A stretch of 64,000 bases of DNA from Thermoanaerobaculia bacterium (GTDB lineage: Bacteria; Acidobacteriota; Thermoanaerobaculia; Multivoradales; J023). Within the stretch, counting starts at the first letter, position 1. The number at the start of each line of letters is the position of its first letter. The stretch covers positions 434,001 through 498,000 of the forward strand of contig JAUIJL010000001.1 in assembly GCA_030431255.1 (NCBI GenBank), given 5' to 3'. Both the position numbers and the translations under genes were made by a program. This document shows positions 1-64,000 of this stretch, piece after piece. Below the pieces are notes generated by a model. It worked only from the letters and a program-made list of their open reading frames with translations. It was not told where the DNA came from and did not search any database.

Positions 1-1023
1 ACCCGTTTCCATCCGGGCTCGGGGTTTTTTCAAGGCTGTGATGTGGCGGAGACCTTTGAGGCTGAGGATAAGAATCTGCGCAGCGGCCTGGTGAATCAAC
101 GTGTGCTCGACGTTCTAGGCGGTGCTCAAGAGACGCGGAATCGTCCACCGATTTTCGCTTTCTTACACTATTTCGACGCCCATGAGCCCTATGCGCCACC
201 GGAGCCTTGGCTCAGCCGCTGGCATCCCGGCCTGGACCGTCCCCTTCCGGAAGAGACCTCGGAATTTTTACAGCAGCATCGAGCCCCAGAGCATCGGCTC
301 AGCCCGGAGATGCTCGACTATTTGCGCGGCCTTTACGACGGCGCCATTTCCTACCAAGACGCGGCGCTCGAAGCGTTGCTCGTGGGCCTGGAGAGCTTGG
401 GTCTTTCGGATGACGTCCTCCTGCTCGTCACCTCGGACCACGGTGAGGAATTCAAAGAGCACGGGGGGCTGTCCCACGCGGTGCGGCTGCACGAGGAGCT
501 AGTTCAGGTGCCGCTTTTGGTCCGCTGGCCCGGGCGCGTCGCGGCCGGCACAAAGGTGGACCGAGCCGTGCAGACCGTGGACATCTTTCCGACCCTGGTC
601 GAGCTGGCGGGATTGCCGGTGCCGGAGGGTTTGGTCGGCCGGTCGTTCGCCCCGGAGCTGCTGGGCTCCTCGAGCCCGCCCGGGAAGGCGACGAGCCCGC
701 GACAAGAGCGCATCGATCGACTCGAGATCGTCGTGCACCAGCAAAACGCCAGTACCTGGGCGCTGTCGGCGACCCTGCCTCGCGGTCGATTCAAGATTTA
801 CGTTTTTCAGGGCGGGGCGCCGATCCTGTTCAAGCTCGACGACGATCCCCTGGGTTTGCGGCCTCTGGACGAGGAAGGGTTCGAAGCCGAGACCGCGGAG
901 CTGCTCAAGATTGCGTCGGCTTTGGGGGTCGGCGGCCGAGAAGACGCCGTTTTTGAGCCGCAGATGGGTGAGCGGGACCCCGAAATGGTCGAGCGCCTGA
1001 AAGCGATCGGTTATATCGAGTAG
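1..1023 (+). CDS. Sulfatase / alkaline-phosphatase-fold hydrolase, 5'-truncated by window edge
   Basis: The frame is open from base 1, so the gene starts outside the window; a GTG at 43 is internal. The visible part is the C-terminal half of a sulfatase-family hydrolase. It contains FLHYFDAHEPYAPP, the DGAISYQDAALEALL helix typical of sulfatases, the metal-binding LLVTSDHGEEFKEHGG, and VQTVDIFPTLVELAG. The catalytic Cys/Ser motif (CxPxR type) would lie upstream and cannot be seen, so sulfatase, phosphatase or phosphoglycerol-transferase activity cannot be separated. No gene follows on this strand for about 5 kb, so it probably ends its transcription unit. The family is clear; the substrate is unknown. 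Confidence 0.85.
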   Translation, partial: TRFHPGSGFFQGCDVAETFEAEDKNLRSGLVNQRVLDVLGGAQETRNRPPIFAFLHYFDAHEPYAPPEPWLSRWHPGLDRPLPEETSEFLQQHRAPEHRLSPEMLDYLRGLYDGAISYQDAALEALLVGLESLGLSDDVLLLVTSDHGEEFKEHGGLSHAVRLHEELVQVPLLVRWPGRVAAGTKVDRAVQTVDIFPTLVELAGLPVPEGLVGRSFAPELLGSSSPPGKATSPRQERIDRLEIVVHQQNASTWALSATLPRGRFKIYVFQGGAPILFKLDDDPLGLRPLDEEGFEAETAELLKIASALGVGGREDAVFEPQMGERDPEMVERLKAIGYIE

Positions 1024-1219
1024 GCAAGTGTCGAACATTCGGAGCTTCAACCGGTGGATACTTTAGCAGTACCAGGAAAATATTCGTTGGTTTCGGAAGG
1101 GGCTTGAGAAAGGTGACCAATGACGAGATCTGAAGCGATTGCAAATACACAATCCCCCTCCCAAAATTTGGGCGACTTACTTTCTAATTCTGTGAGGCAA
1201 CCGGCGGCGGAAAACTGCT

Positions 1220-2185
1220 CTACCTGGGCTTGGGCGATCTCAGCGAGTGCCCCGCCAAGGTCCAATCGGGCTCTACGAACGGCAATCCGGGCGGAAAGGA
1301 GTTTTCGGGAAACTCGACGTTCCGTTCTCCGTCTCTCAGACGCTTCGACGCCTCACAGTAGGCCGCCAAGATCAGCGCAAAGGCTGCTCTCATTTCCTGG
1401 CGGATCCTCTTGCGAAAGGCGTGGAAAAGCGGTTGTGGCGATTTCTTGAGCTTTCTAGGATAGTCGTGGGGATCAACGGCGAGCACAGCCGCGGCCCCCA
1501 GGGGAGCAGTGCCGTTCGCGGCGTGATTTGCCGCGGTTTCCTCTTCGATGTCTCGAATGATGTCCAACACGAGATCGCGACGGGACTCCTGGCTCAGATG
1601 GGTCCAGCAAGGCAACGGTGCAATGGGCAGCTCCAGGTGCTCGGTGAAATCATCGAGGGTGACGTTCTCGTCTTGTCGCCTCGCACGATAGTACCCGGAA
1701 CGGTCGATCCAGATACCCTTGAGGGGCTCACCTGTGATCAAGGCGTCGAGGAAGTTGACGCCGGGCCAATCCAGTGGGCCGGACACAAGTCCTTCTTTTG
1801 CGCCGTGTTTGAGGTGGTAGACGAGTCGCTGGATTTGAGCTTCGGGCTCTTGGGAAACCTCCGAAGAGTGGTATCGATCGGGAAAAGTACGAGTCTCCCA
1901 GTCGTAGAGGATGCCGGTCTCGAAGGACAGCTTGCGAGTGAAGTGAGCCATGAAATCAGCCTGAATCTTCACGGTGGGAGCCTGTAAGTGGAGGTGAAAG
2001 TGATTGCTGGCGAATGCGCCACTGTAGACTTCGACGGGGTATTTTTCTCGGGCTTTGGCGAGCGCTCCGATAATGATCTGGTTGAGACGCGGGCTGGGTT
2101 TGAGCAGGTGGCGGCCTTGGATGCAACGATTCATGACAGCTACACCGGCGTTGGGTCGAGTCCAAAGGCGTGGGAGTCTAGACAT
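1220..2185 (-). CDS. REP-associated tyrosine transposase (Y1/HUH, IS200-like)
   Basis: Single-stranded DNA transposase of the Y1_Tnp superfamily. The HUH metal motif is seen as NHFHLHLQ near residue 67, and the candidate nucleophilic Tyr lies in RLVYHLKHGAKEG. The N-terminus (MSRLPRLW, VAVMNRCIQGRHLL) is that of RAYT proteins. RAYTs are thought to mobilise or maintain short palindromic repeats. The ATG at 2185 is preferred over 2203 because GAGGGG lies six bases before it. About 160 C-terminal residues are charged and follow the catalytic fold; this is longer than IS200 TnpA and fits the acidobacterial long form. A stem-loop lies about 100 bp upstream and short repeats 250-350 bp upstream. 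The gene appears intact. Confidence 0.82.
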   Translation of the reverse strand: MSRLPRLWTRPNAGVAVMNRCIQGRHLLKPSPRLNQIIIGALAKAREKYPVEVYSGAFASNHFHLHLQAPTVKIQADFMAHFTRKLSFETGILYDWETRTFPDRYHSSEVSQEPEAQIQRLVYHLKHGAKEGLVSGPLDWPGVNFLDALITGEPLKGIWIDRSGYYRARRQDENVTLDDFTEHLELPIAPLPCWTHLSQESRRDLVLDIIRDIEEETAANHAANGTAPLGAAAVLAVDPHDYPRKLKKSPQPLFHAFRKRIRQEMRAAFALILAAYCEASKRLRDGERNVEFPENSFPPGLPFVEPDWTLAGHSLRSPKPR

Positions 2186-2286
2186 GGCTCGCCCCTCTGT
2201 CATCGGTTTCCGTCAGAGGTGTCTGAGACTCATCGGCGAGCCTGGATGGGTAAAAGATGGCGATTGTTTCCGTCATGTCTGTCTCC

Positions 2287-2327
2287 TGAGTAGAAGTTCG
2301 TGTGTAAAAGGCACATGCCTCTACTCA
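2287..2327. repeat. Imperfect stem-loop upstream of the RAYT gene
   Basis: TGAGTAGA (2287-2294) pairs perfectly with TCTACTCA (2320-2327), and an inner TGTG/CACA pair (2301-2304 with 2312-2315) extends it. IS200/IS605-class elements are bounded by subterminal imperfect hairpins that the transposase recognises, so this is a candidate element end. No second copy was found in the window. Confidence 0.4.
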
Positions 2328-2451
2328 AGGAGGGACGGAGAATTGATTCGCAATTCTGCAGGGCAGAGATTGTGATCAAGAATGTCGGCAGGAAAGGGCG
2401 ACGGTGTCGATCCGGCATTGTTTGCCGGCTGGCACCGTTGCTCGCGCGAAA

Positions 2452-2537
2452 GAACATTAACCTGGCCCGTGTCTCGCCCTTATTGGGGAACATCAACCTG
2501 GCACCTGGACGATGTTGGAGAACATCAACCTGGCACC
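2452..2537. repeat. Three dispersed GAACATCAACCTGGCACC repeats (C subtype)
   Basis: Copies are at 2452-2468 (degenerate: ATTAACCTGGCCC), 2488-2506 and 2520-2537, all in the same orientation and separated by 14-20 bases. A G-subtype (AACATCAACGTGGCACC) occurs at 9800-9890 and 10173-10189. The rest of 2210-2600 holds no convincing gene. Confidence 0.7.
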
Positions 2538-2602
2538 CCATCGAAGACACCTCAACTTCGTCGTCTTGAAGGCCCCAGCTTCGACTTAACCGGCGAGCGA
2601 GC

Positions 2603-3163
2603 TCAAGACATACGCTCAAGCAACCAGGCGCGGGCGAAAGTCCAATCCCGCTTTACCGTCGCGAGGGAGATCCCTAGAAGCTTCGCGGTCTCGGCAAGGC
2701 TGAGGCCGCCGAAATAGCGCAGGTTCACGACTTCGGCGAGCCGGGGCTCGTCCTCGGCCAGGGCGTCGAGGGCTTGGTCCAGAGCCAGCAGGTCGAGGTC
2801 CGGCTCGTCGGTGGCGATGGCAAGGTCTCCAATGGTCACTCGCTCCGCCTCGCCGCCCCGTTTCAAGGATTGGTGACGACGGGCGTGGTCCACCAAGATG
2901 CGGCGCATGGCGCGGGCCGCGGAGCCGAAGAAATGCGCTCGGTTCTGCCAATGCTCATCCCCCGGCATGAGACGTAGATAGGCCTCGTTCACAAGAGCCG
3001 TCGTCTGCAGAGTGTGACCGGGACGCTCGCCGACCAGCTGGCTTCCGGCGATGGCCTTGAGCTCGCGATAGACCCGCTCGTAGAGCAAGCCGCGAGCGTC
3101 ATCGCCGCCGGACTGCACGGAGCGCAAGAGGTGGGTCAGGTCGTCGAGGTCGAGATCGCTCAT
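2603..3163 (-). CDS. ECF-type RNA polymerase sigma factor (kinase-linked group)
   Basis: A 186-residue sigma-70-family ECF factor. Region 2 is seen as VYRELKAIAGSQL, followed by the LQTTALVNEAYLRL signature and the helix AMRRILVDHARRHQSLKRGG. Region 4 is VVNLRYFGGLSLAETAKLLG with the helix-turn-helix LGISLATVKRDWTFARAWL. This sequence group is common in Acidobacteriota and Planctomycetota and usually sits beside a Ser/Thr kinase rather than an anti-sigma factor. Here the kinase gene starts upstream on the same strand (3232-5850) and ends 68 bases before this gene, so the two are probably co-transcribed. Control of the sigma factor by phosphorylation is an inference from this arrangement. Confidence 0.92.
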   Translation of the reverse strand: MSDLDLDDLTHLLRSVQSGGDDARGLLYERVYRELKAIAGSQLVGERPGHTLQTTALVNEAYLRLMPGDEHWQNRAHFFGSAARAMRRILVDHARRHQSLKRGGEAERVTIGDLAIATDEPDLDLLALDQALDALAEDEPRLAEVVNLRYFGGLSLAETAKLLGISLATVKRDWTFARAWLLERMS

Positions 3164-3231
3164 CGTCCGAGCATTCTAGCCGGATCTGCGCTCCTATCTG
3201 GCTTCGGCCCGTTGTCGAAATCCGCTTGTCG

Positions 3232-5850
3232 CTACGAGGTTCCGCGATCCAAGGAGGCGATCAGCTCCCGCAAGCGCGAGCTCTCCTCGGAGCCCTCCGA
3301 CGACAGGTCGAGGGCTTCCCGAGCGGATTGGAGGGCCCGAGGGTGGTTGCCTACGGCTTCGTACGCTCTAGCCAACAGCGCAAGGGCTTTCTCGTCCTTG
3401 CGATTCGTATCCTGGACGGCTCTCAGGGCCAAGGCGAGAGCTCGATCCGGATTTCGAAGGCCGCCGGCGACAGGGGATAGCAGCACCTCGGCGTATTCGA
3501 GGCGGTCTTCGGTCCGGGCCATCGGCCCTTGGCAGACCTGCTCCAGAGCCTCGGCGAAGCGTCTCAGGTAGGCCTCGTATTTCTCTGGCGCACCGGTTTC
3601 CCCGTAGAGAATGACGACGTTTTGAAGCCCTTCCAAGGTGCTCGGATGGAGCTCACCGAGGGTGCGTCGCTTCACCTCCAGGTTTTCGAGCAAGAGCTTC
3701 TCGGACTCTTCGTATCGCCCCTGTTTGAGATAAAGCCAGCCGAGGTTGTTGACCATGATCAAGGTGCTCGGATGCTCGTCTCCCAAAATCCGTCGCGACG
3801 GGCCGAGCCCTTCTCGGAGCAGCTTTTCCGCTTCCTCAGTACGGCCCCATCCGAGATAAAGCGAGGCGAAGCGGTTGATGGCGTTGACGGTCCGTGGGTG
3901 CTCGTCACCGTAGTGGGCTCGATTGAAAGCCACCACCTCTCGGTGGATTTTCTCCGCTTCCTGCCAACGTTTCGTATAGCGATAAACGATGGCCAGTCTG
4001 GCGAGCACCCGCATGGTGTCGGGATGCTCTTGACCCAGAAGAGCTTTCCGATCCCCATGAACGCGCAAGAAAAGCTCTTCCGCTTGTCGGTAATGTCCGG
4101 CTTGCTGGCGGATGATCGCCAGCTCTTCGATGGCCGAGAGGCCGAGCTCGTCGACGGATTCCACCTCCACCGCCGCGAGCTTCGACAGCCCCTTCCCCCA
4201 AGCCCCTTCAAGAGCCTTCTCCGCATCGTCGAGACGCCCTTGACCTCGGTAGAGGGTTCCGAGCTCGAGATGGAGGGCTCGGGTCACGGCGGCTTGTGGC
4301 CCTAGGTGGCGGCTGAACAGCTCGAGGGATCGGAGCAGGTGTGGCTCTGCGGCGGCGAGCACCCCGAGGGAGCTGTAAGTTCTGCCGATGGTCCGGCGCA
4401 GCGACGCCTCCACCATGGGCTGATCGGAGAACCGACCCTCGACATTCTGAGCCGCTTTGTCGAGCACTTCGCGCATGGTGACGTCGATCCCTTGACGTCC
4501 GGGGGCCACCGCGGCGAGCAAATCGTCGTTCAAGAAAGCGTTGACCTCGTCGGCGATCGCGGCATGGACGCGCGCTCGCTCCGCCTCCTGGCGAGCGCGG
4601 ATCATGCCGACCGAGGTGCCGATGGTACCGATCACCAGAGCGAGCAGCGCGAGGCAGGCGACGGCCAACAATAGAGCATGTCGGCGCACGAATCGGCTGA
4701 GCTGATAGACGGTGCTGGGAGGTCGCGCGGTGATCGCCTCATGGGCTCGGTATCGCCGGAGGTCGGCCGCCAGCTCGAAGGCACCGCCGTAACGTCTCGT
4801 TCGATCTTTCTCCAGGGCCTTCAGGGTGATCCAGTCGAGGTCACCGCGTAGATGGCGGACGAGGGAGTCGGGATCGGTCAGACGACAGCTTGCCCGGTGG
4901 CCGGCCTCTTTGTCGCTTTGAATTCGGGTGCTCGGCGGTTTTGGATCTCGGCTGGCGAGGGTTTGTTGTATCTCGCCGAGGGGCGCGCTTTGGAAATCGA
5001 AAGGGCGGAGACCAGTCAAAAGCTCGTAGAGCAGCGCCCCCAGGGAGTAGACATCGGCTCGGGTGTCGACGTCCAATCCGCTGCCCTGGGCCTGCTCGGG
5101 GCTGACGTAACCCGGTGTGCCCACGAATCCCCCGAGCCGGGTGTGCAGGGTGATGTCGCTGAGCCGCTGATAAAGCATTTTCGCGACCCCGAAGTCGATC
5201 ACTTTGGGGGTAGCCTTGCCGTCGGCCTCTTCCACCAGGATGTTGGAAGGTTTCAGGTCTCGGTGGATGACGCCTTTTTGGTGGGCGTGCTGCACCGCCT
5301 CACAGACCTGGATGAAGAGCTCCAGCCGCTGGTCGATCGAGAGCCGGCGTTGATCGCAATATTCGAGCAACAGGGCACCGGGCACGTATTCCATGACGAA
5401 GAAGGGGCGTCCATCTCCGGTGGATCCGGCGTCGAGGATACGGGCGATGTTGGGATGGCTCATCAGCGCCAGGGCTTGACGCTCCGAGTGAAACCGACCC
5501 AGGGCTTCCCGGCTGTAGGTCACCCCCTTGATCAGCTTGAGGGCCACCTTCCGGCGAACGGGCTCCATTTGCTCGGCGACGTAGACGATGCCCATGCCGC
5601 CTTCTCCCAACCGTTCAAGCAGGCGATAAGGGCCGATTTTCTGGGGCTCCGGTGGTCGCAAAGCCGGCGAATCGAGGGTCACCGGACAGAGCTCGGGACG
5701 CTCGTGGGCGGCGAGCAGAGCCCGGATGCGGGGCTCGAGATCCGGTGCCCGTTCGGCGATTCCATGCAGGAAGAGCCGCCGCGCATCCCCTTCGAGCTCC
5801 AAGGCCTGCTCGAAGAGGCGACGTTCGGAATTCAGGGCGGGTGTGTCCAT
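3232..5850 (-). CDS. Transmembrane Ser/Thr protein kinase with TPR sensor region
   Basis: PknB-type kinase followed by tetratricopeptide repeats (872 residues from the ATG at 5850, chosen because MDTPALNSERRLFEQALEL is the usual N-terminus of this family). Kinase motifs: glycine loop LGEGGMGIVYVAEQ (about 75), VALKLIKG, catalytic HRDLKPSNIL (about 196), VIDFGVAK, GTPGYVSPEQ. One membrane helix (about 387-410, RHALLLAVACLALLALVIG) separates the cytoplasmic kinase from a C-terminal TPR array (about 480-870) with repeats of the LGxEHPxT type. The linked sigma factor at 2603 follows on the same strand. An in-frame extension to 6066 would overlap the divergent gene and lacks family similarity. The phosphorylation target is unknown; the sigma factor is the obvious candidate. 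Confidence 0.92.
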   Translation of the reverse strand: MDTPALNSERRLFEQALELEGDARRLFLHGIAERAPDLEPRIRALLAAHERPELCPVTLDSPALRPPEPQKIGPYRLLERLGEGGMGIVYVAEQMEPVRRKVALKLIKGVTYSREALGRFHSERQALALMSHPNIARILDAGSTGDGRPFFVMEYVPGALLLEYCDQRRLSIDQRLELFIQVCEAVQHAHQKGVIHRDLKPSNILVEEADGKATPKVIDFGVAKMLYQRLSDITLHTRLGGFVGTPGYVSPEQAQGSGLDVDTRADVYSLGALLYELLTGLRPFDFQSAPLGEIQQTLASRDPKPPSTRIQSDKEAGHRASCRLTDPDSLVRHLRGDLDWITLKALEKDRTRRYGGAFELAADLRRYRAHEAITARPPSTVYQLSRFVRRHALLLAVACLALLALVIGTIGTSVGMIRARQEAERARVHAAIADEVNAFLNDDLLAAVAPGRQGIDVTMREVLDKAAQNVEGRFSDQPMVEASLRRTIGRTYSSLGVLAAAEPHLLRSLELFSRHLGPQAAVTRALHLELGTLYRGQGRLDDAEKALEGAWGKGLSKLAAVEVESVDELGLSAIEELAIIRQQAGHYRQAEELFLRVHGDRKALLGQEHPDTMRVLARLAIVYRYTKRWQEAEKIHREVVAFNRAHYGDEHPRTVNAINRFASLYLGWGRTEEAEKLLREGLGPSRRILGDEHPSTLIMVNNLGWLYLKQGRYEESEKLLLENLEVKRRTLGELHPSTLEGLQNVVILYGETGAPEKYEAYLRRFAEALEQVCQGPMARTEDRLEYAEVLLSPVAGGLRNPDRALALALRAVQDTNRKDEKALALLARAYEAVGNHPRALQSAREALDLSSEGSEESSRLRELIASLDRGTS

Positions 5851-6036
5851 AGCGAAGAGCTGTCCTGATCCACTGAATATTCCACTCGCTCCCATCGGTC
5901 GTATCCACTCCATAGACCGCTTCGGGAATCGAGCTAAAAGAATCTCGTCCTCGGTGAGCCATTCACCCAGCGAGTTGCGCATGGGGTTCAGAGGCTTCCA
6001 AGAAGCCACTGATACTGAACCATGAGGAGATATGTG

Positions 6037-9000
6037 ATGTCGATGATTGTACAGGGTCCGGCTCATTCCGGGGCTTCGACCGAAACCACGTGTGATGTGA
6101 AACCTTGGACTTGGGAAGCCTTCGACCGTGCCGAGACGGTTTGGGGCCTCTTCGAAAAGAAGGCCCTAGAGCACCCCGACAAGACGGCGGTGATCGACGG
6201 TGGGGCGGAGATCGACTACGAGCACCTGAGGCGGCGGGCGATTGAAATCGCCGCCGAGCTCGTGGCGCAGGGCGTCGAGCCGGGGTCGCTGGTGGGCGTG
6301 TGTATGGGCCGCGGCTGGGAGCTGACGGCGACGTTGATGGGCATCTTGCGAGCGGGCTGCGCTTACGTGCCCCTCGATCCGGCTTATCCCCAGGAGCGGC
6401 TCCGCTACATGGTGGAGCATGCCCGTTTGGCGGCAGCCGTCGTGGACGACGACACGCGTGCCGAGCGCTGCGTTGGGTCGTCGGCCCCGGCAGCGCTGAA
6501 GGTCATACACCTCGGCCGAGTGAGCGCCCGGGCCCGCGCTCTCTCCGCGGACGCCCCATTCGCGGACGCTCCATTCGCCGGCGCCCCCGTCGGAGTCCCA
6601 GTCGGGCCTTCGCCGAGGGATCTCGCCTACGTCATTTACACCTCCGGATCGACAGGTCGACCCAAGGGCGTCGCGGTCGAGCATCGAAGCGTGGTCGCCT
6701 TGAGCCGGTCCATGCGCACCCTGCTGAGCGACGAGGAGCTGTCGGGAGTGCTGGCGTCGGCGTCGATTTCTTTCGACGCGTCAGTGATGGAGATTTTGGG
6801 TACTTTGACCCTGGGCGGCACCGTGGTTTTGGCGGAGAACGTGCTGGCCTTGCTGGAGCTGCCGGCCGCGGATCGGGTGAAGACCTGCGTCATGGTGCCG
6901 TCGGCGATGAAAGCTTTGCTGGCGGCCGGTCGCCTGCCCGAGAGCCTGCGCTGTGTGGTCTTGGGGGCCGAGGTGCTCACACCGTCTTTGGTGAGCGAAA
7001 TCCACGCGCAGGACCCGAGCCGGCGCGTGATCAACGTCTACGGGCCGACGGAGGATACGGTCTACGCGACGACCGCCGAGATCCCCGTCGGCGCGGAGAC
7101 GACGACCATCGGTCGGTCGGTGCCGGGCTCGCGATCATATGTTTTGGACGATTCCTTGCAACCAGTGCCCGATGGAGCCGAAGGGGAGCTCTACCTGGCA
7201 GGCGACAAGCTGGCGCGGGGATACCTGCACGAAGAGGACCTCACGAGAGAACGGTTCTTGGAGGTGGAGCCAGGCGGTGCGGTTCCGGAAGAGCGGCTCT
7301 ATAGAACCGGAGATTTGTGCCGGCGTGGGCGGGACGGGCGGATCGAATTTTTGGGTCGGATCGACCAACAGGTCAAGATCCGCGGGCATCGGATCGAGCT
7401 GGAGGAGATCGAGTCGACCCTGGAGTCGATGGATGGTGTCGACGGCGCCGCCGCAGCGGCGGCGGACGGTGGCACGGGCCGTAAGGTGCTTGTGGCCTAT
7501 GTGGTGAGCCGGCGCGGAACCGTGACTCGGGAGGCAGCTAGAGCGTATGTGGCGGAGCGTCTGCCCGGTTATATGGTGCCCCAGGCGGTCGTGCTCTTGG
7601 ACGAGCTGCCGCGCTTGCCCAACGACAAGCTTGATCGATCGAGGCTATCGGAGCTGGGGATACCGACTTCGGAGCCCGGTCGGTGTTCCGGCAGATCGGA
7701 AGCTCGAACGGCTCCTGGTTCTGGGCGATCCGAGCTCGTGGACCGCCTGGCCGGGCTCACCCGGGCCGAGCAACACGGAATCCTGCTCGCGACCGTCCGG
7801 CGGGAAATTGCGTCCTTGCTCCGCTTTCCGAATGTCGATCAGGTCCAAGCCGACGAGCTTCTGGACGACCTCGGCCTCGATTCCTTGACCAAGGTGGAGC
7901 TGAGCGCGCGGCTCGGCGGGCTCTGCAGTCGGAAGCTACCGGTGTCGGCGGCAGCGAAGTGCGCCACTCCCGCGGCGGTGGCGGATCTCCTGCTGGAGCT
8001 GACCGGCAGTGGCACGGCGCAAGGCTCGACCCAGTCGTCGCGGGATCGATCGGTGGATACCCTGGCCGGCTTCCAGACCCAGATCCAGGGGTGTTACCCA
8101 CCGTTTCTGGCCGGCAAGGCTCCGGCCTGGTCGGCGACCGACAAAGGCACCCTCGTCCAGCAGCTCAAGCAGCTGGTGAGCCGGCCGGGAGATCCATTCT
8201 GCAAGTTGGTGCGCACCGGTAGCGGTCATCGCGGTGTGGTCGCCGACGTGGACACGGATCGAGCCCGCGAGGCGATCATCTGGACCACCAACCTCTACCT
8301 CGGATTGAATCGCGATCCAGAAGTGATCGCGGAGGCCCGATCCGCCGTCGAGCGATTCGGTACCGGCATGGGAACGTCGGCCGCTGCGTCCGGCATTACC
8401 GATGTGCATCAGGAGTTCGAGCAAGCCTTTGCCGACTTGGTGGGCAAGCCGTCCGCTTGCTTATTCCCCACGGGTTATACCGCCAATATGGGCGCGGTTG
8501 CCGGCTTGCTCGGTCATCAGGACGTCATCGTCATGGACCAGCTCTGCCACGCCTCCATCGTCGACGGGGCGCGGCTGTGCGGAGCCACGATCCGCACCTT
8601 CCAACACAACAATCCCGCGGATCTGGAGGCGGTTCTCCGGACCGAAGCGTCGCCTTATCGCACGGTTCTGGTGGTCCTCGAAGGCGTTTACAGCATGGGG
8701 GAGGGGGCGGCACCGGTCTCGGAAATCGCCCGCATCGCCAAACGATACGGCGCCCTCGTGCTGGTGGACGAAGCTCATTCCTTCGGCTTCTACGGTCGGC
8801 GTGGGGCCGGCATTTGCGCCGAGCAGGGGGCGACGGAGCACGTCGACTTCATCATGACCACCCTGAGCAAAGCGCTCGGAAGCCTGGGTGGGGTCGTGGC
8901 CGCCCGGGAGGAGCACGTGGCCCTGCTCAAATCGTCCTCCAGGGCCTTTATTTTCCAGGCGTCCACTAGCCCGGCCGACATCGCCGCGGCCTTGGCGGCC

Positions 9001-9768
9001 CTGCGTCGACTGAGCATCGACGACAGCTTGCGCGAGCGCCTTTGGGACACCACGGCCTACATGCGGAAGCGCTTCTCCGAAGCCGGATACGACCTCGGGA
9101 CCGGCGACGGGCCCATCGTCACACCACACTTTCACGATAAGGAAAAGCTGTTCGCGATTGTCAACGGTTTGTTCGAGCGCGGGGTTCACACCTCGGCGGT
9201 GACCTATCCGATCGTGGAAAGCGGACGAGGGCGGCTGAGGTTCATCTGCTCCGCCGCCCACTCTCGACAGGACGTGGATCGCACGCTCGAAGCCTTGATC
9301 GACGCGGAACGGGAAGCCGAAGCGCAGCAGTCGGTGATCGCGGACTGCGCCGCAGACGGGCCTTCGGCAAAGCTTGAGGCGGAGCGGGTGTGGAAGCAGG
9401 TGCATGGGTGGACCGAGGCCTTCGCCGGCTATCTGGAAGAGTGGGTTCTGAAGGTTCCGGATCAAACGCCGAATGTCGCGGTGTCCTTTCGAGCGATTGA
9501 AGCCGAGAACGTGATTTCGATCAACCTCCATGAAAGGACCATAAGGGTTGGAGATCCCACACCCACCGACGCATCCTCTTGCTCATTGCTGCTCACCGAC
9601 CATCGGGCGGTCGCCGCCTTGTGCTCGTCGAGCGTGCAGGGGTTGTTGGACCACATGCTCAAGGGCACGTGCGTGTTGAATGGGCAGGTCGAGGCGTTCG
9701 TCTGGCTGATCGGGCGAATGACCGAGTGGAATCGGGTGAGCGACAATCTGGACGACATCCACAAATAG
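6037..9768 (+). CDS. A-T-AONS megasynthetase: adenylation, carrier, alpha-oxoamine synthase, SCP2-like tail
   Basis: A 1243-residue enzyme; the ATG at 6037 is preceded by GAGGAG at 6024-6029. Adenylation domain (about 25-530): core motifs YVIYTSGSTGRPKG, FDASVMEILG (with the Asp that binds an amino-acid amine), NVYGPTEDTVYA, YRTGDL, GRIDQQVKIRGHRIELEEIE, LPNDKLDR. Carrier domain (about 590-660): phosphopantetheine site DDLGLDSLTKVEL. PLP-dependent alpha-oxoamine synthase (about 740-1090): DEAHSFGFYGRRGAG and Schiff-base Lys in TTLSKALGSLGG. The last 110 residues resemble an SCP2-like lipid-binding fold. Known AONS domains condense an acyl thioester with an amino acid with loss of CO2. The inferred product is therefore an alpha-amino ketone made from an activated acid and an amino acid. 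No thioesterase, condensation domain, PPTase or exporter gene adjoins it, which is unusual. The 3' end shares sequence with the peptide gene at 9990. Confidence 0.88.
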   Translation: MSMIVQGPAHSGASTETTCDVKPWTWEAFDRAETVWGLFEKKALEHPDKTAVIDGGAEIDYEHLRRRAIEIAAELVAQGVEPGSLVGVCMGRGWELTATLMGILRAGCAYVPLDPAYPQERLRYMVEHARLAAAVVDDDTRAERCVGSSAPAALKVIHLGRVSARARALSADAPFADAPFAGAPVGVPVGPSPRDLAYVIYTSGSTGRPKGVAVEHRSVVALSRSMRTLLSDEELSGVLASASISFDASVMEILGTLTLGGTVVLAENVLALLELPAADRVKTCVMVPSAMKALLAAGRLPESLRCVVLGAEVLTPSLVSEIHAQDPSRRVINVYGPTEDTVYATTAEIPVGAETTTIGRSVPGSRSYVLDDSLQPVPDGAEGELYLAGDKLARGYLHEEDLTRERFLEVEPGGAVPEERLYRTGDLCRRGRDGRIEFLGRIDQQVKIRGHRIELEEIESTLESMDGVDGAAAAAADGGTGRKVLVAYVVSRRGTVTREAARAYVAERLPGYMVPQAVVLLDELPRLPNDKLDRSRLSELGIPTSEPGRCSGRSEARTAPGSGRSELVDRLAGLTRAEQHGILLATVRREIASLLRFPNVDQVQADELLDDLGLDSLTKVELSARLGGLCSRKLPVSAAAKCATPAAVADLLLELTGSGTAQGSTQSSRDRSVDTLAGFQTQIQGCYPPFLAGKAPAWSATDKGTLVQQLKQLVSRPGDPFCKLVRTGSGHRGVVADVDTDRAREAIIWTTNLYLGLNRDPEVIAEARSAVERFGTGMGTSAAASGITDVHQEFEQAFADLVGKPSACLFPTGYTANMGAVAGLLGHQDVIVMDQLCHASIVDGARLCGATIRTFQHNNPADLEAVLRTEASPYRTVLVVLEGVYSMGEGAAPVSEIARIAKRYGALVLVDEAHSFGFYGRRGAGICAEQGATEHVDFIMTTLSKALGSLGGVVAAREEHVALLKSSSRAFIFQASTSPADIAAALAALRRLSIDDSLRERLWDTTAYMRKRFSEAGYDLGTGDGPIVTPHFHDKEKLFAIVNGLFERGVHTSAVTYPIVESGRGRLRFICSAAHSRQDVDRTLEALIDAEREAEAQQSVIADCAADGPSAKLEAERVWKQVHGWTEAFAGYLEEWVLKVPDQTPNVAVSFRAIEAENVISINLHERTIRVGDPTPTDASSCSLLLTDHRAVAALCSSSVQGLLDHMLKGTCVLNGQVEAFVWLIGRMTEWNRVSDNLDDIHK

Positions 9769-9799
9769 ATGAACGACCGGGACGGCAGGGTCCTCCCGT

Positions 9800-9890
9800 G
9801 AACATCAACGTGGCACCTGCCTTGAACATCAACGTGGCACCTCCCGTGAACATCAACGTGGCACCTGCCTTGAACATCAACGTGGCACCT
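9800..9890. repeat. Four 24-bp tandem units of GAACATCAACGTGGCACCT
   Basis: Identical 19-base cores start at 9800, 9824, 9848 and 9872, with 5-base linkers alternating GCCTT and CCCGT, so the array also has a 48-base period. It starts 32 bases after the synthetase stop codon. With only 5-base recurrent linkers it is not a CRISPR array. A fifth, isolated core lies at 10173-10189, and the C-subtype lies at 2452-2537 near the RAYT gene. Confidence 0.9.
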
Positions 9891-9989
9891 GCAAAAACGC
9901 CACCGGTTTCCGAGGTAAGCTAGAGCTGTAGCTTTTGAAACCGCCGATGCAACTCGGTAGTAGCCCAAAATAAAATTTAGGAGATCCAA

Positions 9990-10070
9990 ATGCAGGTTTC
10001 GACCCACCTCAAAGCAGGCGACTACGACAACGATAATCTGGACGACACACCCATGGACATCCACAAATAG
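9990..10070 (+). CDS. 26-residue acidic peptide sharing its 3' end with the upstream synthetase
   Basis: ATG at 9990 with a strong TAGGAG site at 9978-9983 (spacer six). The peptide begins MQVSTHLKAG and ends in an acidic tail DYDNDNLDD...DIHK. The DNA of the tail (AATCTGGACGACA, then a 12-base insertion, then TCCACAAATAG) matches 9745-9768, the last codons of the synthetase, which lacks the 12 bases. The start resembles small V-T-x-x-KAG peptides that I recall from cyanobacteria and other phyla, whose function is unknown. It could be a structural or precursor peptide, or a duplicated gene tail that acquired a start. Expression is untested; the ribosome binding site argues for translation. 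Confidence 0.55.
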   Translation: MQVSTHLKAGDYDNDNLDDTPMDIHK

Positions 10071-10172
10071 AGTCACATGTCCCGGAACGGCTGAGGCCGT
10101 CCCACCCACGAATCGGCAACAGAAGGCCCCGACCGCGGGGTCCTAATCATTGGTTCGTCGAAGAGAGGACGA

Positions 10173-10189
10173 AACATCAACGTGGCACC
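10173..10189. repeat. Isolated AACATCAACGTGGCACC repeat
   Basis: Exact copy of the core found in the tandem array at 9800-9890, about 90 bases before the lipoprotein gene. The stretch 10071-10276 otherwise contains two small GC-rich hairpins (around 10083-10101 and 10122-10142) and no gene. Confidence 0.75.
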
Positions 10190-10276
10190 GTTCTATATCG
10201 TTTTGGCATTGCCGAGATGCCGACCGGTTGAGACTATGGAATGATGGTGTGGCAAAAACCGACGAGGAGCAAGCTC

Positions 10277-10771
10277 TTGAATCCACGAATCTTCCTGGTC
10301 ATAGTCCTTCTCTTCGCGCTCGCCTGCGCCACGAGCGACGGGTTCAGACCCGGCCTCATTCGACTTTCGTCGCTCCCTGATCCGGGCGAAGAGGCGCGCG
10401 AGCTGTTCGAGTCCGGGCACGCGCCGGCGAGCCCTTCCGCTGGAACCTTCCAGCTCTACGAGGTCTACTACGATGGGGCCGAATTCACCCTCGGTGTGGA
10501 TGGAGACTCGGCACGGGTCGTTTCTGTTTCGACCATGGATCCGTCATTCGTGACCAGAGAGGGCATTCGGGTGGGCAGCACACTGAGTGAGGTGCTTTCC
10601 GCTGGAGGCTCCAGCCCCGAATACAAGCAGGGTAGGGGTGGATACGTCAGCGAGCTACCCTCGGGGTGGCTGATCGGATACGTCGTGATCTCGGGCAGTC
10701 TCCGGGACGGCTACGTTAAAGGGGGGCTCCAAGACGACGCCCCGGTCGGATCGATTTACAAGACAGAGTAG
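10277..10771 (+). CDS. Small secreted lipoprotein of unknown function
   Basis: TTG start at 10277 chosen because GAGGAG (10264-10269) precedes it by seven bases; an in-frame ATG at 10241 lacks such a site. The N-terminus MNPRIFLVIVLLFALAC is a lipoprotein signal with the lipobox LALAC, so the mature protein is predicted to be lipid-anchored at Cys17. The remaining ~147 residues are beta-rich and contain YEVYYDGAEFTLGVDGDSA and REGIRVGSTLSEVLSAGG. The latter looks like a metal-free calcineurin-independent 'first beta-alpha turn' of many periplasmic proteins, and gives no function. It ends 21 bases before the secreted protease gene, and the two are likely co-transcribed. Confidence 0.65.
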   Translation: MNPRIFLVIVLLFALACATSDGFRPGLIRLSSLPDPGEEARELFESGHAPASPSAGTFQLYEVYYDGAEFTLGVDGDSARVVSVSTMDPSFVTREGIRVGSTLSEVLSAGGSSPEYKQGRGGYVSELPSGWLIGYVVISGSLRDGYVKGGLQDDAPVGSIYKTE

Positions 10772-10792
10772 TTGTAAAAGGAGATTCTATTC

Positions 10793-12538
10793 ATGCAGCG
10801 TCCCATCCGCTTCTGGAGCACTTTCGCGCTCGCGGCCCTGGTGGCTTCGGCCGCTTGGGCGAGCCCAACGACCGGCGTTCAGCCGATCAGCTTTCAAAAA
10901 AGCGTCGAGTCACTCGCCCTCGTTCCTCTCAAGACCGCGCCCGTGCCCGATCTCGACGCTGCCCGTGCGGAGGATGCGATCCGCGAGGCCGGCCGGAATC
11001 CGGGTCCCTATCGGTTCGCGGTCAAGTCCGCGGTCGACTTCCACCCGTCGGTCGACGGTAAATGGGATCAGCTCGACGACGGCTCGAAGCTGTGGCGTCT
11101 ACGCATTGCCTCGCCCGGCGCGTTGTCTCTAATTCTGACCATGGACCGTTTTGAGGTGTCCGAGGGCGCTCAGCTTTGGGTCTACAGCCCGGACGGTCGG
11201 CATGTGCTCGGTCCCTACAGTCGGGAGGATGCCCAGGCGGGACGTCTTTGGACGCCGGTCCTGCGGGGTGATGTGGCGGTGGTCGAGCTTCACGAGCCCA
11301 CGGGCAAGATCGGCCGGTCGGACATTCGCATCACCCAGATTTCCCACGGCTACCGTGGCGTCTTCGACACTGCAAAACAAGGCGCCTGCAATATCGACAC
11401 GGTCTGCCCGCAGGCCGGTCCCTGGGACAACCAAGTGCGCTCGGTGGTCATGTACGGCGTCAACGGCAGCGGATTCTGTACCGGAGTCTTGGTCAACAAC
11501 ACGGCCCAGGACGGCACGCCCTACGTGCTGACCGCCGACCACTGCGGGCCGAGCGGCAACTTCCCCGATCTGACCTTCTATTTCAATTTCGAGTCTCCCA
11601 CTTGCGGAGCGCTTTCCGGTGGCTCCATGGGGCAGTCGCTGCAAGGCGCCACGGTCATGACGTTCAATACCATCACCGACATGGCGCTGTTGCGTTTGAA
11701 TTCGTCGCCTCCGGCTGCCTACAACGCCTACTACGCCGGTTGGGATGCCTCCAGCTCAGCGCCGCCGAGCGTGGTTGCCGTTCACCACCCGAGGGGTGAC
11801 GAGAAAGCGATCAGCTTCGAAGGCGACACCCTGATCAGTGATTGGTGGACCGATCCCAACCAGCTCACCCACTGGCAGGTGTCGGATTGGGATTCCGGCA
11901 CCACCGAACCGGGTTCCAGCGGATCGCCGATTTTTAAGCAAAGCAACGGCTTGGTGGTCGGCACGCTCTCCGGTGGAGGCGCCGCCTGCGGCAATGATGA
12001 ATCGGATTGGTACGGCAAATTCTCCGAGCAGGTCGCCCGCAGCAATATCGAGCAATTCCTCGATCCCCTCAACACCGGCCAAACCACGCTGAACGGCATG
12101 GACCCGAACGGCGGTGGCGGCGGTGGCGGCGGAGGCGGTGGCGGCGGTGGCGGCGGCGGTGGCGGCGGTGGCGGTGGCGGTGGCGGCGAATGCGTCGAGT
12201 CGTCCACAGTCCGCTGTCTCAACAACGGTCGTTTCGCCGTCTCGATCCGCTGGGCTGATTTCTTGGGTGCGGAGGGTGACGCCACCATCGTCGACGACTC
12301 CGACGATTCGAGCTTCTGGTGGTTCTTCGCCGCCGACAACTGGGAGATGATGGTGAAGGTGCTCGATGGCTGTAGCTCAAACAACCGCTATTGGGTCTTC
12401 GCCGCCGCGGTCTCCAACGTTGAATTCACGCTCACAGTGACCGACACCGAGACCAATCAGACCAGAACCTACTTCAATAGACTCGGCGTTTCGGCGCCGG
12501 CGATCACGGACACGGACGCTTTCGCCACCTGTCCTTAG
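10793..12538 (+). CDS. Secreted trypsin-like serine protease with 26-Gly linker and C-terminal accessory domain
   Basis: 581 residues with an AAGGAG site upstream and a signal peptide (TFALAALVASAAWA). The catalytic core resembles lysyl endopeptidase-type S1 proteases: His in VLTADHCG (about 248), Asp in DMALLRLNS (about 298), Ser in EPGSSGSPIF (about 374), with several Cys for disulfides. An uninterrupted run of 26 glycines (bases 12110-12187) links it to a C-terminal domain of about 110 residues (VRCLNNGRFAVSIRWADF, WWFFAADNWEMMVKVLDGC). I know that domain from many secreted proteins of Acidobacteriota. The Gly tract consists of GGC/GGT/GGA triplets and may be length-variable. It is followed by a strong terminator. 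Confidence 0.9.
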   Translation: MQRPIRFWSTFALAALVASAAWASPTTGVQPISFQKSVESLALVPLKTAPVPDLDAARAEDAIREAGRNPGPYRFAVKSAVDFHPSVDGKWDQLDDGSKLWRLRIASPGALSLILTMDRFEVSEGAQLWVYSPDGRHVLGPYSREDAQAGRLWTPVLRGDVAVVELHEPTGKIGRSDIRITQISHGYRGVFDTAKQGACNIDTVCPQAGPWDNQVRSVVMYGVNGSGFCTGVLVNNTAQDGTPYVLTADHCGPSGNFPDLTFYFNFESPTCGALSGGSMGQSLQGATVMTFNTITDMALLRLNSSPPAAYNAYYAGWDASSSAPPSVVAVHHPRGDEKAISFEGDTLISDWWTDPNQLTHWQVSDWDSGTTEPGSSGSPIFKQSNGLVVGTLSGGGAACGNDESDWYGKFSEQVARSNIEQFLDPLNTGQTTLNGMDPNGGGGGGGGGGGGGGGGGGGGGGGGGGECVESSTVRCLNNGRFAVSIRWADFLGAEGDATIVDDSDDSSFWWFFAADNWEMMVKVLDGCSSNNRYWVFAAAVSNVEFTLTVTDTETNQTRTYFNRLGVSAPAITDTDAFATCP

Positions 12539-12561
12539 TCGTCACTCAGACCGCAGAGCCC

Positions 12562-12594
12562 AAAACCGGGTCGTCCACTGGACGATCCGGTTTT
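12562..12594. terminator. Strong, probably bidirectional rho-independent terminator
   Basis: AAAACCGG-TCGTCC pairs with GGACGA-CCGGTTTT around a 3-4 base loop, with a T-run on the plus strand and an A-run before it. It starts 24 bases after the protease stop codon. Confidence 0.8.
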
Positions 12595-12811
12595 GTCGTA
12601 TTTGACGACTGGTTTTGTCGTCTGTCGGCGCAACAAGCCTTGGTGGCCCCAGACGGGCCGACCACGATTCCCTTCTTTCCCCCTTTTCTGACCAATCGCC
12701 AAGCCTTCATCGTGGGTCTGACCCAGCCCGCGCCAGGCCCCATCAGCCAACCCGTGCCCGGTTATCTTTCGACGGCACCCAACGGAACGGGGGCAGGCGT
12801 TCGGCGCGTTC

Positions 12812-12961
12812 ATGGGTGATCAATTCAACGCCTTTTCCGGCACCGCCGACAAGCAGCTCCTAGTGGAGCCGGGATTCGGCCATGTCGATCATTTCTTCAC
12901 CCTACAGCATCGACATTTCGTCGAATTCCCGATTCTGCACTGGCTCCAGGACCTTTGGTGA
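12812..12961 (+). pseudogene. C-terminal fragment of an alpha/beta hydrolase
   Basis: The 49 codons after ATG 12812 end in a typical hydrolase C-terminus: DKQLLVEPGFGHVDHF, where GFGHVDHF carries the catalytic-His-type motif, then FVEFPILHWLQDLW and a stop. No nucleophile elbow or other hydrolase core is recognisable upstream as far as the terminator at 12594, so this is a remnant left by deletion. The interval 12595-12811 shows nothing else. Confidence 0.55.
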
Positions 12962-12982
12962 GTCGGTCCAAGAATCCATCCG

Positions 12983-13964
12983 CTACTGACAGGTGGAATC
13001 CAGGGCGACGGCGGCGCTGGCGAGGCTGAATCGCCCCTGGGCCCGCAGGCGCGGAACCATGACCGCTTGCTGTTGCACGAGCGGACCCGGCAGGAGGATG
13101 CACGCCACCAGCTCTTGGAGCCGGGTCTCGACGAAGCCGGCGCCGGCATTGGGATCGATGCTCAAGGTGCGCAAGACGGTCGGAGTCCCCTCGAGAAAGA
13201 CCTCCCCGAGCTCGGTGCCCGTCTCGTCGTAGGCCTGGGCCTCCAGGTAGCGGCAGAAATTGGCGTGTTGAGAGGCTTCGCCGCAGGTGAAACCGTTCTC
13301 TGGGAACGCTCCGAGGGAAAGCGGGTCGAGCCACAGCAGGAAGCTGGTTTCCGTGCCGGCGGGTTGGCCGGCCAGGAATCGACCCCGATAGGTGGAGGGC
13401 AGGGGGGCTCGGTCGTCGGCGCCGAAGCCGTAGAAGGTGCGGGTGGACCCCATGAAACGCTCGGCGTCGGCGCGCACGTGCACGGCCGCCACAGATTGCG
13501 CCGCGTCGCCGGCGGGGTCGATCAAGATCAAGTCGCCCCACAGCACGTTGTCGTTGGCGGCGAGGCCGACCCCGCCGTCTTCGAAGTAGCGGATGTCGCC
13601 GTCGTGCACGGTGTCGTCCCCGGGATAGGTGAAGAAGGGGGAGCAGCGGTTCATGGCGTCGACGGTGAGATAACCCGTGGCCCACGGAAAAGGCCGCCAA
13701 CGGCCCGGGAGGCAGGGCGGCGAAGGTTTTGGCCCCGGAAGCGGGCCCCCCGGTCTCGCTACCTTCGGCGGCGTTCCGTTGGGTTTCGAGCAGCTCGGCG
13801 GCTTCGCTTTCGGTGGCAGCGGTTTCGGCGATTCGAGCGTTCTGCCGGCCGAGGCCACCCATCAGGGCGTAACCGGCGGCGACGAGCAACAAAGCCGCGG
13901 CCCAGAAGGCTACGGGCTGCCGACGCATCAGCGTCCATTCATGGCGTACGATAGTCCAAATCAT
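12983..13964 (-). pseudogene. Chimera: ABC-2/DUF3526-type permease N-terminus joined out of frame to the end of a secreted protein
   Basis: The 5' part (13964 to about 13679) begins MIWTIVRHEW, with a membrane helix AFWAAALLLVAAGYALMGG and a periplasmic start up to LPPGPLAAFSVG, as in DUF3526-type ABC permeases. Its ATG overlaps the preceding stop (ATGA at 13961-13964), as in an operon. At about 13679 the frame and the family change. The remainder (about 13678 to 12983) encodes a soluble domain (GYLTVDAMNRCSPFF, VLWGDLILIDPAGDAAQS, FTCGEASQHANFC) known from secreted proteins of Acidobacteriota. That part lacks its own start and signal peptide. I infer a deletion that joined two unrelated genes. 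Confidence 0.6.
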
Positions 13965-14366
13965 GCCTCGGCACCTCCGGAGATTTGGTTTTTGCCGGGG
14001 TCTCCGCCGGTCGTCCACGCTCCCTCGAAAACCGCTGTTTCCCGGGAAACCCGCTCTCCCGCGATCACCTGCAGGCGTCCGCCGGCACCGAAGGCGAGGG
14101 CACCGGCGATGCCGAGCCAAACGGCGGATCCTAGGTAGGCGTCGACACCCCGGTCGAGGGCGGCCAAGGCCGGACGGGGCTTGAAGGCGTAATGGCCGAA
14201 ATGGGCTGCCGAGTGGGGATTGCGCGCCCCTTGGCCGAGCCACGCCTCGTGTCGGCGGCGCGGGCGGTATCGATGGCTTGTTGGGCCTCGCGGGTTTCCA
14301 GTCGCCCGGCGGCCAGCCCTGCGACCAACAGAGCCGGCACGCAGACGGCGAGAAAGCGGAAGCGAC
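13961..14366 (-). pseudogene. Remnant of a DUF3526-type ABC permease, frameshifted
   Basis: From about 14366 the frame inherited from the ATPase fragment encodes a membrane helix and linker (RFRFLAVCVPALLVAGLAAG, RLETREAQQAIDTA) typical of the N-terminus of a DUF3526 permease. Around 14215-14240 the similarity moves to another frame (NPHSAAHFGHYAFKPRPALA, DRGVDAYLGSAVWL), which is the conserved periplasmic motif of that family. A short hydrophobic stretch and a stop at 13961 follow. The long membrane part of the family is missing. One frameshift and one large deletion are inferred. Confidence 0.6.
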
Positions 14367-14649
14367 CGTCTTCGAGCCCTGTGAGGCTCGGATAGAGCTG
14401 CACTTGCTCGGGGATGTAAGCCAACCGGCGTTTGGTTTCGAGGGGCTGCGCGGCGACGTCGAGCCCGTCGACCAGGGCTTGGCCCGACGATGGTTCGAGA
14501 AAGCCGAGAAAGAGGTGGATGGTGGTCGATTTGCCGGCTCCATTGGCGCCGAGCAAACAAAATACCTCCCCCGGCTCGACGCTGAGGTCGAGCCCGGACA
14601 GGGCTTCATGGCCGTTGAAGCTCTTCGAGAGAGCGACGGCTTCAAGCAT
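14367..14649 (-). pseudogene. ABC transporter ATPase, 5' fragment only
   Basis: Starts normally (MLEAVALSKSFNGHEALSGL) and has a perfect Walker A motif (LLGANGAGKSTTIHLFLGFL) and the Q-loop region RRLAYIPEQVQLYPSLTGLE. It stops at about residue 94, where the sequence switches in frame to a permease N-terminus. The signature LSGGQ, Walker B and H-loop are absent, so it cannot hydrolyse ATP. Complete relatives form ATPase-permease-permease operons of the NosF/DUF3526 type, often linked to TonB receptors and metal regulation. Bases 14650-14899 contain nothing recognisable. Confidence 0.75.
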
Positions 14650-14899
14650 GGTTTTCTCCTAGAAAGCGGATGGCGTTTCGACTTGCAATCGAAAAGAGAC
14701 AGCTGGGCTCGCCTCGACCAACCCGAGCTTTCGGGCTACGGGCCTACGACGAGATCGAGGCTCAGGGCAAAGGTTTCCAGACCGACCGGAGCTGTCGCTC
14801 GGCCGCGGAACGGCAGGGGCTTCCGATGAACATCGGAAATCCGAGCCGTCGGCCCCATTCAGGGAGGAAAGGTCCTGTCAGGGGGTGATGGGGAAGCGA

Positions 14900-15253
14900 T
14901 CAGGAATGGGAGCGAGGCGGACCGCGCAGAGGGGGAGCAGTGAGCGCGGGAGCAGGGGCGGAACGGGGTGGGCTCGCCGAACGAGCTTCGGACACCGGCT
15001 CCAACTGGAGTGTCGCGGTGATCGAGCTCGTGGTCAGGGCATGGATTTGGAGGTGGCAGGCCACGCAGTGATGCTGGTCGCCGGCCGGCTCGTTCAGATG
15101 GTCGTGCCCGAGCCCTGAAAAGCTCGCACCCAATAGGAAAGTGACGAAGACGAGGGAAAGAACCCAGCCGAGCCGAACACCGGCCCGTGGGGAGCCGAAG
15201 ACCCGTGAATGCCGGGTCTGCTTTGGGTGTTGGAAGCCGGGCGTCTGCGTCAT
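14900..15253 (-). CDS. Small membrane protein with His/Cys metal-ligand cluster (DUF2946-like)
   Basis: 117 residues with one membrane helix (about 28-47, LGWVLSLVFVTFLLGASFSG). A hydrophilic segment follows with GHDH (49-52) and HHCVACHLQIH (61-71), a CxxC flanked by histidines that looks like a metal site. The C-terminal 40 residues are Pro/Ala/Ser-rich. Similar short proteins open metal-transport operons in other bacteria; here the ABC genes downstream on the same strand are broken. The ATG at 15253 lies seven bases from a consensus -10 box, so the transcript would have little or no leader. The palindrome over that -10 suggests metal-responsive repression. Function is inferred only from composition and context. 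Confidence 0.6.
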   Translation of the reverse strand: MTQTPGFQHPKQTRHSRVFGSPRAGVRLGWVLSLVFVTFLLGASFSGLGHDHLNEPAGDQHHCVACHLQIHALTTSSITATLQLEPVSEARSASPPRSAPAPALTAPPLRGPPRSHS

Positions 15254-15298
15254 ATCGCTAATGATAGGTCATTATCATGACAAGGTCAATCGACCTTG
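15254..15298 (-). promoter_or_regulatory. Promoter for leaderless transcript with Fur/Zur-like operator
   Basis: On the minus strand, TTGACC (15289-15284) and TATCAT (15266-15261) are 17 bases apart, and only seven bases separate the -10 from the ATG at 15253. The palindrome TAATGA-TAGG-TCATTA (15259-15274) covers the -10. Its half-sites resemble those of Fur-family boxes but with a 4-base centre. A second inverted repeat, CAAGGTC-AATC-GACCTTG (15281-15298), covers the -35. Confidence 0.6.
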
Positions 15299-15548
15299 TG
15301 AGTAATTGCGCACCGGTTTGGTGTCCATTGCTTGCGAATCGTGCTGGGCCCGGGTCTCCTGGCCTTGGCCTTGGCGCCGTTGGCTCTGTCGTGGAATCGT
15401 CATCGCTAGGTAGCAGAGATCCGGAGCGTGTCACGCTTTTCAGCGCACGACGACGAGACCGCCGAGCGAACGGAATTACGGGTTAAGATCCGGCCCACGC
15501 GGAGACACCGGACCCGGTGTCGAGCATCCCGAGGAGCCCCGTTCTTAG

Positions 15549-17588
15549 ATGAGCCGAGAGGCAGCCGTCCGAGAGCTATACGAGCAGACCGTGGCCTTGA
15601 CCGACGGTCAACGGTCGAGCCTGCTCGAATCCAGCGATTTCGACCCTGTGGTCGCGACCCGAGCCCAGCAATTGCTGACCGCGGCCACGCTGCTGTCTTC
15701 CGGACGGGCGGCTCCGACACCCAAGCCGCCCGACACACCGCCGGCCAAGGTCGGTCGTTACGAGATTCTGGGAGTGCTCGGTCAGGGGGGATTCGGCATT
15801 GTCTACAGCGGTCGCGACACCGTGCTCAAGCGTCGGGTGGCGATCAAGATGTGTCTCTCGGACGACGAGGAGCTGCGTCGACGATTCGTGCATGAAGCGG
15901 AGATCTCAGCCGCGCTGCAACACCCGAATGTGGTGACGATCTACGATTTCGGCGTCTCGGACGGCTTGCCCTACCTCGTGCAGGAGCTGCTCTCCGGCGA
16001 GGATATGTCGGACACCATCCGCGACAGCACGCCGGCGGACCTCGATCTGGACCTGCGGATACGAGCTTTGTTGGGAGTGGCCGAGGGCTTGGCCCACGCC
16101 CACCGCCATGGGGTGGTGCATCGGGATATCAAACCGAGCAATGTGCGCTTGACCGACACCGGTGGCATCAAGCTACTGGACTTCGGAATCGCCCAGCTTC
16201 TGCACCGCCATTCCGACCTGAGCGTTGACGAGAGCGTTGCCGGCACCGTCGGATATTTAGCGCCGGAGCAGCTCAACGGCGAGGCGGTGGGTAAATCGGC
16301 GGACGTATTCTCCTTCGGCGCTCTGGCCTTCGAATGGTTGACCGGTAAGCGGGCCTTTCCCGGTGTTTCCTTTGCCGAGGTGGCCTACGGCTTGCTCTTC
16401 CACCCCGTGGAGCTGGATGAGCTACGCCTTGCGGGAGTGCCGGAAGGCCTGGTCGCGGTGGTCGAGCGTTGTCTGCGGAAAGACGCCGCGGAGCGTTACG
16501 AGGATGCCGCCTATTTGGCTGACGACTTGCGTGATCTGCACCTGGGCGGGACCGTCGATCCCACGTCTGATCCCACGTCGTCCTCTCAGGTCCCGGTGGA
16601 TGTTGACATGTCGCAGACCCCCGCCAAAAAGCCGGGCCCGGGCCGGTGGATCGCAGGGCTCCTCATGGCCGTCGGAATGGTCTTCGGGCTTTGGCGCGGG
16701 CTCGAAGAGCCGGAGCGAGCCGAGGATGGGTCGACCGGCGGGGTCGGCTCGACCCAAGGCACCGAGTCTGCAGCGCTGGGTTCTCTGACGCCTGAGCCTT
16801 TGCCTGGGCCGAGCGAGCCGACGGGCACGAATCCGGCGGATCCGCCGCCGGGCAATGCCGTCGAATCTGAGATCCTCGGCGAGGAGGAGGTTTCGTCTAA
16901 GGCGCCTCAACCGGCTCGAACCGATCCCGAGCGCCCGCCGCCCTCTGATCCGTCACCGCCGGTGGAGCAACCCGTGGAGCAGGAGCCACCGGCTCAGAGT
17001 GCGGAACAGACCACAGAAAAGACCACGAAGGTCGACCAGCCCGAAGCGGCGACGGCAGGAGCAGCGCGCGAAATCGCCGTCGCCGAGAGCCCTGAAGGGG
17101 AGGGCCCAGGCGATCCGAAATCGCCGGTGGAAACCTCCGAGATCAAAGCTCGAGCCGTGATGGCCCCACCGCCGGTGGCAGAACCCGAAGCGGCCGACCC
17201 GTCTCTGGTTTCCGCAGACCCCAGCTCTGCGGTCCCTTCAGAAGCGACCCCGCCGGCCAAAGGGCGGGTTGACAGCGAGCTCGAAAGCCCTCAGCTCTAC
17301 ATGGAAGGTCAAGCCGGGGTGATCCCGCCCCAACCGATAGATGCTCCGAGCGCGGAATACCCCCGCCGAGCCCGTCGTCGACAGATCACGACCCAGGTGG
17401 TGGTCGCCGTGCTGGTCGACGCCCAGGGTCGGGTGACCCGCACTTTGTTGGAACGACGGGATCGTAGCGAGCTGGGCTTCAACGAAGCGGCGGAAACCGC
17501 GGCCCGAGCCACCCGATTCGAGCCCGCCACCCTGGACGGCGTTCGCGGGTCGATGTGGGCTCGCCTGATCTACAACTTTAAGCCGTAG
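15549..17588 (+). CDS. Ser/Thr kinase-TonB fusion protein
   Basis: 679 residues. The N-terminal PknB-type kinase (about 66-325) has LGQGGFGIVYSG, VAIKMCL, HRDIKPSNVRL (about 190), LLDFGIAQ and GTVGYLAPEQ. One membrane helix (about 365-385, RWIAGLLMAVGMVFGLWRG) is followed by a 200-residue Pro/Glu/Ser-rich linker. A C-terminal TonB domain follows (about 593-679: IDAPSAEYPRRARRRQ, VVVAVLVDAQGRVTRTLLE, ATRFEPATLDG). TonB normally couples ExbBD to outer-membrane receptors. Here a cytoplasmic kinase replaces TonB's short N-terminus, so the protein could link receptor state to phosphorylation. The convergent neighbour ends six bases away and encodes a TonB-dependent receptor. No ExbB or ExbD gene is in the window. 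Confidence 0.88.
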   Translation: MSREAAVRELYEQTVALTDGQRSSLLESSDFDPVVATRAQQLLTAATLLSSGRAAPTPKPPDTPPAKVGRYEILGVLGQGGFGIVYSGRDTVLKRRVAIKMCLSDDEELRRRFVHEAEISAALQHPNVVTIYDFGVSDGLPYLVQELLSGEDMSDTIRDSTPADLDLDLRIRALLGVAEGLAHAHRHGVVHRDIKPSNVRLTDTGGIKLLDFGIAQLLHRHSDLSVDESVAGTVGYLAPEQLNGEAVGKSADVFSFGALAFEWLTGKRAFPGVSFAEVAYGLLFHPVELDELRLAGVPEGLVAVVERCLRKDAAERYEDAAYLADDLRDLHLGGTVDPTSDPTSSSQVPVDVDMSQTPAKKPGPGRWIAGLLMAVGMVFGLWRGLEEPERAEDGSTGGVGSTQGTESAALGSLTPEPLPGPSEPTGTNPADPPPGNAVESEILGEEEVSSKAPQPARTDPERPPPSDPSPPVEQPVEQEPPAQSAEQTTEKTTKVDQPEAATAGAAREIAVAESPEGEGPGDPKSPVETSEIKARAVMAPPPVAEPEAADPSLVSADPSSAVPSEATPPAKGRVDSELESPQLYMEGQAGVIPPQPIDAPSAEYPRRARRRQITTQVVVAVLVDAQGRVTRTLLERRDRSELGFNEAAETAARATRFEPATLDGVRGSMWARLIYNFKP

Positions 17589-17593
17589 GGTCC

Positions 17594-20515
17594 TCAGAAT
17601 CTCAGCTCGATCGAGAATCGAAGACGTCTGGGCTCTTGAAGGTCCGCCAACCCCCTGGGCAGGCCGAAGCCCGGCAGGTCGATATCTTCTTCCACGCCGA
17701 GTTGCGTCTGCTCGTCGAGCAGGTTGAAGACCTCGAGCTTCGCCAGGATCTCGAGCCGGCTGCGGGTTTCGATGGCCGCGGTCAGGCTCACATCCCATTG
17801 CAAGACGTCGTCCAACCGCCGGCTGCCCCTCGGGTCGAGGAAGATGATGGCTCCCTGTTGGGTGTCTCGGCGTTCCGCTTGCCAAGGTGTGCCGCTCTCG
17901 TAGGTCAGCGCGTTGCCCACGGTGAGGACCGTGCTCGACAGCGGAATCTCGTAAAGGCCGAAGATCCGCAGACGATTGGGGCGGTCGTAGGGCGCTCGGC
18001 CGTAGCGATTGATCACGTTGCCGTCGCTCAAATCCGTGAAATCGAGAAACGTGGAGTCGCCCCGGCGGCTGAAAAGGTTGCCCTCGGTTTTGCTGCGGGT
18101 CAGCGACGCGAGCATCTGCCAGCGATCGGCAAAGCGTTTCTGCACCAGCAGGCGGACGGCTTGGTGTCGACGTTCCCCTTGCTCGACATTGATGACCTGA
18201 TCCGCGCGCTCGTCGAAGAAAATGACATCGTCCCAAAAATCGTCCCAGCGTCTGGAAATGGCGTGCAGCTGGAGCGAGACCGTGTCGCTCAGGCGTCGTT
18301 CGAAACCGAGCCCCCATTCGTCCATGCGGGTTCGTCGCAAATTCGGATCCAGCTCCGCCTCTTGGAACGGCTCGATCTCGAAGCTCTCGAGAAATCCCCA
18401 ACAGGGGGAGCCGAGGTCGCCGGCGTCGGCGCCTTCGCACGACGGATCGCCGACCTGCCAGACGTAGAGCGAGGCTCCGGAGAAGAGGTCCGACCGCAGG
18501 AAGCTGTCCGTGAAGCCCTGGGGAAAGGGCTCGAAATAGCGACCGGCAAATAACGAGTAGAGGGTGGTGCCGTCGCCCGTGGCGTCGTATTTGACCCCCA
18601 GGCGCGGGGCGACGCCCTGATGGTCGGTGAGATCACGACCCTCGATTTCTTCGGTGATTTGACGCTCCCACCGCACACCGACGTCGAAGAGCCAGCGTCC
18701 GAAAGTGACGGCGTCGCCGACATAGATCGCGGTGTTGGCAGATCGGCTGCGGGAGCCGGGAATGTCCGGGATATTGAAAAGCAGAAATGGGGAGAAGGTG
18801 CCCTGTGCGGGATCGAAGGAGCTGCAGCGGCCGCCCGCGAGGCATTCCTCCGATAGGCCGAGATCGAGAAAAAGCTGGCTCGTCACCGGTTGGCCGGTTT
18901 CTTGATCGACGCCTTCCAACCCGCTGAAGCGCAGGTTTCGCTCCGATTCGCTGTATTGAATGTCGAGCCCGAGGCGCAGGTCGTGGTCCACCTTGTCGCC
19001 GCTTTTGAACCATGAGAGGGCAAAACCTCCCTGGCGCCGAGGGCGGGTTTCTCGGCCGACATCGGTGAGACCGTTGTAGATGGTCAGCTCATCGAAGACG
19101 TCGTCCAGCTCGACCTCGTCGAAGTTAGGGCCCAAGCGGGTGATGTCGGCGTGCACGGCGTCGCCGGTGAGGCCGGTCCGACGACCCGGGTCCCGTCGCA
19201 ACGTGCGATCCTGGAGGGCGATCGAGGCGCTCGCGGTCCACGACGGACCGAGCACGCCGGTCCAATCGATCTTCTCGAAGTGACCGCTCTGCCGGAGCCG
19301 AGAGATCGCCGCCAGATCTCCGGCGATGGGCACGATCAGCGCGTCGAATGCGCTCGTCGCCGGTTTGCCCGTGGTGTTTTCGGCGGCGTCGAGCAGGGGT
19401 GAGAACGCCAGGGAGGCGGCGGAGTCGACGGCGTATTGGCCTTCGATCGTATGGCTCTCGCCGATCCGCCCGCCGAAGCGAAAAAGGGCCGATTCCACCG
19501 CCACGCCCGCGTCCCAAAAATCGCCGGCCAAGGTGGGGCGGGAAAGGGTCGATTCACCGTCCTGGCCGGCGGCGAAGTACCAGGCGCGATTGGCAAATAG
19601 CGGGCCGGAGAGGGTGACGGCGGAGGTTTGATCGTCGCCGGAGCCCTGATTGGCCGCGTCGATGTCCAGGGCCAAGGTTTCCGAGCCCGGTCGAGACGCG
19701 TAGTCGGAACGCCCGGAGCTCGGCTCCACCTGCCAGCGAGCGGTGCCCCGATGTCGACCGTCGCCGGTGCGCGTCACCACATTGATCACGGCTCCGGACA
19801 CACGCCCGAGCTCCGCGGGCATGCCGGCGGTCACCACCTCCACGGACTCGACCGCTTCATACGCGAGATTGAGGCCGAATAGGCCGGTCACGGCGTCGGT
19901 GGTGTCGACACCGTCGATCAAGAAGAGGTTGTTGCTGCGCAACGCGCCGCCGACATTCGGATTGCCGTCTTGGCCGCCGCCGACGTCCGGCAACAGCAGG
20001 GCGACACTTTGGTAGAAGCGCTCCACGGGCAGCACGTCCAGGAACTCCCGGCGGACCACGGATCTCACCCGCGTGTCCTGGGAGTCGACCAAGGGAGCCA
20101 GGGCCACCACTTGCACGCTCTCCGAAGGGCCGGACAGCACAGCCGCGGGGTCGACAGCATTGCCGCCTTCCGCTTCGTCCAGCTTCAGATCCACTCTCGT
20201 GGTGCGACCCACATAGACCGCCACACCGTCGCGCCGGTCTTGCAGGCTCAGCAACTGGGCGCTGACGTCGTACCCGCCGGGGCGCAGAGCGGGGAAGCGG
20301 AACCGTCCGGTTTCATCGGTCAAGGCCCCGCGCCGTCCATCGGGTCCCTCCAAGGTGATTTGAACCCCCGGCACCGGGCTCAGCTCGGCGTCGACCACCG
20401 TGCCGGCCAGATTTCCGGTTTGGGTGCCGTCGGCGGCGGCTTTCCTTGGGCCGACGGCGATCAGGAGGAGCGCCGAGACAACGAGGATGAGGACAAGGCG
20501 ATAGGGAATTTGCAT
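17594..20515 (-). CDS. TonB-dependent receptor with carboxypeptidase-like regulatory domain
   Basis: 973 residues from the ATG at 20515, where a signal peptide begins (QIPYRLVLILVVSALLLIAV). Order: carboxypeptidase-regulatory-like domain (about 35-115: GNLAGTVVDAELSPVPGVQI, GRFRFPALRPGGYDV), plug (about 135-250: LLPDVGGGQDGNPNVGGALR, FLIDGVDTTDAV, VVTAGMPAELGRVSGAVINV), then a beta-barrel ending in RRLRFSIELRF with a terminal Phe as expected for BamA recognition. This class is abundant in Acidobacteriota and Bacteroidota; the substrate is unknown. It is convergent with the kinase-TonB gene, and functional pairing is an inference from proximity. Confidence 0.92.
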   Translation of the reverse strand: MQIPYRLVLILVVSALLLIAVGPRKAAADGTQTGNLAGTVVDAELSPVPGVQITLEGPDGRRGALTDETGRFRFPALRPGGYDVSAQLLSLQDRRDGVAVYVGRTTRVDLKLDEAEGGNAVDPAAVLSGPSESVQVVALAPLVDSQDTRVRSVVRREFLDVLPVERFYQSVALLLPDVGGGQDGNPNVGGALRSNNLFLIDGVDTTDAVTGLFGLNLAYEAVESVEVVTAGMPAELGRVSGAVINVVTRTGDGRHRGTARWQVEPSSGRSDYASRPGSETLALDIDAANQGSGDDQTSAVTLSGPLFANRAWYFAAGQDGESTLSRPTLAGDFWDAGVAVESALFRFGGRIGESHTIEGQYAVDSAASLAFSPLLDAAENTTGKPATSAFDALIVPIAGDLAAISRLRQSGHFEKIDWTGVLGPSWTASASIALQDRTLRRDPGRRTGLTGDAVHADITRLGPNFDEVELDDVFDELTIYNGLTDVGRETRPRRQGGFALSWFKSGDKVDHDLRLGLDIQYSESERNLRFSGLEGVDQETGQPVTSQLFLDLGLSEECLAGGRCSSFDPAQGTFSPFLLFNIPDIPGSRSRSANTAIYVGDAVTFGRWLFDVGVRWERQITEEIEGRDLTDHQGVAPRLGVKYDATGDGTTLYSLFAGRYFEPFPQGFTDSFLRSDLFSGASLYVWQVGDPSCEGADAGDLGSPCWGFLESFEIEPFQEAELDPNLRRTRMDEWGLGFERRLSDTVSLQLHAISRRWDDFWDDVIFFDERADQVINVEQGERRHQAVRLLVQKRFADRWQMLASLTRSKTEGNLFSRRGDSTFLDFTDLSDGNVINRYGRAPYDRPNRLRIFGLYEIPLSSTVLTVGNALTYESGTPWQAERRDTQQGAIIFLDPRGSRRLDDVLQWDVSLTAAIETRSRLEILAKLEVFNLLDEQTQLGVEEDIDLPGFGLPRGLADLQEPRRLRFSIELRF

Positions 20516-20537
20516 GGTTGGAGCCTGGGTGGCCTCC

Positions 20538-20903
20538 CTAGGAAGCTCGCAGGATTTTCTCCATCTTGCGTCCCTTCGCGAGCTCATCCACCAACTTGTC
20601 TAAGTAGCGGACCTGTCGGGTCAAGGGCGTTTCGATGTCTTCGATTCGATAACCGCAGATCACACCCTTGATCAGACTCGCATTCGGGTTGAGCGTCGCT
20701 TCAGCGAAGAATTGCTCGAATGTCACGTCACTGTCGGCCAACGATCGCACCTTGGCCTCGTCAAACCCCGTCAGCCAGGAGATGACCTGGTGAAGCTCGT
20801 CCAGGGTCCGCCCCTTCTTTTCGACTTTCGTCACGTAGTGGGGATAAACGGAGGCGAATTTCATGTCGGCGATTCGCTGATCGTGTTCTGGCGTGGTGGT
20901 CAT
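20538..20903 (-). CDS. DUF2200 family protein
   Basis: 121 residues from the ATG at 20903 ([20 protein letters not shown]), chosen because the DUF2200 family starts there; an extension to 20942 adds non-conserved residues. Recognisable segments are [47 protein letters not shown] and [20 protein letters not shown]. The family is small, cytoplasmic, helical and uncharacterised. The gene ends 23 bases before the TonB receptor start, so the two may share a transcript. Confidence 0.85.
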
Positions 20904-21059
20904 AGTCGGGTACCGAGGTCGGTTGGGTGGGAAGGTGGGCACGTCTCGCCGTGCATTTTTCAGAGTGTATCTTCTTCGTGTTCATCGAGACGAATTGGAT
21001 AAAATGGGTCTCGGAATTTCGCCATCGCTATCCTCAAGCTTTTGCACTGAGACTTCTTC

Positions 21060-21620
21060 TTGCGAGCTCGATTCTCAACAATCCGCTTCGCCTTGCTGCG
21101 CAGCGATGAGCGGGCCGATGACGTGTCGGCCCTGCGTCGGCTAGCTTTTGCCGGTCGATTCGGACCCGAGGACCTCGCGCAGGGCATCAGCGATCCCCGC
21201 GAGAGCCGGGCCCGAGTCGTTGTCGCCGAAGGGGAGAGGGCTCTCGTCGGCTCCGTCCGTTTGATCCCTCCTGGCCCCGGGCCGCTTCTTTATCCCACGA
21301 CACGCTTCGTCGGAGATGTCGGCACCCTGGCTCCGGACCCGGTCCGAGCGGAGGCCGGCTGGGGATGTGTGCACCCGGAGCACCAGGGCACAGGGCTCTT
21401 TCGTCGGCTCATGAAAAGGACGATTTCAGTCGCCCGGAGCTTCAAGGCAGAAGCTCTCATTCTCGCCACTCGACGAGAGCACTCAGCGTTCTGGCGATCG
21501 CTCGATTTCGAGGTGACCGGCGTTTCCTATCGCGGCGCGTTCTCTGGGGCCGACTATGTTGTGGTGTCGGTGGATCTGCTCCGAATCTCAGGGAATCCCG
21601 TCATTTGCCGGAGGGTTTAG
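21060..21620 (+). CDS. GNAT-family N-acetyltransferase
   Basis: About 186 residues from a TTG; the true start is uncertain because no clear ribosome binding site is seen. The acetyl-CoA fold shows in VVVAEGERALVGSVRLIPPG, AGWGCVHPEHQGTGLFRRLM (the pyrophosphate loop is HQGTGLF, a variant of Q/RxxGxG/A) and ALILATRREHSAFWRSLDFE, the usual beta5-alpha4 and C-terminal segment. The acceptor substrate is not predictable. A patch of gene fragments follows. Confidence 0.75.
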   Translation: MRARFSTIRFALLRSDERADDVSALRRLAFAGRFGPEDLAQGISDPRESRARVVVAEGERALVGSVRLIPPGPGPLLYPTTRFVGDVGTLAPDPVRAEAGWGCVHPEHQGTGLFRRLMKRTISVARSFKAEALILATRREHSAFWRSLDFEVTGVSYRGAFSGADYVVVSVDLLRISGNPVICRRV

Positions 21621-21694
21621 AATCGAGCTCTCTATCGTTCAGACCCGATGACACCGGCTCGCCCGATCCGGGGAGCGAGCGCAAAGGAGATGTC

Positions 21695-22086
21695 GTGACC
21701 AGGATGCATACGAGACGGGAACCCTTGCCGGAGCAGAGTCAGAAGCCGGAGCCACAACAGGCCTCGGCCCGACGATCCATCGCACGGTGCAACAAGTGTT
21801 GGCGGGGCAAGATCGCTTGATCGAGCTGATCAAGAAATACGACATCAAAATGGGCTTCGGCACGGATTTCGTATTCGGTAGCTACAAAAGCCTGGTCCGA
21901 GAATTCATCGCCCGGACCCAATATTTCTCTCCGGCCGAGATCCTCATCCAAGCCACCTCCGAAAGCGCGGAAATCATCCGCATGGCCGGCAAGCTCGACC
22001 CCTACGACTCCTTCGGCGAAATCAAAGAGGGTTGGCTGGGGTGATCATGAAAGACGGTAAGTTGGTCAAGAATACGCTCGGGAAGT
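21695..22086 (+). pseudogene. Truncated gene start joined to the C-terminus of an amidohydrolase
   Basis: A GTG at 21695 with a good AAAGGAG site opens a 41-codon frame (MTRMHTRREPLPEQSQ...), which runs out of frame into an amidohydrolase tail. The tail (about 21787-22044) is ELIKKYDIKMGFGTDFVFGS, SPAEILIQATSESAEIIRMA, GKLDPYDSFGEIKEG. It is interrupted by a TGA at 22042-22044, after which the family's end IMKDGKLVKN continues to 22088. The metal-binding N-terminal half is missing. At least a deletion, a frameshift and a nonsense mutation are inferred. Confidence 0.6.
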
Positions 22087-22380
22087 GAGCCGGGCACCTA
22101 CAACACCACGCTCACCATTCTGGTGCCCGACGCCACCAACGTCGACGTGCCGATTACGATGACCGTTCCGAACACGCCTCTCACGGCGCCCGCCAATCCG
22201 TTTCCGGTCAATGGTGCCACCAACCAACCCCTGGCCTTCACCATGGATTGGACCGCATCGGACCCGGATTTCGGTCAGGTGGTGACCTACGACCTCTATT
22301 TTTCGACCAGCCAGCCCCTGGTCAACACCTTGGTCCGTGATTCCGCCGGGACCCCGGGTCGGTCGGCTTTTCGCCGGACG
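22081..22380 (+). pseudogene. Internal fragment of a secreted Ig/fibronectin-like protein
   Basis: A frame open from before the amidohydrolase end encodes SEPGTYNTTLTILVPDATNV, DVPITMTVPN, PFPVNGATNQPLAFTMDW and VVTYDLYFSTSQP. This is the pattern of Ig-like domains of exported proteins. There is no start or signal peptide, and around 22345 the similarity appears to move to another frame (VGFSPDDSWFNG). It ends at the large hairpin 22397-22440. It is a remnant. Confidence 0.5.
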
Positions 22381-22396
22381 ACTCGTGGTTCAACGG

Positions 22397-22440
22397 ACCT
22401 TCAGGTGGTTCAGTGATGGTTCACTGAACCACCTGAAGGT
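22397..22440. repeat. Perfect 20-bp inverted repeat with 4-base loop
   Basis: Left arm 22397-22416 starts ACCTTCAGGTGG; loop TGGT 22417-22420; right arm 22421-22440 ends CCACCTGAAGGT. No mismatch in 20 pairs and no T-run after it, so it is not a standard terminator. It marks the boundary between the fragment patch and the gene at 22555. Confidence 0.9.
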
Positions 22441-22509
22441 GGAGGAAGTACCGAATTTCTGGAGCTTTGGGAGGTTTGGAGGCTTGGCATGCGCCGTGCA
22501 ATCTCGGTC

Positions 22510-22538
22510 TTTCGAGCCCGCATGAGGCGGGCTCGAAA
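22510..22538 (+). promoter_or_regulatory. 12-bp hairpin directly before the ribosome binding site of the 22555 gene
   Basis: TTTCGAGCCCGC (22510-22521), loop ATGAG, GCGGGCTCGAAA (22527-22538). The GAGGAAG ribosome binding site follows within four bases, so the structure would sit in the 5' leader and could stabilise the mRNA or tune initiation. Confidence 0.6.
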
Positions 22539-22554
22539 CAGAGAGGAAGCACCC

Positions 22555-23409
22555 ATGTCCGTCCAAATCTTGTCTCAGAACGCCGCGCCCGGAAAGCAAG
22601 TGAAATTCAACTTCTCCGCCGAGGTGGTGTCCTATGTCATCGGCATCAGCTACTGGTATTTCGAGTACGACAAATCCGATCACCAGACCAAAGAAATCTC
22701 CCTGAATATCGACTCCAGCAGCAACGGCGATGTGGTCTACGCGACCCCCAAAGCCGTGCTCTCCGGCCAGGGGCATGGTCTGAATTCGAGCTCGACCGTC
22801 AACATGAGCTGCATCGCCGTGTTGAAGGAAGCTGAGAGCGACCTGGTTCTGGCGAGCCTCCCGGGTCTGGCGAATGGCTCCAAAAGCACCCCGATCACGA
22901 CTCCGGTGCCTTCGAGCATCGACGCTGGGGTGGTCAACGGGTGGTATGCGGAATACGGGGCGGGGCATCACGTCAAGACTTTCCAAACCAGCGTTCAGAC
23001 CATCGTCAACGGCTCGCTGACGACCCTCGAAAGCACGATGGTGATGAAGGACAATACGGGCCACTCCGCGTCCAATCCGACCCTCGACGCCGGGCTGATC
23101 GCCTCTTCGAGCCCGGAGCTGATCGCCGGGTATCTCCAACAAGAGCAGACGGGCAGCCCGCTCCAGGTCTCGTTTCCGGGAGTGAGCAACCTGAGCAGCG
23201 TGGGGGTCATGCTGCAGAGCCTCACCGTCAGCTACGGCACCAACACGGATCACGACATCAAATTCATCGGCGGGGGCACGACGGGCTGGACCGTCAACGG
23301 CAACACCGTCACCCTCAACAACGCGCAGGGGCTGATGAGCGATGGAAAGCACAACCAGGACAGCTCGCTGTCCTCGGTGTCGCTGATCGTCTTGGCGGTC
23401 CCGGCCTGA
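22555..23409 (+). CDS. Beta-rich cytoplasmic protein of unknown function
   Basis: 284 residues from the ATG at 22555 (GAGGAAG eight bases before). No signal peptide, membrane segment or Cys cluster. The protein is rich in Ser, Thr, Asn, Gly and Val with alternating hydrophobic strands, e.g. GKQVKFNFSAEVVSYVIGIS, YWYFEYDKSDHQTKEISLNI, GYLQQEQTGSPLQVSFPGVS. The second half (NGWYAEYGAGHHVKTFQTSV onward) looks like a second beta-sandwich. I recognise no family; lectin-like or pore-forming-toxin-like folds are possibilities, not claims. It is a monocistronic unit with its own 5' hairpin and a very strong terminator, which suggests high expression. A second signal-less beta-rich protein lies at 26306. 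Confidence 0.7.
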   Translation: MSVQILSQNAAPGKQVKFNFSAEVVSYVIGISYWYFEYDKSDHQTKEISLNIDSSSNGDVVYATPKAVLSGQGHGLNSSSTVNMSCIAVLKEAESDLVLASLPGLANGSKSTPITTPVPSSIDAGVVNGWYAEYGAGHHVKTFQTSVQTIVNGSLTTLESTMVMKDNTGHSASNPTLDAGLIASSSPELIAGYLQQEQTGSPLQVSFPGVSNLSSVGVMLQSLTVSYGTNTDHDIKFIGGGTTGWTVNGNTVTLNNAQGLMSDGKHNQDSSLSSVSLIVLAVPA

Positions 23410-23459
23410 TCCTTGGCCGACTGACTCCCTTGCCGACGGATTCCTTCAACGACCGACCC

Positions 23460-23497
23460 GCGACCCGCGGCTGCCCGCCGCGGGTCGCTTCGTTTTT
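23460..23497 (+). terminator. Strong rho-independent terminator
   Basis: GCGACCCGCGGC (23460-23471), loop TGCCC, GCCGCGGGTCGC (23477-23488), then TTCGTTTTT. A perfect 12-bp GC stem, 50 bases after the stop of the 22555 gene. Confidence 0.92.
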
Positions 23498-23525
23498 GGG
23501 GGCTCGCGGCCGAGGAGCGCGGTAC

Positions 23526-23795
23526 TCAAGCCCCCGACCGTTTGAGCCGGGAGAGCGCTCGTCTGGACTCGAGAAGGCTGGGATGCTCGGCCGGCAGCAG
23601 CTCGGAGCGGAGCCTTACGGCTCGATCGAGCGCTGCCAGTGCCGCAGGCAAATCCTCGTGGACCAAACCGGTAGTGTCGAGGCTTTGCCCCGGTGCTCTG
23701 CGCAGCTGACGGCGGGCGACGGCTTTGAGCTCACGGTATATGGGATTTCGGCTGGGCGCCTGCCGAAAATACCCGCTCTCCGGAGCAGGTGTCAC
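23526..23795 (-). pseudogene. Fossil of an ECF sigma/TPR kinase locus (in-frame deletion fusion)
   Basis: The 89-codon frame begins like region 2 of a kinase-linked ECF sigma factor (IYRELKAVARRQLRRAPGQS, LDTTGLVHE), which aligns by eye with VYRELKAIAGSQLVGERPGH in the intact factor at 2603. It then switches directly to the end of a TPR kinase (AALAALDRAVRLRSELLPAE, SRRALSRLKRSG). Everything between, meaning the rest of the sigma factor and most of a kinase, is gone. The fused product lacks sigma region 4 and the kinase domain and should be inert. It lies 150 bases from, and divergent to, an intact kinase gene. Confidence 0.65.
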
Positions 23796-23947
23796 GTCGG
23801 GTAGGCAGGGAGCGGGCCTCAGATTCAGGCGAGGTGGAGCAGCCGGTCGGGCTCGGCCGGAGGGCTGGAGAATCGTGATAATTTGCCCTGGGTTTTCTCT
23901 CTAATCCCGTCTGTGAGCGGCTTGTTGTCGCTTTGGAGGAGCTGTCG

Positions 23948-26317
23948 TTGACCGACGATCTACCGCGGGTCGACCTCGGGCCTTATCGGTTGGAAGTGTT
24001 GCTCGGCCGCGGGGGCATGGGCACGGTGTATCGGGCCGTGGATAAGCGGCTCGGGCGGCGGGTGGCGGTCAAACATCTTCCGCCCGAAGCCGGAGGTGAC
24101 GAGCATCGGCGCCTTCGGTTCCGTCGGGAAGCGGCGATCCTGGCACGGCTCAGCCATCCGGCGGTGGTGCAAATCTTCGACCTCATCGAGTCTGAAGAGG
24201 GCGACTGGATCGTCATGGAGCTGGTGTCCGGCTCAACTCTCGCCGAGCTGGTGAGACAAGGACCCCTGCCGATCGCCCGGGTGCTGGACATCGGACAGCA
24301 GGTGGCGAATGGATTGTCCGAAGCCCACGACCAGGGCATCCTTCATCGGGATCTCAAGGCGTCGAATGTGATCGAAGGCGGCTCGGGCGTCAAGATTCTC
24401 GACTTCGGATTAGCGAAGTGGTCTCCCATGGAACCTTCTTCGTCGACGGATCCGGCGGTAGGGACGGTAGGGACGCCGCTGGGACCTGAGCCGGGGGATT
24501 CGCCCCAGGGTTATTCGACGCCAGGCTATTCGACCCACTCGCTCTCCGCCACGGGGCAAATCGCCGGCACGTTTCAGTCCATGTCCCCTGAGCAGGCACG
24601 AGGGCTGCCCTTGGATCGCCGCTCGGACCTCTTTTCCCTGGGATTGCTGCTCTACGAGCTGACCGTCGGTCGGGCCGCATTCCACGGGGAGACGGGGCTC
24701 GACACGCTGTTGCAGATCACCGGACGTCCTCATCGACCGGCGATCGAGGCGCGTCCCGACACGCCTCCGACGCTTTCGGCGTTGATCGATCGACTGCTGG
24801 AGAAGTCGCCGGGGGATCGTCCGCCCGATGCGGGAGCCGTCGCCGGGGAGCTGGCTCGTTTGCGGCGAGATTTCGAGCAAGCGGTCGGCAGGCATGGCGG
24901 GTCTGCCGCATCGAGTTGGTTTCTGCGTCGGCGGTGGATCGTCGGCACGACTCCCATGGTCGCACTGGTCGCACTGGTCGCACTGGTTGCACTGGTCGTC
25001 GGTGGAGTGACGGTCGCCGCCTTCGACGGCAACCGGTGGGACCCTTTTGCCGCTCTCCTCGGATCGACCCCGCCTGCATCCGTCGCTTCGGAGGCCGACG
25101 GAGAGGCACCGAGCTCCTACGGCGCCTTTGAGCGGGGGATGGCATACCTCGATCGATTCGATCAGCCGGATCATCTGTCCAGCGCGGTGGCGGCCTTTGA
25201 AGAGGCTCTGGCCTTGGACGAAGGCTCAGCCCCGGCCCATGCGGGCCTAGCGTTGGCTTATTGGCGGCGTTTTAAAGAGAAGCGGGATCCCCTCTGGCTG
25301 GAGCAGGCCTTGCCCCTGGCCGAGCGAGCGGTGGGGATCGACGAGCACCTAGCCCTGGGTCATATCGCGTTGGGCACCATCTACGGGGATTCCGCACGTT
25401 ACGCCGAGGCCCTCGAGCAGCTCGAGATCGCCCTGCGGCTCTCTCCGAACCACGCCGATGCATACCGCGGAATGGGAGTGGCCCATTCGGTGGAAGGCAA
25501 GTTTTCCGAAGCGATTGCCGCCTTTGAGCGGGCGGCTCGGCTCAAGCCGCAGGACGCCGGTCTCTATGCCCGTCTCGGCACGATTTACTACCGCCAAGGC
25601 CGGCTCGAGGAGGCGGAAGCGCAATACCTGAAGAGCATCGAGCTCGCTCCTTACGGCATCTACGGCTACCGAAATCTCGCCGCGGTCTACTACATGCAAG
25701 ACCGCTTGGCGGAGGCCGCGGATACTTTGCAGAAGGCCTTGGCCATCGAGCAACGGCCGTCCCTCTACTCGAATTTGGGCATGATTCTCTTTGCCCAAGG
25801 CCTATATCGTCCCGCCGCCCGCGCCTTTCAAGAAGCCTTGGATCGCGGCGGCGCCGGTTTCTATTTGTATTGGGCGAATCTGGCCGACGCGTATCGCTTG
25901 GCCGCGGGAACCGAGGACGAAGCCGGCAAAGCCTACGCACAAGCGATTCGCTTGGCCCGCGGGGAGCTTCGGGAGCGGCCTGAGCATTCGAGCCTGAGGA
26001 GCCGGATCGCTCTCTACTTGGCCAAGCGTGGGGATTGTACCGAGGCTTTGGCTGAGCTGGATCTCTTGGAACAGGTCCCCACCGATGCGACGGATCACTA
26101 TCGGCGGGCGGTGACCCTCGAGGTGTGCGCGCGGCGTGACGAGGCCCTCGACGCCCTCGGTGAAGCCCTCGGGGCGGGCTTTTCCGCGGCTGAGGTGGCC
26201 CGAGATCCGGAGCTCTTCGAGCTGCGCTCAGATCCCGGCTATCACCGTCTGTTGACCGAGGATGGAGGCCGGGCCTCCGGCGCGGGCTCATCGGCCACCG
26301 GCGCCTCACCCGCCTGA
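23948..26317 (+). CDS. Transmembrane Ser/Thr kinase with C-terminal TPR array
   Basis: 789 residues from a TTG at 23948, preceded by GGAGGAG (23935-23941). The kinase domain (about 11-310) has LLGRGGMGTVYRA, VAVKHLPPEA, HRDLKASNVI (Ala replacing the usual Pro), ILDFGLAK and MSPEQARG. The activation segment carries a Ser/Thr/Pro-rich insertion of about 40 residues between ILDFGLAK and the SPE motif. One membrane helix (about 337-360) is built of a VAL repeat encoded by four 9-base GCACTGGT(C/T) units (24962-24997). The C-terminus (about 390-790) is a TPR array of PAHAGLALAYWRRF and GLYARLGTIYYRQGRLEEAE type. It belongs to a class distinct from the kinase at 3232 and has no sigma partner left. 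Confidence 0.9.
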   Translation: MTDDLPRVDLGPYRLEVLLGRGGMGTVYRAVDKRLGRRVAVKHLPPEAGGDEHRRLRFRREAAILARLSHPAVVQIFDLIESEEGDWIVMELVSGSTLAELVRQGPLPIARVLDIGQQVANGLSEAHDQGILHRDLKASNVIEGGSGVKILDFGLAKWSPMEPSSSTDPAVGTVGTPLGPEPGDSPQGYSTPGYSTHSLSATGQIAGTFQSMSPEQARGLPLDRRSDLFSLGLLLYELTVGRAAFHGETGLDTLLQITGRPHRPAIEARPDTPPTLSALIDRLLEKSPGDRPPDAGAVAGELARLRRDFEQAVGRHGGSAASSWFLRRRWIVGTTPMVALVALVALVALVVGGVTVAAFDGNRWDPFAALLGSTPPASVASEADGEAPSSYGAFERGMAYLDRFDQPDHLSSAVAAFEEALALDEGSAPAHAGLALAYWRRFKEKRDPLWLEQALPLAERAVGIDEHLALGHIALGTIYGDSARYAEALEQLEIALRLSPNHADAYRGMGVAHSVEGKFSEAIAAFERAARLKPQDAGLYARLGTIYYRQGRLEEAEAQYLKSIELAPYGIYGYRNLAAVYYMQDRLAEAADTLQKALAIEQRPSLYSNLGMILFAQGLYRPAARAFQEALDRGGAGFYLYWANLADAYRLAAGTEDEAGKAYAQAIRLARGELRERPEHSSLRSRIALYLAKRGDCTEALAELDLLEQVPTDATDHYRRAVTLEVCARRDEALDALGEALGAGFSAAEVARDPELFELRSDPGYHRLLTEDGGRASGAGSSATGASPA

Positions 26318-26911
26318 TCGAGCCGCTTCGACATAGGTATCGTCGCCCGTTTCGGAATCGCCCACCACCATTTCCGGATCCACCCGATAGAAGCGGGCCA
26401 TGTCGTTGAGTGGGCCGACGGTCAAAAGGGCCCGGAATTTGAACCGTCCCGCGTTGGAGATGTGCACCAGGCTTCGGTCGCCGGGCCAGACGGCAGACCA
26501 ACCGGAACCGATCCCATAGGAGACGCTCGGCACGGTGCTGGGCTTGAAGATCGTGGACACCAGCGTCGGCACCATGGTGGAGCTGTCTTTGGGCTCCACG
26601 ACCACCGGGGAGAAGTTTTCCCCTTCGCCGACCGCTGAGGTGAACAACACCTGCAAGCTGATGGGCCGTGGCTTGTCGGCGGTGGGCTCAGCCGACCAGT
26701 CGCTGAAGTCGTAGACGCGAAATTCGAGGTCGCAAGCTGTGTGCAGGTGTTTGGGATTGCCGGCCGAAATCAACAGTCCGCCCGCCTTCGGCGACATCGA
26801 ATCATTCACCAGGTTCAGCTGCAGGGGATACACGCCGTCCCGAACGCTGACCACTGGCTGAGTATGCCAGTTGAAACCCAGCTCGAAGGCCAATTTAGCT
26901 CTTTGTGTCAT
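26306..26911 (-). CDS. Hypothetical beta-rich protein
   Basis: 201 residues, no signal peptide or membrane segment. It begins MTQRAKLAFELGFNWHTQPV and contains PLQLNLVNDSMSPKAGGLLI, CDLEFRVYDFSDWSA, SVSYGIGSGWSAVWPGDRSL and GRFKFRALLTVGPLNDMARF. Amphipathic strands suggest a beta-sandwich. I do not recognise the family. The 3' end overlaps the kinase gene (+) by 12 bases, so the two converge. It runs divergently from the sigma54 activator, whose start is 67 bases away; a shared control region at 26912-26978 is possible. Confidence 0.65.
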   Translation of the reverse strand: MTQRAKLAFELGFNWHTQPVVSVRDGVYPLQLNLVNDSMSPKAGGLLISAGNPKHLHTACDLEFRVYDFSDWSAEPTADKPRPISLQVLFTSAVGEGENFSPVVVEPKDSSTMVPTLVSTIFKPSTVPSVSYGIGSGWSAVWPGDRSLVHISNAGRFKFRALLTVGPLNDMARFYRVDPEMVVGDSETGDDTYVEAARSGG

Positions 26912-26978
26912 CTTTGTTCTCCCATGTTGGTTAGGTTCCGGCCGGTTCGGTCCATGTCCGGGATGCTATCTTCCTCTC

Positions 26979-28613
26979 ATGTCTTCGCCATTCGAGCCCG
27001 ATCGACCGAGTCGAGAGCCGGGGCACAGCACCGAGACCGATTTCGGGGATCCCCTCAGCTCCTTCGGTCACGACCCCTTCGTGCCCGGCCTCACGGTGCT
27101 TTACCATGCCGATCTTCATCGAGTGGGTGAGCGAGCTGTGCTTTTGGACTTGGTGAGCAGAGGTAGCGGGACGGTCGAGCTCTCTCGCCGTCGGCCCGAC
27201 TTTGCCCCGCCGGCCGGGGGCTCCCGACGGCCCCTGGAGCATTCCGGCATCAGCCGTCGACCCATGGTCCTGCGTCGCGGGGTGGACGGCGGTCTGAGCC
27301 TGGACACCAGCGGCACCCGCACGCCGGTGGCGGTCAACGGCGATCCCGTTCGCGGAGCACGCGACATCTCGAAAGCCGAGCTCGATCATGGTGTAGTGCT
27401 GCTGCTGGGCATCGGCGTGGTGGTGTTGCTGCATCGTCTCGACCCTGTGGTCTTGCCGGATCTGCCCACCTACGGCCTGATCGGTGAAAGCTCGGCATTA
27501 CAGCGGGTCCGGGCGGAGGTCGGCAAGGTGTGCGACCTCGCCGTACCGGTGCTGTTGCGGGGTGAGACCGGAACCGGCAAGGAATTGGTGGCCCGAGCGA
27601 TTCACGACGCCGGATCCCGGCGGGATCGCCCTTTCGTGGCGGTCAACATGGCCGCCCTGCCGCCGTCCTTGGCCGCGGCCGAGCTCTTCGGCTCGGAACG
27701 GGGGGCCTTCACCGGCGCCGATCGCCGTCGTCAGGGCCTTTTCCAGCGTGCCCATACCGGCACGCTCTTCTTGGACGAGGTGGGCGAGGCGCCGCCGGAA
27801 GTCCAAGCCATGCTCCTGCGTACCCTGGAGACCGGCGAGGTGCGCTCGGTGGGCTCGGAGGAGGCACGCAACGTGGACGTGCGATTGATTTCGGCGACGG
27901 ACGCCGACCTCGAGGAGGGTATTGCCGAGCATCGATTCAGGGCTCCTTTGTTGCACCGTCTCTCCGGGTTCGATTTGCGATTGCCGCCGCTGAGGCAGCG
28001 GCGGGACGACTTCGGCAGATTGTTGAAGCATTTTTTGTGCCGGGAAATGGAAGCGGTAGGGGAGGAGGCTCGCCTTCACGCTTCCCGATCGCTCCGCCCT
28101 GGTATGCAGTGGCTTCCGGCCGAGGCGGTGGCCCGGATGGCCGTCTACCCGTGGCCGGGCAATGTGCGGCAGCTGCTGAACGTGGTTCGTCAAATCGTCA
28201 TTGCCGGTCGTGGGGAAGCGCGGGCTCGCTTGCCGGAAGCGGTGGAGATCCTGCTCGCCGGCGCGCCGTCGTTCCTGGACGGGCAGACCGTCACGGAGAC
28301 GCCGCAGCCGAGCTCCGAGCCGGCTTCGCGCGCCCTCAAACCCTCGGAAATCGACGACCAAACCCTCGTCGAGCTGCTGCGGGCCCATCGGTTCAATGTG
28401 CGCGCCGCCGCCGCCGCGGCCGACATTTCTCCCACCTCCCTTTACGCCTTGATAGAAGCCTGTCCGCTGGTGCGCAAACCCGCCGATCTTCAAGCGGATG
28501 AGGTGGCGGCGAGCCTCGAGCGCGCCCAGGGTGATGTCGACGCCGCGGCCATGGACTTGGAAGTCTCCAGCCTGGGGCTGAAGCGCCGACTGAAAGAGCT
28601 GGGCCTGCGCTAG
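26979..28613 (+). CDS. FHA-domain sigma54-dependent transcriptional activator
   Basis: 544 residues from the ATG at 26979 (MSSPFEPDRPS); an upstream in-frame ATG at 26871 would overlap the divergent gene. The N-terminal FHA-like domain (about 30-150) is seen as GISRRPMVLRR and VAVNGDPVRGARDISKAELD, followed by GVVLLLGIGVVVLL. FHA domains bind phospho-threonine. The AAA+ domain (about 165-395) has Walker A GETGTGKE, the sigma54 contact loop GAFTGA and Walker B GTLFLDEVGEA. The C-terminal helix-turn-helix (about 470-490) is FNVRAAAAAADISPTSLYAL. This class typically responds to Ser/Thr kinases, and one ends about 660 bases upstream on the same strand. Target promoters are unknown; no -24/-12 site was identified with confidence. 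Confidence 0.88.
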   Translation: MSSPFEPDRPSREPGHSTETDFGDPLSSFGHDPFVPGLTVLYHADLHRVGERAVLLDLVSRGSGTVELSRRRPDFAPPAGGSRRPLEHSGISRRPMVLRRGVDGGLSLDTSGTRTPVAVNGDPVRGARDISKAELDHGVVLLLGIGVVVLLHRLDPVVLPDLPTYGLIGESSALQRVRAEVGKVCDLAVPVLLRGETGTGKELVARAIHDAGSRRDRPFVAVNMAALPPSLAAAELFGSERGAFTGADRRRQGLFQRAHTGTLFLDEVGEAPPEVQAMLLRTLETGEVRSVGSEEARNVDVRLISATDADLEEGIAEHRFRAPLLHRLSGFDLRLPPLRQRRDDFGRLLKHFLCREMEAVGEEARLHASRSLRPGMQWLPAEAVARMAVYPWPGNVRQLLNVVRQIVIAGRGEARARLPEAVEILLAGAPSFLDGQTVTETPQPSSEPASRALKPSEIDDQTLVELLRAHRFNVRAAAAAADISPTSLYALIEACPLVRKPADLQADEVAASLERAQGDVDAAAMDLEVSSLGLKRRLKELGLR

Positions 28614-28662
28614 ACATCTGCCGAGCCGTTTTTTCACTGATGAGTCGGGTGCTTCCGTTTGC

Positions 28663-28683
28663 GGGCGGGGGCAAGCCCCGCCC
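28663..28683. repeat. GC-rich REP-like hairpin
   Basis: GGGCGGGG (28663-28670) pairs with CCCCGCCC (28676-28683) around GCAAG, inside the wider GGGGCAAGCCCCGCCCCTAC pattern that recurs in intergenic DNA of many bacteria. It lies 50 bases after the activator gene. Confidence 0.6.
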
Positions 28684-28734
28684 CTACGCCCGAGCGGGCA
28701 GATCCACCTGTTGGGCGGAGCTCAAGTCGTCCAG

Positions 28735-28766
28735 TGAACGTTCAATAAGCATTTATTGAACGTTCA
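28735..28766. repeat. Perfect 14-bp AT-rich inverted repeat, 4-base loop
   Basis: TGAACGTTCAATAA (28735-28748), GCAT, TTATTGAACGTTCA (28753-28766). The arms themselves contain the palindrome TGAACGTTCA. No T-tract follows. It may be an operator or a mobile hairpin; the interval 28767-28944 holds only a direct repeat of GTCCTCGACA (around 28863-28890) and the leader of the next gene. Confidence 0.85.
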
Positions 28767-28944
28767 TGGGTCGTCTCGCGTTGCCTTTTGAAGGCTTTTC
28801 TTGCCCTTCAGCGGGTTTTTTCAGGCCGGCACGGGCCTTGAAAGATAGATCCCCGACAGCAACGTCCTCGACAGTCACAGTCCTCGACAAAAACCCTATA
28901 AAACCTGGGTTGGAAGACTCAGGTGCTAAAGGAAAGGAAATCCT

Positions 28945-29670
28945 ATGAAGAAACAACTGTTGCCCATCTTGCTCAGCCTCTCCTTCATGGCCTCGATCGT
29001 CGCGTTGCCTGCCGGCGCGGACCACACCACTCCCATCTATACCTGGAGCGAAGACGAGCAGCCCAAATCGATGGGATCCGCCTATGAATGGTTCTGTGGC
29101 TTTAAACACATCCAAGGAAAGTTCGAGGGGGAAGGAGAAGGTATCTTTCTCAGCATCGACGAGGTGAATGGTTCTGCTCAGTGGGCGATGCAAGGTCGCT
29201 CCGAAACCCACGGCCTCTACGCCGAAGCATTCTGTATCCCGGCTTCGGTCCCGCCCAAAGGCTACAGCTGGGCCCAAGGCCAGCCGCCGGTCAAGATGGG
29301 CTCAAATCAGGGGCAAGTGTGCGCGCTGACTGGTGTGGGTGGCAAATTCGAGGGTGAGGGGGAGATGGTGGAGGTTTCGGTAGACAATGGTCAGTGGGTC
29401 CTTTACGGCAAGTCGAACCAAAAAGGGGTAAACGCCACCGCCGCCTGCTTCAAAACCACCGCGAAACAGAGCTTCCACAGGTGGAATGAAGGAAAGCCCA
29501 GCTTAGTTCTAGGTAGCGCGCTCGACCGCCAATGTTTCCTGCTCTCCATGCAAGGTAAATTCGAAGGCTCCGGGGAACAGGTCTACTTATTCTTTGAGCA
29601 AGGTAGTTGGCGTCTATATGGGGTTTCGAACCAACACGGAGTGTCCACATCGGCCGTTTGCATCGATTGA
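28945..29670 (+). CDS. Secreted protein with three ~65-residue GKFEGxGE repeats
   Basis: 241 residues with a Sec signal peptide (MKKQLLPILLSLSFMASIVA, cleavage near AGA-DH). Three tandem repeats share C-x6-8-GKFEGEGE, then an aromatic VxxDNGQWVLYGKSNQKGVN-like strand pair and a closing AxC. The repeats cover about 28-100, 105-168 and 172-241. Each repeat has two Cys that could form a disulfide. Repeat 1 has a two-residue insertion (IDEVNGSAQW). I do not recognise the family. The layout suggests a small extracellular beta-propeller or beta-trefoil-like scaffold of three units. The gene stands alone, followed at 54 bases by the next gene. Confidence 0.7.
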   Translation: MKKQLLPILLSLSFMASIVALPAGADHTTPIYTWSEDEQPKSMGSAYEWFCGFKHIQGKFEGEGEGIFLSIDEVNGSAQWAMQGRSETHGLYAEAFCIPASVPPKGYSWAQGQPPVKMGSNQGQVCALTGVGGKFEGEGEMVEVSVDNGQWVLYGKSNQKGVNATAACFKTTAKQSFHRWNEGKPSLVLGSALDRQCFLLSMQGKFEGSGEQVYLFFEQGSWRLYGVSNQHGVSTSAVCID

Positions 29671-29723
29671 TGCCCGAAGATCTTTTAGTTTGAACGCGGA
29701 ATCACCGACCAAGGAGATCAAAT

Positions 29724-30236
29724 ATGCCTATCCATGACTACATCATCGATCAGCTACCGGAAGATGTCCAAGCGATCATCGAAAATTACGAAGGCTTCAC
29801 CGACATCGACGACTTCATGAATGGGGTTCTCAATGACCAACACTGGTTTTATGAAGCGACCATCCAAGGCTGGATCTATCAGCTACTTTATTCCGGCTAC
29901 CAGACGACATTTCTTTTCTTCCTCGAGCAACCCTACAACACCGCGGCCGCCCAGGGAGGCCGTAGCGACATCACATTTGTCGAGCACGGGCCTTGGATAA
30001 CCAGCGCTATTGAGGTTAAGTCGGATTTCGTTTACGAATCCATGCTGGTAGATATGCAGGTGCTGAATGCCCAGATAAACGCGGGAAACATCGCCTCGGG
30101 TTACGGCATCTTCTGCGCCTCGAGCGAAGCGCAAATCCAGGACTGGCAGACGAAATTTGCCCAGGAGCCCGACCTCACCCTCAACTTCCAGAACGGAAGG
30201 CTTTTTTCCGTGGGAATCGTCGGCGAGCCCAGGTAG
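29724..30236 (+). CDS. PD-(D/E)XK-like nuclease-fold protein
   Basis: 170 residues, AAGGAG upstream of the ATG. The core shows GGRSDITFVEHGPW followed by TSAIEVKSDF. That is the Asp-x(n)-Glu-x-Lys arrangement of the PD-(D/E)XK nuclease superfamily, with a helical N-terminus (DYIIDQLPEDVQAIIENYEG). No DNA-binding domain is evident. Such compact single-domain proteins include restriction-like enzymes, Mrr-like enzymes and inactive relatives. Neither a methylase nor an immunity gene is adjacent, so a restriction-modification role is not supported. The family call rests on the motif alone. Confidence 0.5.
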   Translation: MPIHDYIIDQLPEDVQAIIENYEGFTDIDDFMNGVLNDQHWFYEATIQGWIYQLLYSGYQTTFLFFLEQPYNTAAAQGGRSDITFVEHGPWITSAIEVKSDFVYESMLVDMQVLNAQINAGNIASGYGIFCASSEAQIQDWQTKFAQEPDLTLNFQNGRLFSVGIVGEPR

Positions 30237-30309
30237 GCCGGCGAGCCTTCGATTCCTCCATCCCGTCGGGAGGGATGACTCCTATTCCGTCCGATTCCGT
30301 TCCAAGCTG

Positions 30310-30699
30310 CTACCACCGTACCTGACCTTCGGCCAAACCGATGGCCCGCTCGAGGGTCGACAAAACATGGTGTCGGGCGTCCGGATCGATGCCGTCCAAG
30401 AATTCGCCCTGAATTTGAAAACCCGACTTGCGACCGGTCGGCAGGTCGACCTCGTAGGTCACGTGCACGAAATGGCTGGCCGGATCGGGGTCGTCCGGTG
30501 CGGCCGCCAGGTTGTGGATGAAGATCGACCGATCCGACGCCCGCTGCCAGCTGATCCGCGTGGTGAGCCCGAAGTCGTCCGTATACCAGGGGCTCCACTC
30601 GTGCTCTTTCAGGTGAAAGCCTTTGAGCGGCAAACGCCCTTCCGCGACGGCCTGTTCCGGCCCCATGACCTCGAAATGCTCACCGGTCTTTCTTGACAT
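30310..30699 (-). CDS. Hypothetical protein divergent from the RiPP operon
   Basis: 129 residues, no signal peptide. It begins MSRKTGEHFEVMGPEQAVAE and contains FHLKEHEWSPWYTDDFGLTT, RASDRSIFIHNLAAA, SHFVHVTYEVDLPTGRKSG and a C-terminal helix DARHHVLSTLERAIGLAEGQ. Alternating strands suggest an alpha/beta or lipocalin-like fold. I recognise no family. It starts 140 bases from the precursor-peptide gene on the opposite strand, so the two may share a regulatory region; a TTGACA box lies at 30693-30698 on the plus strand inside its start. Confidence 0.6.
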   Translation of the reverse strand: MSRKTGEHFEVMGPEQAVAEGRLPLKGFHLKEHEWSPWYTDDFGLTTRISWQRASDRSIFIHNLAAAPDDPDPASHFVHVTYEVDLPTGRKSGFQIQGEFLDGIDPDARHHVLSTLERAIGLAEGQVRW

Positions 30700-30839
30700 A
30701 CTGTCTCCAACTGGTTACAACCTTCACGTATTCTCTCGTATCGTTCCGCATCGAGCCACCGCCAAAGGCTCGAAAAAAACGAGACGGGCCCGGTGCCCGA
30801 CCTATGCGGACATCCCTCTCAACCGAAGGAGACACGACA

Positions 30840-30994
30840 TGAACCCGAAGCAAGTGACCCCGCAGGATCTGAAAGCCCAGGAAGCCGGTCCGATCCAGAC
30901 CCGAGATCATGAGCTGAGCACCTGTCCGACCTGCGTCTCGGGCATTGAAGCGTCTACCCTCGAGAAGAACTATCTCGAGATTCTGAAACGCTGA
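30840..30994 (+). CDS. Candidate RiPP precursor peptide (51 residues, CPTC)
   Basis: ATG at 30840 with AAGGAGA at 30825-30831. The peptide starts MNPKQVTPQDLKAQEAGPIQ, is highly charged, and has only two Cys, C29 and C32, in STCPTCVSG; it ends LEKNYLEILKR. It is encoded 130 bases before an MNIO (DUF692) enzyme and is separated from it only by a hairpin. Precursors of MNIO enzymes are typically short, leader-bearing and Cys-containing, and the enzymes modify Cys or adjacent residues (methanobactin, TglHI, bufferin-type systems). The first 20-25 residues would be the leader and CPTC the modified core, but the long C-terminal helix after the Cys pair is unusual. Modification is inferred, not shown. 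Confidence 0.65.
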
Positions 30995-31005
30995 TCCCCA
31001 CATTT

Positions 31006-31039
31006 CCGGCCCCGTGTCCGCATGCGGACGCGGGGCCGG
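31006..31039 (+). promoter_or_regulatory. 17+17-base hairpin between precursor and MNIO gene
   Basis: CCGGCCCCGTGTCCGCA and TGCGGACGCGGGGCCGG are complementary except for one G-T wobble. There is no T-run (ATCTTCG follows). RiPP operons often have such structures after the precursor gene, which protect its mRNA or attenuate read-through so that peptide exceeds enzyme. Confidence 0.7.
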
Positions 31040-31123
31040 ATCTTCGATCCGCATCCGAAGCTCACCATCCAATTCCGTTCTCGATTCCAGCCCGGCGAGA
31101 CCGCACCTCTCCAGGAGACCTCC

Positions 31124-32041
31124 ATGGGTTTGAGCGACCCCATTTCTGAGATTCCACGCTTGGGCGTGGGTCTATCGTTCCAGGACACCCTCTCCAATTT
31201 CGTGTGCGAGCACTTGGATGCGTTCGACTACCTGGAGGTCGTTCCCGATTCCCTGTGGGACGATCGTGGCCGGGGTGCCCGACCGCGCTATGAAGAGAAA
31301 CAAGCTTTCCTCGACTTGCTGGGATTCGTCGCTGAGCACAAGCCGATCATCGGTCACAGCATCGGCCTGTCCATCGGCACCGACGACGACATCGATCCCG
31401 AGCACGTCGAGCAGATCGCCACATGGCAGAAGCGCTACCAATTCCCTTGGCATAGCGACCATCTGAGCTTCAACCGTTTGGACCACGCCAGCGGCCATTC
31501 CATCGACGTCGGCTTCACCATGCCGGTGCCATACGATTCCGCGGTCCTCGATCTGCTGGCGAGCAAAGTCGACACCATGCAGCGCCGGGTTCCGGCTCCT
31601 TTCCTGCTGGAGAATAATGTGTATTATTTCCAGATTCCCGAGCAGGAGATGACCGAGGCGGAGTTTCTCAACCGGCTCACGGAGCGCACGGGCTGCGGCC
31701 TGCTGCTCGACCTGCACAATGTGTATGTCAACTCTCGCAACCACGGCTTCGAGCCCCGGGAATTTCTCGAAGGCTTCGATCTCACCCGAGTGGTGGAGAT
31801 GCATATCGCCGGTGGCTTGAGCGTGGAAGGGGCCTATCTCGACGCCCATTCCGGCCCTTGTCCCGAAGCGGTGTGGGATCTGCTGGATTGGGTCATGCCG
31901 CGGGTGCCGAACCTCGGCGGTGTGACCTTTGAGGTGTTCTCCACCTACTATCCGAAAATGGGACCCGAGCGATTGCTCGAGGAGCTGGCCCGAGCGCGCG
32001 AGGCCACCGCCGATCATTTCGCCGCCACCGCGGCCTGTTGA
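31124..32041 (+). CDS. MNIO (DUF692) multinuclear iron peptide-modifying enzyme
   Basis: 305 residues; the ATG at 31124 follows AGGAG by six bases. The TIM-barrel fold of DUF692 is clear from PRLGVGLSFQ at the N-terminus. The iron ligands of the family are all in place by position: H78 (GHSIG), H110 and D112/H113 (WHSDH), E163-N164 (LLENN), D196/H198/N199 (DLHNVYVN), H227 (MHIAGG), D240/H242 (DAHSG), E270 (TFEVFS). MNIO enzymes hold two or three Fe ions and oxidise Cys or other residues in RiPP precursors, using a partner protein for recognition. The candidate precursor lies upstream and a partner-like gene 21 bases downstream. Confidence 0.9.
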   Translation: MGLSDPISEIPRLGVGLSFQDTLSNFVCEHLDAFDYLEVVPDSLWDDRGRGARPRYEEKQAFLDLLGFVAEHKPIIGHSIGLSIGTDDDIDPEHVEQIATWQKRYQFPWHSDHLSFNRLDHASGHSIDVGFTMPVPYDSAVLDLLASKVDTMQRRVPAPFLLENNVYYFQIPEQEMTEAEFLNRLTERTGCGLLLDLHNVYVNSRNHGFEPREFLEGFDLTRVVEMHIAGGLSVEGAYLDAHSGPCPEAVWDLLDWVMPRVPNLGGVTFEVFSTYYPKMGPERLLEELARAREATADHFAATAAC

Positions 32042-32062
32042 GCCCAGAGGTTTGGCGCGGGA

Positions 32063-32701
32063 ATGACACTCCACGGCTTTCAACAGGCCCTCTCCGAGCT
32101 GGTTCTATCGTCGGATCTGCGATCCCAAGTCGCGGATCGGGGAGCCGACGCCCTCGGCGCCTTCGATCTGGATCCTAGAGAGACGCGGCGGCTGCTGTCG
32201 ATCGCCGAGCAATCGGGCTTGGGCACCGGTATTCTGATCCACCGTTCTTTCCGCCTCAGCATGTTGGTGCGCTCGCTGCCGCGAGCCTGTGAGCTGCTCG
32301 GAGCCGGGCTGTCGGATCTGGTCCACGACTATTGGGACGAGCATTTGCCTCTGCACTACAACTTTGTTTGGGAGTCGTGTCGGTTTGCCGGTTACCTGAG
32401 GCGGCAGTTGGAAGACGGCTCGTTGACGGAGCCGCTGTTGAGCGACCTCTTGCGCATCGACCTGGCGTCCATGGCCTTGCGGCGGGGTTTGCAGCCCGAG
32501 CAAGTCGCGCTGGATCCGCGGCCCGGAGCCGGCGACCTCTTGGAGGCATCGACTCCGAATCGGCTGGTCTTATTCTGTGGCCACGACCCGCGAGCGCTGC
32601 TGACCGGCGACGACCCAGGGGCGGCGAGCCCGTCGAGAGGGGAGTATCGGCTGGTCATCAGCCGACAGCCGGGCGGCGATCTCGAATTCGAATCGGCCTG
32701 A
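32063..32701 (+). CDS. MNIO partner protein (DUF2063-like, leader recognition)
   Basis: 212 residues. The N-terminal helical domain (about 1-75) has FQQALSELVLSSDLRSQVAD and DLDPRETRRLLSIAEQSGL, similar in layout to the DUF2063 and LigA/Nif11-like small helical domains. It is followed by SMLVRSLPRACELLGAGLSD, then YNFVWESCRFAGYLRRQLED, and a short beta-rich C-terminus with YRLVISRQPGG. Most MNIO operons carry a partner gene immediately after the enzyme that binds the precursor leader. Position (21-base gap), size and fold fit that role, but the sequence is a divergent member. The permease gene starts 18 bases after the stop, so transcription probably continues. Confidence 0.6.
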   Translation: MTLHGFQQALSELVLSSDLRSQVADRGADALGAFDLDPRETRRLLSIAEQSGLGTGILIHRSFRLSMLVRSLPRACELLGAGLSDLVHDYWDEHLPLHYNFVWESCRFAGYLRRQLEDGSLTEPLLSDLLRIDLASMALRRGLQPEQVALDPRPGAGDLLEASTPNRLVLFCGHDPRALLTGDDPGAASPSRGEYRLVISRQPGGDLEFESA

Positions 32702-32719
32702 GGCGGTCCATCCTCGGCC

Positions 32720-35164
32720 ATGAAGCTCCCGCAGCGAAACGTGCTCGACCGCCACAGATGGTCGGTCATCCTCACCTTGGCGATCCTCACTTTGGCCGTC
32801 GGTCTCGGGGCGGGCGCCGTCGGCTTTACCGTGCTCGACCGGGTGTTGCTCAGGCCGTTGCCGTTTCCCCAATCGGAAACCCTCTACGCCCTGCACCACA
32901 CCGCCCCCGGTTTGAATCTTGCACGCCTCGAGCTGTCCGACGCCACCTATTGGTTGTATCGCCAGAGCCGGACCCTGGACGGCTTGGGAATTTACCGAGT
33001 CACCGACGTCGACGTCACGGGAGATTGGGCGCCCGAGCGGTTGACCGCAGCCCTGGTGTCCGCGGAGCTGCTGCCCATGCTCGGGGCCGTGCCGGTCCAC
33101 GGTCGGGGATTCGTCGACGAGGAAGAGGTGCCCGGCGGCATCGACGCGGTGATGATCGGAGCCGGCTATTGGCGTCGGCGATTCGGCGGTGAAAACGAGA
33201 TCTTGGGCCAACGCCTCATCGTCGACGGCCGGCCACGCACGATCGTCGGAGTGCTGCCGTCGACCTTTCGCTTTCCGTCGTCCGAGGTCGATTTGTGGAT
33301 GCCCCTGGCCCTCGATCCAGAGACCGCCGTGGGGGCCCGTTTCGAATTCTCGGCCGTCACCCGTTTGCCCTCGCGGTCGGCGGTCGATTCGGCACTCGGG
33401 GATTTGCGCGGCCGACTGCCGCGCCTGGTGGTGGACTACCCGCAATCGCGCTGGACCGAGGCCTTGCTCGAATCCTCGGACCTGACACCGGTTCTAATAC
33501 CGCTCAAGGACGAGCTGGTGGGAGGTCTGAACGACTATCTTTGGGCCCAAGCGGTAGCGGTCGGCCTGCTGCTGCTGGCCGCCTGCCTGAACGTCGCGAC
33601 CCTGCTCTTGGTGCGGGCGGAGGATCGACGGCCGGAAACGGCCCTGCGGGTCGCCCTCGGTGCCGATCGTCGACAGCTTTTGGCACACCACTTGAAGCCG
33701 GGGCTGGGGATCGGTGCGGCGGCAGGAGTGCTGGGCCTCGGGTTTGCCGTCATTGGGCTGCACCTTTTGGCGACCCATGGACCTGAAATCTTGAGCTCGA
33801 CGCGTCGCCTGACCGCCGACGGACGGACCGTGCTGCTGACCCTGGGCGTGGCCCTCGCGTTGGGCACCGCCCTGGGTTTGCTCACCGGATTGCGCGGGGT
33901 GGAGGATCCGGCTCGATGGCTGCGCTCCGGCGGCGCGACCCCGGCCCAACAGCGGGAGCGAACGGTGTTGGTGGTGCTTCAAGTGGCGGTCGCCACGGCA
34001 TTGTGCACGGGGGCCGCCACCCTGGGCGTCGGTTTGATGGAGCTGCGCCGCGTGGACCCGGGCTTTGAGGTCAACCATGCGCTGAGCTTCGATCTTCGGC
34101 TGCCAAAGGCCCGATACGCCGACGCCGACGCCGTGGCGGCCTTTTACGGCAGAGCTCTCGAGAGTCTGGCAAGCCTGCCAGGAGTCGCGTCCGTGGGTGG
34201 CGTCCACCGCCTGCCGCTCACCGGGGGGGGAAGCACCAACGGCTGGACCGCCGAGGGCGCGACCCGCGGACCCGACGAAGGTCCGGCCGTTTTCGCCACC
34301 CGATGGGCGTCCGAGGGGTATTTTCAGGCCATGGACATCCCCCTGCTCCGGGGGCGTGCCTTCGAGCCGGCGGATCGCGAGCTGGTCAGGCCGGTGGCGG
34401 TGATCAGCCACGCTTTCGCGACCCATTTCTGGGGCGACGAGGATCCATTGGGCCGTCGCATCGCCCTCGGCACCGGCGAAAACGGTCCGTGGTACACGGT
34501 GGTCGGCGTGGTCGGCGACGTCCGGGATCGCAGCCTGAGCGGGCCTCCGGAGGCCATGGCCTACCTGCCCCTGATCACCCATTTACCCCGCCGAGAAGCA
34601 GCCTACGCGCCGTCGCAGCTGAGTCTGGTGCTGCGGGGCGGGGTCGGTGGCTCTGGTTTCGGTCCGGGCTTCCAGCCCGCGATACGTCAGCTTATTTCCG
34701 AGCTCGATCCCGAGCTGCCGATCAGCCGCATGGGACCCTTGGAACACCTGGCACGGAACGATCTCGCCGCTTCGCGTTTTGCCCTGACGCTGCTTCTCGC
34801 CACCGCTGGGGCCACCGGAGTGCCGGCAGTCGTCGGTCTATTCGGCTTGATCGCCTATTGGGTCCGCAGCCGGCGACGGGATTTCGGCGTGCGCCTGGCC
34901 CTCGGAGCCGATCCCAGGCGATTGCTGTGGCAGGTGCACGGCAAGTCCTTGAGGCTCACCGCGATCGGGGTCGTCCTCGGCTTGGTCGGAGCCGGCGTCG
35001 CCGGCGGTTATGTCGAGCATTTGATCTACGGGGTGCGCGCGATCGAGCCCTGGATCTACCTGACGGTGGCGCTGCTCTTCCTGCTCACCGCCCTGGTCGC
35101 CGGCCACGGGCCGGCCCGCCATGCGGCCAAGACCGATCCTCGGCAGGCCTTGCGCCAGGACTGA
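32720..35164 (+). CDS. MacB-like permease, duplicated-orphan (ADOP) type
   Basis: 814 residues, two tandem FtsX/MacB modules without a nucleotide-binding domain. Module 1: N-terminal membrane helix (WSVILTLAILTLAVGLGAGA), periplasmic MacB-PCD region (about 60-240, including FVDEEEVPGGIDAVMIGAGY, WRRRFGGENEILGQRLIVDG), then three helices around 270-400. Module 2: QVAVATALCTGAATLGVGLM, a second periplasmic region, and C-terminal helices (LLLATAGATGVPAVVGLFGL, RRRDFGVRLALGADPRRLLW). The repeated RxxxxR-ALGADRRQLL-type motif is diagnostic. The ADOP family is strongly expanded in Acidobacteriota. No ATPase gene is adjacent. It follows the MNIO partner gene and could export the peptide, but this is an inference. 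Confidence 0.88.
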   Translation: MKLPQRNVLDRHRWSVILTLAILTLAVGLGAGAVGFTVLDRVLLRPLPFPQSETLYALHHTAPGLNLARLELSDATYWLYRQSRTLDGLGIYRVTDVDVTGDWAPERLTAALVSAELLPMLGAVPVHGRGFVDEEEVPGGIDAVMIGAGYWRRRFGGENEILGQRLIVDGRPRTIVGVLPSTFRFPSSEVDLWMPLALDPETAVGARFEFSAVTRLPSRSAVDSALGDLRGRLPRLVVDYPQSRWTEALLESSDLTPVLIPLKDELVGGLNDYLWAQAVAVGLLLLAACLNVATLLLVRAEDRRPETALRVALGADRRQLLAHHLKPGLGIGAAAGVLGLGFAVIGLHLLATHGPEILSSTRRLTADGRTVLLTLGVALALGTALGLLTGLRGVEDPARWLRSGGATPAQQRERTVLVVLQVAVATALCTGAATLGVGLMELRRVDPGFEVNHALSFDLRLPKARYADADAVAAFYGRALESLASLPGVASVGGVHRLPLTGGGSTNGWTAEGATRGPDEGPAVFATRWASEGYFQAMDIPLLRGRAFEPADRELVRPVAVISHAFATHFWGDEDPLGRRIALGTGENGPWYTVVGVVGDVRDRSLSGPPEAMAYLPLITHLPRREAAYAPSQLSLVLRGGVGGSGFGPGFQPAIRQLISELDPELPISRMGPLEHLARNDLAASRFALTLLLATAGATGVPAVVGLFGLIAYWVRSRRRDFGVRLALGADPRRLLWQVHGKSLRLTAIGVVLGLVGAGVAGGYVEHLIYGVRAIEPWIYLTVALLFLLTALVAGHGPARHAAKTDPRQALRQD

Positions 35165-35229
35165 GTCTTCAGGGAGTGTCTTCAGGGAGTGTCTTCAGGG
35201 AGTGTCTTCAGGGAGTGCGTTCAGGGAGT
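35165..35229. repeat. Five 13-bp tandem repeats (GTCTTCAGGGAGT)
   Basis: Units at 35165, 35178, 35191, 35204 identical, the fifth (35217-35229) GCGTTCAGGGAGT. They begin immediately after the permease stop codon and end 110 bases before the next gene. The period is not a multiple of three. The tract may vary by slippage and lies in the leader or promoter region of the NYN-LOTUS gene. Confidence 0.95.
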
Positions 35230-35338
35230 GTTGATATATTGCTCCCACGAAGCCGATGGTCCGCGAGCCGCTGAGCCCGGCCGATCAGAATGACGGATTT
35301 TTCAGAATGAGGATAAGCATGAGCGCAGGCTTTAAAGC

Positions 35339-36070
35339 ATGAACGACGAGCATGAGCTGAATCAGAGTCTTGCGGTTTTGATTGACGCCGACAACGCACG
35401 GGCCTCGGTCATCGACCCTCTTTTGGCAGAAGTGGCCAAATACGGGGTTGCCAGTGTGAAACGAATTTACGGCGATTGGACGACGCCGCAGCTGGGAAGC
35501 TGGAAAGCAGTGTTGTTGGAGCACTCCATCCATCCCGTCCAGCAGTTTCGCTACACGGTAGGAAAGAACGCCACCGACAGCGCCATGATCATCGATGCGA
35601 TGGATTTGCTCTTCACGGGACGATTCGACGGATTCTGCCTGGTGTCGAGCGATAGCGACTTCACCCGGCTGGCTTCGCGGATTCGGGAAGAAGGAAAGCG
35701 AGTCTACGGCTTCGGCGAGAAGAAGACCCCTCGACCGTTCGTCGCGGCTTGCGACAAATTCATCTATTCGGAGGTGCTGCTGGCCGACGCGTCCACCGAT
35801 GCTCCGTCCAAGGGCAAGAGCGGAAAAGAGCTGCGCGGTGACACTCATCTGGTGAGTCTCCTGCGCACGGCCGCGGATGCCGTCTCCGATGACGATGGTT
35901 GGGCCCATCTGGGAGCCCTGGGAAGCCATATCGCCAATCAGGCTCCGGATTTCGACCCCCGAAATTACGGTTTTAAGAAGCTCAGCGATTTGGTGGTTGC
36001 CATCGGCCTCTTCGAGGTCAGCCGGAAGTCGAAGAATATTTTGATTCGCGACGGACGGAAGCGGGCCTAG
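35339..36070 (+). CDS. NYN-domain RNase-like protein with OST-HTH/LOTUS domain
   Basis: 243 residues. The NYN domain (about 8-150) has the acidic catalytic set of PIN-like RNases: LAVLIDADNAR, YTVGKNATDSAMIIDAMDLL and LVSSDSDFTRLASRIREEGK. The C-terminal LOTUS/OST-HTH domain (about 165-240) is HLVSLLRTAADAVSDDDGWA, HLGALGSHIANQAPDFDPRN and YGFKKLSDLVVAIGLFEVSR, with the usual 'YGFKKLSDLV' signature. NYN-LOTUS proteins are conserved in bacteria and resemble eukaryotic Limkain-b1/MARF1, where LOTUS binds RNA. Substrates here are unknown. It is a single-gene unit. Confidence 0.92.
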   Translation: MNDEHELNQSLAVLIDADNARASVIDPLLAEVAKYGVASVKRIYGDWTTPQLGSWKAVLLEHSIHPVQQFRYTVGKNATDSAMIIDAMDLLFTGRFDGFCLVSSDSDFTRLASRIREEGKRVYGFGEKKTPRPFVAACDKFIYSEVLLADASTDAPSKGKSGKELRGDTHLVSLLRTAADAVSDDDGWAHLGALGSHIANQAPDFDPRNYGFKKLSDLVVAIGLFEVSRKSKNILIRDGRKRA

Positions 36071-36098
36071 CCGGATCGGGCGCTCCAACGGATCCTGC

Positions 36099-36803
36099 TC
36101 AGCTTTTTGCGGAATTGTTCCACTGGATGAAGCCGCCGAGGGTGACACCCTGGGTCTTGAAATAGGCCTGGGCATCGGCGTACATGTCGGCGCGTACCAA
36201 GCTCGGGACGACGATGGATTTGGCCGCTGCATAAGCCGTCCACGGGGTGCCGACTGCTGTGTAGTCGTTCTGGGTTTCTTTGCCGGTGGTGTAAAGCTGG
36301 GGTGAGAGATAGTCGATGCTCGGATCGTTGAAGAAGGCTTGCATGAGCGTCGGTGCGTCCTTGCAGCCGTAGGGCTCGGAATGGCTGATGGTGACCAACA
36401 GACTGAGGTTTCGCGCTTTGATCTTTGCGAAGGCTTCGGTGAATGAGGGTGCAAGCCCTTGGTCTTCACAAACTTCGATGTCGAAAGCGAGACCGTCGTA
36501 GCCGACGACGTCGTCGAGGGAGTCGATTACCGCTTGAATCGTCTGGCTCGACCAGCCTCCGGCCTCATTGCCGCCGCCGAGGCACAAATATTTTGCGCCG
36601 ACCATCTTGTCGACGAGCTTGGCGCTGTCCTTCAGGGCTGTGGTGATATTCGAAAAGCCCATGAAAGCGATCGCCATATTCGCCCCCTGGGGAGGTGTGA
36701 CCGTTTCCCAGCCTTCGTCCCAATACCCGATGACCCCTGAGTCGTCGGAGTCGGGGGTCTCAGGCTGGCCGGCGGCCGTGGTTGGTGTCGTTTTGGTCGT
36801 CAT
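36099..36803 (-). CDS. GH18-like chitinase-fold protein, no signal peptide
   Basis: 234 residues from ATG 36803 (MTTKTTPTTAAGQPETPDSD). After a low-complexity N-terminus the sequence has a GH18 TIM barrel: VIGYWDEGW, GAKYLCLGGGNEAGGW (beta3), DVVGYDGLAFDIEV (the catalytic DxxDxDxE position; here G-L-A-F-D-I-E, so the acid Glu is present but the first Asp is replaced), LLVTISHSE, DYLSPQLY and GGFIQWN. At 234 residues it is short for GH18 and resembles narbonin-like or non-secreted members. No signal peptide is visible. Catalytic activity is uncertain because two of the usual Asp are not in place. Confidence 0.7.
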   Translation of the reverse strand: MTTKTTPTTAAGQPETPDSDDSGVIGYWDEGWETVTPPQGANMAIAFMGFSNITTALKDSAKLVDKMVGAKYLCLGGGNEAGGWSSQTIQAVIDSLDDVVGYDGLAFDIEVCEDQGLAPSFTEAFAKIKARNLSLLVTISHSEPYGCKDAPTLMQAFFNDPSIDYLSPQLYTTGKETQNDYTAVGTPWTAYAAAKSIVVPSLVRADMYADAQAYFKTQGVTLGGFIQWNNSAKS

Positions 36804-37416
36804 GTCGCCTCTCATGCCGTCAAGGGGTGGGTTGTCTTTCCGAGGATCTTCGACCCTAGTCTATCCAAAGCAACATGAAGCACACCGAATCGCGCACATC
36901 GCGATTGTATATCGAGAGTTGAAGGTCTGTGGATTCTCTTCGGCCGTATCTGAGCGCGGATTACCCAGAGGATACTAGAAGTGGGTAGGAGGGTTCCCGA
37001 GGACGGAGCTGTGTGGTAGCCGAGAAGCCTTGAGCTCCTTGACGACAGGGGGTTTCGGCTGCAATCGGCCAGTTGGCCCGGGTCTTGCTATTTGTCGGGA
37101 TGTGGAGTTGGAACGTGGCGTTGGAAGTCACCGACGCCGAAGAGCTCGAAATGAGCCGTCATGGACGGAATCGATATGAAGCCGGGCCACCCGTCAAGGT
37201 CGTCGGCGAGGATCCAATAGACCCGTCTCGAAAGCCGCGTAGGTAGTCGAGACGGGTTGTTCTTATCTGGGCCGGTACCCCTGCCGAGAAGCTGGACGAC
37301 GAGCACACCGTCTGGACGACGAGCACACCGTGTTGGGTGAGTAGACAGATCGAATCCCATAAGAAGAGGCCCGCGGTCCGGAGACCACGGGCCTTTCACG
37401 CTTCTGCTTGGAAGCT
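36804..37416. other. 613-bp intergenic region with hairpins and a duplication
   Basis: No convincing gene on either strand. It contains an inverted repeat ACCCGTCTCG...CGAGACGGGT (37211-37248) followed by TGTTCTT, a 20-bp tandem duplication CTGGACGACGAGCACACCGT at 37292-37311 and 37312-37331, and a hairpin GGCCCGCGGTC/GACCACGGGCC (37368-37393, one mismatch) with TCTTCTT on the minus strand. The last is a good terminator for the gene at 37417. Confidence 0.7.
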
Positions 37417-39114
37417 TCAGGGGCAACCGACGAGCTTGACCTGAAGGGCTTCCATGCGTCGGCTCTGACCGGTGGTGCCGGCGGTGGCGCCGTTGCTGAC
37501 CCAACCGTGCCAACCCTGACCTTTGACATGGGCGCGGTATTGAACACTGCAGCCCGCCGGCGGATTGACCAGCCAGACCTTGATCGCTTCCATGCGCCGG
37601 CTCTGACCGGTGGTGCCGGCGGTGGCGCCGTTGCACACGGAGCCCATCCAGCCGTTGCCTTTGACATGAGCTTGGTAGCAAATCGAAGTTCCGGAGGGCG
37701 GGTTGATCAACTTGATTTGGGCCGCCTCCATGCGTCGGTTCTGGCCGGTGGTGCCGGCGGTCGCGCCATCGAGCACCCAGCCGAGCCAACCCAGGCTCTT
37801 GACGTGAGCCCGATACTGCACATGCATATTTTCGTCCCGGATGGTGACCCAGCGGACTTGCTCATCCCAATTCGTGCAGCCGTTCTGGACCGCCAGCTTC
37901 ACTCGATAGACGGTGCCGCCACCGAAGTCGGTGAAGTTGTAGTGGTTGGCGAGATTGACCGAGCCGACCTGACCACTGAACCAACTGGACCAGTAGTTGC
38001 CGGACACGGTGTTGCTACCCACAGAGTTGGTGCGATAGATCTCGATGAAGTATTGGGCCTCATTCTCGCTGGCGCTGCCGTTGAGCACGACGTTAGAGCT
38101 GTCGTAGGACGTCGAAGGTAAGGTGAAGGAAGCGGTAGCCTCGCGGCATTCGCACATGGAAAGGGTTTCCATGCGGGAGCCGCCGTTGTCGTTCGCCCAA
38201 TGGGTGGTGTCGAAATAATCCTTTACCCAAATGGGGAAGCCGGGCGCGTTGATGGTGAAGTCACCGAGCTTGGTCACTTTCTTGTCGTTGCTACGCACCT
38301 TCTGGAAGAAAATGTCATAGGGCGGGGTGCAGTAGGAGTCGGTTCGTCCAAGGGAGCCGCGCACGCCGATGGTGTCGGCTTTCTCGCCCCACCACCAATT
38401 GAAGAGGCCTTTCTTCTGGTTCTTGGTCGTCCCGCCGACGGAGGCGTAGAGGCCCCAATTGCCGATCCATTGCTTGGCCTTCATGCGCCGGCTGCCGCCG
38501 GCATAGGTGTAGTGCTGGACCTCGGAATGGCTGCTGCGGCAGCACGACGACTTGGCCGAGTAGCTGTTGAACGTCAGGTCCGTGGAGCCGCTGCCACCAC
38601 TTATCTCATCGAATAGGTAGCCCTCGCGCAACGCATCCAAAGACTCGATGTCCGCTGCGTCGACTTCATAATAACCATGGGGGTAGTAGCGGTAGATGGT
38701 GCCACCGACCTGGACCTCGCCTTGGGGATTCAGCAGGCCGCGGAAGTATGGGTCGTGCACCTGGTGATCATCGGGATCGTTGAATTCGTCGACGCCACCG
38801 GTCTCGTCGAAGATCGCCAGCTCGGTCTCGATCGACATCAGGAGCGATTCAAAGCCGAGCGAAAGGGCGAAGTCTTGAAAGACCGGGGCGTCCCGTTCGT
38901 CGCCCTCGCGTCCTCCGGCCTCGTCCTCGAGCTCCTGCTGGGCGATCAGCTCAGACATCACGGCGGCGAAGTGGTCCGTGCTTTCGAATACCAGCATGTC
39001 TTTATCGATGAGGGGTAGATCGTACCCCTCATTGGGTGACTCGGCAGCGAAAGCCGGCGAGTCGAAGACAATGGCAAGAAAAAGGCATGAGAACAAGGCG
39101 AAATAGCGGCGCAT
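37417..39114 (-). CDS. Secreted protein with three C-terminal ChW repeats
   Basis: 565 residues with a signal peptide (FALFSCLFLAIVFDSPAFAA) and a TAGGAG ribosome binding site. The middle part (about 150-430) includes GGTIYRYYPHGYYEVDAADI, YTYAGGSRRMKAKQWIGNWG (moisture-sensing/lectin-like) and several Cys. The C-terminus has three tandem ~48-residue repeats of the ChW type (YRAHVKSLGWLGWVLDGATA, GTTGQNRRMEAAQIKLINP). These are 'clostridial hydrophobic with conserved W' domains, which I know from many Gram-positive surface proteins and occasionally Acidobacteriota. The repeats differ mainly in the loop before GTTGQ. They are thought to bind carbohydrate. The function of the rest is unknown. 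Confidence 0.85.
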   Translation of the reverse strand: MRRYFALFSCLFLAIVFDSPAFAAESPNEGYDLPLIDKDMLVFESTDHFAAVMSELIAQQELEDEAGGREGDERDAPVFQDFALSLGFESLLMSIETELAIFDETGGVDEFNDPDDHQVHDPYFRGLLNPQGEVQVGGTIYRYYPHGYYEVDAADIESLDALREGYLFDEISGGSGSTDLTFNSYSAKSSCCRSSHSEVQHYTYAGGSRRMKAKQWIGNWGLYASVGGTTKNQKKGLFNWWWGEKADTIGVRGSLGRTDSYCTPPYDIFFQKVRSNDKKVTKLGDFTINAPGFPIWVKDYFDTTHWANDNGGSRMETLSMCECREATASFTLPSTSYDSSNVVLNGSASENEAQYFIEIYRTNSVGSNTVSGNYWSSWFSGQVGSVNLANHYNFTDFGGGTVYRVKLAVQNGCTNWDEQVRWVTIRDENMHVQYRAHVKSLGWLGWVLDGATAGTTGQNRRMEAAQIKLINPPSGTSICYQAHVKGNGWMGSVCNGATAGTTGQSRRMEAIKVWLVNPPAGCSVQYRAHVKGQGWHGWVSNGATAGTTGQSRRMEALQVKLVGCP

Positions 39115-39713
39115 GTTGAGCTCCTAAACATCCAGGGGTTTAGTGAAATCGAGGCAAGAGTGATGAGTCCAAAAAGGACTGCGAGTCCAGAAAACCTATA
39201 TGGGGTCGGACCCAAGAGGCCCTTTGCCATCTCAGGGTTGCAAAAGGTTTCTTTCAGCGTCGGACTTCACATGAGCAAGGTGCGTGCCAGATTCGTTGAG
39301 GGGATACGAATCCCATGGTCACAACAGACAAAATGAGGTGAGGGGCTGTGAGTTGGCACCCTACCTGGACCTGGTTGAGCTTCGATGATTCGGTTACGGC
39401 CCCAGGATCTCGGCACACAGCGACGAAGTTGGTGACGAGTTTGAGTAGGGGATTACCCATTGGGTATCCAATGGGGGAGGGGCTTACACGGGCCCGAGCC
39501 AGGCCTACCTGCCTGCCGGGCTTTCGCGACCGACATCGCGGCGAGTCGGTGCTTCCTCGGATCGGATTGAAGGATTCGATGGAACCGATGAGTCCTAGCC
39601 GCTCGAAGATTCTCGGAGCGGGCGCTGATCTCATCTTGAGGTGGGCTCGTGGTCAGACCAACTAGGGGCGGAGTGTCAACGTCTCCGAATGTTTCAACGA
39701 GCCCCATGGGGCG
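39115..39713. other. ~600-bp intergenic region
   Basis: No gene is supported. It contains an inverted repeat CCCATTGG-GTAT-CCAATGGG at 39456-39475, and the leader of the minus-strand secreted gene. Open frames here on both strands lack start signals, conserved motifs and typical codon use. Confidence 0.6.
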
Positions 39714-39851
39714 TCAACCTTTGGACTGGAGGATCATGACGAGGGTAAGGGCGATCACAAGCATCGCCCCTACGATCGGAATGCCGGTGACGGGTGCCCC
39801 GTTCGGGGTTGCCTTCCAGCTCTGAGCTCGTGATCGAGAGCGCCCGTTCAC
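39714..39851 (-). CDS. 45-residue single-helix membrane peptide, coupled to terA-like gene
   Basis: GTG at 39851 overlaps the stop of the TerA-like gene (GTGA), which suggests translational coupling. After a basic, Gly/Pro-rich start, residues 23-42 (GIPIVGAMLVIALTLVMILQ) form one hydrophobic helix, ending SKG. It is too short for most gene finders. No family is recognised. If real, it is the last cistron of the Ter operon. Confidence 0.45.
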   Translation of the reverse strand: MNGRSRSRAQSWKATPNGAPVTGIPIVGAMLVIALTLVMILQSKG

Positions 39852-40546
39852 TTACCGCCGGAATGCCATTGCAGGCCCCAGCCATAGGCTCGGTCGCAGT
39901 CCGCGTGACCGTCGTGGAAGCTCATCAATTTGGTGACTCGCACGGCATCGTCGTCGAAGAATTCGAGCCCGGCAATCGCGGCAAAATTCTTGCCGCTGGT
40001 TTGTCGGCCCATTTCGACCACGATATCGGGATTGCCGGGAGCTTGGACCGTGACGATCGCGTCGGTGTGATTCCAACGGGGCACCCCTTCGTAGATGAAG
40101 GTGTAGATCGTCATGCGCTTGAGCTGGTGCAATCCCTGAGGGTTGAGCAAGATGGACTCGCCGGCCGCCGAGCTGCCGGAGCGGTCGTCACCGGTGTGCC
40201 AGATGAAGGGAGCGGCTGAATAGCAACCTTGGGCAGTCACCCGGTTTTTGGGGCCGCCTCGTCCGCGACTGAACTGCAATCCGTCGATGACGTTCTTTTG
40301 TCCGATGTTTGCAGACAGCAAGGATGCGAAGAAACCTGTTTTTTGAGGGTTGGCGTTCATCTCATAGAAACAACCGAGATCGAGATCTGCATCGGTTTGC
40401 CAATTGAGATTGATAAGGATGGAATCGATGGCGTTCTTAGATTTCAATCGAACGACCTGGCTTTCCCCTTTTTGTTTAAGAAATACAGGAGCTTTTTGCG
40501 CAGTGGATGTGGGTTTCGGCTTTAAGGATTTCGAGTTGCTGATCAT
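39848..40546 (-). CDS. TerA-like tellurium-resistance family protein
   Basis: 232 residues. The N-terminus is basic and Ser/Lys-rich (MISNSKSLKPKPTS), then a TerD-superfamily beta-sandwich: SILINLNWQTDADLDLGCFY (the conserved DLD motif that binds Ca2+), DGLQFSRGRGG, IWHTGDDRSGSSAAGESILL, KRMTIYTFIYEGVPRWNHTD and CAIAG-like FAAIAGLEFF. TerA, TerD and TerB members occur together in stress-response operons linked to membrane-associated metal and phage defence functions. The stop overlaps a small downstream cistron and the start overlaps the exchanger gene stop by four bases (40543-40546). Confidence 0.85.
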   Translation of the reverse strand: MISNSKSLKPKPTSTAQKAPVFLKQKGESQVVRLKSKNAIDSILINLNWQTDADLDLGCFYEMNANPQKTGFFASLLSANIGQKNVIDGLQFSRGRGGPKNRVTAQGCYSAAPFIWHTGDDRSGSSAAGESILLNPQGLHQLKRMTIYTFIYEGVPRWNHTDAIVTVQAPGNPDIVVEMGRQTSGKNFAAIAGLEFFDDDAVRVTKLMSFHDGHADCDRAYGWGLQWHSGGK

Positions 40547-41757
40547 GAAGAAGCTCCCAGGAGGTCAGTTACCCAGGCCGGTTCGGCGGCCTGAATGAAA
40601 ATCGTGATATTCCAAATGAGGTACAGGGCAATCAGGCCATACGCTTGAGTCCTGCCCACCCTTGTGCCGTTTTCTTCCTGCCTCTCCCAAAGAAAGAGCG
40701 CCATCACGAGCACCGTGATGCCAAGGAGCGCGATACGCAGCGGTTGAATGTCGGCGGAGGAGAGACCAGCTACGGTTTGCATATGGATGTCCCCATAGAT
40801 CCATCCATAGATCAAAAGTGGCAAACCGAGAGCGACGCAGATGTCGAAGATGTTGCTACCCACAGCATTGGCAACGGCGTCGTCATAATCTCCTTTGAGC
40901 GCATTGCCCACGGAGATAAAGGTGTCGGGAACGCTGGTGGCTGCCGCACCCAATATCACTGCCGTGAAATAGCCAGGAACGCCCAAAGCCTCGGCGGAAC
41001 GCATCACTGCTTCAGCCAAGAAATAGCACGAGACGCTGAGACTGAGCACAGAAAGGGTCAGCACCGTCCAAGCCGAAGCCGCGGAATATGGACGGTCTCG
41101 AAAGAACAATCCGTTCCAGTCTTGGGTCAGGAGCTTGAGCCACCAAGCTCTTGGCCGCTGGTCGCTCTCGGGGTCCTGCTCATGGTTGATCTGCTCATCC
41201 GCGACCTGCCGGTGGGAGACTTGCTCTTCGGGCTCATCGACGGCGCCGGCCCCAGTCGGCCGCATTTGCCACATCAAGAACGTGAAATAGATCCCATAGA
41301 TCAGCATCAGCAAGCCACCCATCCACCACGACAATACCGTTCCGCCCAGGAATAGGATCAGCGCCACTTCGGCGGCTAGAAAAAAGAGCCCGTCACGGAG
41401 AATCACCGCGCGATCCAAACGGATGAAGGGCAAAGGCTGAGGCATCGCGCGACTCTTGACCGTCACGGCCAAGATGCAAAGAGCCGGAATCACCACAGCG
41501 TTGAAGACGGCGCTTCCGGCGCAGGTGGCGACACCGGCGGAGAAGCCGCCCAAGTCTTGGTAGAGGAATAGCAGGAAGAACGTGGTCAGCAGCTCGGGCA
41601 TGGAGCTGCCGATCGCCTCCAAGGTGGCACCGCGCACTCCGGGAGGCATGCGAAACACATGAGCTCCTAGGTGATACGACGATGTCTCGAACGAATCACA
41701 GGCATATTTGATCAGAACGGAGCAAAGGAGCACCGTCCCCAGGGCTGTTAAAAGCAT
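40543..41757 (-). CDS. CaCA-family Na+/Ca2+ (cation) exchanger
   Basis: 404 residues from the ATG at 41757 (MLLTALGTVLLCSVLIKYAC); an upstream ATG at 41814 would add 19 residues that lack family features. Two inverted alpha repeats are visible: ATLEAIGSSMPELLTTFFLL and GAAATSVPDTFISVGNALKG with VGSNIFDICVALGLPLLIYG. They match the GxTxxAxGTS(x)PEL consensus of Ca2+/cation exchangers, though the first repeat has SSMPEL. Eight to ten membrane helices and a large cytoplasmic loop with many Glu/Gln (about 150-215) are present. It overlaps the terA-like gene by four bases, so it is co-translated with the Ter proteins; a role in the Ca2+-dependent Ter system is plausible. Confidence 0.88.
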   Translation of the reverse strand: MLLTALGTVLLCSVLIKYACDSFETSSYHLGAHVFRMPPGVRGATLEAIGSSMPELLTTFFLLFLYQDLGGFSAGVATCAGSAVFNAVVIPALCILAVTVKSRAMPQPLPFIRLDRAVILRDGLFFLAAEVALILFLGGTVLSWWMGGLLMLIYGIYFTFLMWQMRPTGAGAVDEPEEQVSHRQVADEQINHEQDPESDQRPRAWWLKLLTQDWNGLFFRDRPYSAASAWTVLTLSVLSLSVSCYFLAEAVMRSAEALGVPGYFTAVILGAAATSVPDTFISVGNALKGDYDDAVANAVGSNIFDICVALGLPLLIYGWIYGDIHMQTVAGLSSADIQPLRIALLGITVLVMALFLWERQEENGTRVGRTQAYGLIALYLIWNITIFIQAAEPAWVTDLLGASS

Positions 41758-41866
41758 GGGTGATCCATTTCCAATTGGATTTTTCCGAAGAAAGCGGCCA
41801 CAGGAATCCCACACGGAAAGTTCCGTGGCCGACGATCAGACTGTTAAAAAGGGTTATGGAATCAAG

Positions 41867-42277
41867 TCAGGAGCCGAGCAAATCGATTTTGAATCTCAGT
41901 GCTCCGTGGATGGTTGTGGCCTTTTCTTTGAGATGGGCCAACAATGCCCTCTCAACAGCGTCATATTCACCGTCCCCTTCGATCCGCGAGATCAACCAAT
42001 TTCCTTCGGCTTCATCCACCTCTCCGGGGGATTGCTCGTCCTGAAGCAGATGATCGGCGATGGCTTCCACAAAGAAGGGTTGCCATGAGGGCGCATTGGC
42101 TCGGCCCGACACCGCATCGTTCAGATCGAATAGAAAATCTGCTTCTCGACGATCGATCAGTCCGTCTGCATATAGCCTTTGGCGCAGAGATTCCACTTCC
42201 TCGGCGTCGATGACGCCGTCTTCGAGGATCGATGCGGCAAGCTCTTGCAACGAATTTTCAGTGGTGCTTTCAGTCAC
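41867..42277 (-). CDS. TerB-like acidic helical protein
   Basis: 136 residues from GTG at 42277 (AAAGGAA eight bases before). Acidic and helical: SILEDGVIDAEEVESLRQRL, LIDRREADFLFDLNDAVSG, WQPFFVEAIADHLLQ, EVDEAEGNWLISRIEGDG. Paired acidic helix-loop-helix units resemble the TerB core, which binds divalent metals via Asp/Glu. It lies between terD-like and exchanger genes in one transcript. TerB assignment is by layout and operon context; sequence identity is low. Confidence 0.65.
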   Translation of the reverse strand: MTESTTENSLQELAASILEDGVIDAEEVESLRQRLYADGLIDRREADFLFDLNDAVSGRANAPSWQPFFVEAIADHLLQDEQSPGEVDEAEGNWLISRIEGDGEYDAVERALLAHLKEKATTIHGALRFKIDLLGS

Positions 42278-42358
42278 GATATGATTCCTTTCTGTGAGTT
42301 GAGGTGAGGCCGGATGGTTAACCTCGATGTGCTTCCGCACGAGGTTTCGGGCAATGCT

Positions 42359-42892
42359 TCAGCCATCGATGATCGGCGCCAGCTGATCGAGGGATTTCAA
42401 ACCCTTGAGGGTGCCCGCACGGCTGGTATTGACGATTTTTGCACCCATGGGACTGGAGTTGTCGATGGTCGCGATGACGCAGGCATTGCCGATATCGCCG
42501 GTGACCAGCTTGACCTCGTGATGGGTCCCGGAATCATCCATCAACGTGACGGCCGCGTCGCTCCCTGGAAAACGAGCAGGCTCGCCCTGTTGAACGGCGC
42601 CGTAGTCCCAACAGATGATCCACACATAGCGCATCTCGTCGAGCTTCATCACCCTCAAGGTTTCTTCGTTGTCGCCACCGGCATCTCCAACTCCCTCATC
42701 ACCACTGAGCTGCATGAAAGGGAAGGCGTTTAGGTCGCCGAGCTCCCCGAAGTAGACCATGCCTCTCTCGCCGCTCTTGTTTTCATAAGCGGCTGCCAAA
42801 TCGAAATCCGCAGCAGTGGTCCACTTGAGGGTTACCATGAATTGCTTGATCCCACCGAGGGCAGCCTCTGCACCTTTTTGTTTCAGTTCCAT
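42359..42892 (-). CDS. TerD-family protein
   Basis: 177 residues from the ATG at 42892 (MELKQKGAEAALGGI), chosen because GGAG lies six bases upstream; an ATG at 42922 lacks such a site. Beta-sandwich of the TerD superfamily: FMVTLKWTTAADFDLAAAYE, GMVYFGELGDLNAFPFMQLS, RYVWIICWDYGA and GDIGNACVIATIDNSSPMG. The Asp pairs (FDLAA, GDLNAFPF, LSGDEGVGDAGGD) are candidate Ca2+ ligands. First gene of the Ter operon: TerD, TerB-like, exchanger, TerA, small peptide. It is separated from the upstream SDF symporter by ~380 bases. Confidence 0.85.
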   Translation of the reverse strand: MELKQKGAEAALGGIKQFMVTLKWTTAADFDLAAAYENKSGERGMVYFGELGDLNAFPFMQLSGDEGVGDAGGDNEETLRVMKLDEMRYVWIICWDYGAVQQGEPARFPGSDAAVTLMDDSGTHHEVKLVTGDIGNACVIATIDNSSPMGAKIVNTSRAGTLKGLKSLDQLAPIIDG

Positions 42893-43167
42893 CGGAGTCT
42901 CCTTGATCGAGATCCGGGCCATCGGCCCAGCTTTTGGAGCACGTCCATCGTGCTTTCGCCTGCATTGGACACGAGATCCTGAAAAAGGTTGAAAGGAATC
43001 CGATTTTTCTTTTCATGGGCGAGCAGAACCTGGGCAGTCCCGCCTCCCGCATGGTTGCAGGCGCCGGTGGATTGAGGACGTACCGAGATAAGATAGCCAC
43101 TCACGACGGCCCGTTGCCGACTCACCCCCCTCCCTGCGAACGCGGTGCAGAATCAAGAGGTTGTGCC

Positions 43168-43308
43168 ATGAATCCTGGATCCGAGTCCCGAGACATCACC
43201 CGCCTGCTCTGGAGCTGGCGGGCCGGGGACGGCGATGCCCTCGATGAGCTCCGCGGCGGAGCTTCGTCATCTGGACACCCCGCCGTAGTGATGATCAAGG
43301 ATGAGTAG
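43168..43308 (+). pseudogene. Truncated N-terminus of an ECF sigma factor
   Basis: The ATG at 43168 opens MNPGSESRDITRLLWSWRAG, then DGDALDEL. This is the helix that starts kinase-linked ECF sigma factors (compare DDLTHLLRSVQSGGDDARGL in the intact factor at 2603). After 28 residues the similarity ends and an unrelated tail leads to a stop at 43306. The remnant overlaps the 3' end of the minus-strand symporter gene. No regions 2-4 remain. It is the second sigma fossil in the window. Confidence 0.6.
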
Positions 43309-44580
43309 TGAAGGGCAGTCGTCGGTCGAATTGGCACCGGTTCGAAAGGCGTCGGGTAAGCCGACCTGAAGGCCCAAAAATGTCACCAAGAAGGCTCCTT
43401 GAAGTGCCTCCGGAACGCCGAGAACCGCCATCATCGGCCCTGCGAAAAGAACCAGCTCTCCAGGAATTCCCGGTACCCCGAAACCGATAAGGAACACCAT
43501 AGGAAAGCAAAGCAGCAGGTCAAAGAGTCCAAGTGGTAGACCCAGGAGAGACGCCGTGGCTGCGAGAACGACGAAACAACAGGTGAGGGTTCCATTGATG
43601 TTGAAAATAGAGCCGACGGCTATGGTGACCCGGCGAACGGTCTCATCGATTTCGGGAAAAAGGTGGCGGACGAGGTACAGATTAAGGGGTGTCGCTAGAG
43701 CCTCTGAGGAGGTGGCCCAGAGTAGAGGGTAGATTCGGCAAAAGTAGTCGCGGAAGTATGAACGGACCGAGAAGCCCGATCGTAAATACCGGACTCGTGC
43801 CAGCAAGATGCCGTGCCAGCTGGTTGAAATGGTGCCGGTTAGAAGTGAGATCGCAAGGTAGAGCAACAAGAGGTTTTCAGCAGTGTCGGTGGCAAAGTTG
43901 AGCCCAAAGATCTCTGCCGAAGCGAGTCGATCGGCCGGAAGATTTGCTGCCAACACCTCCGGCAGGGTGACGACGTGCAGCCCTACGAGGAAGGTGAAGA
44001 CCGGTACGACTGCGGTTAGAAGCCCCCCAATCTTCTCGAGCAGGTCGGGGAATCGACTGAATTCCTCAACCCAGCGGCGGTTCGTCCGTCGCAGAATCAC
44101 TGCTGCCGCCACCGAAGCGTAGACCGCCCAGAGATAGGGGCTGTGCCACAGCAGCCCCAACAAGCCTTCGCCCGAAGCGCGTAAGGCCTCGAGCGGGAGA
44201 CCGCCGTGGGCGATCCACGGCAGTTCGAAAGCAACGGACACGCAGACGATGGCAAATGAGCACGCGGCTATCCGCACGCGCACGAACCAGAACAAGGCGG
44301 AGATGGCAAAGCCGCCTTGGCGATCAGCTCGCAGCATCTTCAGCAGGGAGGGAGCGAGGATGAGGAAGATCGCCAAGGGGGCTACGCTGGAGTAGCCGCC
44401 CACCACCCACCCGAGCATGGCGGCAAGGACTGGTGCTCCCTCGACCTTTAAGCCGAGGGCGATACCAAGACCGAAGCCGAGAGCCGAAAAAAGTCCCGGT
44501 CGGTGGGTGAAGTGACCTTGAATGACCCTGGCTAGACTCGTCACCGGTCTTCGAATAAATAATTTCGTTTTGAACCGCAA
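43267..44580 (-). CDS. Dicarboxylate/amino-acid:cation symporter (SDF/DAACS family)
   Basis: 437 residues, eight membrane helices plus two re-entrant hairpin loops. Signature segments: WATSSEALATPLNLYL (HP1 serine-rich motif), GSIFNINGTLTCCFVV (TM7, where the family has NMDGT/NxNGT), VPGIPGELVLFAGPMMAVLG (HP2) and LPDAFRTGANSTDDC (TM8, Asp and Arg of the substrate site). The family uses Na+ or H+ to import glutamate, aspartate or C4-dicarboxylates. TM8 RTGAN has an Arg at the residue that favours acidic substrates. It stands alone on this strand, upstream of the Ter operon; no link is established. Confidence 0.85.
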   Translation of the reverse strand: MRFKTKLFIRRPVTSLARVIQGHFTHRPGLFSALGFGLGIALGLKVEGAPVLAAMLGWVVGGYSSVAPLAIFLILAPSLLKMLRADRQGGFAISALFWFVRVRIAACSFAIVCVSVAFELPWIAHGGLPLEALRASGEGLLGLLWHSPYLWAVYASVAAAVILRRTNRRWVEEFSRFPDLLEKIGGLLTAVVPVFTFLVGLHVVTLPEVLAANLPADRLASAEIFGLNFATDTAENLLLLYLAISLLTGTISTSWHGILLARVRYLRSGFSVRSYFRDYFCRIYPLLWATSSEALATPLNLYLVRHLFPEIDETVRRVTIAVGSIFNINGTLTCCFVVLAATASLLGLPLGLFDLLLCFPMVFLIGFGVPGIPGELVLFAGPMMAVLGVPEALQGAFLVTFLGLQVGLPDAFRTGANSTDDCPSLLILDHHYGGVSR

Positions 44581-44725
44581 CCGGAATACGACATCAGATA
44601 GCTCTATGACTGAGAGTTAGTTTAACACGGGCCAGCCCGGGGGAGTTGAAGCGCTACGCGGAAACCGACCCAATTCGTGCGAGAACGCCGTGGCCGAGTC
44701 GGTGATCGGACCCTGCGCGGGAGGC

Positions 44726-44754
44726 TTGACAGGGCAGCTGCGCCGACGTTAGTT
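44726..44754 (+). promoter_or_regulatory. Possible sigma70 promoter for the PhyH gene
   Basis: TTGACA (44726-44731), 17 bases, then TTAGTT (44749-44754), 68 bases upstream of the PhyH start. The -35 is perfect; the -10 is weak. Confidence 0.35.
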
Positions 44755-44821
44755 TGACGGCGATTCAAAACGAAATCGTCCATTGTCATGGACTCCTGCA
44801 GCTTGCAACATCGGAGGAGAT

Positions 44822-45646
44822 ATGACCACGAGTGTCGGACCACCACTGGTACGTGACGTCACCGACGAGGAGGTCGCGGCGTACGTCCGTGACGGTTGGG
44901 TATCGCTGCCAGGCTTCGTGGACAAGGATCTGGTCGCCGAAATGCTGGCAGCTTCGAAGTCGCTGATGGGCGAATCGGGCGCAGATTGGGAGCTGCGGCC
45001 CGGAGTGGACATCGATTTCGATCTTTGGCATGACCGCCACTTCCTGGCTCGTGAGGGCATCGAGCCGTTTCGTAACCTCGCGTACGCGCCGCGAATTGGC
45101 CATGCCGCTCAGCGCTTCAATCAGCGTGACGTTGCCATTCGGCACTACCAAGACATGATCGCCGTCAAGCCGCCTGCGGGAACCACGTCGCGGTCAAAGG
45201 CAACTCCTTTCCACCAGGACTTTCCGAATCGACAGTTCGATCGTGTCGGCAATGTGTCCTTCTGGATCGCCTTGGAGGAGATGCCGGCAGAGCGAGGCAC
45301 CATGCGTTTTTGTTCCGGCTCCCATCGTGAGGGGTCCCTAGGTCATAACATCGGCCGCGGCCCAGACGATCCAGACGTTCACGAAGTGTATCCGTGGTTG
45401 GCCGAGCGCTGTCCGCTGTCCGAGCCGCGCGATATGGGCCCCGGCGACGCCACTGCTCACAGCTCGCTGGTGTTGCATTGCGCCCCGGAGAACACGACCG
45501 ACGTTCCCCGCTGGGTCTATATTTCGATGTACATTCCGGCGGACACGCTGTGGACCGGACAACCCTTCAGTGACGCCGGCGTTCAAGGAGAGCTCGTCAA
45601 GGGCCAACCGTTCGATCATCCCAACTACCCGGTGATCTACCCGTAA
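44822..45646 (+). CDS. PhyH-family Fe(II)/2-oxoglutarate dioxygenase
   Basis: 274 residues from the ATG at 44822 (GGAGGAGAT upstream). Phytanoyl-CoA dioxygenase family: VAAYVRDGWVSLPGFVDKDL at the N-terminus, iron site HxD in PFHQDFPNRQF, MRFCSGSHREGSLGH, and distal His in GPGDATAHSSLVLHCAPENT, then RWVYISMYIPADT with the 2-oxoglutarate-binding Arg. The family hydroxylates fatty acyl chains, natural products and phosphonates. The phosphotransferase gene follows after 60 bases, and a TonB receptor after that, all on one strand. This suggests uptake and modification of one hydrophobic or natural-product substrate. Confidence 0.88.
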   Translation: MTTSVGPPLVRDVTDEEVAAYVRDGWVSLPGFVDKDLVAEMLAASKSLMGESGADWELRPGVDIDFDLWHDRHFLAREGIEPFRNLAYAPRIGHAAQRFNQRDVAIRHYQDMIAVKPPAGTTSRSKATPFHQDFPNRQFDRVGNVSFWIALEEMPAERGTMRFCSGSHREGSLGHNIGRGPDDPDVHEVYPWLAERCPLSEPRDMGPGDATAHSSLVLHCAPENTTDVPRWVYISMYIPADTLWTGQPFSDAGVQGELVKGQPFDHPNYPVIYP

Positions 45647-45706
45647 GCGACGTGACGAATGTCCTGAGCAAGAGCCCGCCGCCGGCGGGCCTTGAGGAGG
45701 TACAAA

Positions 45707-46807
45707 ATGCCTGATTTTCCGACACGTCCCGATTTGCTCACGCGCGAGTGGCTTACCCAGATTCTCAAGTCGGCGGACCAGTTGGCCGGCAATCAGGAAG
45801 TCCAGACGTTTTCCGTTCAGCCGATTGGGGTTGGGGTCGGGCATATGGGAAGGGTCGTTCGCACCGAGCTCGATTACGGGGGGGGCTGCTCGGCGGCGCC
45901 TAGCTCCTTAGTCATCAAGTTTTCTCACGAAGTCCAGGCCAACAGAGCCGTTGGAATGGGCCTTCGCCTTTACGATCGAGAGGTCACGTTCTTCAACCAA
46001 ATTGCCGGCTCTTTGGCGGTCCCGCGGCCCGCCTGCTATTTCGCTGCCTACGTTGACGAAACCGGAGACTGCGCCATCGTGCTCGAAGATATGCGCCGAT
46101 TCAGAAACGGTGATGAGCTCGTGGGTGTCAGCTTCGACGAGGCAAAGCAAGTGATTGACGCGCTGACGCCGCTGCACGCAGCGTATTGGGAGAATACGGG
46201 ACAAGAGTTTCTGCGGGATGCCATGCGCGTAGAGTCCAACTGGAATGAAGCGTACTCGACGATCGTTGAGGGGACCTGGGAGAACTGTGTTGAGCAATTT
46301 GGTTATTGCTTTCCTCCTGAGGTCGAGAAGTCGTTGGAGAAGTATGTTGGTGGGCTCCGCCGGCTTCACTTGGTCATGGGTGACCGTGCGCAGACGTTGG
46401 TACATGGCGATCCGAGGATGGATAACGTCATGTTCAATGATGGAGATGAAGGGCCACCGTTGGTGCTGCTCGACTGGCAAACTTTGATGATCACCAACCC
46501 GCTCCACGACCTCGCTTACATTCTCAGCATGAGCGCTACGACCGAAGCTCGGAGATCGATGGAAGACGATTTGGTTCGCTACTACCATTCAAAGCTGACT
46601 GAGCTCGGGGTCAAGGGATATAGCGTCGAACAGTGTTACGACGACTATGATCTGGCGTTGCTCTATATGATGTCGATAGCCATGGTGATGGGAGGTGGCT
46701 TCGATCCTGCGAATGAGCGTGGCAAGCTCCTGGCCGAGGAGGTTCTGCGTCGCGCTTGTGTATGTGTCACGGATCGAGGATTGCTGGAGCGAATTCCTGA
46801 GTCGTGA
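45707..46807 (+). CDS. Aminoglycoside-phosphotransferase/ecdysteroid-kinase-like small-molecule kinase
   Basis: 366 residues; ATG 45707 with GAGGAGG at 45694-45700. An APH/CHK-type kinase: LVIKFSHEV (Lys for ATP), AIVLEDM hinge, catalytic TLVHGDPRMDNVMFND and LVLLDWQTLM (Mg2+ Asp), then NPLHDLAYILSMSAT. The HGDPRxDNxxF variant with hinge LEDM is the pattern of ecdysteroid-kinase-like (CHK) proteins rather than clinical resistance enzymes. The substrate is presumably an alcohol made or bound by the neighbouring PhyH enzyme. A 17-base GC palindrome (GCCCGCCGCCGGCGGGC, 45674-45690) precedes the ribosome binding site. Confidence 0.82.
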   Translation: MPDFPTRPDLLTREWLTQILKSADQLAGNQEVQTFSVQPIGVGVGHMGRVVRTELDYGGGCSAAPSSLVIKFSHEVQANRAVGMGLRLYDREVTFFNQIAGSLAVPRPACYFAAYVDETGDCAIVLEDMRRFRNGDELVGVSFDEAKQVIDALTPLHAAYWENTGQEFLRDAMRVESNWNEAYSTIVEGTWENCVEQFGYCFPPEVEKSLEKYVGGLRRLHLVMGDRAQTLVHGDPRMDNVMFNDGDEGPPLVLLDWQTLMITNPLHDLAYILSMSATTEARRSMEDDLVRYYHSKLTELGVKGYSVEQCYDDYDLALLYMMSIAMVMGGGFDPANERGKLLAEEVLRRACVCVTDRGLLERIPES

Positions 46808-46985
46808 ACAGTAACGCTTGATGGTTTAGTGACCGGCACCGCGTATCGGCGCTGTGGGCAAGACGCACGGGCGGTTAGACACAGCGTCCTGAGTGTGCAA
46901 TTCTATTAGCCAAAAACATGAAGCGTGGGAAAGTGTTTCCGGGTCGATCCACTGATTTGGTTGTTTGTGCAAGAAGGAGAAAAGC

Positions 46986-49295
46986 GTGAATTGTCTCCCT
47001 ATGGCCCTTTCAGTCCTCATGATGCTGCCGCCCGCGGTCTCCTCAGCTCGCGATGCAGACTCTCAGGCGTCGCAGGCAGCCGAGACGCCCGCCGAAGACT
47101 CATCAGCCGATACCTCGACTGTCTTTGAGGACGAGGTCGTCGTAACGGCGCAGAAGCGGTCCGAGAATATCCGAGACGTACCGATCAGCATCACAGCGTT
47201 GACCGGCGAAGAGCTCGAAGATGCCGGCGTTACCAACAGCCTCGAGCTGGGCGCCGTCGTGCCGAGTCTCAAGATCGACCGAGTCGGGTCCAGCACTATA
47301 CCCGCAGTGCGGGGTGTCTCGTCTTACGTCACGACGGCCGGCGCCGACCCCAATGTGGCGATGTACATCGACGACGTCTACGTAGCATCGATGCAGACCG
47401 CGACCCTGGATCTTGCGGACATCAGCCGCATCGAGGTGTTGAAAGGGCCTCAGGGGACGTTATTCGGCCGCAACGCCACGGGCGGAGCCATTCGGATTTT
47501 CACCAAACAGCCTCGTTTGGAGTCTCTGGCCGGTGATTTCAGTCTCAGCTATGGGAGATTCGACAATCTGGTCCTTAAAGGTTACCTTTCCGGTCCGATG
47601 ATTTCCGAGAAGCTCGCCGCTAGCATCACGGCTTATCACGAATCCGGAGAAAGCTACTACAACAACCTAACCCCGGATGTTCCTTTGCAGGATATCGAGA
47701 ATTTTTCCGTTCGGGCGAAGCTCCTGTACACCCCTTCGGACACCACCCGAATTCAGCTTAGCGCCCACAGCGGTGAGCGCAACGACCCTTCAGCCATCCT
47801 TTACTTCCCGCAGGATGGTGTCACGATCGCTCAAGGGGTTCCGGGAGCGATCATTCCGACCCGGCCATACGACGTCGCGACCGACGTCCCGATTTTCGAA
47901 GAGATCAACAGAGAAGGTGTCAATCTACAATTCACCAAGACCAGCTCGGCGGGCGAGCTCAGCGTGCTCGGTGCTTGGAGCCTAGTGGAGTCCGATGGGC
48001 CGGTGTCTCTCATCGCGGCCGCGTATCCTGCCCCCTTCACGGGGTTTCAGGCCGATGTGAACGATCGTACCGAGGCTTGGTCGGGGGAAATCAACTTCGC
48101 ATCGCGGGAATTCGGCAAATTCAGCTTCGTCGCCGGCGCCAACTACTACGATAAGGACGCCATTTGGAATCCCCTCGAAGTCCAGCAGAACCTTCCTGGC
48201 AGCACGTTCGCCGTCAGCATTTTCGCGGGGCAGTCGTCAAAAGCGTTCGCTGTCTATGGTGAAGCCACCTATCGGGCTGCCGACAACCTGACGATTGTCG
48301 GCGGGCTTCGATATAGCGACGAAGAGCGTGGCGCGACCGGATCGGTCGTCGGGGGTCTTCAACCGACTGGGGAGTACTATGACTGGGGGAGCCCTACCTT
48401 TGACAGTGTGACCCAGCGGTTGTCCGTGCTCTACGCGTTTTCACCGAAAAGCAATGCCTATTTCACGTACAGCACCGGTTTCAAGAGCGGTAATATTATT
48501 GCCACGAGCATACCCTTCGGGGTGACGCCCGAGCAGTGTGACGCAGCGAACGCATCGGCGCCTGGAAGCTGCGCCCGTCCGCCGGTGCTGGATCAGGAAG
48601 AGATCGACGCTTTCGAGATCGGCGTTAAATCGGTACCTAGAGCCGGCCTACAGCTCGATGCTGCCGTTTTCTTTTACGAGCTCTCCGATATCCAGATTCA
48701 GTCCTACGAAAATATCTGTTTACAAGAGCCTTGCCCGCCTAACCCCTTGGTTCAGCTGAGTGACTTCACGAATGCCGCGTCCGGCGAGATGTATGGCGCC
48801 GAGGCCAATCTCAACGCGCAAGTGAATAAGGAGTTTCGCATCAGCGCCGGCATCTCCCTCCTCGACGCGACGTTTTCCTCGTTTGACAACGCTTCCTGGC
48901 CCGTGCCCGCTCCAGGCGGTGTCGGCATGATCCAAGTTCCGACTCAATCGGCGAACGGGAATTTTCTGCCGCGAGCGCCGCAGTCGACCCTCCATCTGAC
49001 GGGGACTTATACCAGGACCCTGCCATCAGGTGTGTTTTCTCTGGCGGCAACCGGATACGCATCGGATCGCCTGTACTACGACGTCGGCAACGTTTTTTCC
49101 CAACCGAGTTACGAGACTCTCAGCCTGCGGGCTTCACTTTGGCCGGCCAGGGTGCCCAATATGAATCTGACCCTGTGGGGTAACAACGTCACCGATACTC
49201 GAGTGATCGCGGGCACAATTCTGGGCGACAGCGGCGCCAATCTGTCTTTCCTAGCACCGGCGACGTATGGTGTTACGGTGGGCTTCACCTTTTGA
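46986..49295 (+). CDS. TonB-dependent receptor, proteobacterial type
   Basis: 769 residues from GTG 46986 (AAGGAG at 46974-46979); the N-terminus is a short signal peptide (LPMALSVLMMLPPAVSSA). TonB box FEDEVVVTAQKRSENIRDVP, plug SITALTGEELEDAGVTNSLE, RIEVLKGPQGTLFGRNATGG, then barrel strands to a C-terminal Phe (YGVTVGFTF). This is the class common in sphingomonads and other Proteobacteria, unlike the carboxypeptidase-domain receptor at 17594, and suggests horizontal transfer of the PhyH-kinase-receptor cluster. It probably imports the substrate of the two upstream enzymes; identity unknown. Confidence 0.88.
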   Translation: MNCLPMALSVLMMLPPAVSSARDADSQASQAAETPAEDSSADTSTVFEDEVVVTAQKRSENIRDVPISITALTGEELEDAGVTNSLELGAVVPSLKIDRVGSSTIPAVRGVSSYVTTAGADPNVAMYIDDVYVASMQTATLDLADISRIEVLKGPQGTLFGRNATGGAIRIFTKQPRLESLAGDFSLSYGRFDNLVLKGYLSGPMISEKLAASITAYHESGESYYNNLTPDVPLQDIENFSVRAKLLYTPSDTTRIQLSAHSGERNDPSAILYFPQDGVTIAQGVPGAIIPTRPYDVATDVPIFEEINREGVNLQFTKTSSAGELSVLGAWSLVESDGPVSLIAAAYPAPFTGFQADVNDRTEAWSGEINFASREFGKFSFVAGANYYDKDAIWNPLEVQQNLPGSTFAVSIFAGQSSKAFAVYGEATYRAADNLTIVGGLRYSDEERGATGSVVGGLQPTGEYYDWGSPTFDSVTQRLSVLYAFSPKSNAYFTYSTGFKSGNIIATSIPFGVTPEQCDAANASAPGSCARPPVLDQEEIDAFEIGVKSVPRAGLQLDAAVFFYELSDIQIQSYENICLQEPCPPNPLVQLSDFTNAASGEMYGAEANLNAQVNKEFRISAGISLLDATFSSFDNASWPVPAPGGVGMIQVPTQSANGNFLPRAPQSTLHLTGTYTRTLPSGVFSLAATGYASDRLYYDVGNVFSQPSYETLSLRASLWPARVPNMNLTLWGNNVTDTRVIAGTILGDSGANLSFLAPATYGVTVGFTF

Positions 49296-49358
49296 GGTGA
49301 GGCGTCGTGTTGAGCCGGCCGGGAAATGCGGCTGGGGCAGGCAGCCACAGGGTGGGTT

Positions 49359-51797
49359 TCAGGCCCGAGAGTCTTCGCCGCGATCGAAGTCGGCCTCGTC
49401 GAGCTCGCCGGTCTGAAACTTCCAAAGCAAGGCGTACTGGCCGTCGAGCTCGATCAGCTCGTCATGGGTGCCCTGCTCCATAATCTTGCCGTTCGATAGG
49501 AACAAGATGCGGTCAGCATGGCGCACGGTCGAGAGACGGTGCGCGATGACGATCGACGTCCGGCCAGTCGATATCCGGCTGATTGAGCGCTGAATCGCTG
49601 CCTCGGTTTCGTTGTCGACCGATGATGTGGCTTCGTCGAGCACCAGGATCGGCGGGTCTTTGAGCACCGCACGGGCGATCGCGAGGCGTTGGCGCTCTCC
49701 TCCCGAGAGCTTCTGGCCGCGCTCGCCAACAACGGTGTCAAAGCCTTCGGGCAGTCTTGAGATGAAGTCGAAAGCCTCGGCCGCCCTTGCCGCTGCCACA
49801 ACTTCCTCGAAATCGGCATCCGGACGGCCGTAAACGATATTCTCGTAAACCGTTCCGTCGAAGAGGTAGGTCTCTTGGCTGACCATGCCGATCGCGTTCC
49901 GCAGGTCGCTGGTCTTCAAGTCACGAATGTCGGTGCCGTCGAGCAGAATGCGACCCTCCGTGAGGTCGTAGAATCGCAAGAGAAGCTTGACGAGCGTGGA
50001 TTTTCCGGCTCCGGTTGAGCCGACGACAGCGATTCGTTGTTGCGAAGGGACGCGGAAATCGATGTCCTTCAGCAGTGTTGCCGGACCAGTGTAGCCGAAG
50101 GTGACGTTCTCAAAGTAGATTTCGCCCGCGACTTTGTGCTTGGGCAAGGCGATGTCGCCGGAAAGGATCCGTGGCTCGATGCCCAGGATCTGGGTCAAAC
50201 GCTCGCCGGCGGCCAGCGCGTTTTCGTAACAGCTGAAGTCGCCACTGAGATCCCTCATCGCGGCTGTCATCCTGCCGACCCAGAATACCTGCACCAGGAG
50301 CAGCGATTTCGGATAGACCCCGCGAAGCGCCAGCACGGCAGCATAGAGCAGCGATACCATCAGGGTCGCGGACAACACGAAATGGGTGGTGTTCGAGTGG
50401 TAACTGCTCAGATTGCTGGCCTTCGCCTTGTCGAGCCGCTCGGCCCTACCGGCAAGAATGAATCGCCTAAGCTCGTCATCCTCCGAGGTAAAGCTCTTAA
50501 TGGTCGACAACCCGGAGAGGGTATTGGCCAGTAGGCGATTCGTATAGTCCTTGCGCTCACCAGCCTTGGCTGCGCGGCGCGTGGACTCTTCGCGAAAGCG
50601 ATTGAAGTTGTAGTAGATGATCGGCAAAGGGGCGAGGGTAAGTATCCCTAAAACTGGAGAAATTACGAGCAGGATACTTCCGAGAACGACGAGGTCCATC
50701 GTCTTATTGATCACGGAATTGGGAACTTGCTCGATGTAGCGGTAGATCTTGGCGCTGTCGTCGTTGATCAGCCCCATCAGCCGTCCGGTGCTCTCGTCTT
50801 CGAGGTAGGACATATCCAGACTTTCGACATGCTTCAACGTGCGGACGCGGAGCGCATGCTCGACCTCACTGGCATAGGCGTGCCAGGCCTGGTTGCGGAG
50901 GTGACCAACTGTCAGCTCGCTGCCTTTTCCCACCAGGAACAGGCCTCCCAGGACTCCAACCTGAATGAAGGGGTTCCGGAGGCCGATCGTTTTGAGCAGG
51001 GGACTGCCTCGGCTGATGACCGTCACTACAAGGTGACCCATCGTAAAGGCGCCGGCAAAGAAGAAAAGGTTGCCGAGTGCGGACAGCTTCGGTGCGCGTT
51101 GATCGTGTTTGCGGCGCGTCTTGACGGATTGAATCAGGCGGGTGAGAGAGCTTTGTTCCCTAGGGTCGGATTCTTCCTTGGAGTGGGCTGGTGCGTTGTC
51201 GATAGCAGAAAGGATCAGCTGGCCGATATCGCCGTTGACGGTGTTGGGATTAAAGAACACCAGGATCCGACCGGAGGTCGCATTCGTTTCGACCCGATGA
51301 ATTCCGGCAACGCCTTGTAGAGTGGTCGCGATGCTCGCGGCCAAGAGGGGACGCCGACGTAACCCAGGCACCTCCCAACGCTCCCGGCCGGGGAGCGCGG
51401 ATCGCCGCTCTACCTTGCTCTGCCCGAGCCCTCCGTTCTGCCCGAGCTCTCCTGGCGATAGCCACGACGAATCGCGGCGGGCACTGGGTGATCCCGCAGC
51501 GGAAGGACGATAATTGCTTGGGGAACGGGTCAAGGCTGCTCTCGCGGAGGCCTTGCTCAGGGAGATGGTGTCGATGGCGGAAAGGATCAGCTGGCCGATA
51601 TCTTCTTTGACGGCGCTGGGATCGAAGAACACCAGGATTTGACCGGAGACGGCGCTCGCTTCGGCTCGATGAACGCCGGCAACTTCTTCTAGAGTGCTCG
51701 CGATGCTCGCGGCCACGCGGGGTCGTTGGCGCAATCCGACCACTTTCCAGCGCTCCCGGCCTGGGAGAGCGGATCGCCGCTGTATCGAGCTCCTCAT
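49359..51797 (-). CDS. ABC exporter with two N-terminal HMA2-like domains
   Basis: 812 residues. Two tandem HMA2-like (ferredoxin-fold) domains, about 8-75 and 130-200, each with [14 protein letters not shown]/ATLxxVAGxHRxE, a GxILVFF strand and [10 protein letters not shown]. The CxxC metal motif is absent. The two copies are near-identical and come from an internal duplication of roughly 370 bases. An ABC type-1 exporter core follows: six helices (about 245-540, [20 protein letters not shown]), NBD with Walker [11 protein letters not shown], signature [14 protein letters not shown] and Walker [16 protein letters not shown]2-like domains lacking Cys are known beside P-type ATPases; a fusion to an ABC exporter is rarer. 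It lies in the same transcript direction as a DUF5132-like gene (51979), divergent from the P-type ATPase unit. Confidence 0.85.
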
Positions 51798-51978
51798 GAG
51801 CGCTCCAATGTCCAGCTTCGGCTGGCCGTTCGCGACCTGATCAATCGTGTCGCCTCAGCATGACTGCCGTAGAATGTGTCCCAAAGAGGCAACCTTATCG
51901 TTCTGCGAAAATCGGCGGCTGGAGAGGCGCCAGGAAAGGCCCGCCGATACCAATAGACCGTCGCACCTCAGGGTTGTT

Positions 51979-52191
51979 TTACTGCCGAGCTTTCGTGGGC
52001 ACATCTTCAGAAGCGGTTGCTTTCTTGTACTCGGCCTCAGCGGCCTCGTCTTCGATGTCTTCGGCAATCTGCGCCGCGAGCCCTTCGAGCTCCTGTCGGG
52101 CTGAAATGAAGCCCTTGATCAAGAATCTAGCGATATCTTTGCCGAAGACGACGCTTAAGACTCCCAGAACGAAATAGACCACTCGGTGCAT
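51979..52191 (-). CDS. Small single-helix membrane protein (DUF5132-like)
   Basis: 70 residues from ATG 52191 (AAGGAG upstream); an in-frame extension to 52281 is less likely. One hydrophobic helix (MHRVVYFVLGVLSVVFGKDI) is followed by an amphipathic acidic helix (ARQELEGLAAQIAEDIEDEA). DUF5132-like proteins have this architecture. It is 182 bases before the HMA2-ABC gene in the same direction. A paralogue of the same layout starts on the opposite strand at 52509, so the pair flanks the divergent promoter region. Confidence 0.7.
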   Translation of the reverse strand: MHRVVYFVLGVLSVVFGKDIARFLIKGFISARQELEGLAAQIAEDIEDEAAEAEYKKATASEDVPTKARQ

Positions 52192-52508
52192 GGTTTCGAG
52201 GCTCCTTCGGGTTGAGCGGATGTCAAGGCTCCGGTCAACGAGAGTATGATGCAAATCAACTGAGATTGGTATTGGGTACAAGCTGAGCGAAGCTAGCAGG
52301 TGCCTGCCCTGAAGTCAATTCTGACGCAGCGGGCTCCCGCCGTGTCTAGTGCTCTCCAGGAGCTCGGTTTTGACTCTACTAACAGAAAACGGATTACACG
52401 AGGCGCTGGGCGGCGATTCAGTACTTTCTTGACCCTACAGAGCTCGAGGTGCTAGCTTCAGAACGTAGGAATAGGTTTTCGGTTCTAACCCAGGAGAGTC
52501 ATTTCCAT

Positions 52509-52700
52509 ATGCACCAAGCCGTCGTTTGCTTTCTGCTGGGCATGGCTGCCCCCTCAATCGTCAAGAAAGCCCGGCCGTACGCGATGGGGTCGTCTGACCG
52601 AGCCTTGCGGGTGATCAGCAGGAAGGCAACACAGATGCGGGAAGATCTAGAGGACTTTGTCGCCGAGGCTGCCGCTGAGGTTGACGCGAAGCGAGCTTGA
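52509..52700 (+). CDS. Small single-helix membrane protein, divergent paralogue (DUF5132-like)
   Basis: 63 residues from ATG 52509 (CAGGAGAG upstream). Like the protein at 51979 it starts with MHQAVVCFLLGMAAPSIVKK and continues with a charged amphipathic helix (ATQMREDLEDFVAEAAAEVD). Its TGA overlaps the ATG of the P-type ATPase (TGATG), so translation is coupled. It may be an assembly partner of the ATPase, as the other is for the ABC exporter. Confidence 0.75.
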   Translation: MHQAVVCFLLGMAAPSIVKKARPYAMGSSDRALRVISRKATQMREDLEDFVAEAAAEVDAKRA

Positions 52701-55123
52701 TGACCGCGATCCCTTTTCCTTTGGCGTCGGTGCGGAGCTCGATTCCCGGAAGATTGCGTCTCGAATTGCCGCAATTCGCTTGGCCGGCAGCCTTCGGCTT
52801 GCTCGGTGAGCTGGTTGAACGCGGGATCGCCATCTCGGCGACCGGTAACCGTACGACAGGCTCAGTGCTCTTGCACTATGACCCGGAGGAGCTCTCTGGG
52901 TTCTCCTTCGCCGAGCAGGTCTTGGCAACTCTTGAGCCGTTGCGCCAGGCTCCGAACGCCGCCGAAGTCGTTCCCGAATCCCGACTGGCTTCCGGTGTAG
53001 GCTGGGAAATCGTTAGTGACATCCCAGGTCGCCTACGCGCTCGCCATCCCAATCTGAGCCTCCATGCCGCCGCCGGCGATCGCGTCAGAATCGGTCTATT
53101 ACAACTCGACGGAGTCATCGCGCACCAGGTGACGGCTGCGACCTCAGGGGTGCTGGTGAGGTATGACCCGGAAAGGTTGTCTCGTGCCGTTTTGCTGTCG
53201 AAACTCGACAAGCTGGTCACCCTAGACGGGGAACCTTCCGAAGAGGGTCTGCTGCCGCCACCATTCGAGCCGGATTTCGCGGCCATCAACCTAGCGGCGT
53301 CAAGCGGTGCCTTCGGGCTTTCCGTCATGGCTTTAGCGGCGCCGATCTTTAGTGGCGCTGCCGTTTTAGTTACCGCGGCGGCCTCGAGCCACATCTTTTG
53401 GAGCGCCGGCAAATCGTTAGTCGTCGATCGGGAGATCAAGGTAGACATCCTCGACGCGGCGGTGATCAGCCTGGCGCTGGCCCACGGTTATGTCGCACCC
53501 AGCGCCTTCATGATTTGGGTCGTCGACGTAGGTGATGTTCTGCTCGACTATTCGGCGAAGTCTTCGACCCGGAGACTGTCTCAATTCTTTGGTAGTCAGG
53601 CGCGCATGACCCGGCGTCTGATCGACGGAGAAGAGATCGACACCTTGGTCTCTGAGCTAAAAATCAATGATGTCATCGTTGTCGAGACCGGTGAGCAGAT
53701 CCCGGTCGATGGCGAGGTGATCGACGGCGATGCGCTGGTCGATCAACATGCCCTCACTGGCGAGTTTGCACCGGTGGAGCGATCGGTCGGCGAGAGCATC
53801 TTCGCCATGACCGCAGTCATGGGCGGTCGTCTCGTGGTCCGGGTGGGCAAGACCGGAGCTGACACGCAGGCCTCGCAAATTGTCGAGATCATCGAGCACT
53901 CGGTCGAGCACAAGGTACGAATGGTAACTCTGAGTGAGAGGTTCGCCGACCAGATGGTGCTTCCTACCCTGGCCCTCGGCGGGATCGGTCGGGTGGTGCA
54001 GGGGCAGGGAGCGATGTTGGCAGTGCTCAACGCCGATTTCGGCACGGGCACCCGCATCGCCGGCCCGCTGGCCATGCTCAATGCTCTCTCGACGGCTGCG
54101 CGCCACGGCATCGTCGTCAAGAACGGTGCTGTGTTGGAGTCGATCCACCTGCTCGACGCTATTGTCTTCGACAAAACCGGCACCCTGACTCAGGAGGTAC
54201 CGAGAGTCGGTCGGATTATCGCTAGCAATCCAGCCTTCTCCGAGGAACAAATCCTGACCTATGTGGCGTGTGCCGAGCAGCGACTGTCTCATCCGATCGC
54301 CCGGGCGGTGATGGCGCGGGCGGAAGAGCTCGGGCTAGAGTTGCCGGCAATCGAAGACTCTGACTATCACCTAGGTTTCGGTGTCGAAGTGACGATCGGC
54401 GGTGATCGCGTCAAAGTGGGTAGCAGGCGCTTCGTCGAGCGTGAAGAGATCGAGATCGACGGCAGCGTCGGCAAGCAGCTCGAAGAGATCTACCGCCGCG
54501 GCAGCTCTGCGACCTTTGCCGTCTTGAACGGTTCGTTGATAGGGGTCATCGAGTTGGAGGCCGATGTCAGACCGGAAGCCGAGCGGATCATCAAGGACCT
54601 CCGCTCTCGCGGCTTGAAGAAGATTTACATGATTTCCGGGGATCAGGAGATTCCGACCCGGGAATTGGCCAATCGTTTAGGGATTGACGAGTTTTTTGCC
54701 GAGGTTCTGCCTGAGGAGAAAGCTCAATACGTCAAAAAGCTCCAAGATCAAGGTCTCAAGGTCGGAATGGTGGGCGACGGAATCAACGATTCTGTCGCCC
54801 TGTCGCAGGCCGACTACTCCGTCTCCCTGCGAGGCGGCGCCGACATCGCAGCCGACACCGCCGACGTGATGTTCATGGATGGCAATCTGGCCAATTTCGA
54901 CGTGTTGCTGGATATCTCGGAGGAGCTGCGAAACAACGTCGAGCGCAGCGTCCTCTTGACTGTTGTGCCGAATACCGTCTGCATCATCGGTGCATTGTCT
55001 GGGATTGTCGGTTTCGGCGCCTCCCTGTTGCTCAACAATGTATTCAACATGGTGGCGGCGGGCAACGGCATGATGCCGATCTACTCCGAGGGAAAAGCAG
55101 AGCGGCGCCTTTCTTCCGTTTGA
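52700..55123 (+). CDS. P1B-like cation-transporting ATPase with paired HMA2-like domains, CPC motif missing
   Basis: 807 residues. Two HMA2-like domains without Cys (about 8-75: SSIPGRLRLELPQ; about 97-165: SDIPGRLRARHPN), both with the PGR motif seen in the ABC exporter at 49359. P-type core: HALTGEF (about 349), phosphorylation site FDKTGTLTQE (about 488), HP signature RLSHPIARAV (about 530), GDGINDSVAL (about 692). The membrane segment that carries CPC in P1B-ATPases instead reads NADFGTGTRIAGPLAML, so the transported ion cannot be predicted. Similar CPC-less sequences are known among bacterial ATPases of unknown specificity. It is coupled to the small DUF5132-like gene. Confidence 0.88.
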   Translation: MTAIPFPLASVRSSIPGRLRLELPQFAWPAAFGLLGELVERGIAISATGNRTTGSVLLHYDPEELSGFSFAEQVLATLEPLRQAPNAAEVVPESRLASGVGWEIVSDIPGRLRARHPNLSLHAAAGDRVRIGLLQLDGVIAHQVTAATSGVLVRYDPERLSRAVLLSKLDKLVTLDGEPSEEGLLPPPFEPDFAAINLAASSGAFGLSVMALAAPIFSGAAVLVTAAASSHIFWSAGKSLVVDREIKVDILDAAVISLALAHGYVAPSAFMIWVVDVGDVLLDYSAKSSTRRLSQFFGSQARMTRRLIDGEEIDTLVSELKINDVIVVETGEQIPVDGEVIDGDALVDQHALTGEFAPVERSVGESIFAMTAVMGGRLVVRVGKTGADTQASQIVEIIEHSVEHKVRMVTLSERFADQMVLPTLALGGIGRVVQGQGAMLAVLNADFGTGTRIAGPLAMLNALSTAARHGIVVKNGAVLESIHLLDAIVFDKTGTLTQEVPRVGRIIASNPAFSEEQILTYVACAEQRLSHPIARAVMARAEELGLELPAIEDSDYHLGFGVEVTIGGDRVKVGSRRFVEREEIEIDGSVGKQLEEIYRRGSSATFAVLNGSLIGVIELEADVRPEAERIIKDLRSRGLKKIYMISGDQEIPTRELANRLGIDEFFAEVLPEEKAQYVKKLQDQGLKVGMVGDGINDSVALSQADYSVSLRGGADIAADTADVMFMDGNLANFDVLLDISEELRNNVERSVLLTVVPNTVCIIGALSGIVGFGASLLLNNVFNMVAAGNGMMPIYSEGKAERRLSSV

Positions 55124-55279
55124 CAGTGGACCTCGATCTGCGAAGGCTCGCAGATGACGTCTCGTCCTTGCAATTTCTTGAAGAAGCGTGCTACAAGTAA
55201 AGTCGCGTGTACTCGGTCGGGCCCAATGATTCAAGTCGCTCTGCCAAGCGACAGAGCCTCTTAATCCAGGAGAGAAGCC

Positions 55280-55594
55280 ATGGCAAAGAATGAGAAGGCT
55301 ACCCAGGACGAAGTCACCCACGAGACCAAGTCTCAATCATCCCCGTTGACTAACGGATTCAAGGGCGTTGCAGAGGTGCTCCTCCCGGGAAGCAGCCTGC
55401 TGATGGATGGTGACATCAAGAAGGGGGCCATCCATACTGTTGGCGGTCTGGCCGGCCGGGTCGTGTTGGGGCCAGTCGGCTGGTTTGCAGCCGCCGCGAA
55501 TTCATATTCCAACTCAGTCACTGGCAAAAACCTCCACGAGCACTTCATAAAACAAGAAGACGCAAAGCAAGACAGCATACAACAACAAGGCTAG
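55280..55594 (+). CDS. DUF6072/MamC-like small membrane protein
   Basis: 104 residues. After a polar N-terminus come two hydrophobic stretches, EVLLPGSSLLMDGDIKKGAI and HTVGGLAGRVVLGPVGWFAA, and a C-terminal AANSYSNSVTGKNLHEHF. A very similar unit is in the next gene (IAPGASLVMDGRLREG, SFSKSVTDKAIHEHF). The family resembles MamC-like magnetosome or DUF6072 proteins by layout; I recall this similarity and it should be tested. It follows the ATPase by 156 bases in the same direction. The conserved MDG loop and HEHF end could bind metal. Confidence 0.6.
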   Translation: MAKNEKATQDEVTHETKSQSSPLTNGFKGVAEVLLPGSSLLMDGDIKKGAIHTVGGLAGRVVLGPVGWFAAAANSYSNSVTGKNLHEHFIKQEDAKQDSIQQQG

Positions 55595-55705
55595 AACCGT
55601 GAGGCCGAGCCTGCGGCCTTTGGGTCGATCTGCAGTCACCTGGGAGTCCGATTCCAGGTTTAGAGATTCCCAATTGGCACATGTTGAAAGGGGAAGGAGC
55701 ATCCA

Positions 55706-56281
55706 ATGACAACTCCCACTGATCAAAGCATCGTCGCCAATGGAGTCAAGCTTCTGGGTGAGATCATTGCACCGGGCGCCAGTCTCGTCATGGATGGCCG
55801 TCTTCGAGAGGGCACGGCGCACTTCGCAGCCGGTCTCGGAGCCCGGCTCTTGCTCGGTGGGCCGGCCCTAGTGCTCGCCTCACTGGCGGTCAGGGCGAAT
55901 TCGTTTTCCAAGTCGGTAACCGACAAGGCGATACACGAGCATTTTAGCCAGAATTCCGCCGTGCCTCCTACAACCGAGGACCACCTTTTGCCCGCAAAGA
56001 AGGTCGTTCTCGAACCGGCGCCGCATGACGATCTCAAGAAAATTGAGGGCATCGGACCGAAGCTGGCTGACTTGCTGCAAAGTAAGAAAATTTGCACTTT
56101 CCAGGCGCTTGCAACAACTGACGTCGAGGATCTGCGTTCTTTGCTGCGTGTCGCCGGAAATCGGTATCGCCTGGCCAATCCCGCCACTTGGCCGCAGCAA
56201 GCTGCACTAGCTGCGGATGGACGGTGGCAAGACCTGAAGGCGCTTCAAGAGGAGCTGAAAGGCGGAAACAGAACCAAGTAA
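55706..56281 (+). CDS. DUF6072/MamC-like protein with C-terminal helix-hairpin-helix domain
   Basis: 191 residues; ATG 55706 with GGGGAAGGAGC upstream. The N-terminal 80 residues repeat the unit of the preceding gene: two membrane stretches around MDGRLREGTAHFAAGLGARL and LLGGPALVLASLAVRANSFS, then SVTDKAIHEHF. After a linker, a helix-hairpin-helix domain (about 112-185) is seen: HDDLKKIEGIGPKLADLLQS, TFQALATTDVEDLRSLLRVA, like those of Pol-beta and DUF4332 proteins that bind nucleic acid or other proteins. A fusion of a small membrane domain with HhH is odd. It ends the right arm of the cluster. Confidence 0.65.
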   Translation: MTTPTDQSIVANGVKLLGEIIAPGASLVMDGRLREGTAHFAAGLGARLLLGGPALVLASLAVRANSFSKSVTDKAIHEHFSQNSAVPPTTEDHLLPAKKVVLEPAPHDDLKKIEGIGPKLADLLQSKKICTFQALATTDVEDLRSLLRVAGNRYRLANPATWPQQAALAADGRWQDLKALQEELKGGNRTK

Positions 56282-56405
56282 CGCCCGGGGATAGATAGGC
56301 CGCTGATGGATGGTGACATCGAGCATCCAGCTCTTCACACTAGCGTCCCGGCAGTCTTTTTTGCTCGATCGCGTCGTAAGGCGAGTGCAGCTCGCAACCA
56401 CTCTT
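56282..56405. other. Short intergenic region between convergent genes
   Basis: 124 bases between two converging genes. No clear terminator hairpin with T-run is seen. Confidence 0.5.
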
Positions 56406-59400
56406 CTAGTCCACCCAAACGAAACTAGCGCTCACCGGTCCCCAATGACCGGCTGCGTCCCGCGCCCGTACGTAGACGGTGTGGCGACCGGTCGACCAAT
56501 CGCTGATGTCGAGGGCGCCGGACACGTTTTCGGTGGGGCTGTCGAAGCTTCCGTCGTCCGCGACTAGGATCGCCATGGACAGGGCGCCGGCGACCCATGG
56601 TGGATCGTCGACGTAGAGCTCGATCTCGGCGATGTCGTCGCCACCGTTGGTGGAGTCGTCGGCGGTGGTGCTGACGGTGACGGTTTCGGTACCCGCCGTG
56701 CTCACGCTGATCGGCCCCACGTCCGGCCCAAGGGCGGTTTCATAGGGGGTACGGGCGATTTTCGCGGCGTAGAGCAAAGCGTCGCGGTTTTCCGGCCAGA
56801 TCACATTGTCAACCCGGTTGAAGGCGGGCATCAGGCCTTCGCCGACCTCGAGCAGGAGGGCGGCGGCGCCCAGCTCGCCGTGCACCCAATCGTCGGCCGT
56901 GCCGCTCATGGCATAGATGACGTCGGGTGCTTGACCGGCGTCATAGCCGTTTAAGCTCGCCAATTTGTGGCCGATGGCGGATAGACCGGCGAGCTCCGGC
57001 GACGGCAACGCGCTCGAGGCCCAGGGCCAAGCCACGGTGCGGAACGGGCTGTGGAGCTGGATGAAGATGCCGATGGTGCCCGGGTCGGCGGCGGTTTCGG
57101 GCTCTGCTCGTTGATCCGGGATCAGGCTCGAGAGCAAGCTCATCAAGGCTTGGGTTTCGGGCTCCGAGCCGGCTTCGGCACCGCGATGGTGGGAGTCGCA
57201 GGCGTCGCCCGCCCCGCCCACACCGTCGAGCAAACCCCATTGGAAAGGGAAGTTGCGGTTGAGATCGACGCCGAAGGTATGGGCGTCGGTCGGCGGCCAA
57301 GGGCAGGTCGCTGTGGGACGCACATTTTTGCGCCAATGCCATGGCCGGGAGCCGTGGAAGCTCAGGGCGCCGAGCTCCACCATGCGATGGCCATCGGGAT
57401 TGACCATGGGCAAGATCCACACCTCGTGGTGATCGACCAGCCAGGTGATGTCGGCGTCGAGGTCGTAACCGTCCAGCAGGTGCCGGACCAGCCGCATGGC
57501 GAGCTCGGGGGTGGCGATCTCTCGGGCGTGTAGGCACGAGGCGAGCACGAAGACCGGCCGTTGGACGCCCGGATCGAGGGTGTCCAAGCGGGTGATACGG
57601 GCCGCCAGTAAGTCGTCTCCCGGCAGCTCGTCGCCGTCCTCGGTGGTCCATCCGCCGACCGACTTGGCCCAGCTATCGCCGAAATCGACGATCTCCAGCG
57701 TTTGGCCATGCACGCCGGCGAGCTGCAAAAGCTCCTGGCGCAGCTCATCGACCGTCAGATACGCGCCGCCGAATCCGTCCGGCACCACAAAGCCGGTGGC
57801 GAGCTCCGCCACCTCGGCGGCATTGAGGGCCTCCTGGTAAATCCGCAGATCGTCGAAAGTGGCTTCAATGCCGTGGCGTCCGACCTCGTTGGAGCCCAAG
57901 TAGAAGCCGGCACCCGGCAGGATGCCGCCGGCACCGCTCGAGCTTTGAGCCACCAGGCTGCCGTCGAGGTAGATCGACGCGCCGTCGGTGTCTTTGACGA
58001 TCGCCAAGTGATGCCAAGCCGCGTCGTCGAAGCCGATAACGCCTACGGGCACCTCGGAGCTGTGATCCCCGGAGTCGCGCACGCGCACTCGGAGCTCCGA
58101 GCCCACGTCGACATAGGCGGAAACCGCGTGATCGTCCGTATAGCTGCCGCCCCAGGCGAAGAGGTAACCGTTGTGGGCGGTCGGCGGCAATCGGTACCAG
58201 AAGGCGACGGTCAGCTCATAGAGGGGCCGGCTCAAGGTGAACGGAATTTGGAGGCCATCCTCCAGGGTGCCGCTCCCACCGCCGACACCGGCGGTTTGCA
58301 CGGCTCGACCGTCGACGCCGTCGAGATCGACCATCATCCGGGAGCCGAGGGTGCCGTGGCGACCCTGGCCGGAGATGTCGGTGGCCTGGCCGCCGACCGC
58401 GTCATCGGCCGTGTCATCCAGGGGCAGGTGCACGATGGGAGACGGAGCCGGGGCGTTGTAGTCACCGGTCACGGTCACGGTTTGGCCGAGCCGAACGTCG
58501 ACCGTCTGGGGTTCCGGCGAGGCGCGGTCGCTCACCGGCGCGAAAATCACGGTCGCCGGTCCGGGGCCTAGGGTGAGTAGCTCGCCGTGGGTCCGCTGCA
58601 CGGTGTCGGCGTCGGTGTCGAGGCGCCAGGTCGCGTCGCCTCGGACCTCCTCGGGTTGTAATAGCACGCTCAACCGCCCGATGGCCGAAGCTTGGAAGAG
58701 AGAAGCGATCTCCCCGTCGGCGAGAGGCCGTTCCCAGACCAGCAGCTCGTCGAAGGTCGCCGACGTGCCGTAGCTACCGCTCTCATTGGTACCGAGACCG
58801 AGGCCGAGCCGTGGCGCGAAGGGGCCGGTGCCCATGGGATGGCCGGCGACCGAAGCGCCGTCGAAAAAGACCTCGGTGCCGGCAAAGGATTTGACCACCG
58901 CCAGGTGGTGCCAGCCGAGGTCGTCGAAATCCCCGTGGGCCGATGCGGGGGCGGTGGCCAAGGTCGAGGTCGTGTCTTGGCTGTCGTGGACCCGGATGCG
59001 CAGCTCCTTGCCGCGGTCGACGTAAATGGAGATCGAGTCGGGGTCGTGGTACGAGCCGCCCCAATGAAAAAGGTAACCGTCGCCGCCGGCTTGGAGCCGG
59101 TACCAGAAAGCGACCGTGGTTTCGGCATAGCTGTCGTCCGGGGCTAAGTCCGGAACTTGAACGCCGTCGTCGAGATCGCCGGCGGGTCCACCGGATCCGC
59201 CGGCGGTGATCGCCGTGCCCTCGATGCCGGGTTGATCGAGCAAGGTTCGGGTGCCCAAAAGACCGTGCCGTCCGTGGCCGGAGCTGTCGAAGGCGACGCC
59301 GCCGGACGTCTCGTCCAGGCGCAGATGGAGGATCGGATCGATGTGCTCGGGGCGCAAATAGTTGCCGCTGGCCACGGCCGTCATGTTTTCGGTCACGGTG

Positions 59401-62400
59401 AGGCTCACATCCGGCGGCTCGATCCAATCCGCGACTGGGGTGAAACGCACCGAATAGGAGCCCTCGGGCAAGAGGACTTCCTCACCGCTCGGCCGGGCGT
59501 CGATCGGATCCTCGGTCGATAGATACCAGCGACCGCCGATGTCCTCGAAGGCGGGTGTGATCAGGCCACGGACGCGACCTTGTCCGGTGGCGGCGTAGCT
59601 CTGTTGCCGCAGCAGGGGCTCACCGAGCTCCACTTCAATCGTCAGATCGATGGGTGTGAGCAGCCCCGGCACCTCCGAGAAGGTCACTGTCCAAGAGCCC
59701 GGCGGCAGCTCCACGGTGTCGCCGGACGGGTGCCAGATGGGCTGTCCCTCGGGATCGCCGGGATTTTCCTCAAATGCCGGCACGGCCCATTGTCCCTGGC
59801 CGGCGGCGGGCTCGGGGCTGAGCTCGATGGATACCGGCGTGTCGGCGGCTATGGTGAAGAGGGTTTGAATCTCCTCCTCGGTCAAGGCGCGGTCGTAGAT
59901 GCGCACGTCGTCGAAATCGGCGACCGTGCCGTAGGTTCCGATCTCGTTCATGCCGAGGGCGAAGCCGTCCGTGGGCGCCAATGTTCCCGAGCCCATGCCG
60001 TGGCTGCCGACGAGGGAGCCGTCGAAGTAGACCTTGGAGCCGGTTTCGTCTTTCACCAGCGCAAGGTGATGCCAGCCGATATGGTCGAAGCCGGTGGGTG
60101 TGACCTGCAAGACCGACGATTCGTCCGTGGTGTCGTGGACCCGGATGCGTAGGCCCTCGCCGACGTCCAAGAAGGCGGACATGGCGTTGACGTCGTGGTA
60201 GGTGCCACCCCAATGGAAGAGGTAACCGTCGTGTTTGTCGGCCCCCGGCCGGTACCACAGCAAGACGGTGAGCTCACGGCCTTCATCGATGGGGAAGGGC
60301 GGCGTCGAGATGCCGTCCTCGAAGTCTCCATCGGCCGATCCCGGGCCGGAGGTGCCGAGGGCGCCGTCTTGCGCTCCGATCAAGTCGGTGCGGGCCCGAT
60401 CGCCGACGATGCCGTGGCGCTCGAAGCCGGATGTGTCGGGGGTCAGACGTCCGCTTCCGTCCGGCTGGCAGGTGTCTAAAGACCAGAACAGCTGTAGACC
60501 GGTCTCGAGGTGCAGGAGGGTGGTGGGTAGATGGAGGTCCGGCAAGGGGTCGTAGAGGTCGTCGGAGGCCGCATCGTCCACCGCCAACACCACGTCGACT
60601 CGGGAGGCGCTCGACAGCTCGGTCACGTGACCGATGACCCGAATGGTTTGCGGCAGATTCCACGAAGCGGAGGTGAAGAGCAGCTCCGACGGAATCACTT
60701 GAAGCCGGGCCGGATCGTCGCTGTGGATCGTCAGCCGGACGGGCGACGACGGCGGCACCCCGAGGGCGACTTGGAATTGGGCCTCGCCGTCGAGCTCGCT
60801 GACCGCCAAACCGTCGCCGCCGATCACGTCGAGGAAAGGGTCGGAATCGATTTCAAAGGCCTGCACCACCCGGCTCAGGTAGCCGTCCGCTCGCAGCCGG
60901 ATCACCGCGCTGCCGGACTCGGCGTCGGCATCGGGCAGGGCGGTGATGGAGACCGCTCGACCCGCTAAGGCGTTCTCCGCGGTCAGGATGAGGGGCGAAG
61001 GATCCACGAGCTCGAGATCGTCGTCACCTTCGACCTCCACATGGACCCAAACATCCTGGGCGGGAACCGAGCCCAGGGAGACGATAAACGTGGCGGAATC
61101 GCCCTCGGCCACCGAGACCCCGTCGGTGCTGACCAGCATCTCGCCCACGGGCAGTGCCGCCAGATCCTGGGTGGTGGGTTGAATCGGCAAGCCGTCACGG
61201 CCCTCGAAATAAGCAAAGTCGTCGTAGAGGGTATTGCCGTTGCGGCGGCGCTCGGTGTCCGTGGCTTTGTCGTGGAAAACGTTTTGACCGTAAAGATAGC
61301 GAATGCTTACCGGGTCGGTGGGGGCTTGGGCGAGCTCCAGCTGGACCCAATTGCCCGGCTCGCTATCGGAAAGCCTCGCCGAGACGATCTCGAGCTGCCG
61401 CCGTTGTGGACCGTTGCCTACGTCCTCAACCCACGCTCCGTCGGTGACGGTAAATCCTTCCACCGGCGAGCCTGGATCTCCCAGCCTCAGGCGGTTGCCG
61501 TGGTCGTGGTCGACGTGGATTTGCAGGGTCTTGCCCTGGATCTCGACCGTGGACAGACGACCGCCCTCGGCTCCGAGCTGCCAGCCCGGTTGGCCGATGG
61601 CATGCAACAGGGCACGGCTGTAACGATCCGCCATCTCCTGATAGTCCGAGGCCCAGAAATGACCGCTGCCGGTGGTCGGACGGTGGCTCAAGTCCAAGTC
61701 CACGGTGCTGCCGGCCAAGAAGCCGTGAGCGCGCTCGTCGGCCCAGCGCAGCTGCGCCCGTCGGACCGCGTTATAGGCGTCGTCCTTGGTGATGACGTCG
61801 TCGTAAACCCCTCGATTCTGCAGGGCCAAGACGAAGGGCAACGGTCCGCCGTACGCGGTTTCCGGGCGCAGGTCCGTGATCCGACTGTAGAGGGAGTCCA
61901 GACCGGCCATATGCTCATCCGGCGTCACCACGTCGTTGTCGTAGCCGGCGGCCTCATGGGCGTCGAATGCGCCTTGATGCCAGATCACGGCTTCCAAGCC
62001 GCTCACAGCTTCCAAGGCTGCGGCGAAGCGGGTCCAACCCGCAAAACCGGTCGGGTTGTTCCAATGCTGCAGCAGGCCGGTCCAATCCAAGGCGAAGTCG
62101 AGCATCAGCACGGGCACACCGACCGCTTCAACCAGGTTGTTCGCTAGGCGGATGCCGCCGCTGCCGGTGACCGGACCCCAGGTCACCGGGATGTCCTCGT
62201 TGCGAGGTCGGCTATAGGTGAAATCCGCGGGCTCGCCGTAACCCAGACGGTGGGTGAGCTCATGGGCGGTCTCAAAGGGCAACGGCACTGAGCCGTCACC
62301 CTCGTCCTCGGTGAACATCTTGACCATGTTGCTTTGGCCGATCGCGGCGATCACCATGCCGACGCCGAAGCGATTCCCGGCCAGGGCGGCTGCCTGGGGT

Positions 62401-63632
62401 CGATCGACCTTGCGGGCTTCCACCCGGTACCAGCCACCTTGGGGCACCGACGGCAGCAAGCCCGACCAGGATCCTGCGCTCGGCGTGGGGTCGACGGTCG
62501 TCCAAGGGGTAACCGGTGCCAAGGTCTCGGCCTCCACGACACGCGCCTCGACAGCCGTGGTCGGACCGTCGAAGGTGCCGGAGATGGAGAAATCGGCCTG
62601 CCATTGGCCGCCGGCGGCGTCGTAGCGCCGTTGGGCGACGTATTTGTCGGTCGGCGAATCGATGCCCAGGCGGCCGAGGCTCGAGCTCGGTCCGACGTCG
62701 TAGAGGTCCGCAAGATATTGGTGCATGTCGGCACGCTCGGACCCGTCGAGCACCCGATCGTAGAGCCAAGTCGCGGCCATCTGACCGACGAAGGCGTCGT
62801 CACCTTTGAAGGAGCTCATCAAGTAGCTGACGATGAAGCTCTTGTCGGAATTCGACGGGGATCCGAAAGTCGCTTCCTGCCCGTCGATCCACACCCGCAG
62901 CGCCCCGGCCGAGCGGGACACCTCGAGGGAGATCCAAGCGCCGAGGGGCACCCCGGCGGCCTCGGTCAACGACGCGGACCAAGTGTCGAGCCGCAGGAAA
63001 AGACTGCCGTCCGGCTCGACACAAAGGTGGTGTCGAGCGGAGCCAAGGAGGCATTCTCGCGCGGCTGGCGGAGCGATTCTGATCACGGTCCACAGATGAA
63101 AATCCGCTCCCGCGCTGATGGTCACCGGCGAGCTCGACGGCAGCTCTAGGGTCGCCCCTTGGGCCCACAGCTCATTGGAGGGCGATCCGCGATGGCCCTC
63201 GAAGCAAGGCTGATCCCCGGCACAGGTCCGCAATACACACAGCTTTTGGGGGTCGTCCATGCTCCAGCTGAAGGGCAAGACTCGATCGACGGCAAAGCGG
63301 GCACAACCAAAAGCCTCGTGGCTGCCGAGCTCGGGCGGCGCGTCGCCGGCGGTCGTGGCTGGGGCCGGGCAGCTGCCCTCGGCGCCCGGAACGATCGCCG
63401 GAGAGGTGTCGCAGAAGCTCTCGTCTGCGGTCGAGCCCTCATCGTCATTGCCTTGGCACTCGGAGGTATTGCAGGTCGCGATCAGCGCGGCCCGATCCAC
63501 GACCGAGTCCCGGGCTTCGACCGAGATTCGAGCGCCGGGAACCTCCGAGGGCATGGATTGAGCTTCGGCGATGGAAAGTAGAAAAGTTGCAATAAGAAGA
63601 AATGTCAATGAATATCTTTTGTTCCGAGCCAT
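56406..63632 (-). CDS. Giant secreted SGNH esterase-LamG-M14 zinc carboxypeptidase
   Basis: 2408 residues from the ATG at 63632 (MARNKRYSLTFLLIATFLLS signal, GGAGGA upstream); a frame extension to 63779 has no signal function. In order: Cys-rich start; LamG-like domain (about 150-320); SGNH-type esterase (about 427-720) with nucleophile AAIGQSNMVKMF and GTVDLDLSHR; Calx-beta-like (about 870-950); three LamG domains (about 1045-1270, 1430-1640, 1730-1940) with HWGGTYHD and GWHHLALVKDETGSKVYFDG motifs, each preceded by a linker; M14 carboxypeptidase (about 1955-2290) with zinc ligands SCLHAREIATPE, QLHSPFRTVAW and catalytic LLLEVGEG; a last beta-sandwich with WSTGRHTVYVRARDAAGHWG. Combining an esterase and a carboxypeptidase in one secreted chain with LamG spacers is unusual; it could deacetylate and trim a glycan-peptide polymer. 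Confidence 0.9.
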   Translation of the reverse strand: MARNKRYSLTFLLIATFLLSIAEAQSMPSEVPGARISVEARDSVVDRAALIATCNTSECQGNDDEGSTADESFCDTSPAIVPGAEGSCPAPATTAGDAPPELGSHEAFGCARFAVDRVLPFSWSMDDPQKLCVLRTCAGDQPCFEGHRGSPSNELWAQGATLELPSSSPVTISAGADFHLWTVIRIAPPAARECLLGSARHHLCVEPDGSLFLRLDTWSASLTEAAGVPLGAWISLEVSRSAGALRVWIDGQEATFGSPSNSDKSFIVSYLMSSFKGDDAFVGQMAATWLYDRVLDGSERADMHQYLADLYDVGPSSSLGRLGIDSPTDKYVAQRRYDAAGGQWQADFSISGTFDGPTTAVEARVVEAETLAPVTPWTTVDPTPSAGSWSGLLPSVPQGGWYRVEARKVDRPQAAALAGNRFGVGMVIAAIGQSNMVKMFTEDEGDGSVPLPFETAHELTHRLGYGEPADFTYSRPRNEDIPVTWGPVTGSGGIRLANNLVEAVGVPVLMLDFALDWTGLLQHWNNPTGFAGWTRFAAALEAVSGLEAVIWHQGAFDAHEAAGYDNDVVTPDEHMAGLDSLYSRITDLRPETAYGGPLPFVLALQNRGVYDDVITKDDAYNAVRRAQLRWADERAHGFLAGSTVDLDLSHRPTTGSGHFWASDYQEMADRYSRALLHAIGQPGWQLGAEGGRLSTVEIQGKTLQIHVDHDHGNRLRLGDPGSPVEGFTVTDGAWVEDVGNGPQRRQLEIVSARLSDSEPGNWVQLELAQAPTDPVSIRYLYGQNVFHDKATDTERRRNGNTLYDDFAYFEGRDGLPIQPTTQDLAALPVGEMLVSTDGVSVAEGDSATFIVSLGSVPAQDVWVHVEVEGDDDLELVDPSPLILTAENALAGRAVSITALPDADAESGSAVIRLRADGYLSRVVQAFEIDSDPFLDVIGGDGLAVSELDGEAQFQVALGVPPSSPVRLTIHSDDPARLQVIPSELLFTSASWNLPQTIRVIGHVTELSSASRVDVVLAVDDAASDDLYDPLPDLHLPTTLLHLETGLQLFWSLDTCQPDGSGRLTPDTSGFERHGIVGDRARTDLIGAQDGALGTSGPGSADGDFEDGISTPPFPIDEGRELTVLLWYRPGADKHDGYLFHWGGTYHDVNAMSAFLDVGEGLRIRVHDTTDESSVLQVTPTGFDHIGWHHLALVKDETGSKVYFDGSLVGSHGMGSGTLAPTDGFALGMNEIGTYGTVADFDDVRIYDRALTEEEIQTLFTIAADTPVSIELSPEPAAGQGQWAVPAFEENPGDPEGQPIWHPSGDTVELPPGSWTVTFSEVPGLLTPIDLTIEVELGEPLLRQQSYAATGQGRVRGLITPAFEDIGGRWYLSTEDPIDARPSGEEVLLPEGSYSVRFTPVADWIEPPDVSLTVTENMTAVASGNYLRPEHIDPILHLRLDETSGGVAFDSSGHGRHGLLGTRTLLDQPGIEGTAITAGGSGGPAGDLDDGVQVPDLAPDDSYAETTVAFWYRLQAGGDGYLFHWGGSYHDPDSISIYVDRGKELRIRVHDSQDTTSTLATAPASAHGDFDDLGWHHLAVVKSFAGTEVFFDGASVAGHPMGTGPFAPRLGLGLGTNESGSYGTSATFDELLVWERPLADGEIASLFQASAIGRLSVLLQPEEVRGDATWRLDTDADTVQRTHGELLTLGPGPATVIFAPVSDRASPEPQTVDVRLGQTVTVTGDYNAPAPSPIVHLPLDDTADDAVGGQATDISGQGRHGTLGSRMMVDLDGVDGRAVQTAGVGGGSGTLEDGLQIPFTLSRPLYELTVAFWYRLPPTAHNGYLFAWGGSYTDDHAVSAYVDVGSELRVRVRDSGDHSSEVPVGVIGFDDAAWHHLAIVKDTDGASIYLDGSLVAQSSSGAGGILPGAGFYLGSNEVGRHGIEATFDDLRIYQEALNAAEVAELATGFVVPDGFGGAYLTVDELRQELLQLAGVHGQTLEIVDFGDSWAKSVGGWTTEDGDELPGDDLLAARITRLDTLDPGVQRPVFVLASCLHAREIATPELAMRLVRHLLDGYDLDADITWLVDHHEVWILPMVNPDGHRMVELGALSFHGSRPWHWRKNVRPTATCPWPPTDAHTFGVDLNRNFPFQWGLLDGVGGAGDACDSHHRGAEAGSEPETQALMSLLSSLIPDQRAEPETAADPGTIGIFIQLHSPFRTVAWPWASSALPSPELAGLSAIGHKLASLNGYDAGQAPDVIYAMSGTADDWVHGELGAAALLLEVGEGLMPAFNRVDNVIWPENRDALLYAAKIARTPYETALGPDVGPISVSTAGTETVTVSTTADDSTNGGDDIAEIELYVDDPPWVAGALSMAILVADDGSFDSPTENVSGALDISDWSTGRHTVYVRARDAAGHWGPVSASFVWVD

Positions 63633-64000
63633 GATCCGTCCTCCCGCGGATTCGTGGCAGGACCCGGATAGGACGGCGCCGAAGCTGCCCAAACCTGAGG
63701 TCTCTTCGGCGGTTTTGGGGCCGAGCCGATAAATCGCGCGTGACCAAAAAGGGCCCGTCGATTGATCGGGCCTAGTCACTCAATTTGAAAGGAATAGTAT
63801 TTAAGAGCGAGTGTTAAAGTGAGTTACTTCTATTCTAGCGAGTGACATCGTCCAACGATATCGGACACCGGCCCATCTTGCTATAGGACATCTTTTGACA
63901 GAAGCCTAGGACATCAACCGACATCGCCCCTCCTTGGGCTTGGACGTGGATCCACGGAGCGCAGCAGCCGCTCGAACGGGCCACGGTGAAAATTGGCGCA
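63633..64000. other. Upstream region of the giant gene, no gene seen
   Basis: 368 bases with no supported coding region. AT-rich at 63780-63840. At 63888-63930 the pattern AGGACATC occurs twice (TATAGGACATCTTTTGACAG and CCTAGGACATCAACCGACAT), a short direct repeat that could be an element end or a divergent promoter feature; the window ends before this can be judged. Confidence 0.5.

Follow-up and report, generated by a model that had tools for sequence, protein, structure and literature searches.

The window, by which we mean the whole 64,000-nucleotide stretch of DNA analysed here, carries a compact three-gene cassette made up of a short peptide with a cysteine-pair motif, a DUF692 (MNIO) enzyme and a helical partner protein (Table 1), and very probably encodes a real peptide natural-product system of this known enzyme family. 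The chemistry of MNIOs at cysteine and other residues is unusual, and to our knowledge most MNIO clades have no assigned substrate. The earlier note had proposed a minimal MNIO RiPP cassette at this position, an arrangement that our analysis bears out, and whole-genome searches found the same cassette in 16 further genomes of Acidobacteriota, Cyanobacteria and Bacteroidota. All 17 loci combine an upstream peptide with the motif C-x-x-C-x-S-G, a downstream homologous partner and an identical set of iron ligands in the enzyme. Gene content, motif conservation, ligands, clade membership and the fold resemblance of the partner are direct observations, from which we infer modification of the peptide, its chemistry and any role of its tail. 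That the three genes form a RiPP cassette in which the cysteine pair becomes oxidised is, in our judgement, likely.

Table 1. Positions of the cassette genes, their elements and the adjoining gene in the window
Feature	Positions	Strand	Description
Precursor peptide gene	30839..30994	+	51 aa; translation, Shine-Dalgarno sequence, homologous peptides in 16 other genomes
CPTCVSG, the conserved C-x-x-C-x-S-G, residues 29-35	30923..30943	+	predicted modification site
C-terminal 16-residue tail	30944..30991	+	may be a follower or belong to the product; column conservation
16-bp perfect hairpin, no T-run	31005..31040	+	between precursor and MNIO; fold z -3.87
MNIO (DUF692, PF05114) modifying enzyme	31124..32041	+	305 aa from the corrected (likely) start
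Partner protein, PME-type-2-like	32063..32701	+	helical N-terminal domain and short beta-rich C-terminal part
ADOP/MacB-type permease	32720..35164	+	TIGR03434 above cut-off; MacB_PCD and FtsX

The precursor peptide and its family

Translation of positions 30839-30994 gives the precursor MNPKQVTPQDLKAQEAGPIQTRDHELSTCPTCVSGIEASTLEKNYLEILKR, whose gene is preceded by a strong Shine-Dalgarno sequence, GAAGGAGACACGACATG; the gene called in the earlier note stands, its start lying one base before the 30840 given there. A sigma-70-like TTGACA-N17-TACAAC at 30693-30721, spotted by eye, failed a consensus scan. Judged by eye, the peptide has neither a signal peptide-like stretch nor a GG motif, and it matched none of the precursor-family profiles in Pfam and NCBIfam. 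Its only cysteine pair is internal, the CPTCVSG motif ending 16 residues before the end of the peptide, which terminates in ...EILKR. The count of 19 residues past the Cys pair was correct (VSG plus these 16), but the view that this charged tail is atypical does not survive comparison, tails of 15-33 residues with conserved positions being the rule in the CxxCxSG family. Column conservation yields the tail pattern h-[DNE]-x-x-[VI]-x-x-x-[FY]-x-x-x-[IVLA], in which a hydrophobic residue past the motif is followed by D, N or E, then mostly by V or I at +11, F or Y at +15 and I at +19; the window's tail has T at +11, where the family has V or I. An amphipathic helix was considered for the tail and rejected, the hydrophobic moment not exceeding that of shuffled sequences in nearly all peptides.

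Both cysteines, the serine and the glycine of the motif are invariant in 19 aligned peptides, the initial peptide filter having required CxxC but not S or G, and a 20th peptide with the motif (in genome G1372) was masked by a fused upstream frame. Proline at the second motif position is variable, with G, A, L and T also occurring. Codon comparison of Bryobacteraceae and Taibaiella pairs indicates purifying selection on the peptide (dN/dS 0.05-0.21), the Brasilonema pairs being too close to be informative. By their sequences the CxxCxSG peptides qualify as a real precursor family, because the motif is found at 17 of 17 loci as against 3 of 2968 unrelated small reading frames elsewhere, a contrast that also supports the proposed role of the window's peptide as MNIO precursor. 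Absence of a homologous peptide gene beside DUF692 elsewhere had been named as the outcome that would tell against the proposal; such genes are clearly present, at every one of these loci.

The leader region, in contrast to the motif, is not conserved between phyla. Cyanobacterial and Bacteroidota peptides carry GG-type leaders with weak matches to bacteriocin or lanthipeptide leaders, the leader in Bryobacteraceae is a segment of about 50 residues, and that of the window is a short unrelated segment. Two precursors each occur in G502 and G503, and in G1275 the motif appears twice in one peptide, which has a GG leader and lies adjacent to a C39-peptidase ABC exporter. In G488, two tandem CxxCxSG precursors lie directly downstream of an NRPS with two modules and an FkbM-type methyltransferase domain (L042 35-7258); a general NRPS link was discarded, this being the single genome in which it was seen.

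Used as a query against 396 genomes of the phylum, the 51-residue peptide matched only itself, and since such a peptide is too short and divergent to find relatives, the enzyme was used as bait. A first scan of contigs with the MNIO turned up three loci in cyanobacteria, one in a Bryobacter MAG and three in Taibaiella, each with a small peptide gene on the upstream side of the MNIO and a partner gene on the downstream side. To these the whole-genome searches added G488, of the window's order, two cyanobacteria, one Bacteroidota genome and five clade genomes from the family of the Bryobacter MAG. The cassette is rare: in a sample of 148 genomes of the window's class it occurs in two, and in a sample of 292 from the phylum of the cyanobacteria in one, which is the query's own source genome. 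No relatives were found on viral contigs, and plasmids held only distant MNIOs of less than 34% identity. One plasmid of Rhodanobacter denitrificans (NZ_CP088981.1) carries a bufferin-type operon of DUF2282, DUF692 and partner genes, flanked by merR on one side and merTPCA on the other, which hints at a mercury-related role for that operon.

The enzyme, its partner and the surrounding genes

The window's MNIO matches PF05114 with an E-value of 7e-62 (209.5 bits against a gathering cut-off of 25). Its start was implied to be 31022, giving 339 aa, which is probably wrong: that start has no Shine-Dalgarno sequence and falls in the loop of the 16-bp hairpin, while the ATG at 31124 is preceded by CCAGGAGACCTCC, a good ribosome-binding site, and agrees with the N-termini of the relatives. 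The start at 31124 is thus the likely one. The tri-iron ligands of TglH are H71, H107, E151, D184, N187, H216, D229, H231 and E258 (PMC10880893), and all nine have counterparts in the window's enzyme (H78, H113, E163, D196, N199, H227, D240, H242 and E270, numbered from the 31124 start), eight of them mapped by alignment to TglH and E270 by position. The full ligand set claimed for the enzyme is thus present, and the nine residues are invariant in the 17 MNIO sequences of the clade. The modelled enzyme is a TIM-barrel whose best fold match is TglH (8hi7_B), followed by 3BWW and MbnB. In the phylogenetic tree the 17 MNIOs group as one clade with support of 97/96, to which the bufferin/HvfB, ChrH-type and TglH enzymes do not belong; several reference branches are long, and that of TglH, outside the clade, is very long. 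Further MNIOs sampled from the same phylum mostly have a bufferin-like precursor of the CKGK type as their neighbour, and CxxCxSG is absent from every upstream peptide listed for them.

The partner gene begins 21 bases past the MNIO stop, as had been noted, and its helical nature is borne out by an AlphaFold2 model of moderate confidence (pLDDT 79.5, 8 sequences). The model matches TglI best (8hci_A; probability 1.00, TM 0.56, E 1.8e-3) and the PME-type-1 protein NGO1945 second (3dee), though weakly (E 0.71). The window's partner has no Pfam match and hence no DUF2063 above cut-off, two relatives' partners showing DUF2063 below threshold, and its C-terminus is shorter than in most relatives. 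Homologues of the partner are encoded at the loci of all 16 relatives, and six other MNIO loci lack one. The model thus points to a PME-type-2 architecture, lacking Pfam DUF2063 but structurally akin to NGO1945 and TglI.

The hairpin between precursor and MNIO is probably an mRNA stabiliser or attenuator. A 12-bp hairpin stands at the equivalent relative position in G488, and as a conserved cassette element the hairpin was rejected, being present in these two loci of the window's order and missing in nine others examined; Rfam gave no match anywhere in the window. The ADOP permease gene, which starts 18 bases past the partner stop and lies outside the conserved cassette, is possibly co-transcribed with it. 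Further away, the stretch at 49362-55120, downstream of the cassette by some 14-20 kb, encodes an ABC transporter along with a P-type ATPase, each bearing HMA_2 domains. A 565-aa protein at 37420-39114 on the minus strand has ChW (clostridial hydrophobic W) repeats, here outside clostridia, and a 1248-aa single-module adenylation/carrier/aminotransferase fusion is encoded at 6022-9765.

Proposed chemistry and competing readings

In the mechanism we propose, the 51-residue peptide would be the substrate, held by the TglI-like partner, which would dock on the MNIO. The multi-iron site of the enzyme would then use O2 to oxidise the cysteine pair of C-P-T-C-V-S-G, most likely in at least one four-electron step of about -4 Da each, and both cysteines may be used jointly to give a thioether or heterocycle ring or a crosslink within the motif. 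By analogy with known systems, we put a joint two-cysteine ring, rather than reaction at one cysteine alone, at a little under an even chance; it is favoured because both cysteines, their spacing and the S-G are invariant and because the register is common to ChrH-type MNIOs.

ChrH-type precursors end in CPACGMG, that is C-P-x-C-x-x-G, and on CPxCGxG these enzymes link the sulfur of the first cysteine to the second cysteine's beta-carbon, with formation of an imidazolidinedione (PMC10214503, PMC12636315). In ChrH/DybH, both cysteines are required and the CPxCGxG motif may be embedded (CPACGMMM) (PMC12636315). The chryseobasin system of ChrH and DybH therefore shares with ours an MNIO and the same seven-residue register in the substrate. 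Residues 5-6 of the motif, however, are x-S here instead of G-x, and the motif is internal with a conserved tail behind it, whereas that of ChrH is typically C-terminal. The enzymes also differ, ours belonging to another clade, having a TglI-like partner, and consisting of the 305-aa barrel only, without the C-terminal helical domain typical of ChrH.

The main rival holds that each motif cysteine is converted separately to a 5-thiooxazole, the known chemistry of HvfB, BufB and FonB (PMC12668002) in bufferins, oxazolins and fontiphorins, and that the pair of rings chelates copper, making the product a cytosolic or exported mini-metallophore; we regard this as plausible, though we would not put it first. 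The curated NCBIfam models rank BufB (169 bits), HvfB (145 bits), ApyH, ChrH (69 bits) and MbnB in this order for the window's enzyme, as for its relatives, which weighs against a ChrH-type ring and in favour of the thiooxazole, but every score is far under its equivalog cut-off (310-600, that of ChrH being 600). Bufferin-like systems resemble the window in having an MNIO and a partner (PME-type 1) downstream of a small Cys precursor; they differ in their Sec signals, CKGK- or EGKCG-type motifs (also DUF2282) and DUF2063 partners, of which the window has no Sec signal by eye, no such repeats and no DUF2063 above cut-off. The clade is, moreover, separate from bufferin/HvfB, and neither the invariant S-G nor the fixed Cys spacing is obviously required for a single-Cys thiooxazole.

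Improbable, in our view, is another known cysteine reaction of an MNIO such as the TglH-type beta-carbon excision. TglHI of the 3-thiaglutamate/pearlin pathway (PMC10880893) offers the closest folds for both enzyme and partner as well as the full ligand set, but TglA is modified at a PEARL-appended cysteine, added post-translationally at its C-terminus, whereas the window's two cysteines are internal, ribosomally encoded and paired, and the long TglH branch falls outside the clade. Least probable of all is that the peptide is no substrate but a small metal- or thiol-binding CxxC peptide that acts independently and is a chance neighbour of the MNIO, as a weak zinc-ribbon-like match (Pfam E 0.055) and the deduction of its modification from genes might suggest, since one Cys pair makes no full zinc ribbon, the peptide lies upstream of one MNIO clade in all 17 loci across three phyla, and the cyanobacterial and Bacteroidota copies bear GG leaders.

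Returning to the two-cysteine ring, a bolder version would set these cassettes apart as an MNIO-RiPP class of their own, whose CxxCxSG heptad, with a conserved recognition tail behind it, is turned into such a ring on unrelated leaders in three phyla, the product differing from both the chryseobasin imidazolidinedione macrocycle and the thiooxazoles; this we consider a rather doubtful extension. The statement that the Cys patterns of known MNIO products are different is contradicted by the CPACGMG precursors and, in the accessible part of Antoine et al. 2025, by adjamnio-7, a signal-peptide-less CxxC precursor family represented by Novilysobacter spongiicola WP_078758616 (PMC12452194). Compared by its description in that part of the paper, adjamnio-7 resembles the window's peptide in being CxxC, signal-peptide-less (by eye for ours) and MNIO-adjacent, and may be the same family or a sister. 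The suggestion that the product class is undescribed was fair within the readable literature, in which neither the internal CxxCxSG motif with a conserved tail of 15-33 residues nor its clade or product appears to have been described; the novelty it gave to CPxC among MNIO substrates was not upheld.

With this family, one MNIO clade gains a clear substrate motif in 20 natural variants from three phyla, on precursors short enough for synthesis and co-expression, in an enzyme family whose diversity is already under active mapping. The CPxCGxG parallel in a different MNIO clade would allow a direct test of whether motif or enzyme lineage sets the product. The Taibaiella genomes G501-G503 hold a CxxCxSG cassette and a ChrH-type MNIO 36-47 kb apart, the ChrH-type precursors ending in CPACGMG, CPGCGMG or CPPCGRG. 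The window's own genome contains a second, unrelated MNIO cluster (G000:C44:104692-108483), which encodes a 79-aa CELCGHC peptide as well as a peptide that has a GG leader and ends in CSGCSHVCSASCGSDIGLQR.
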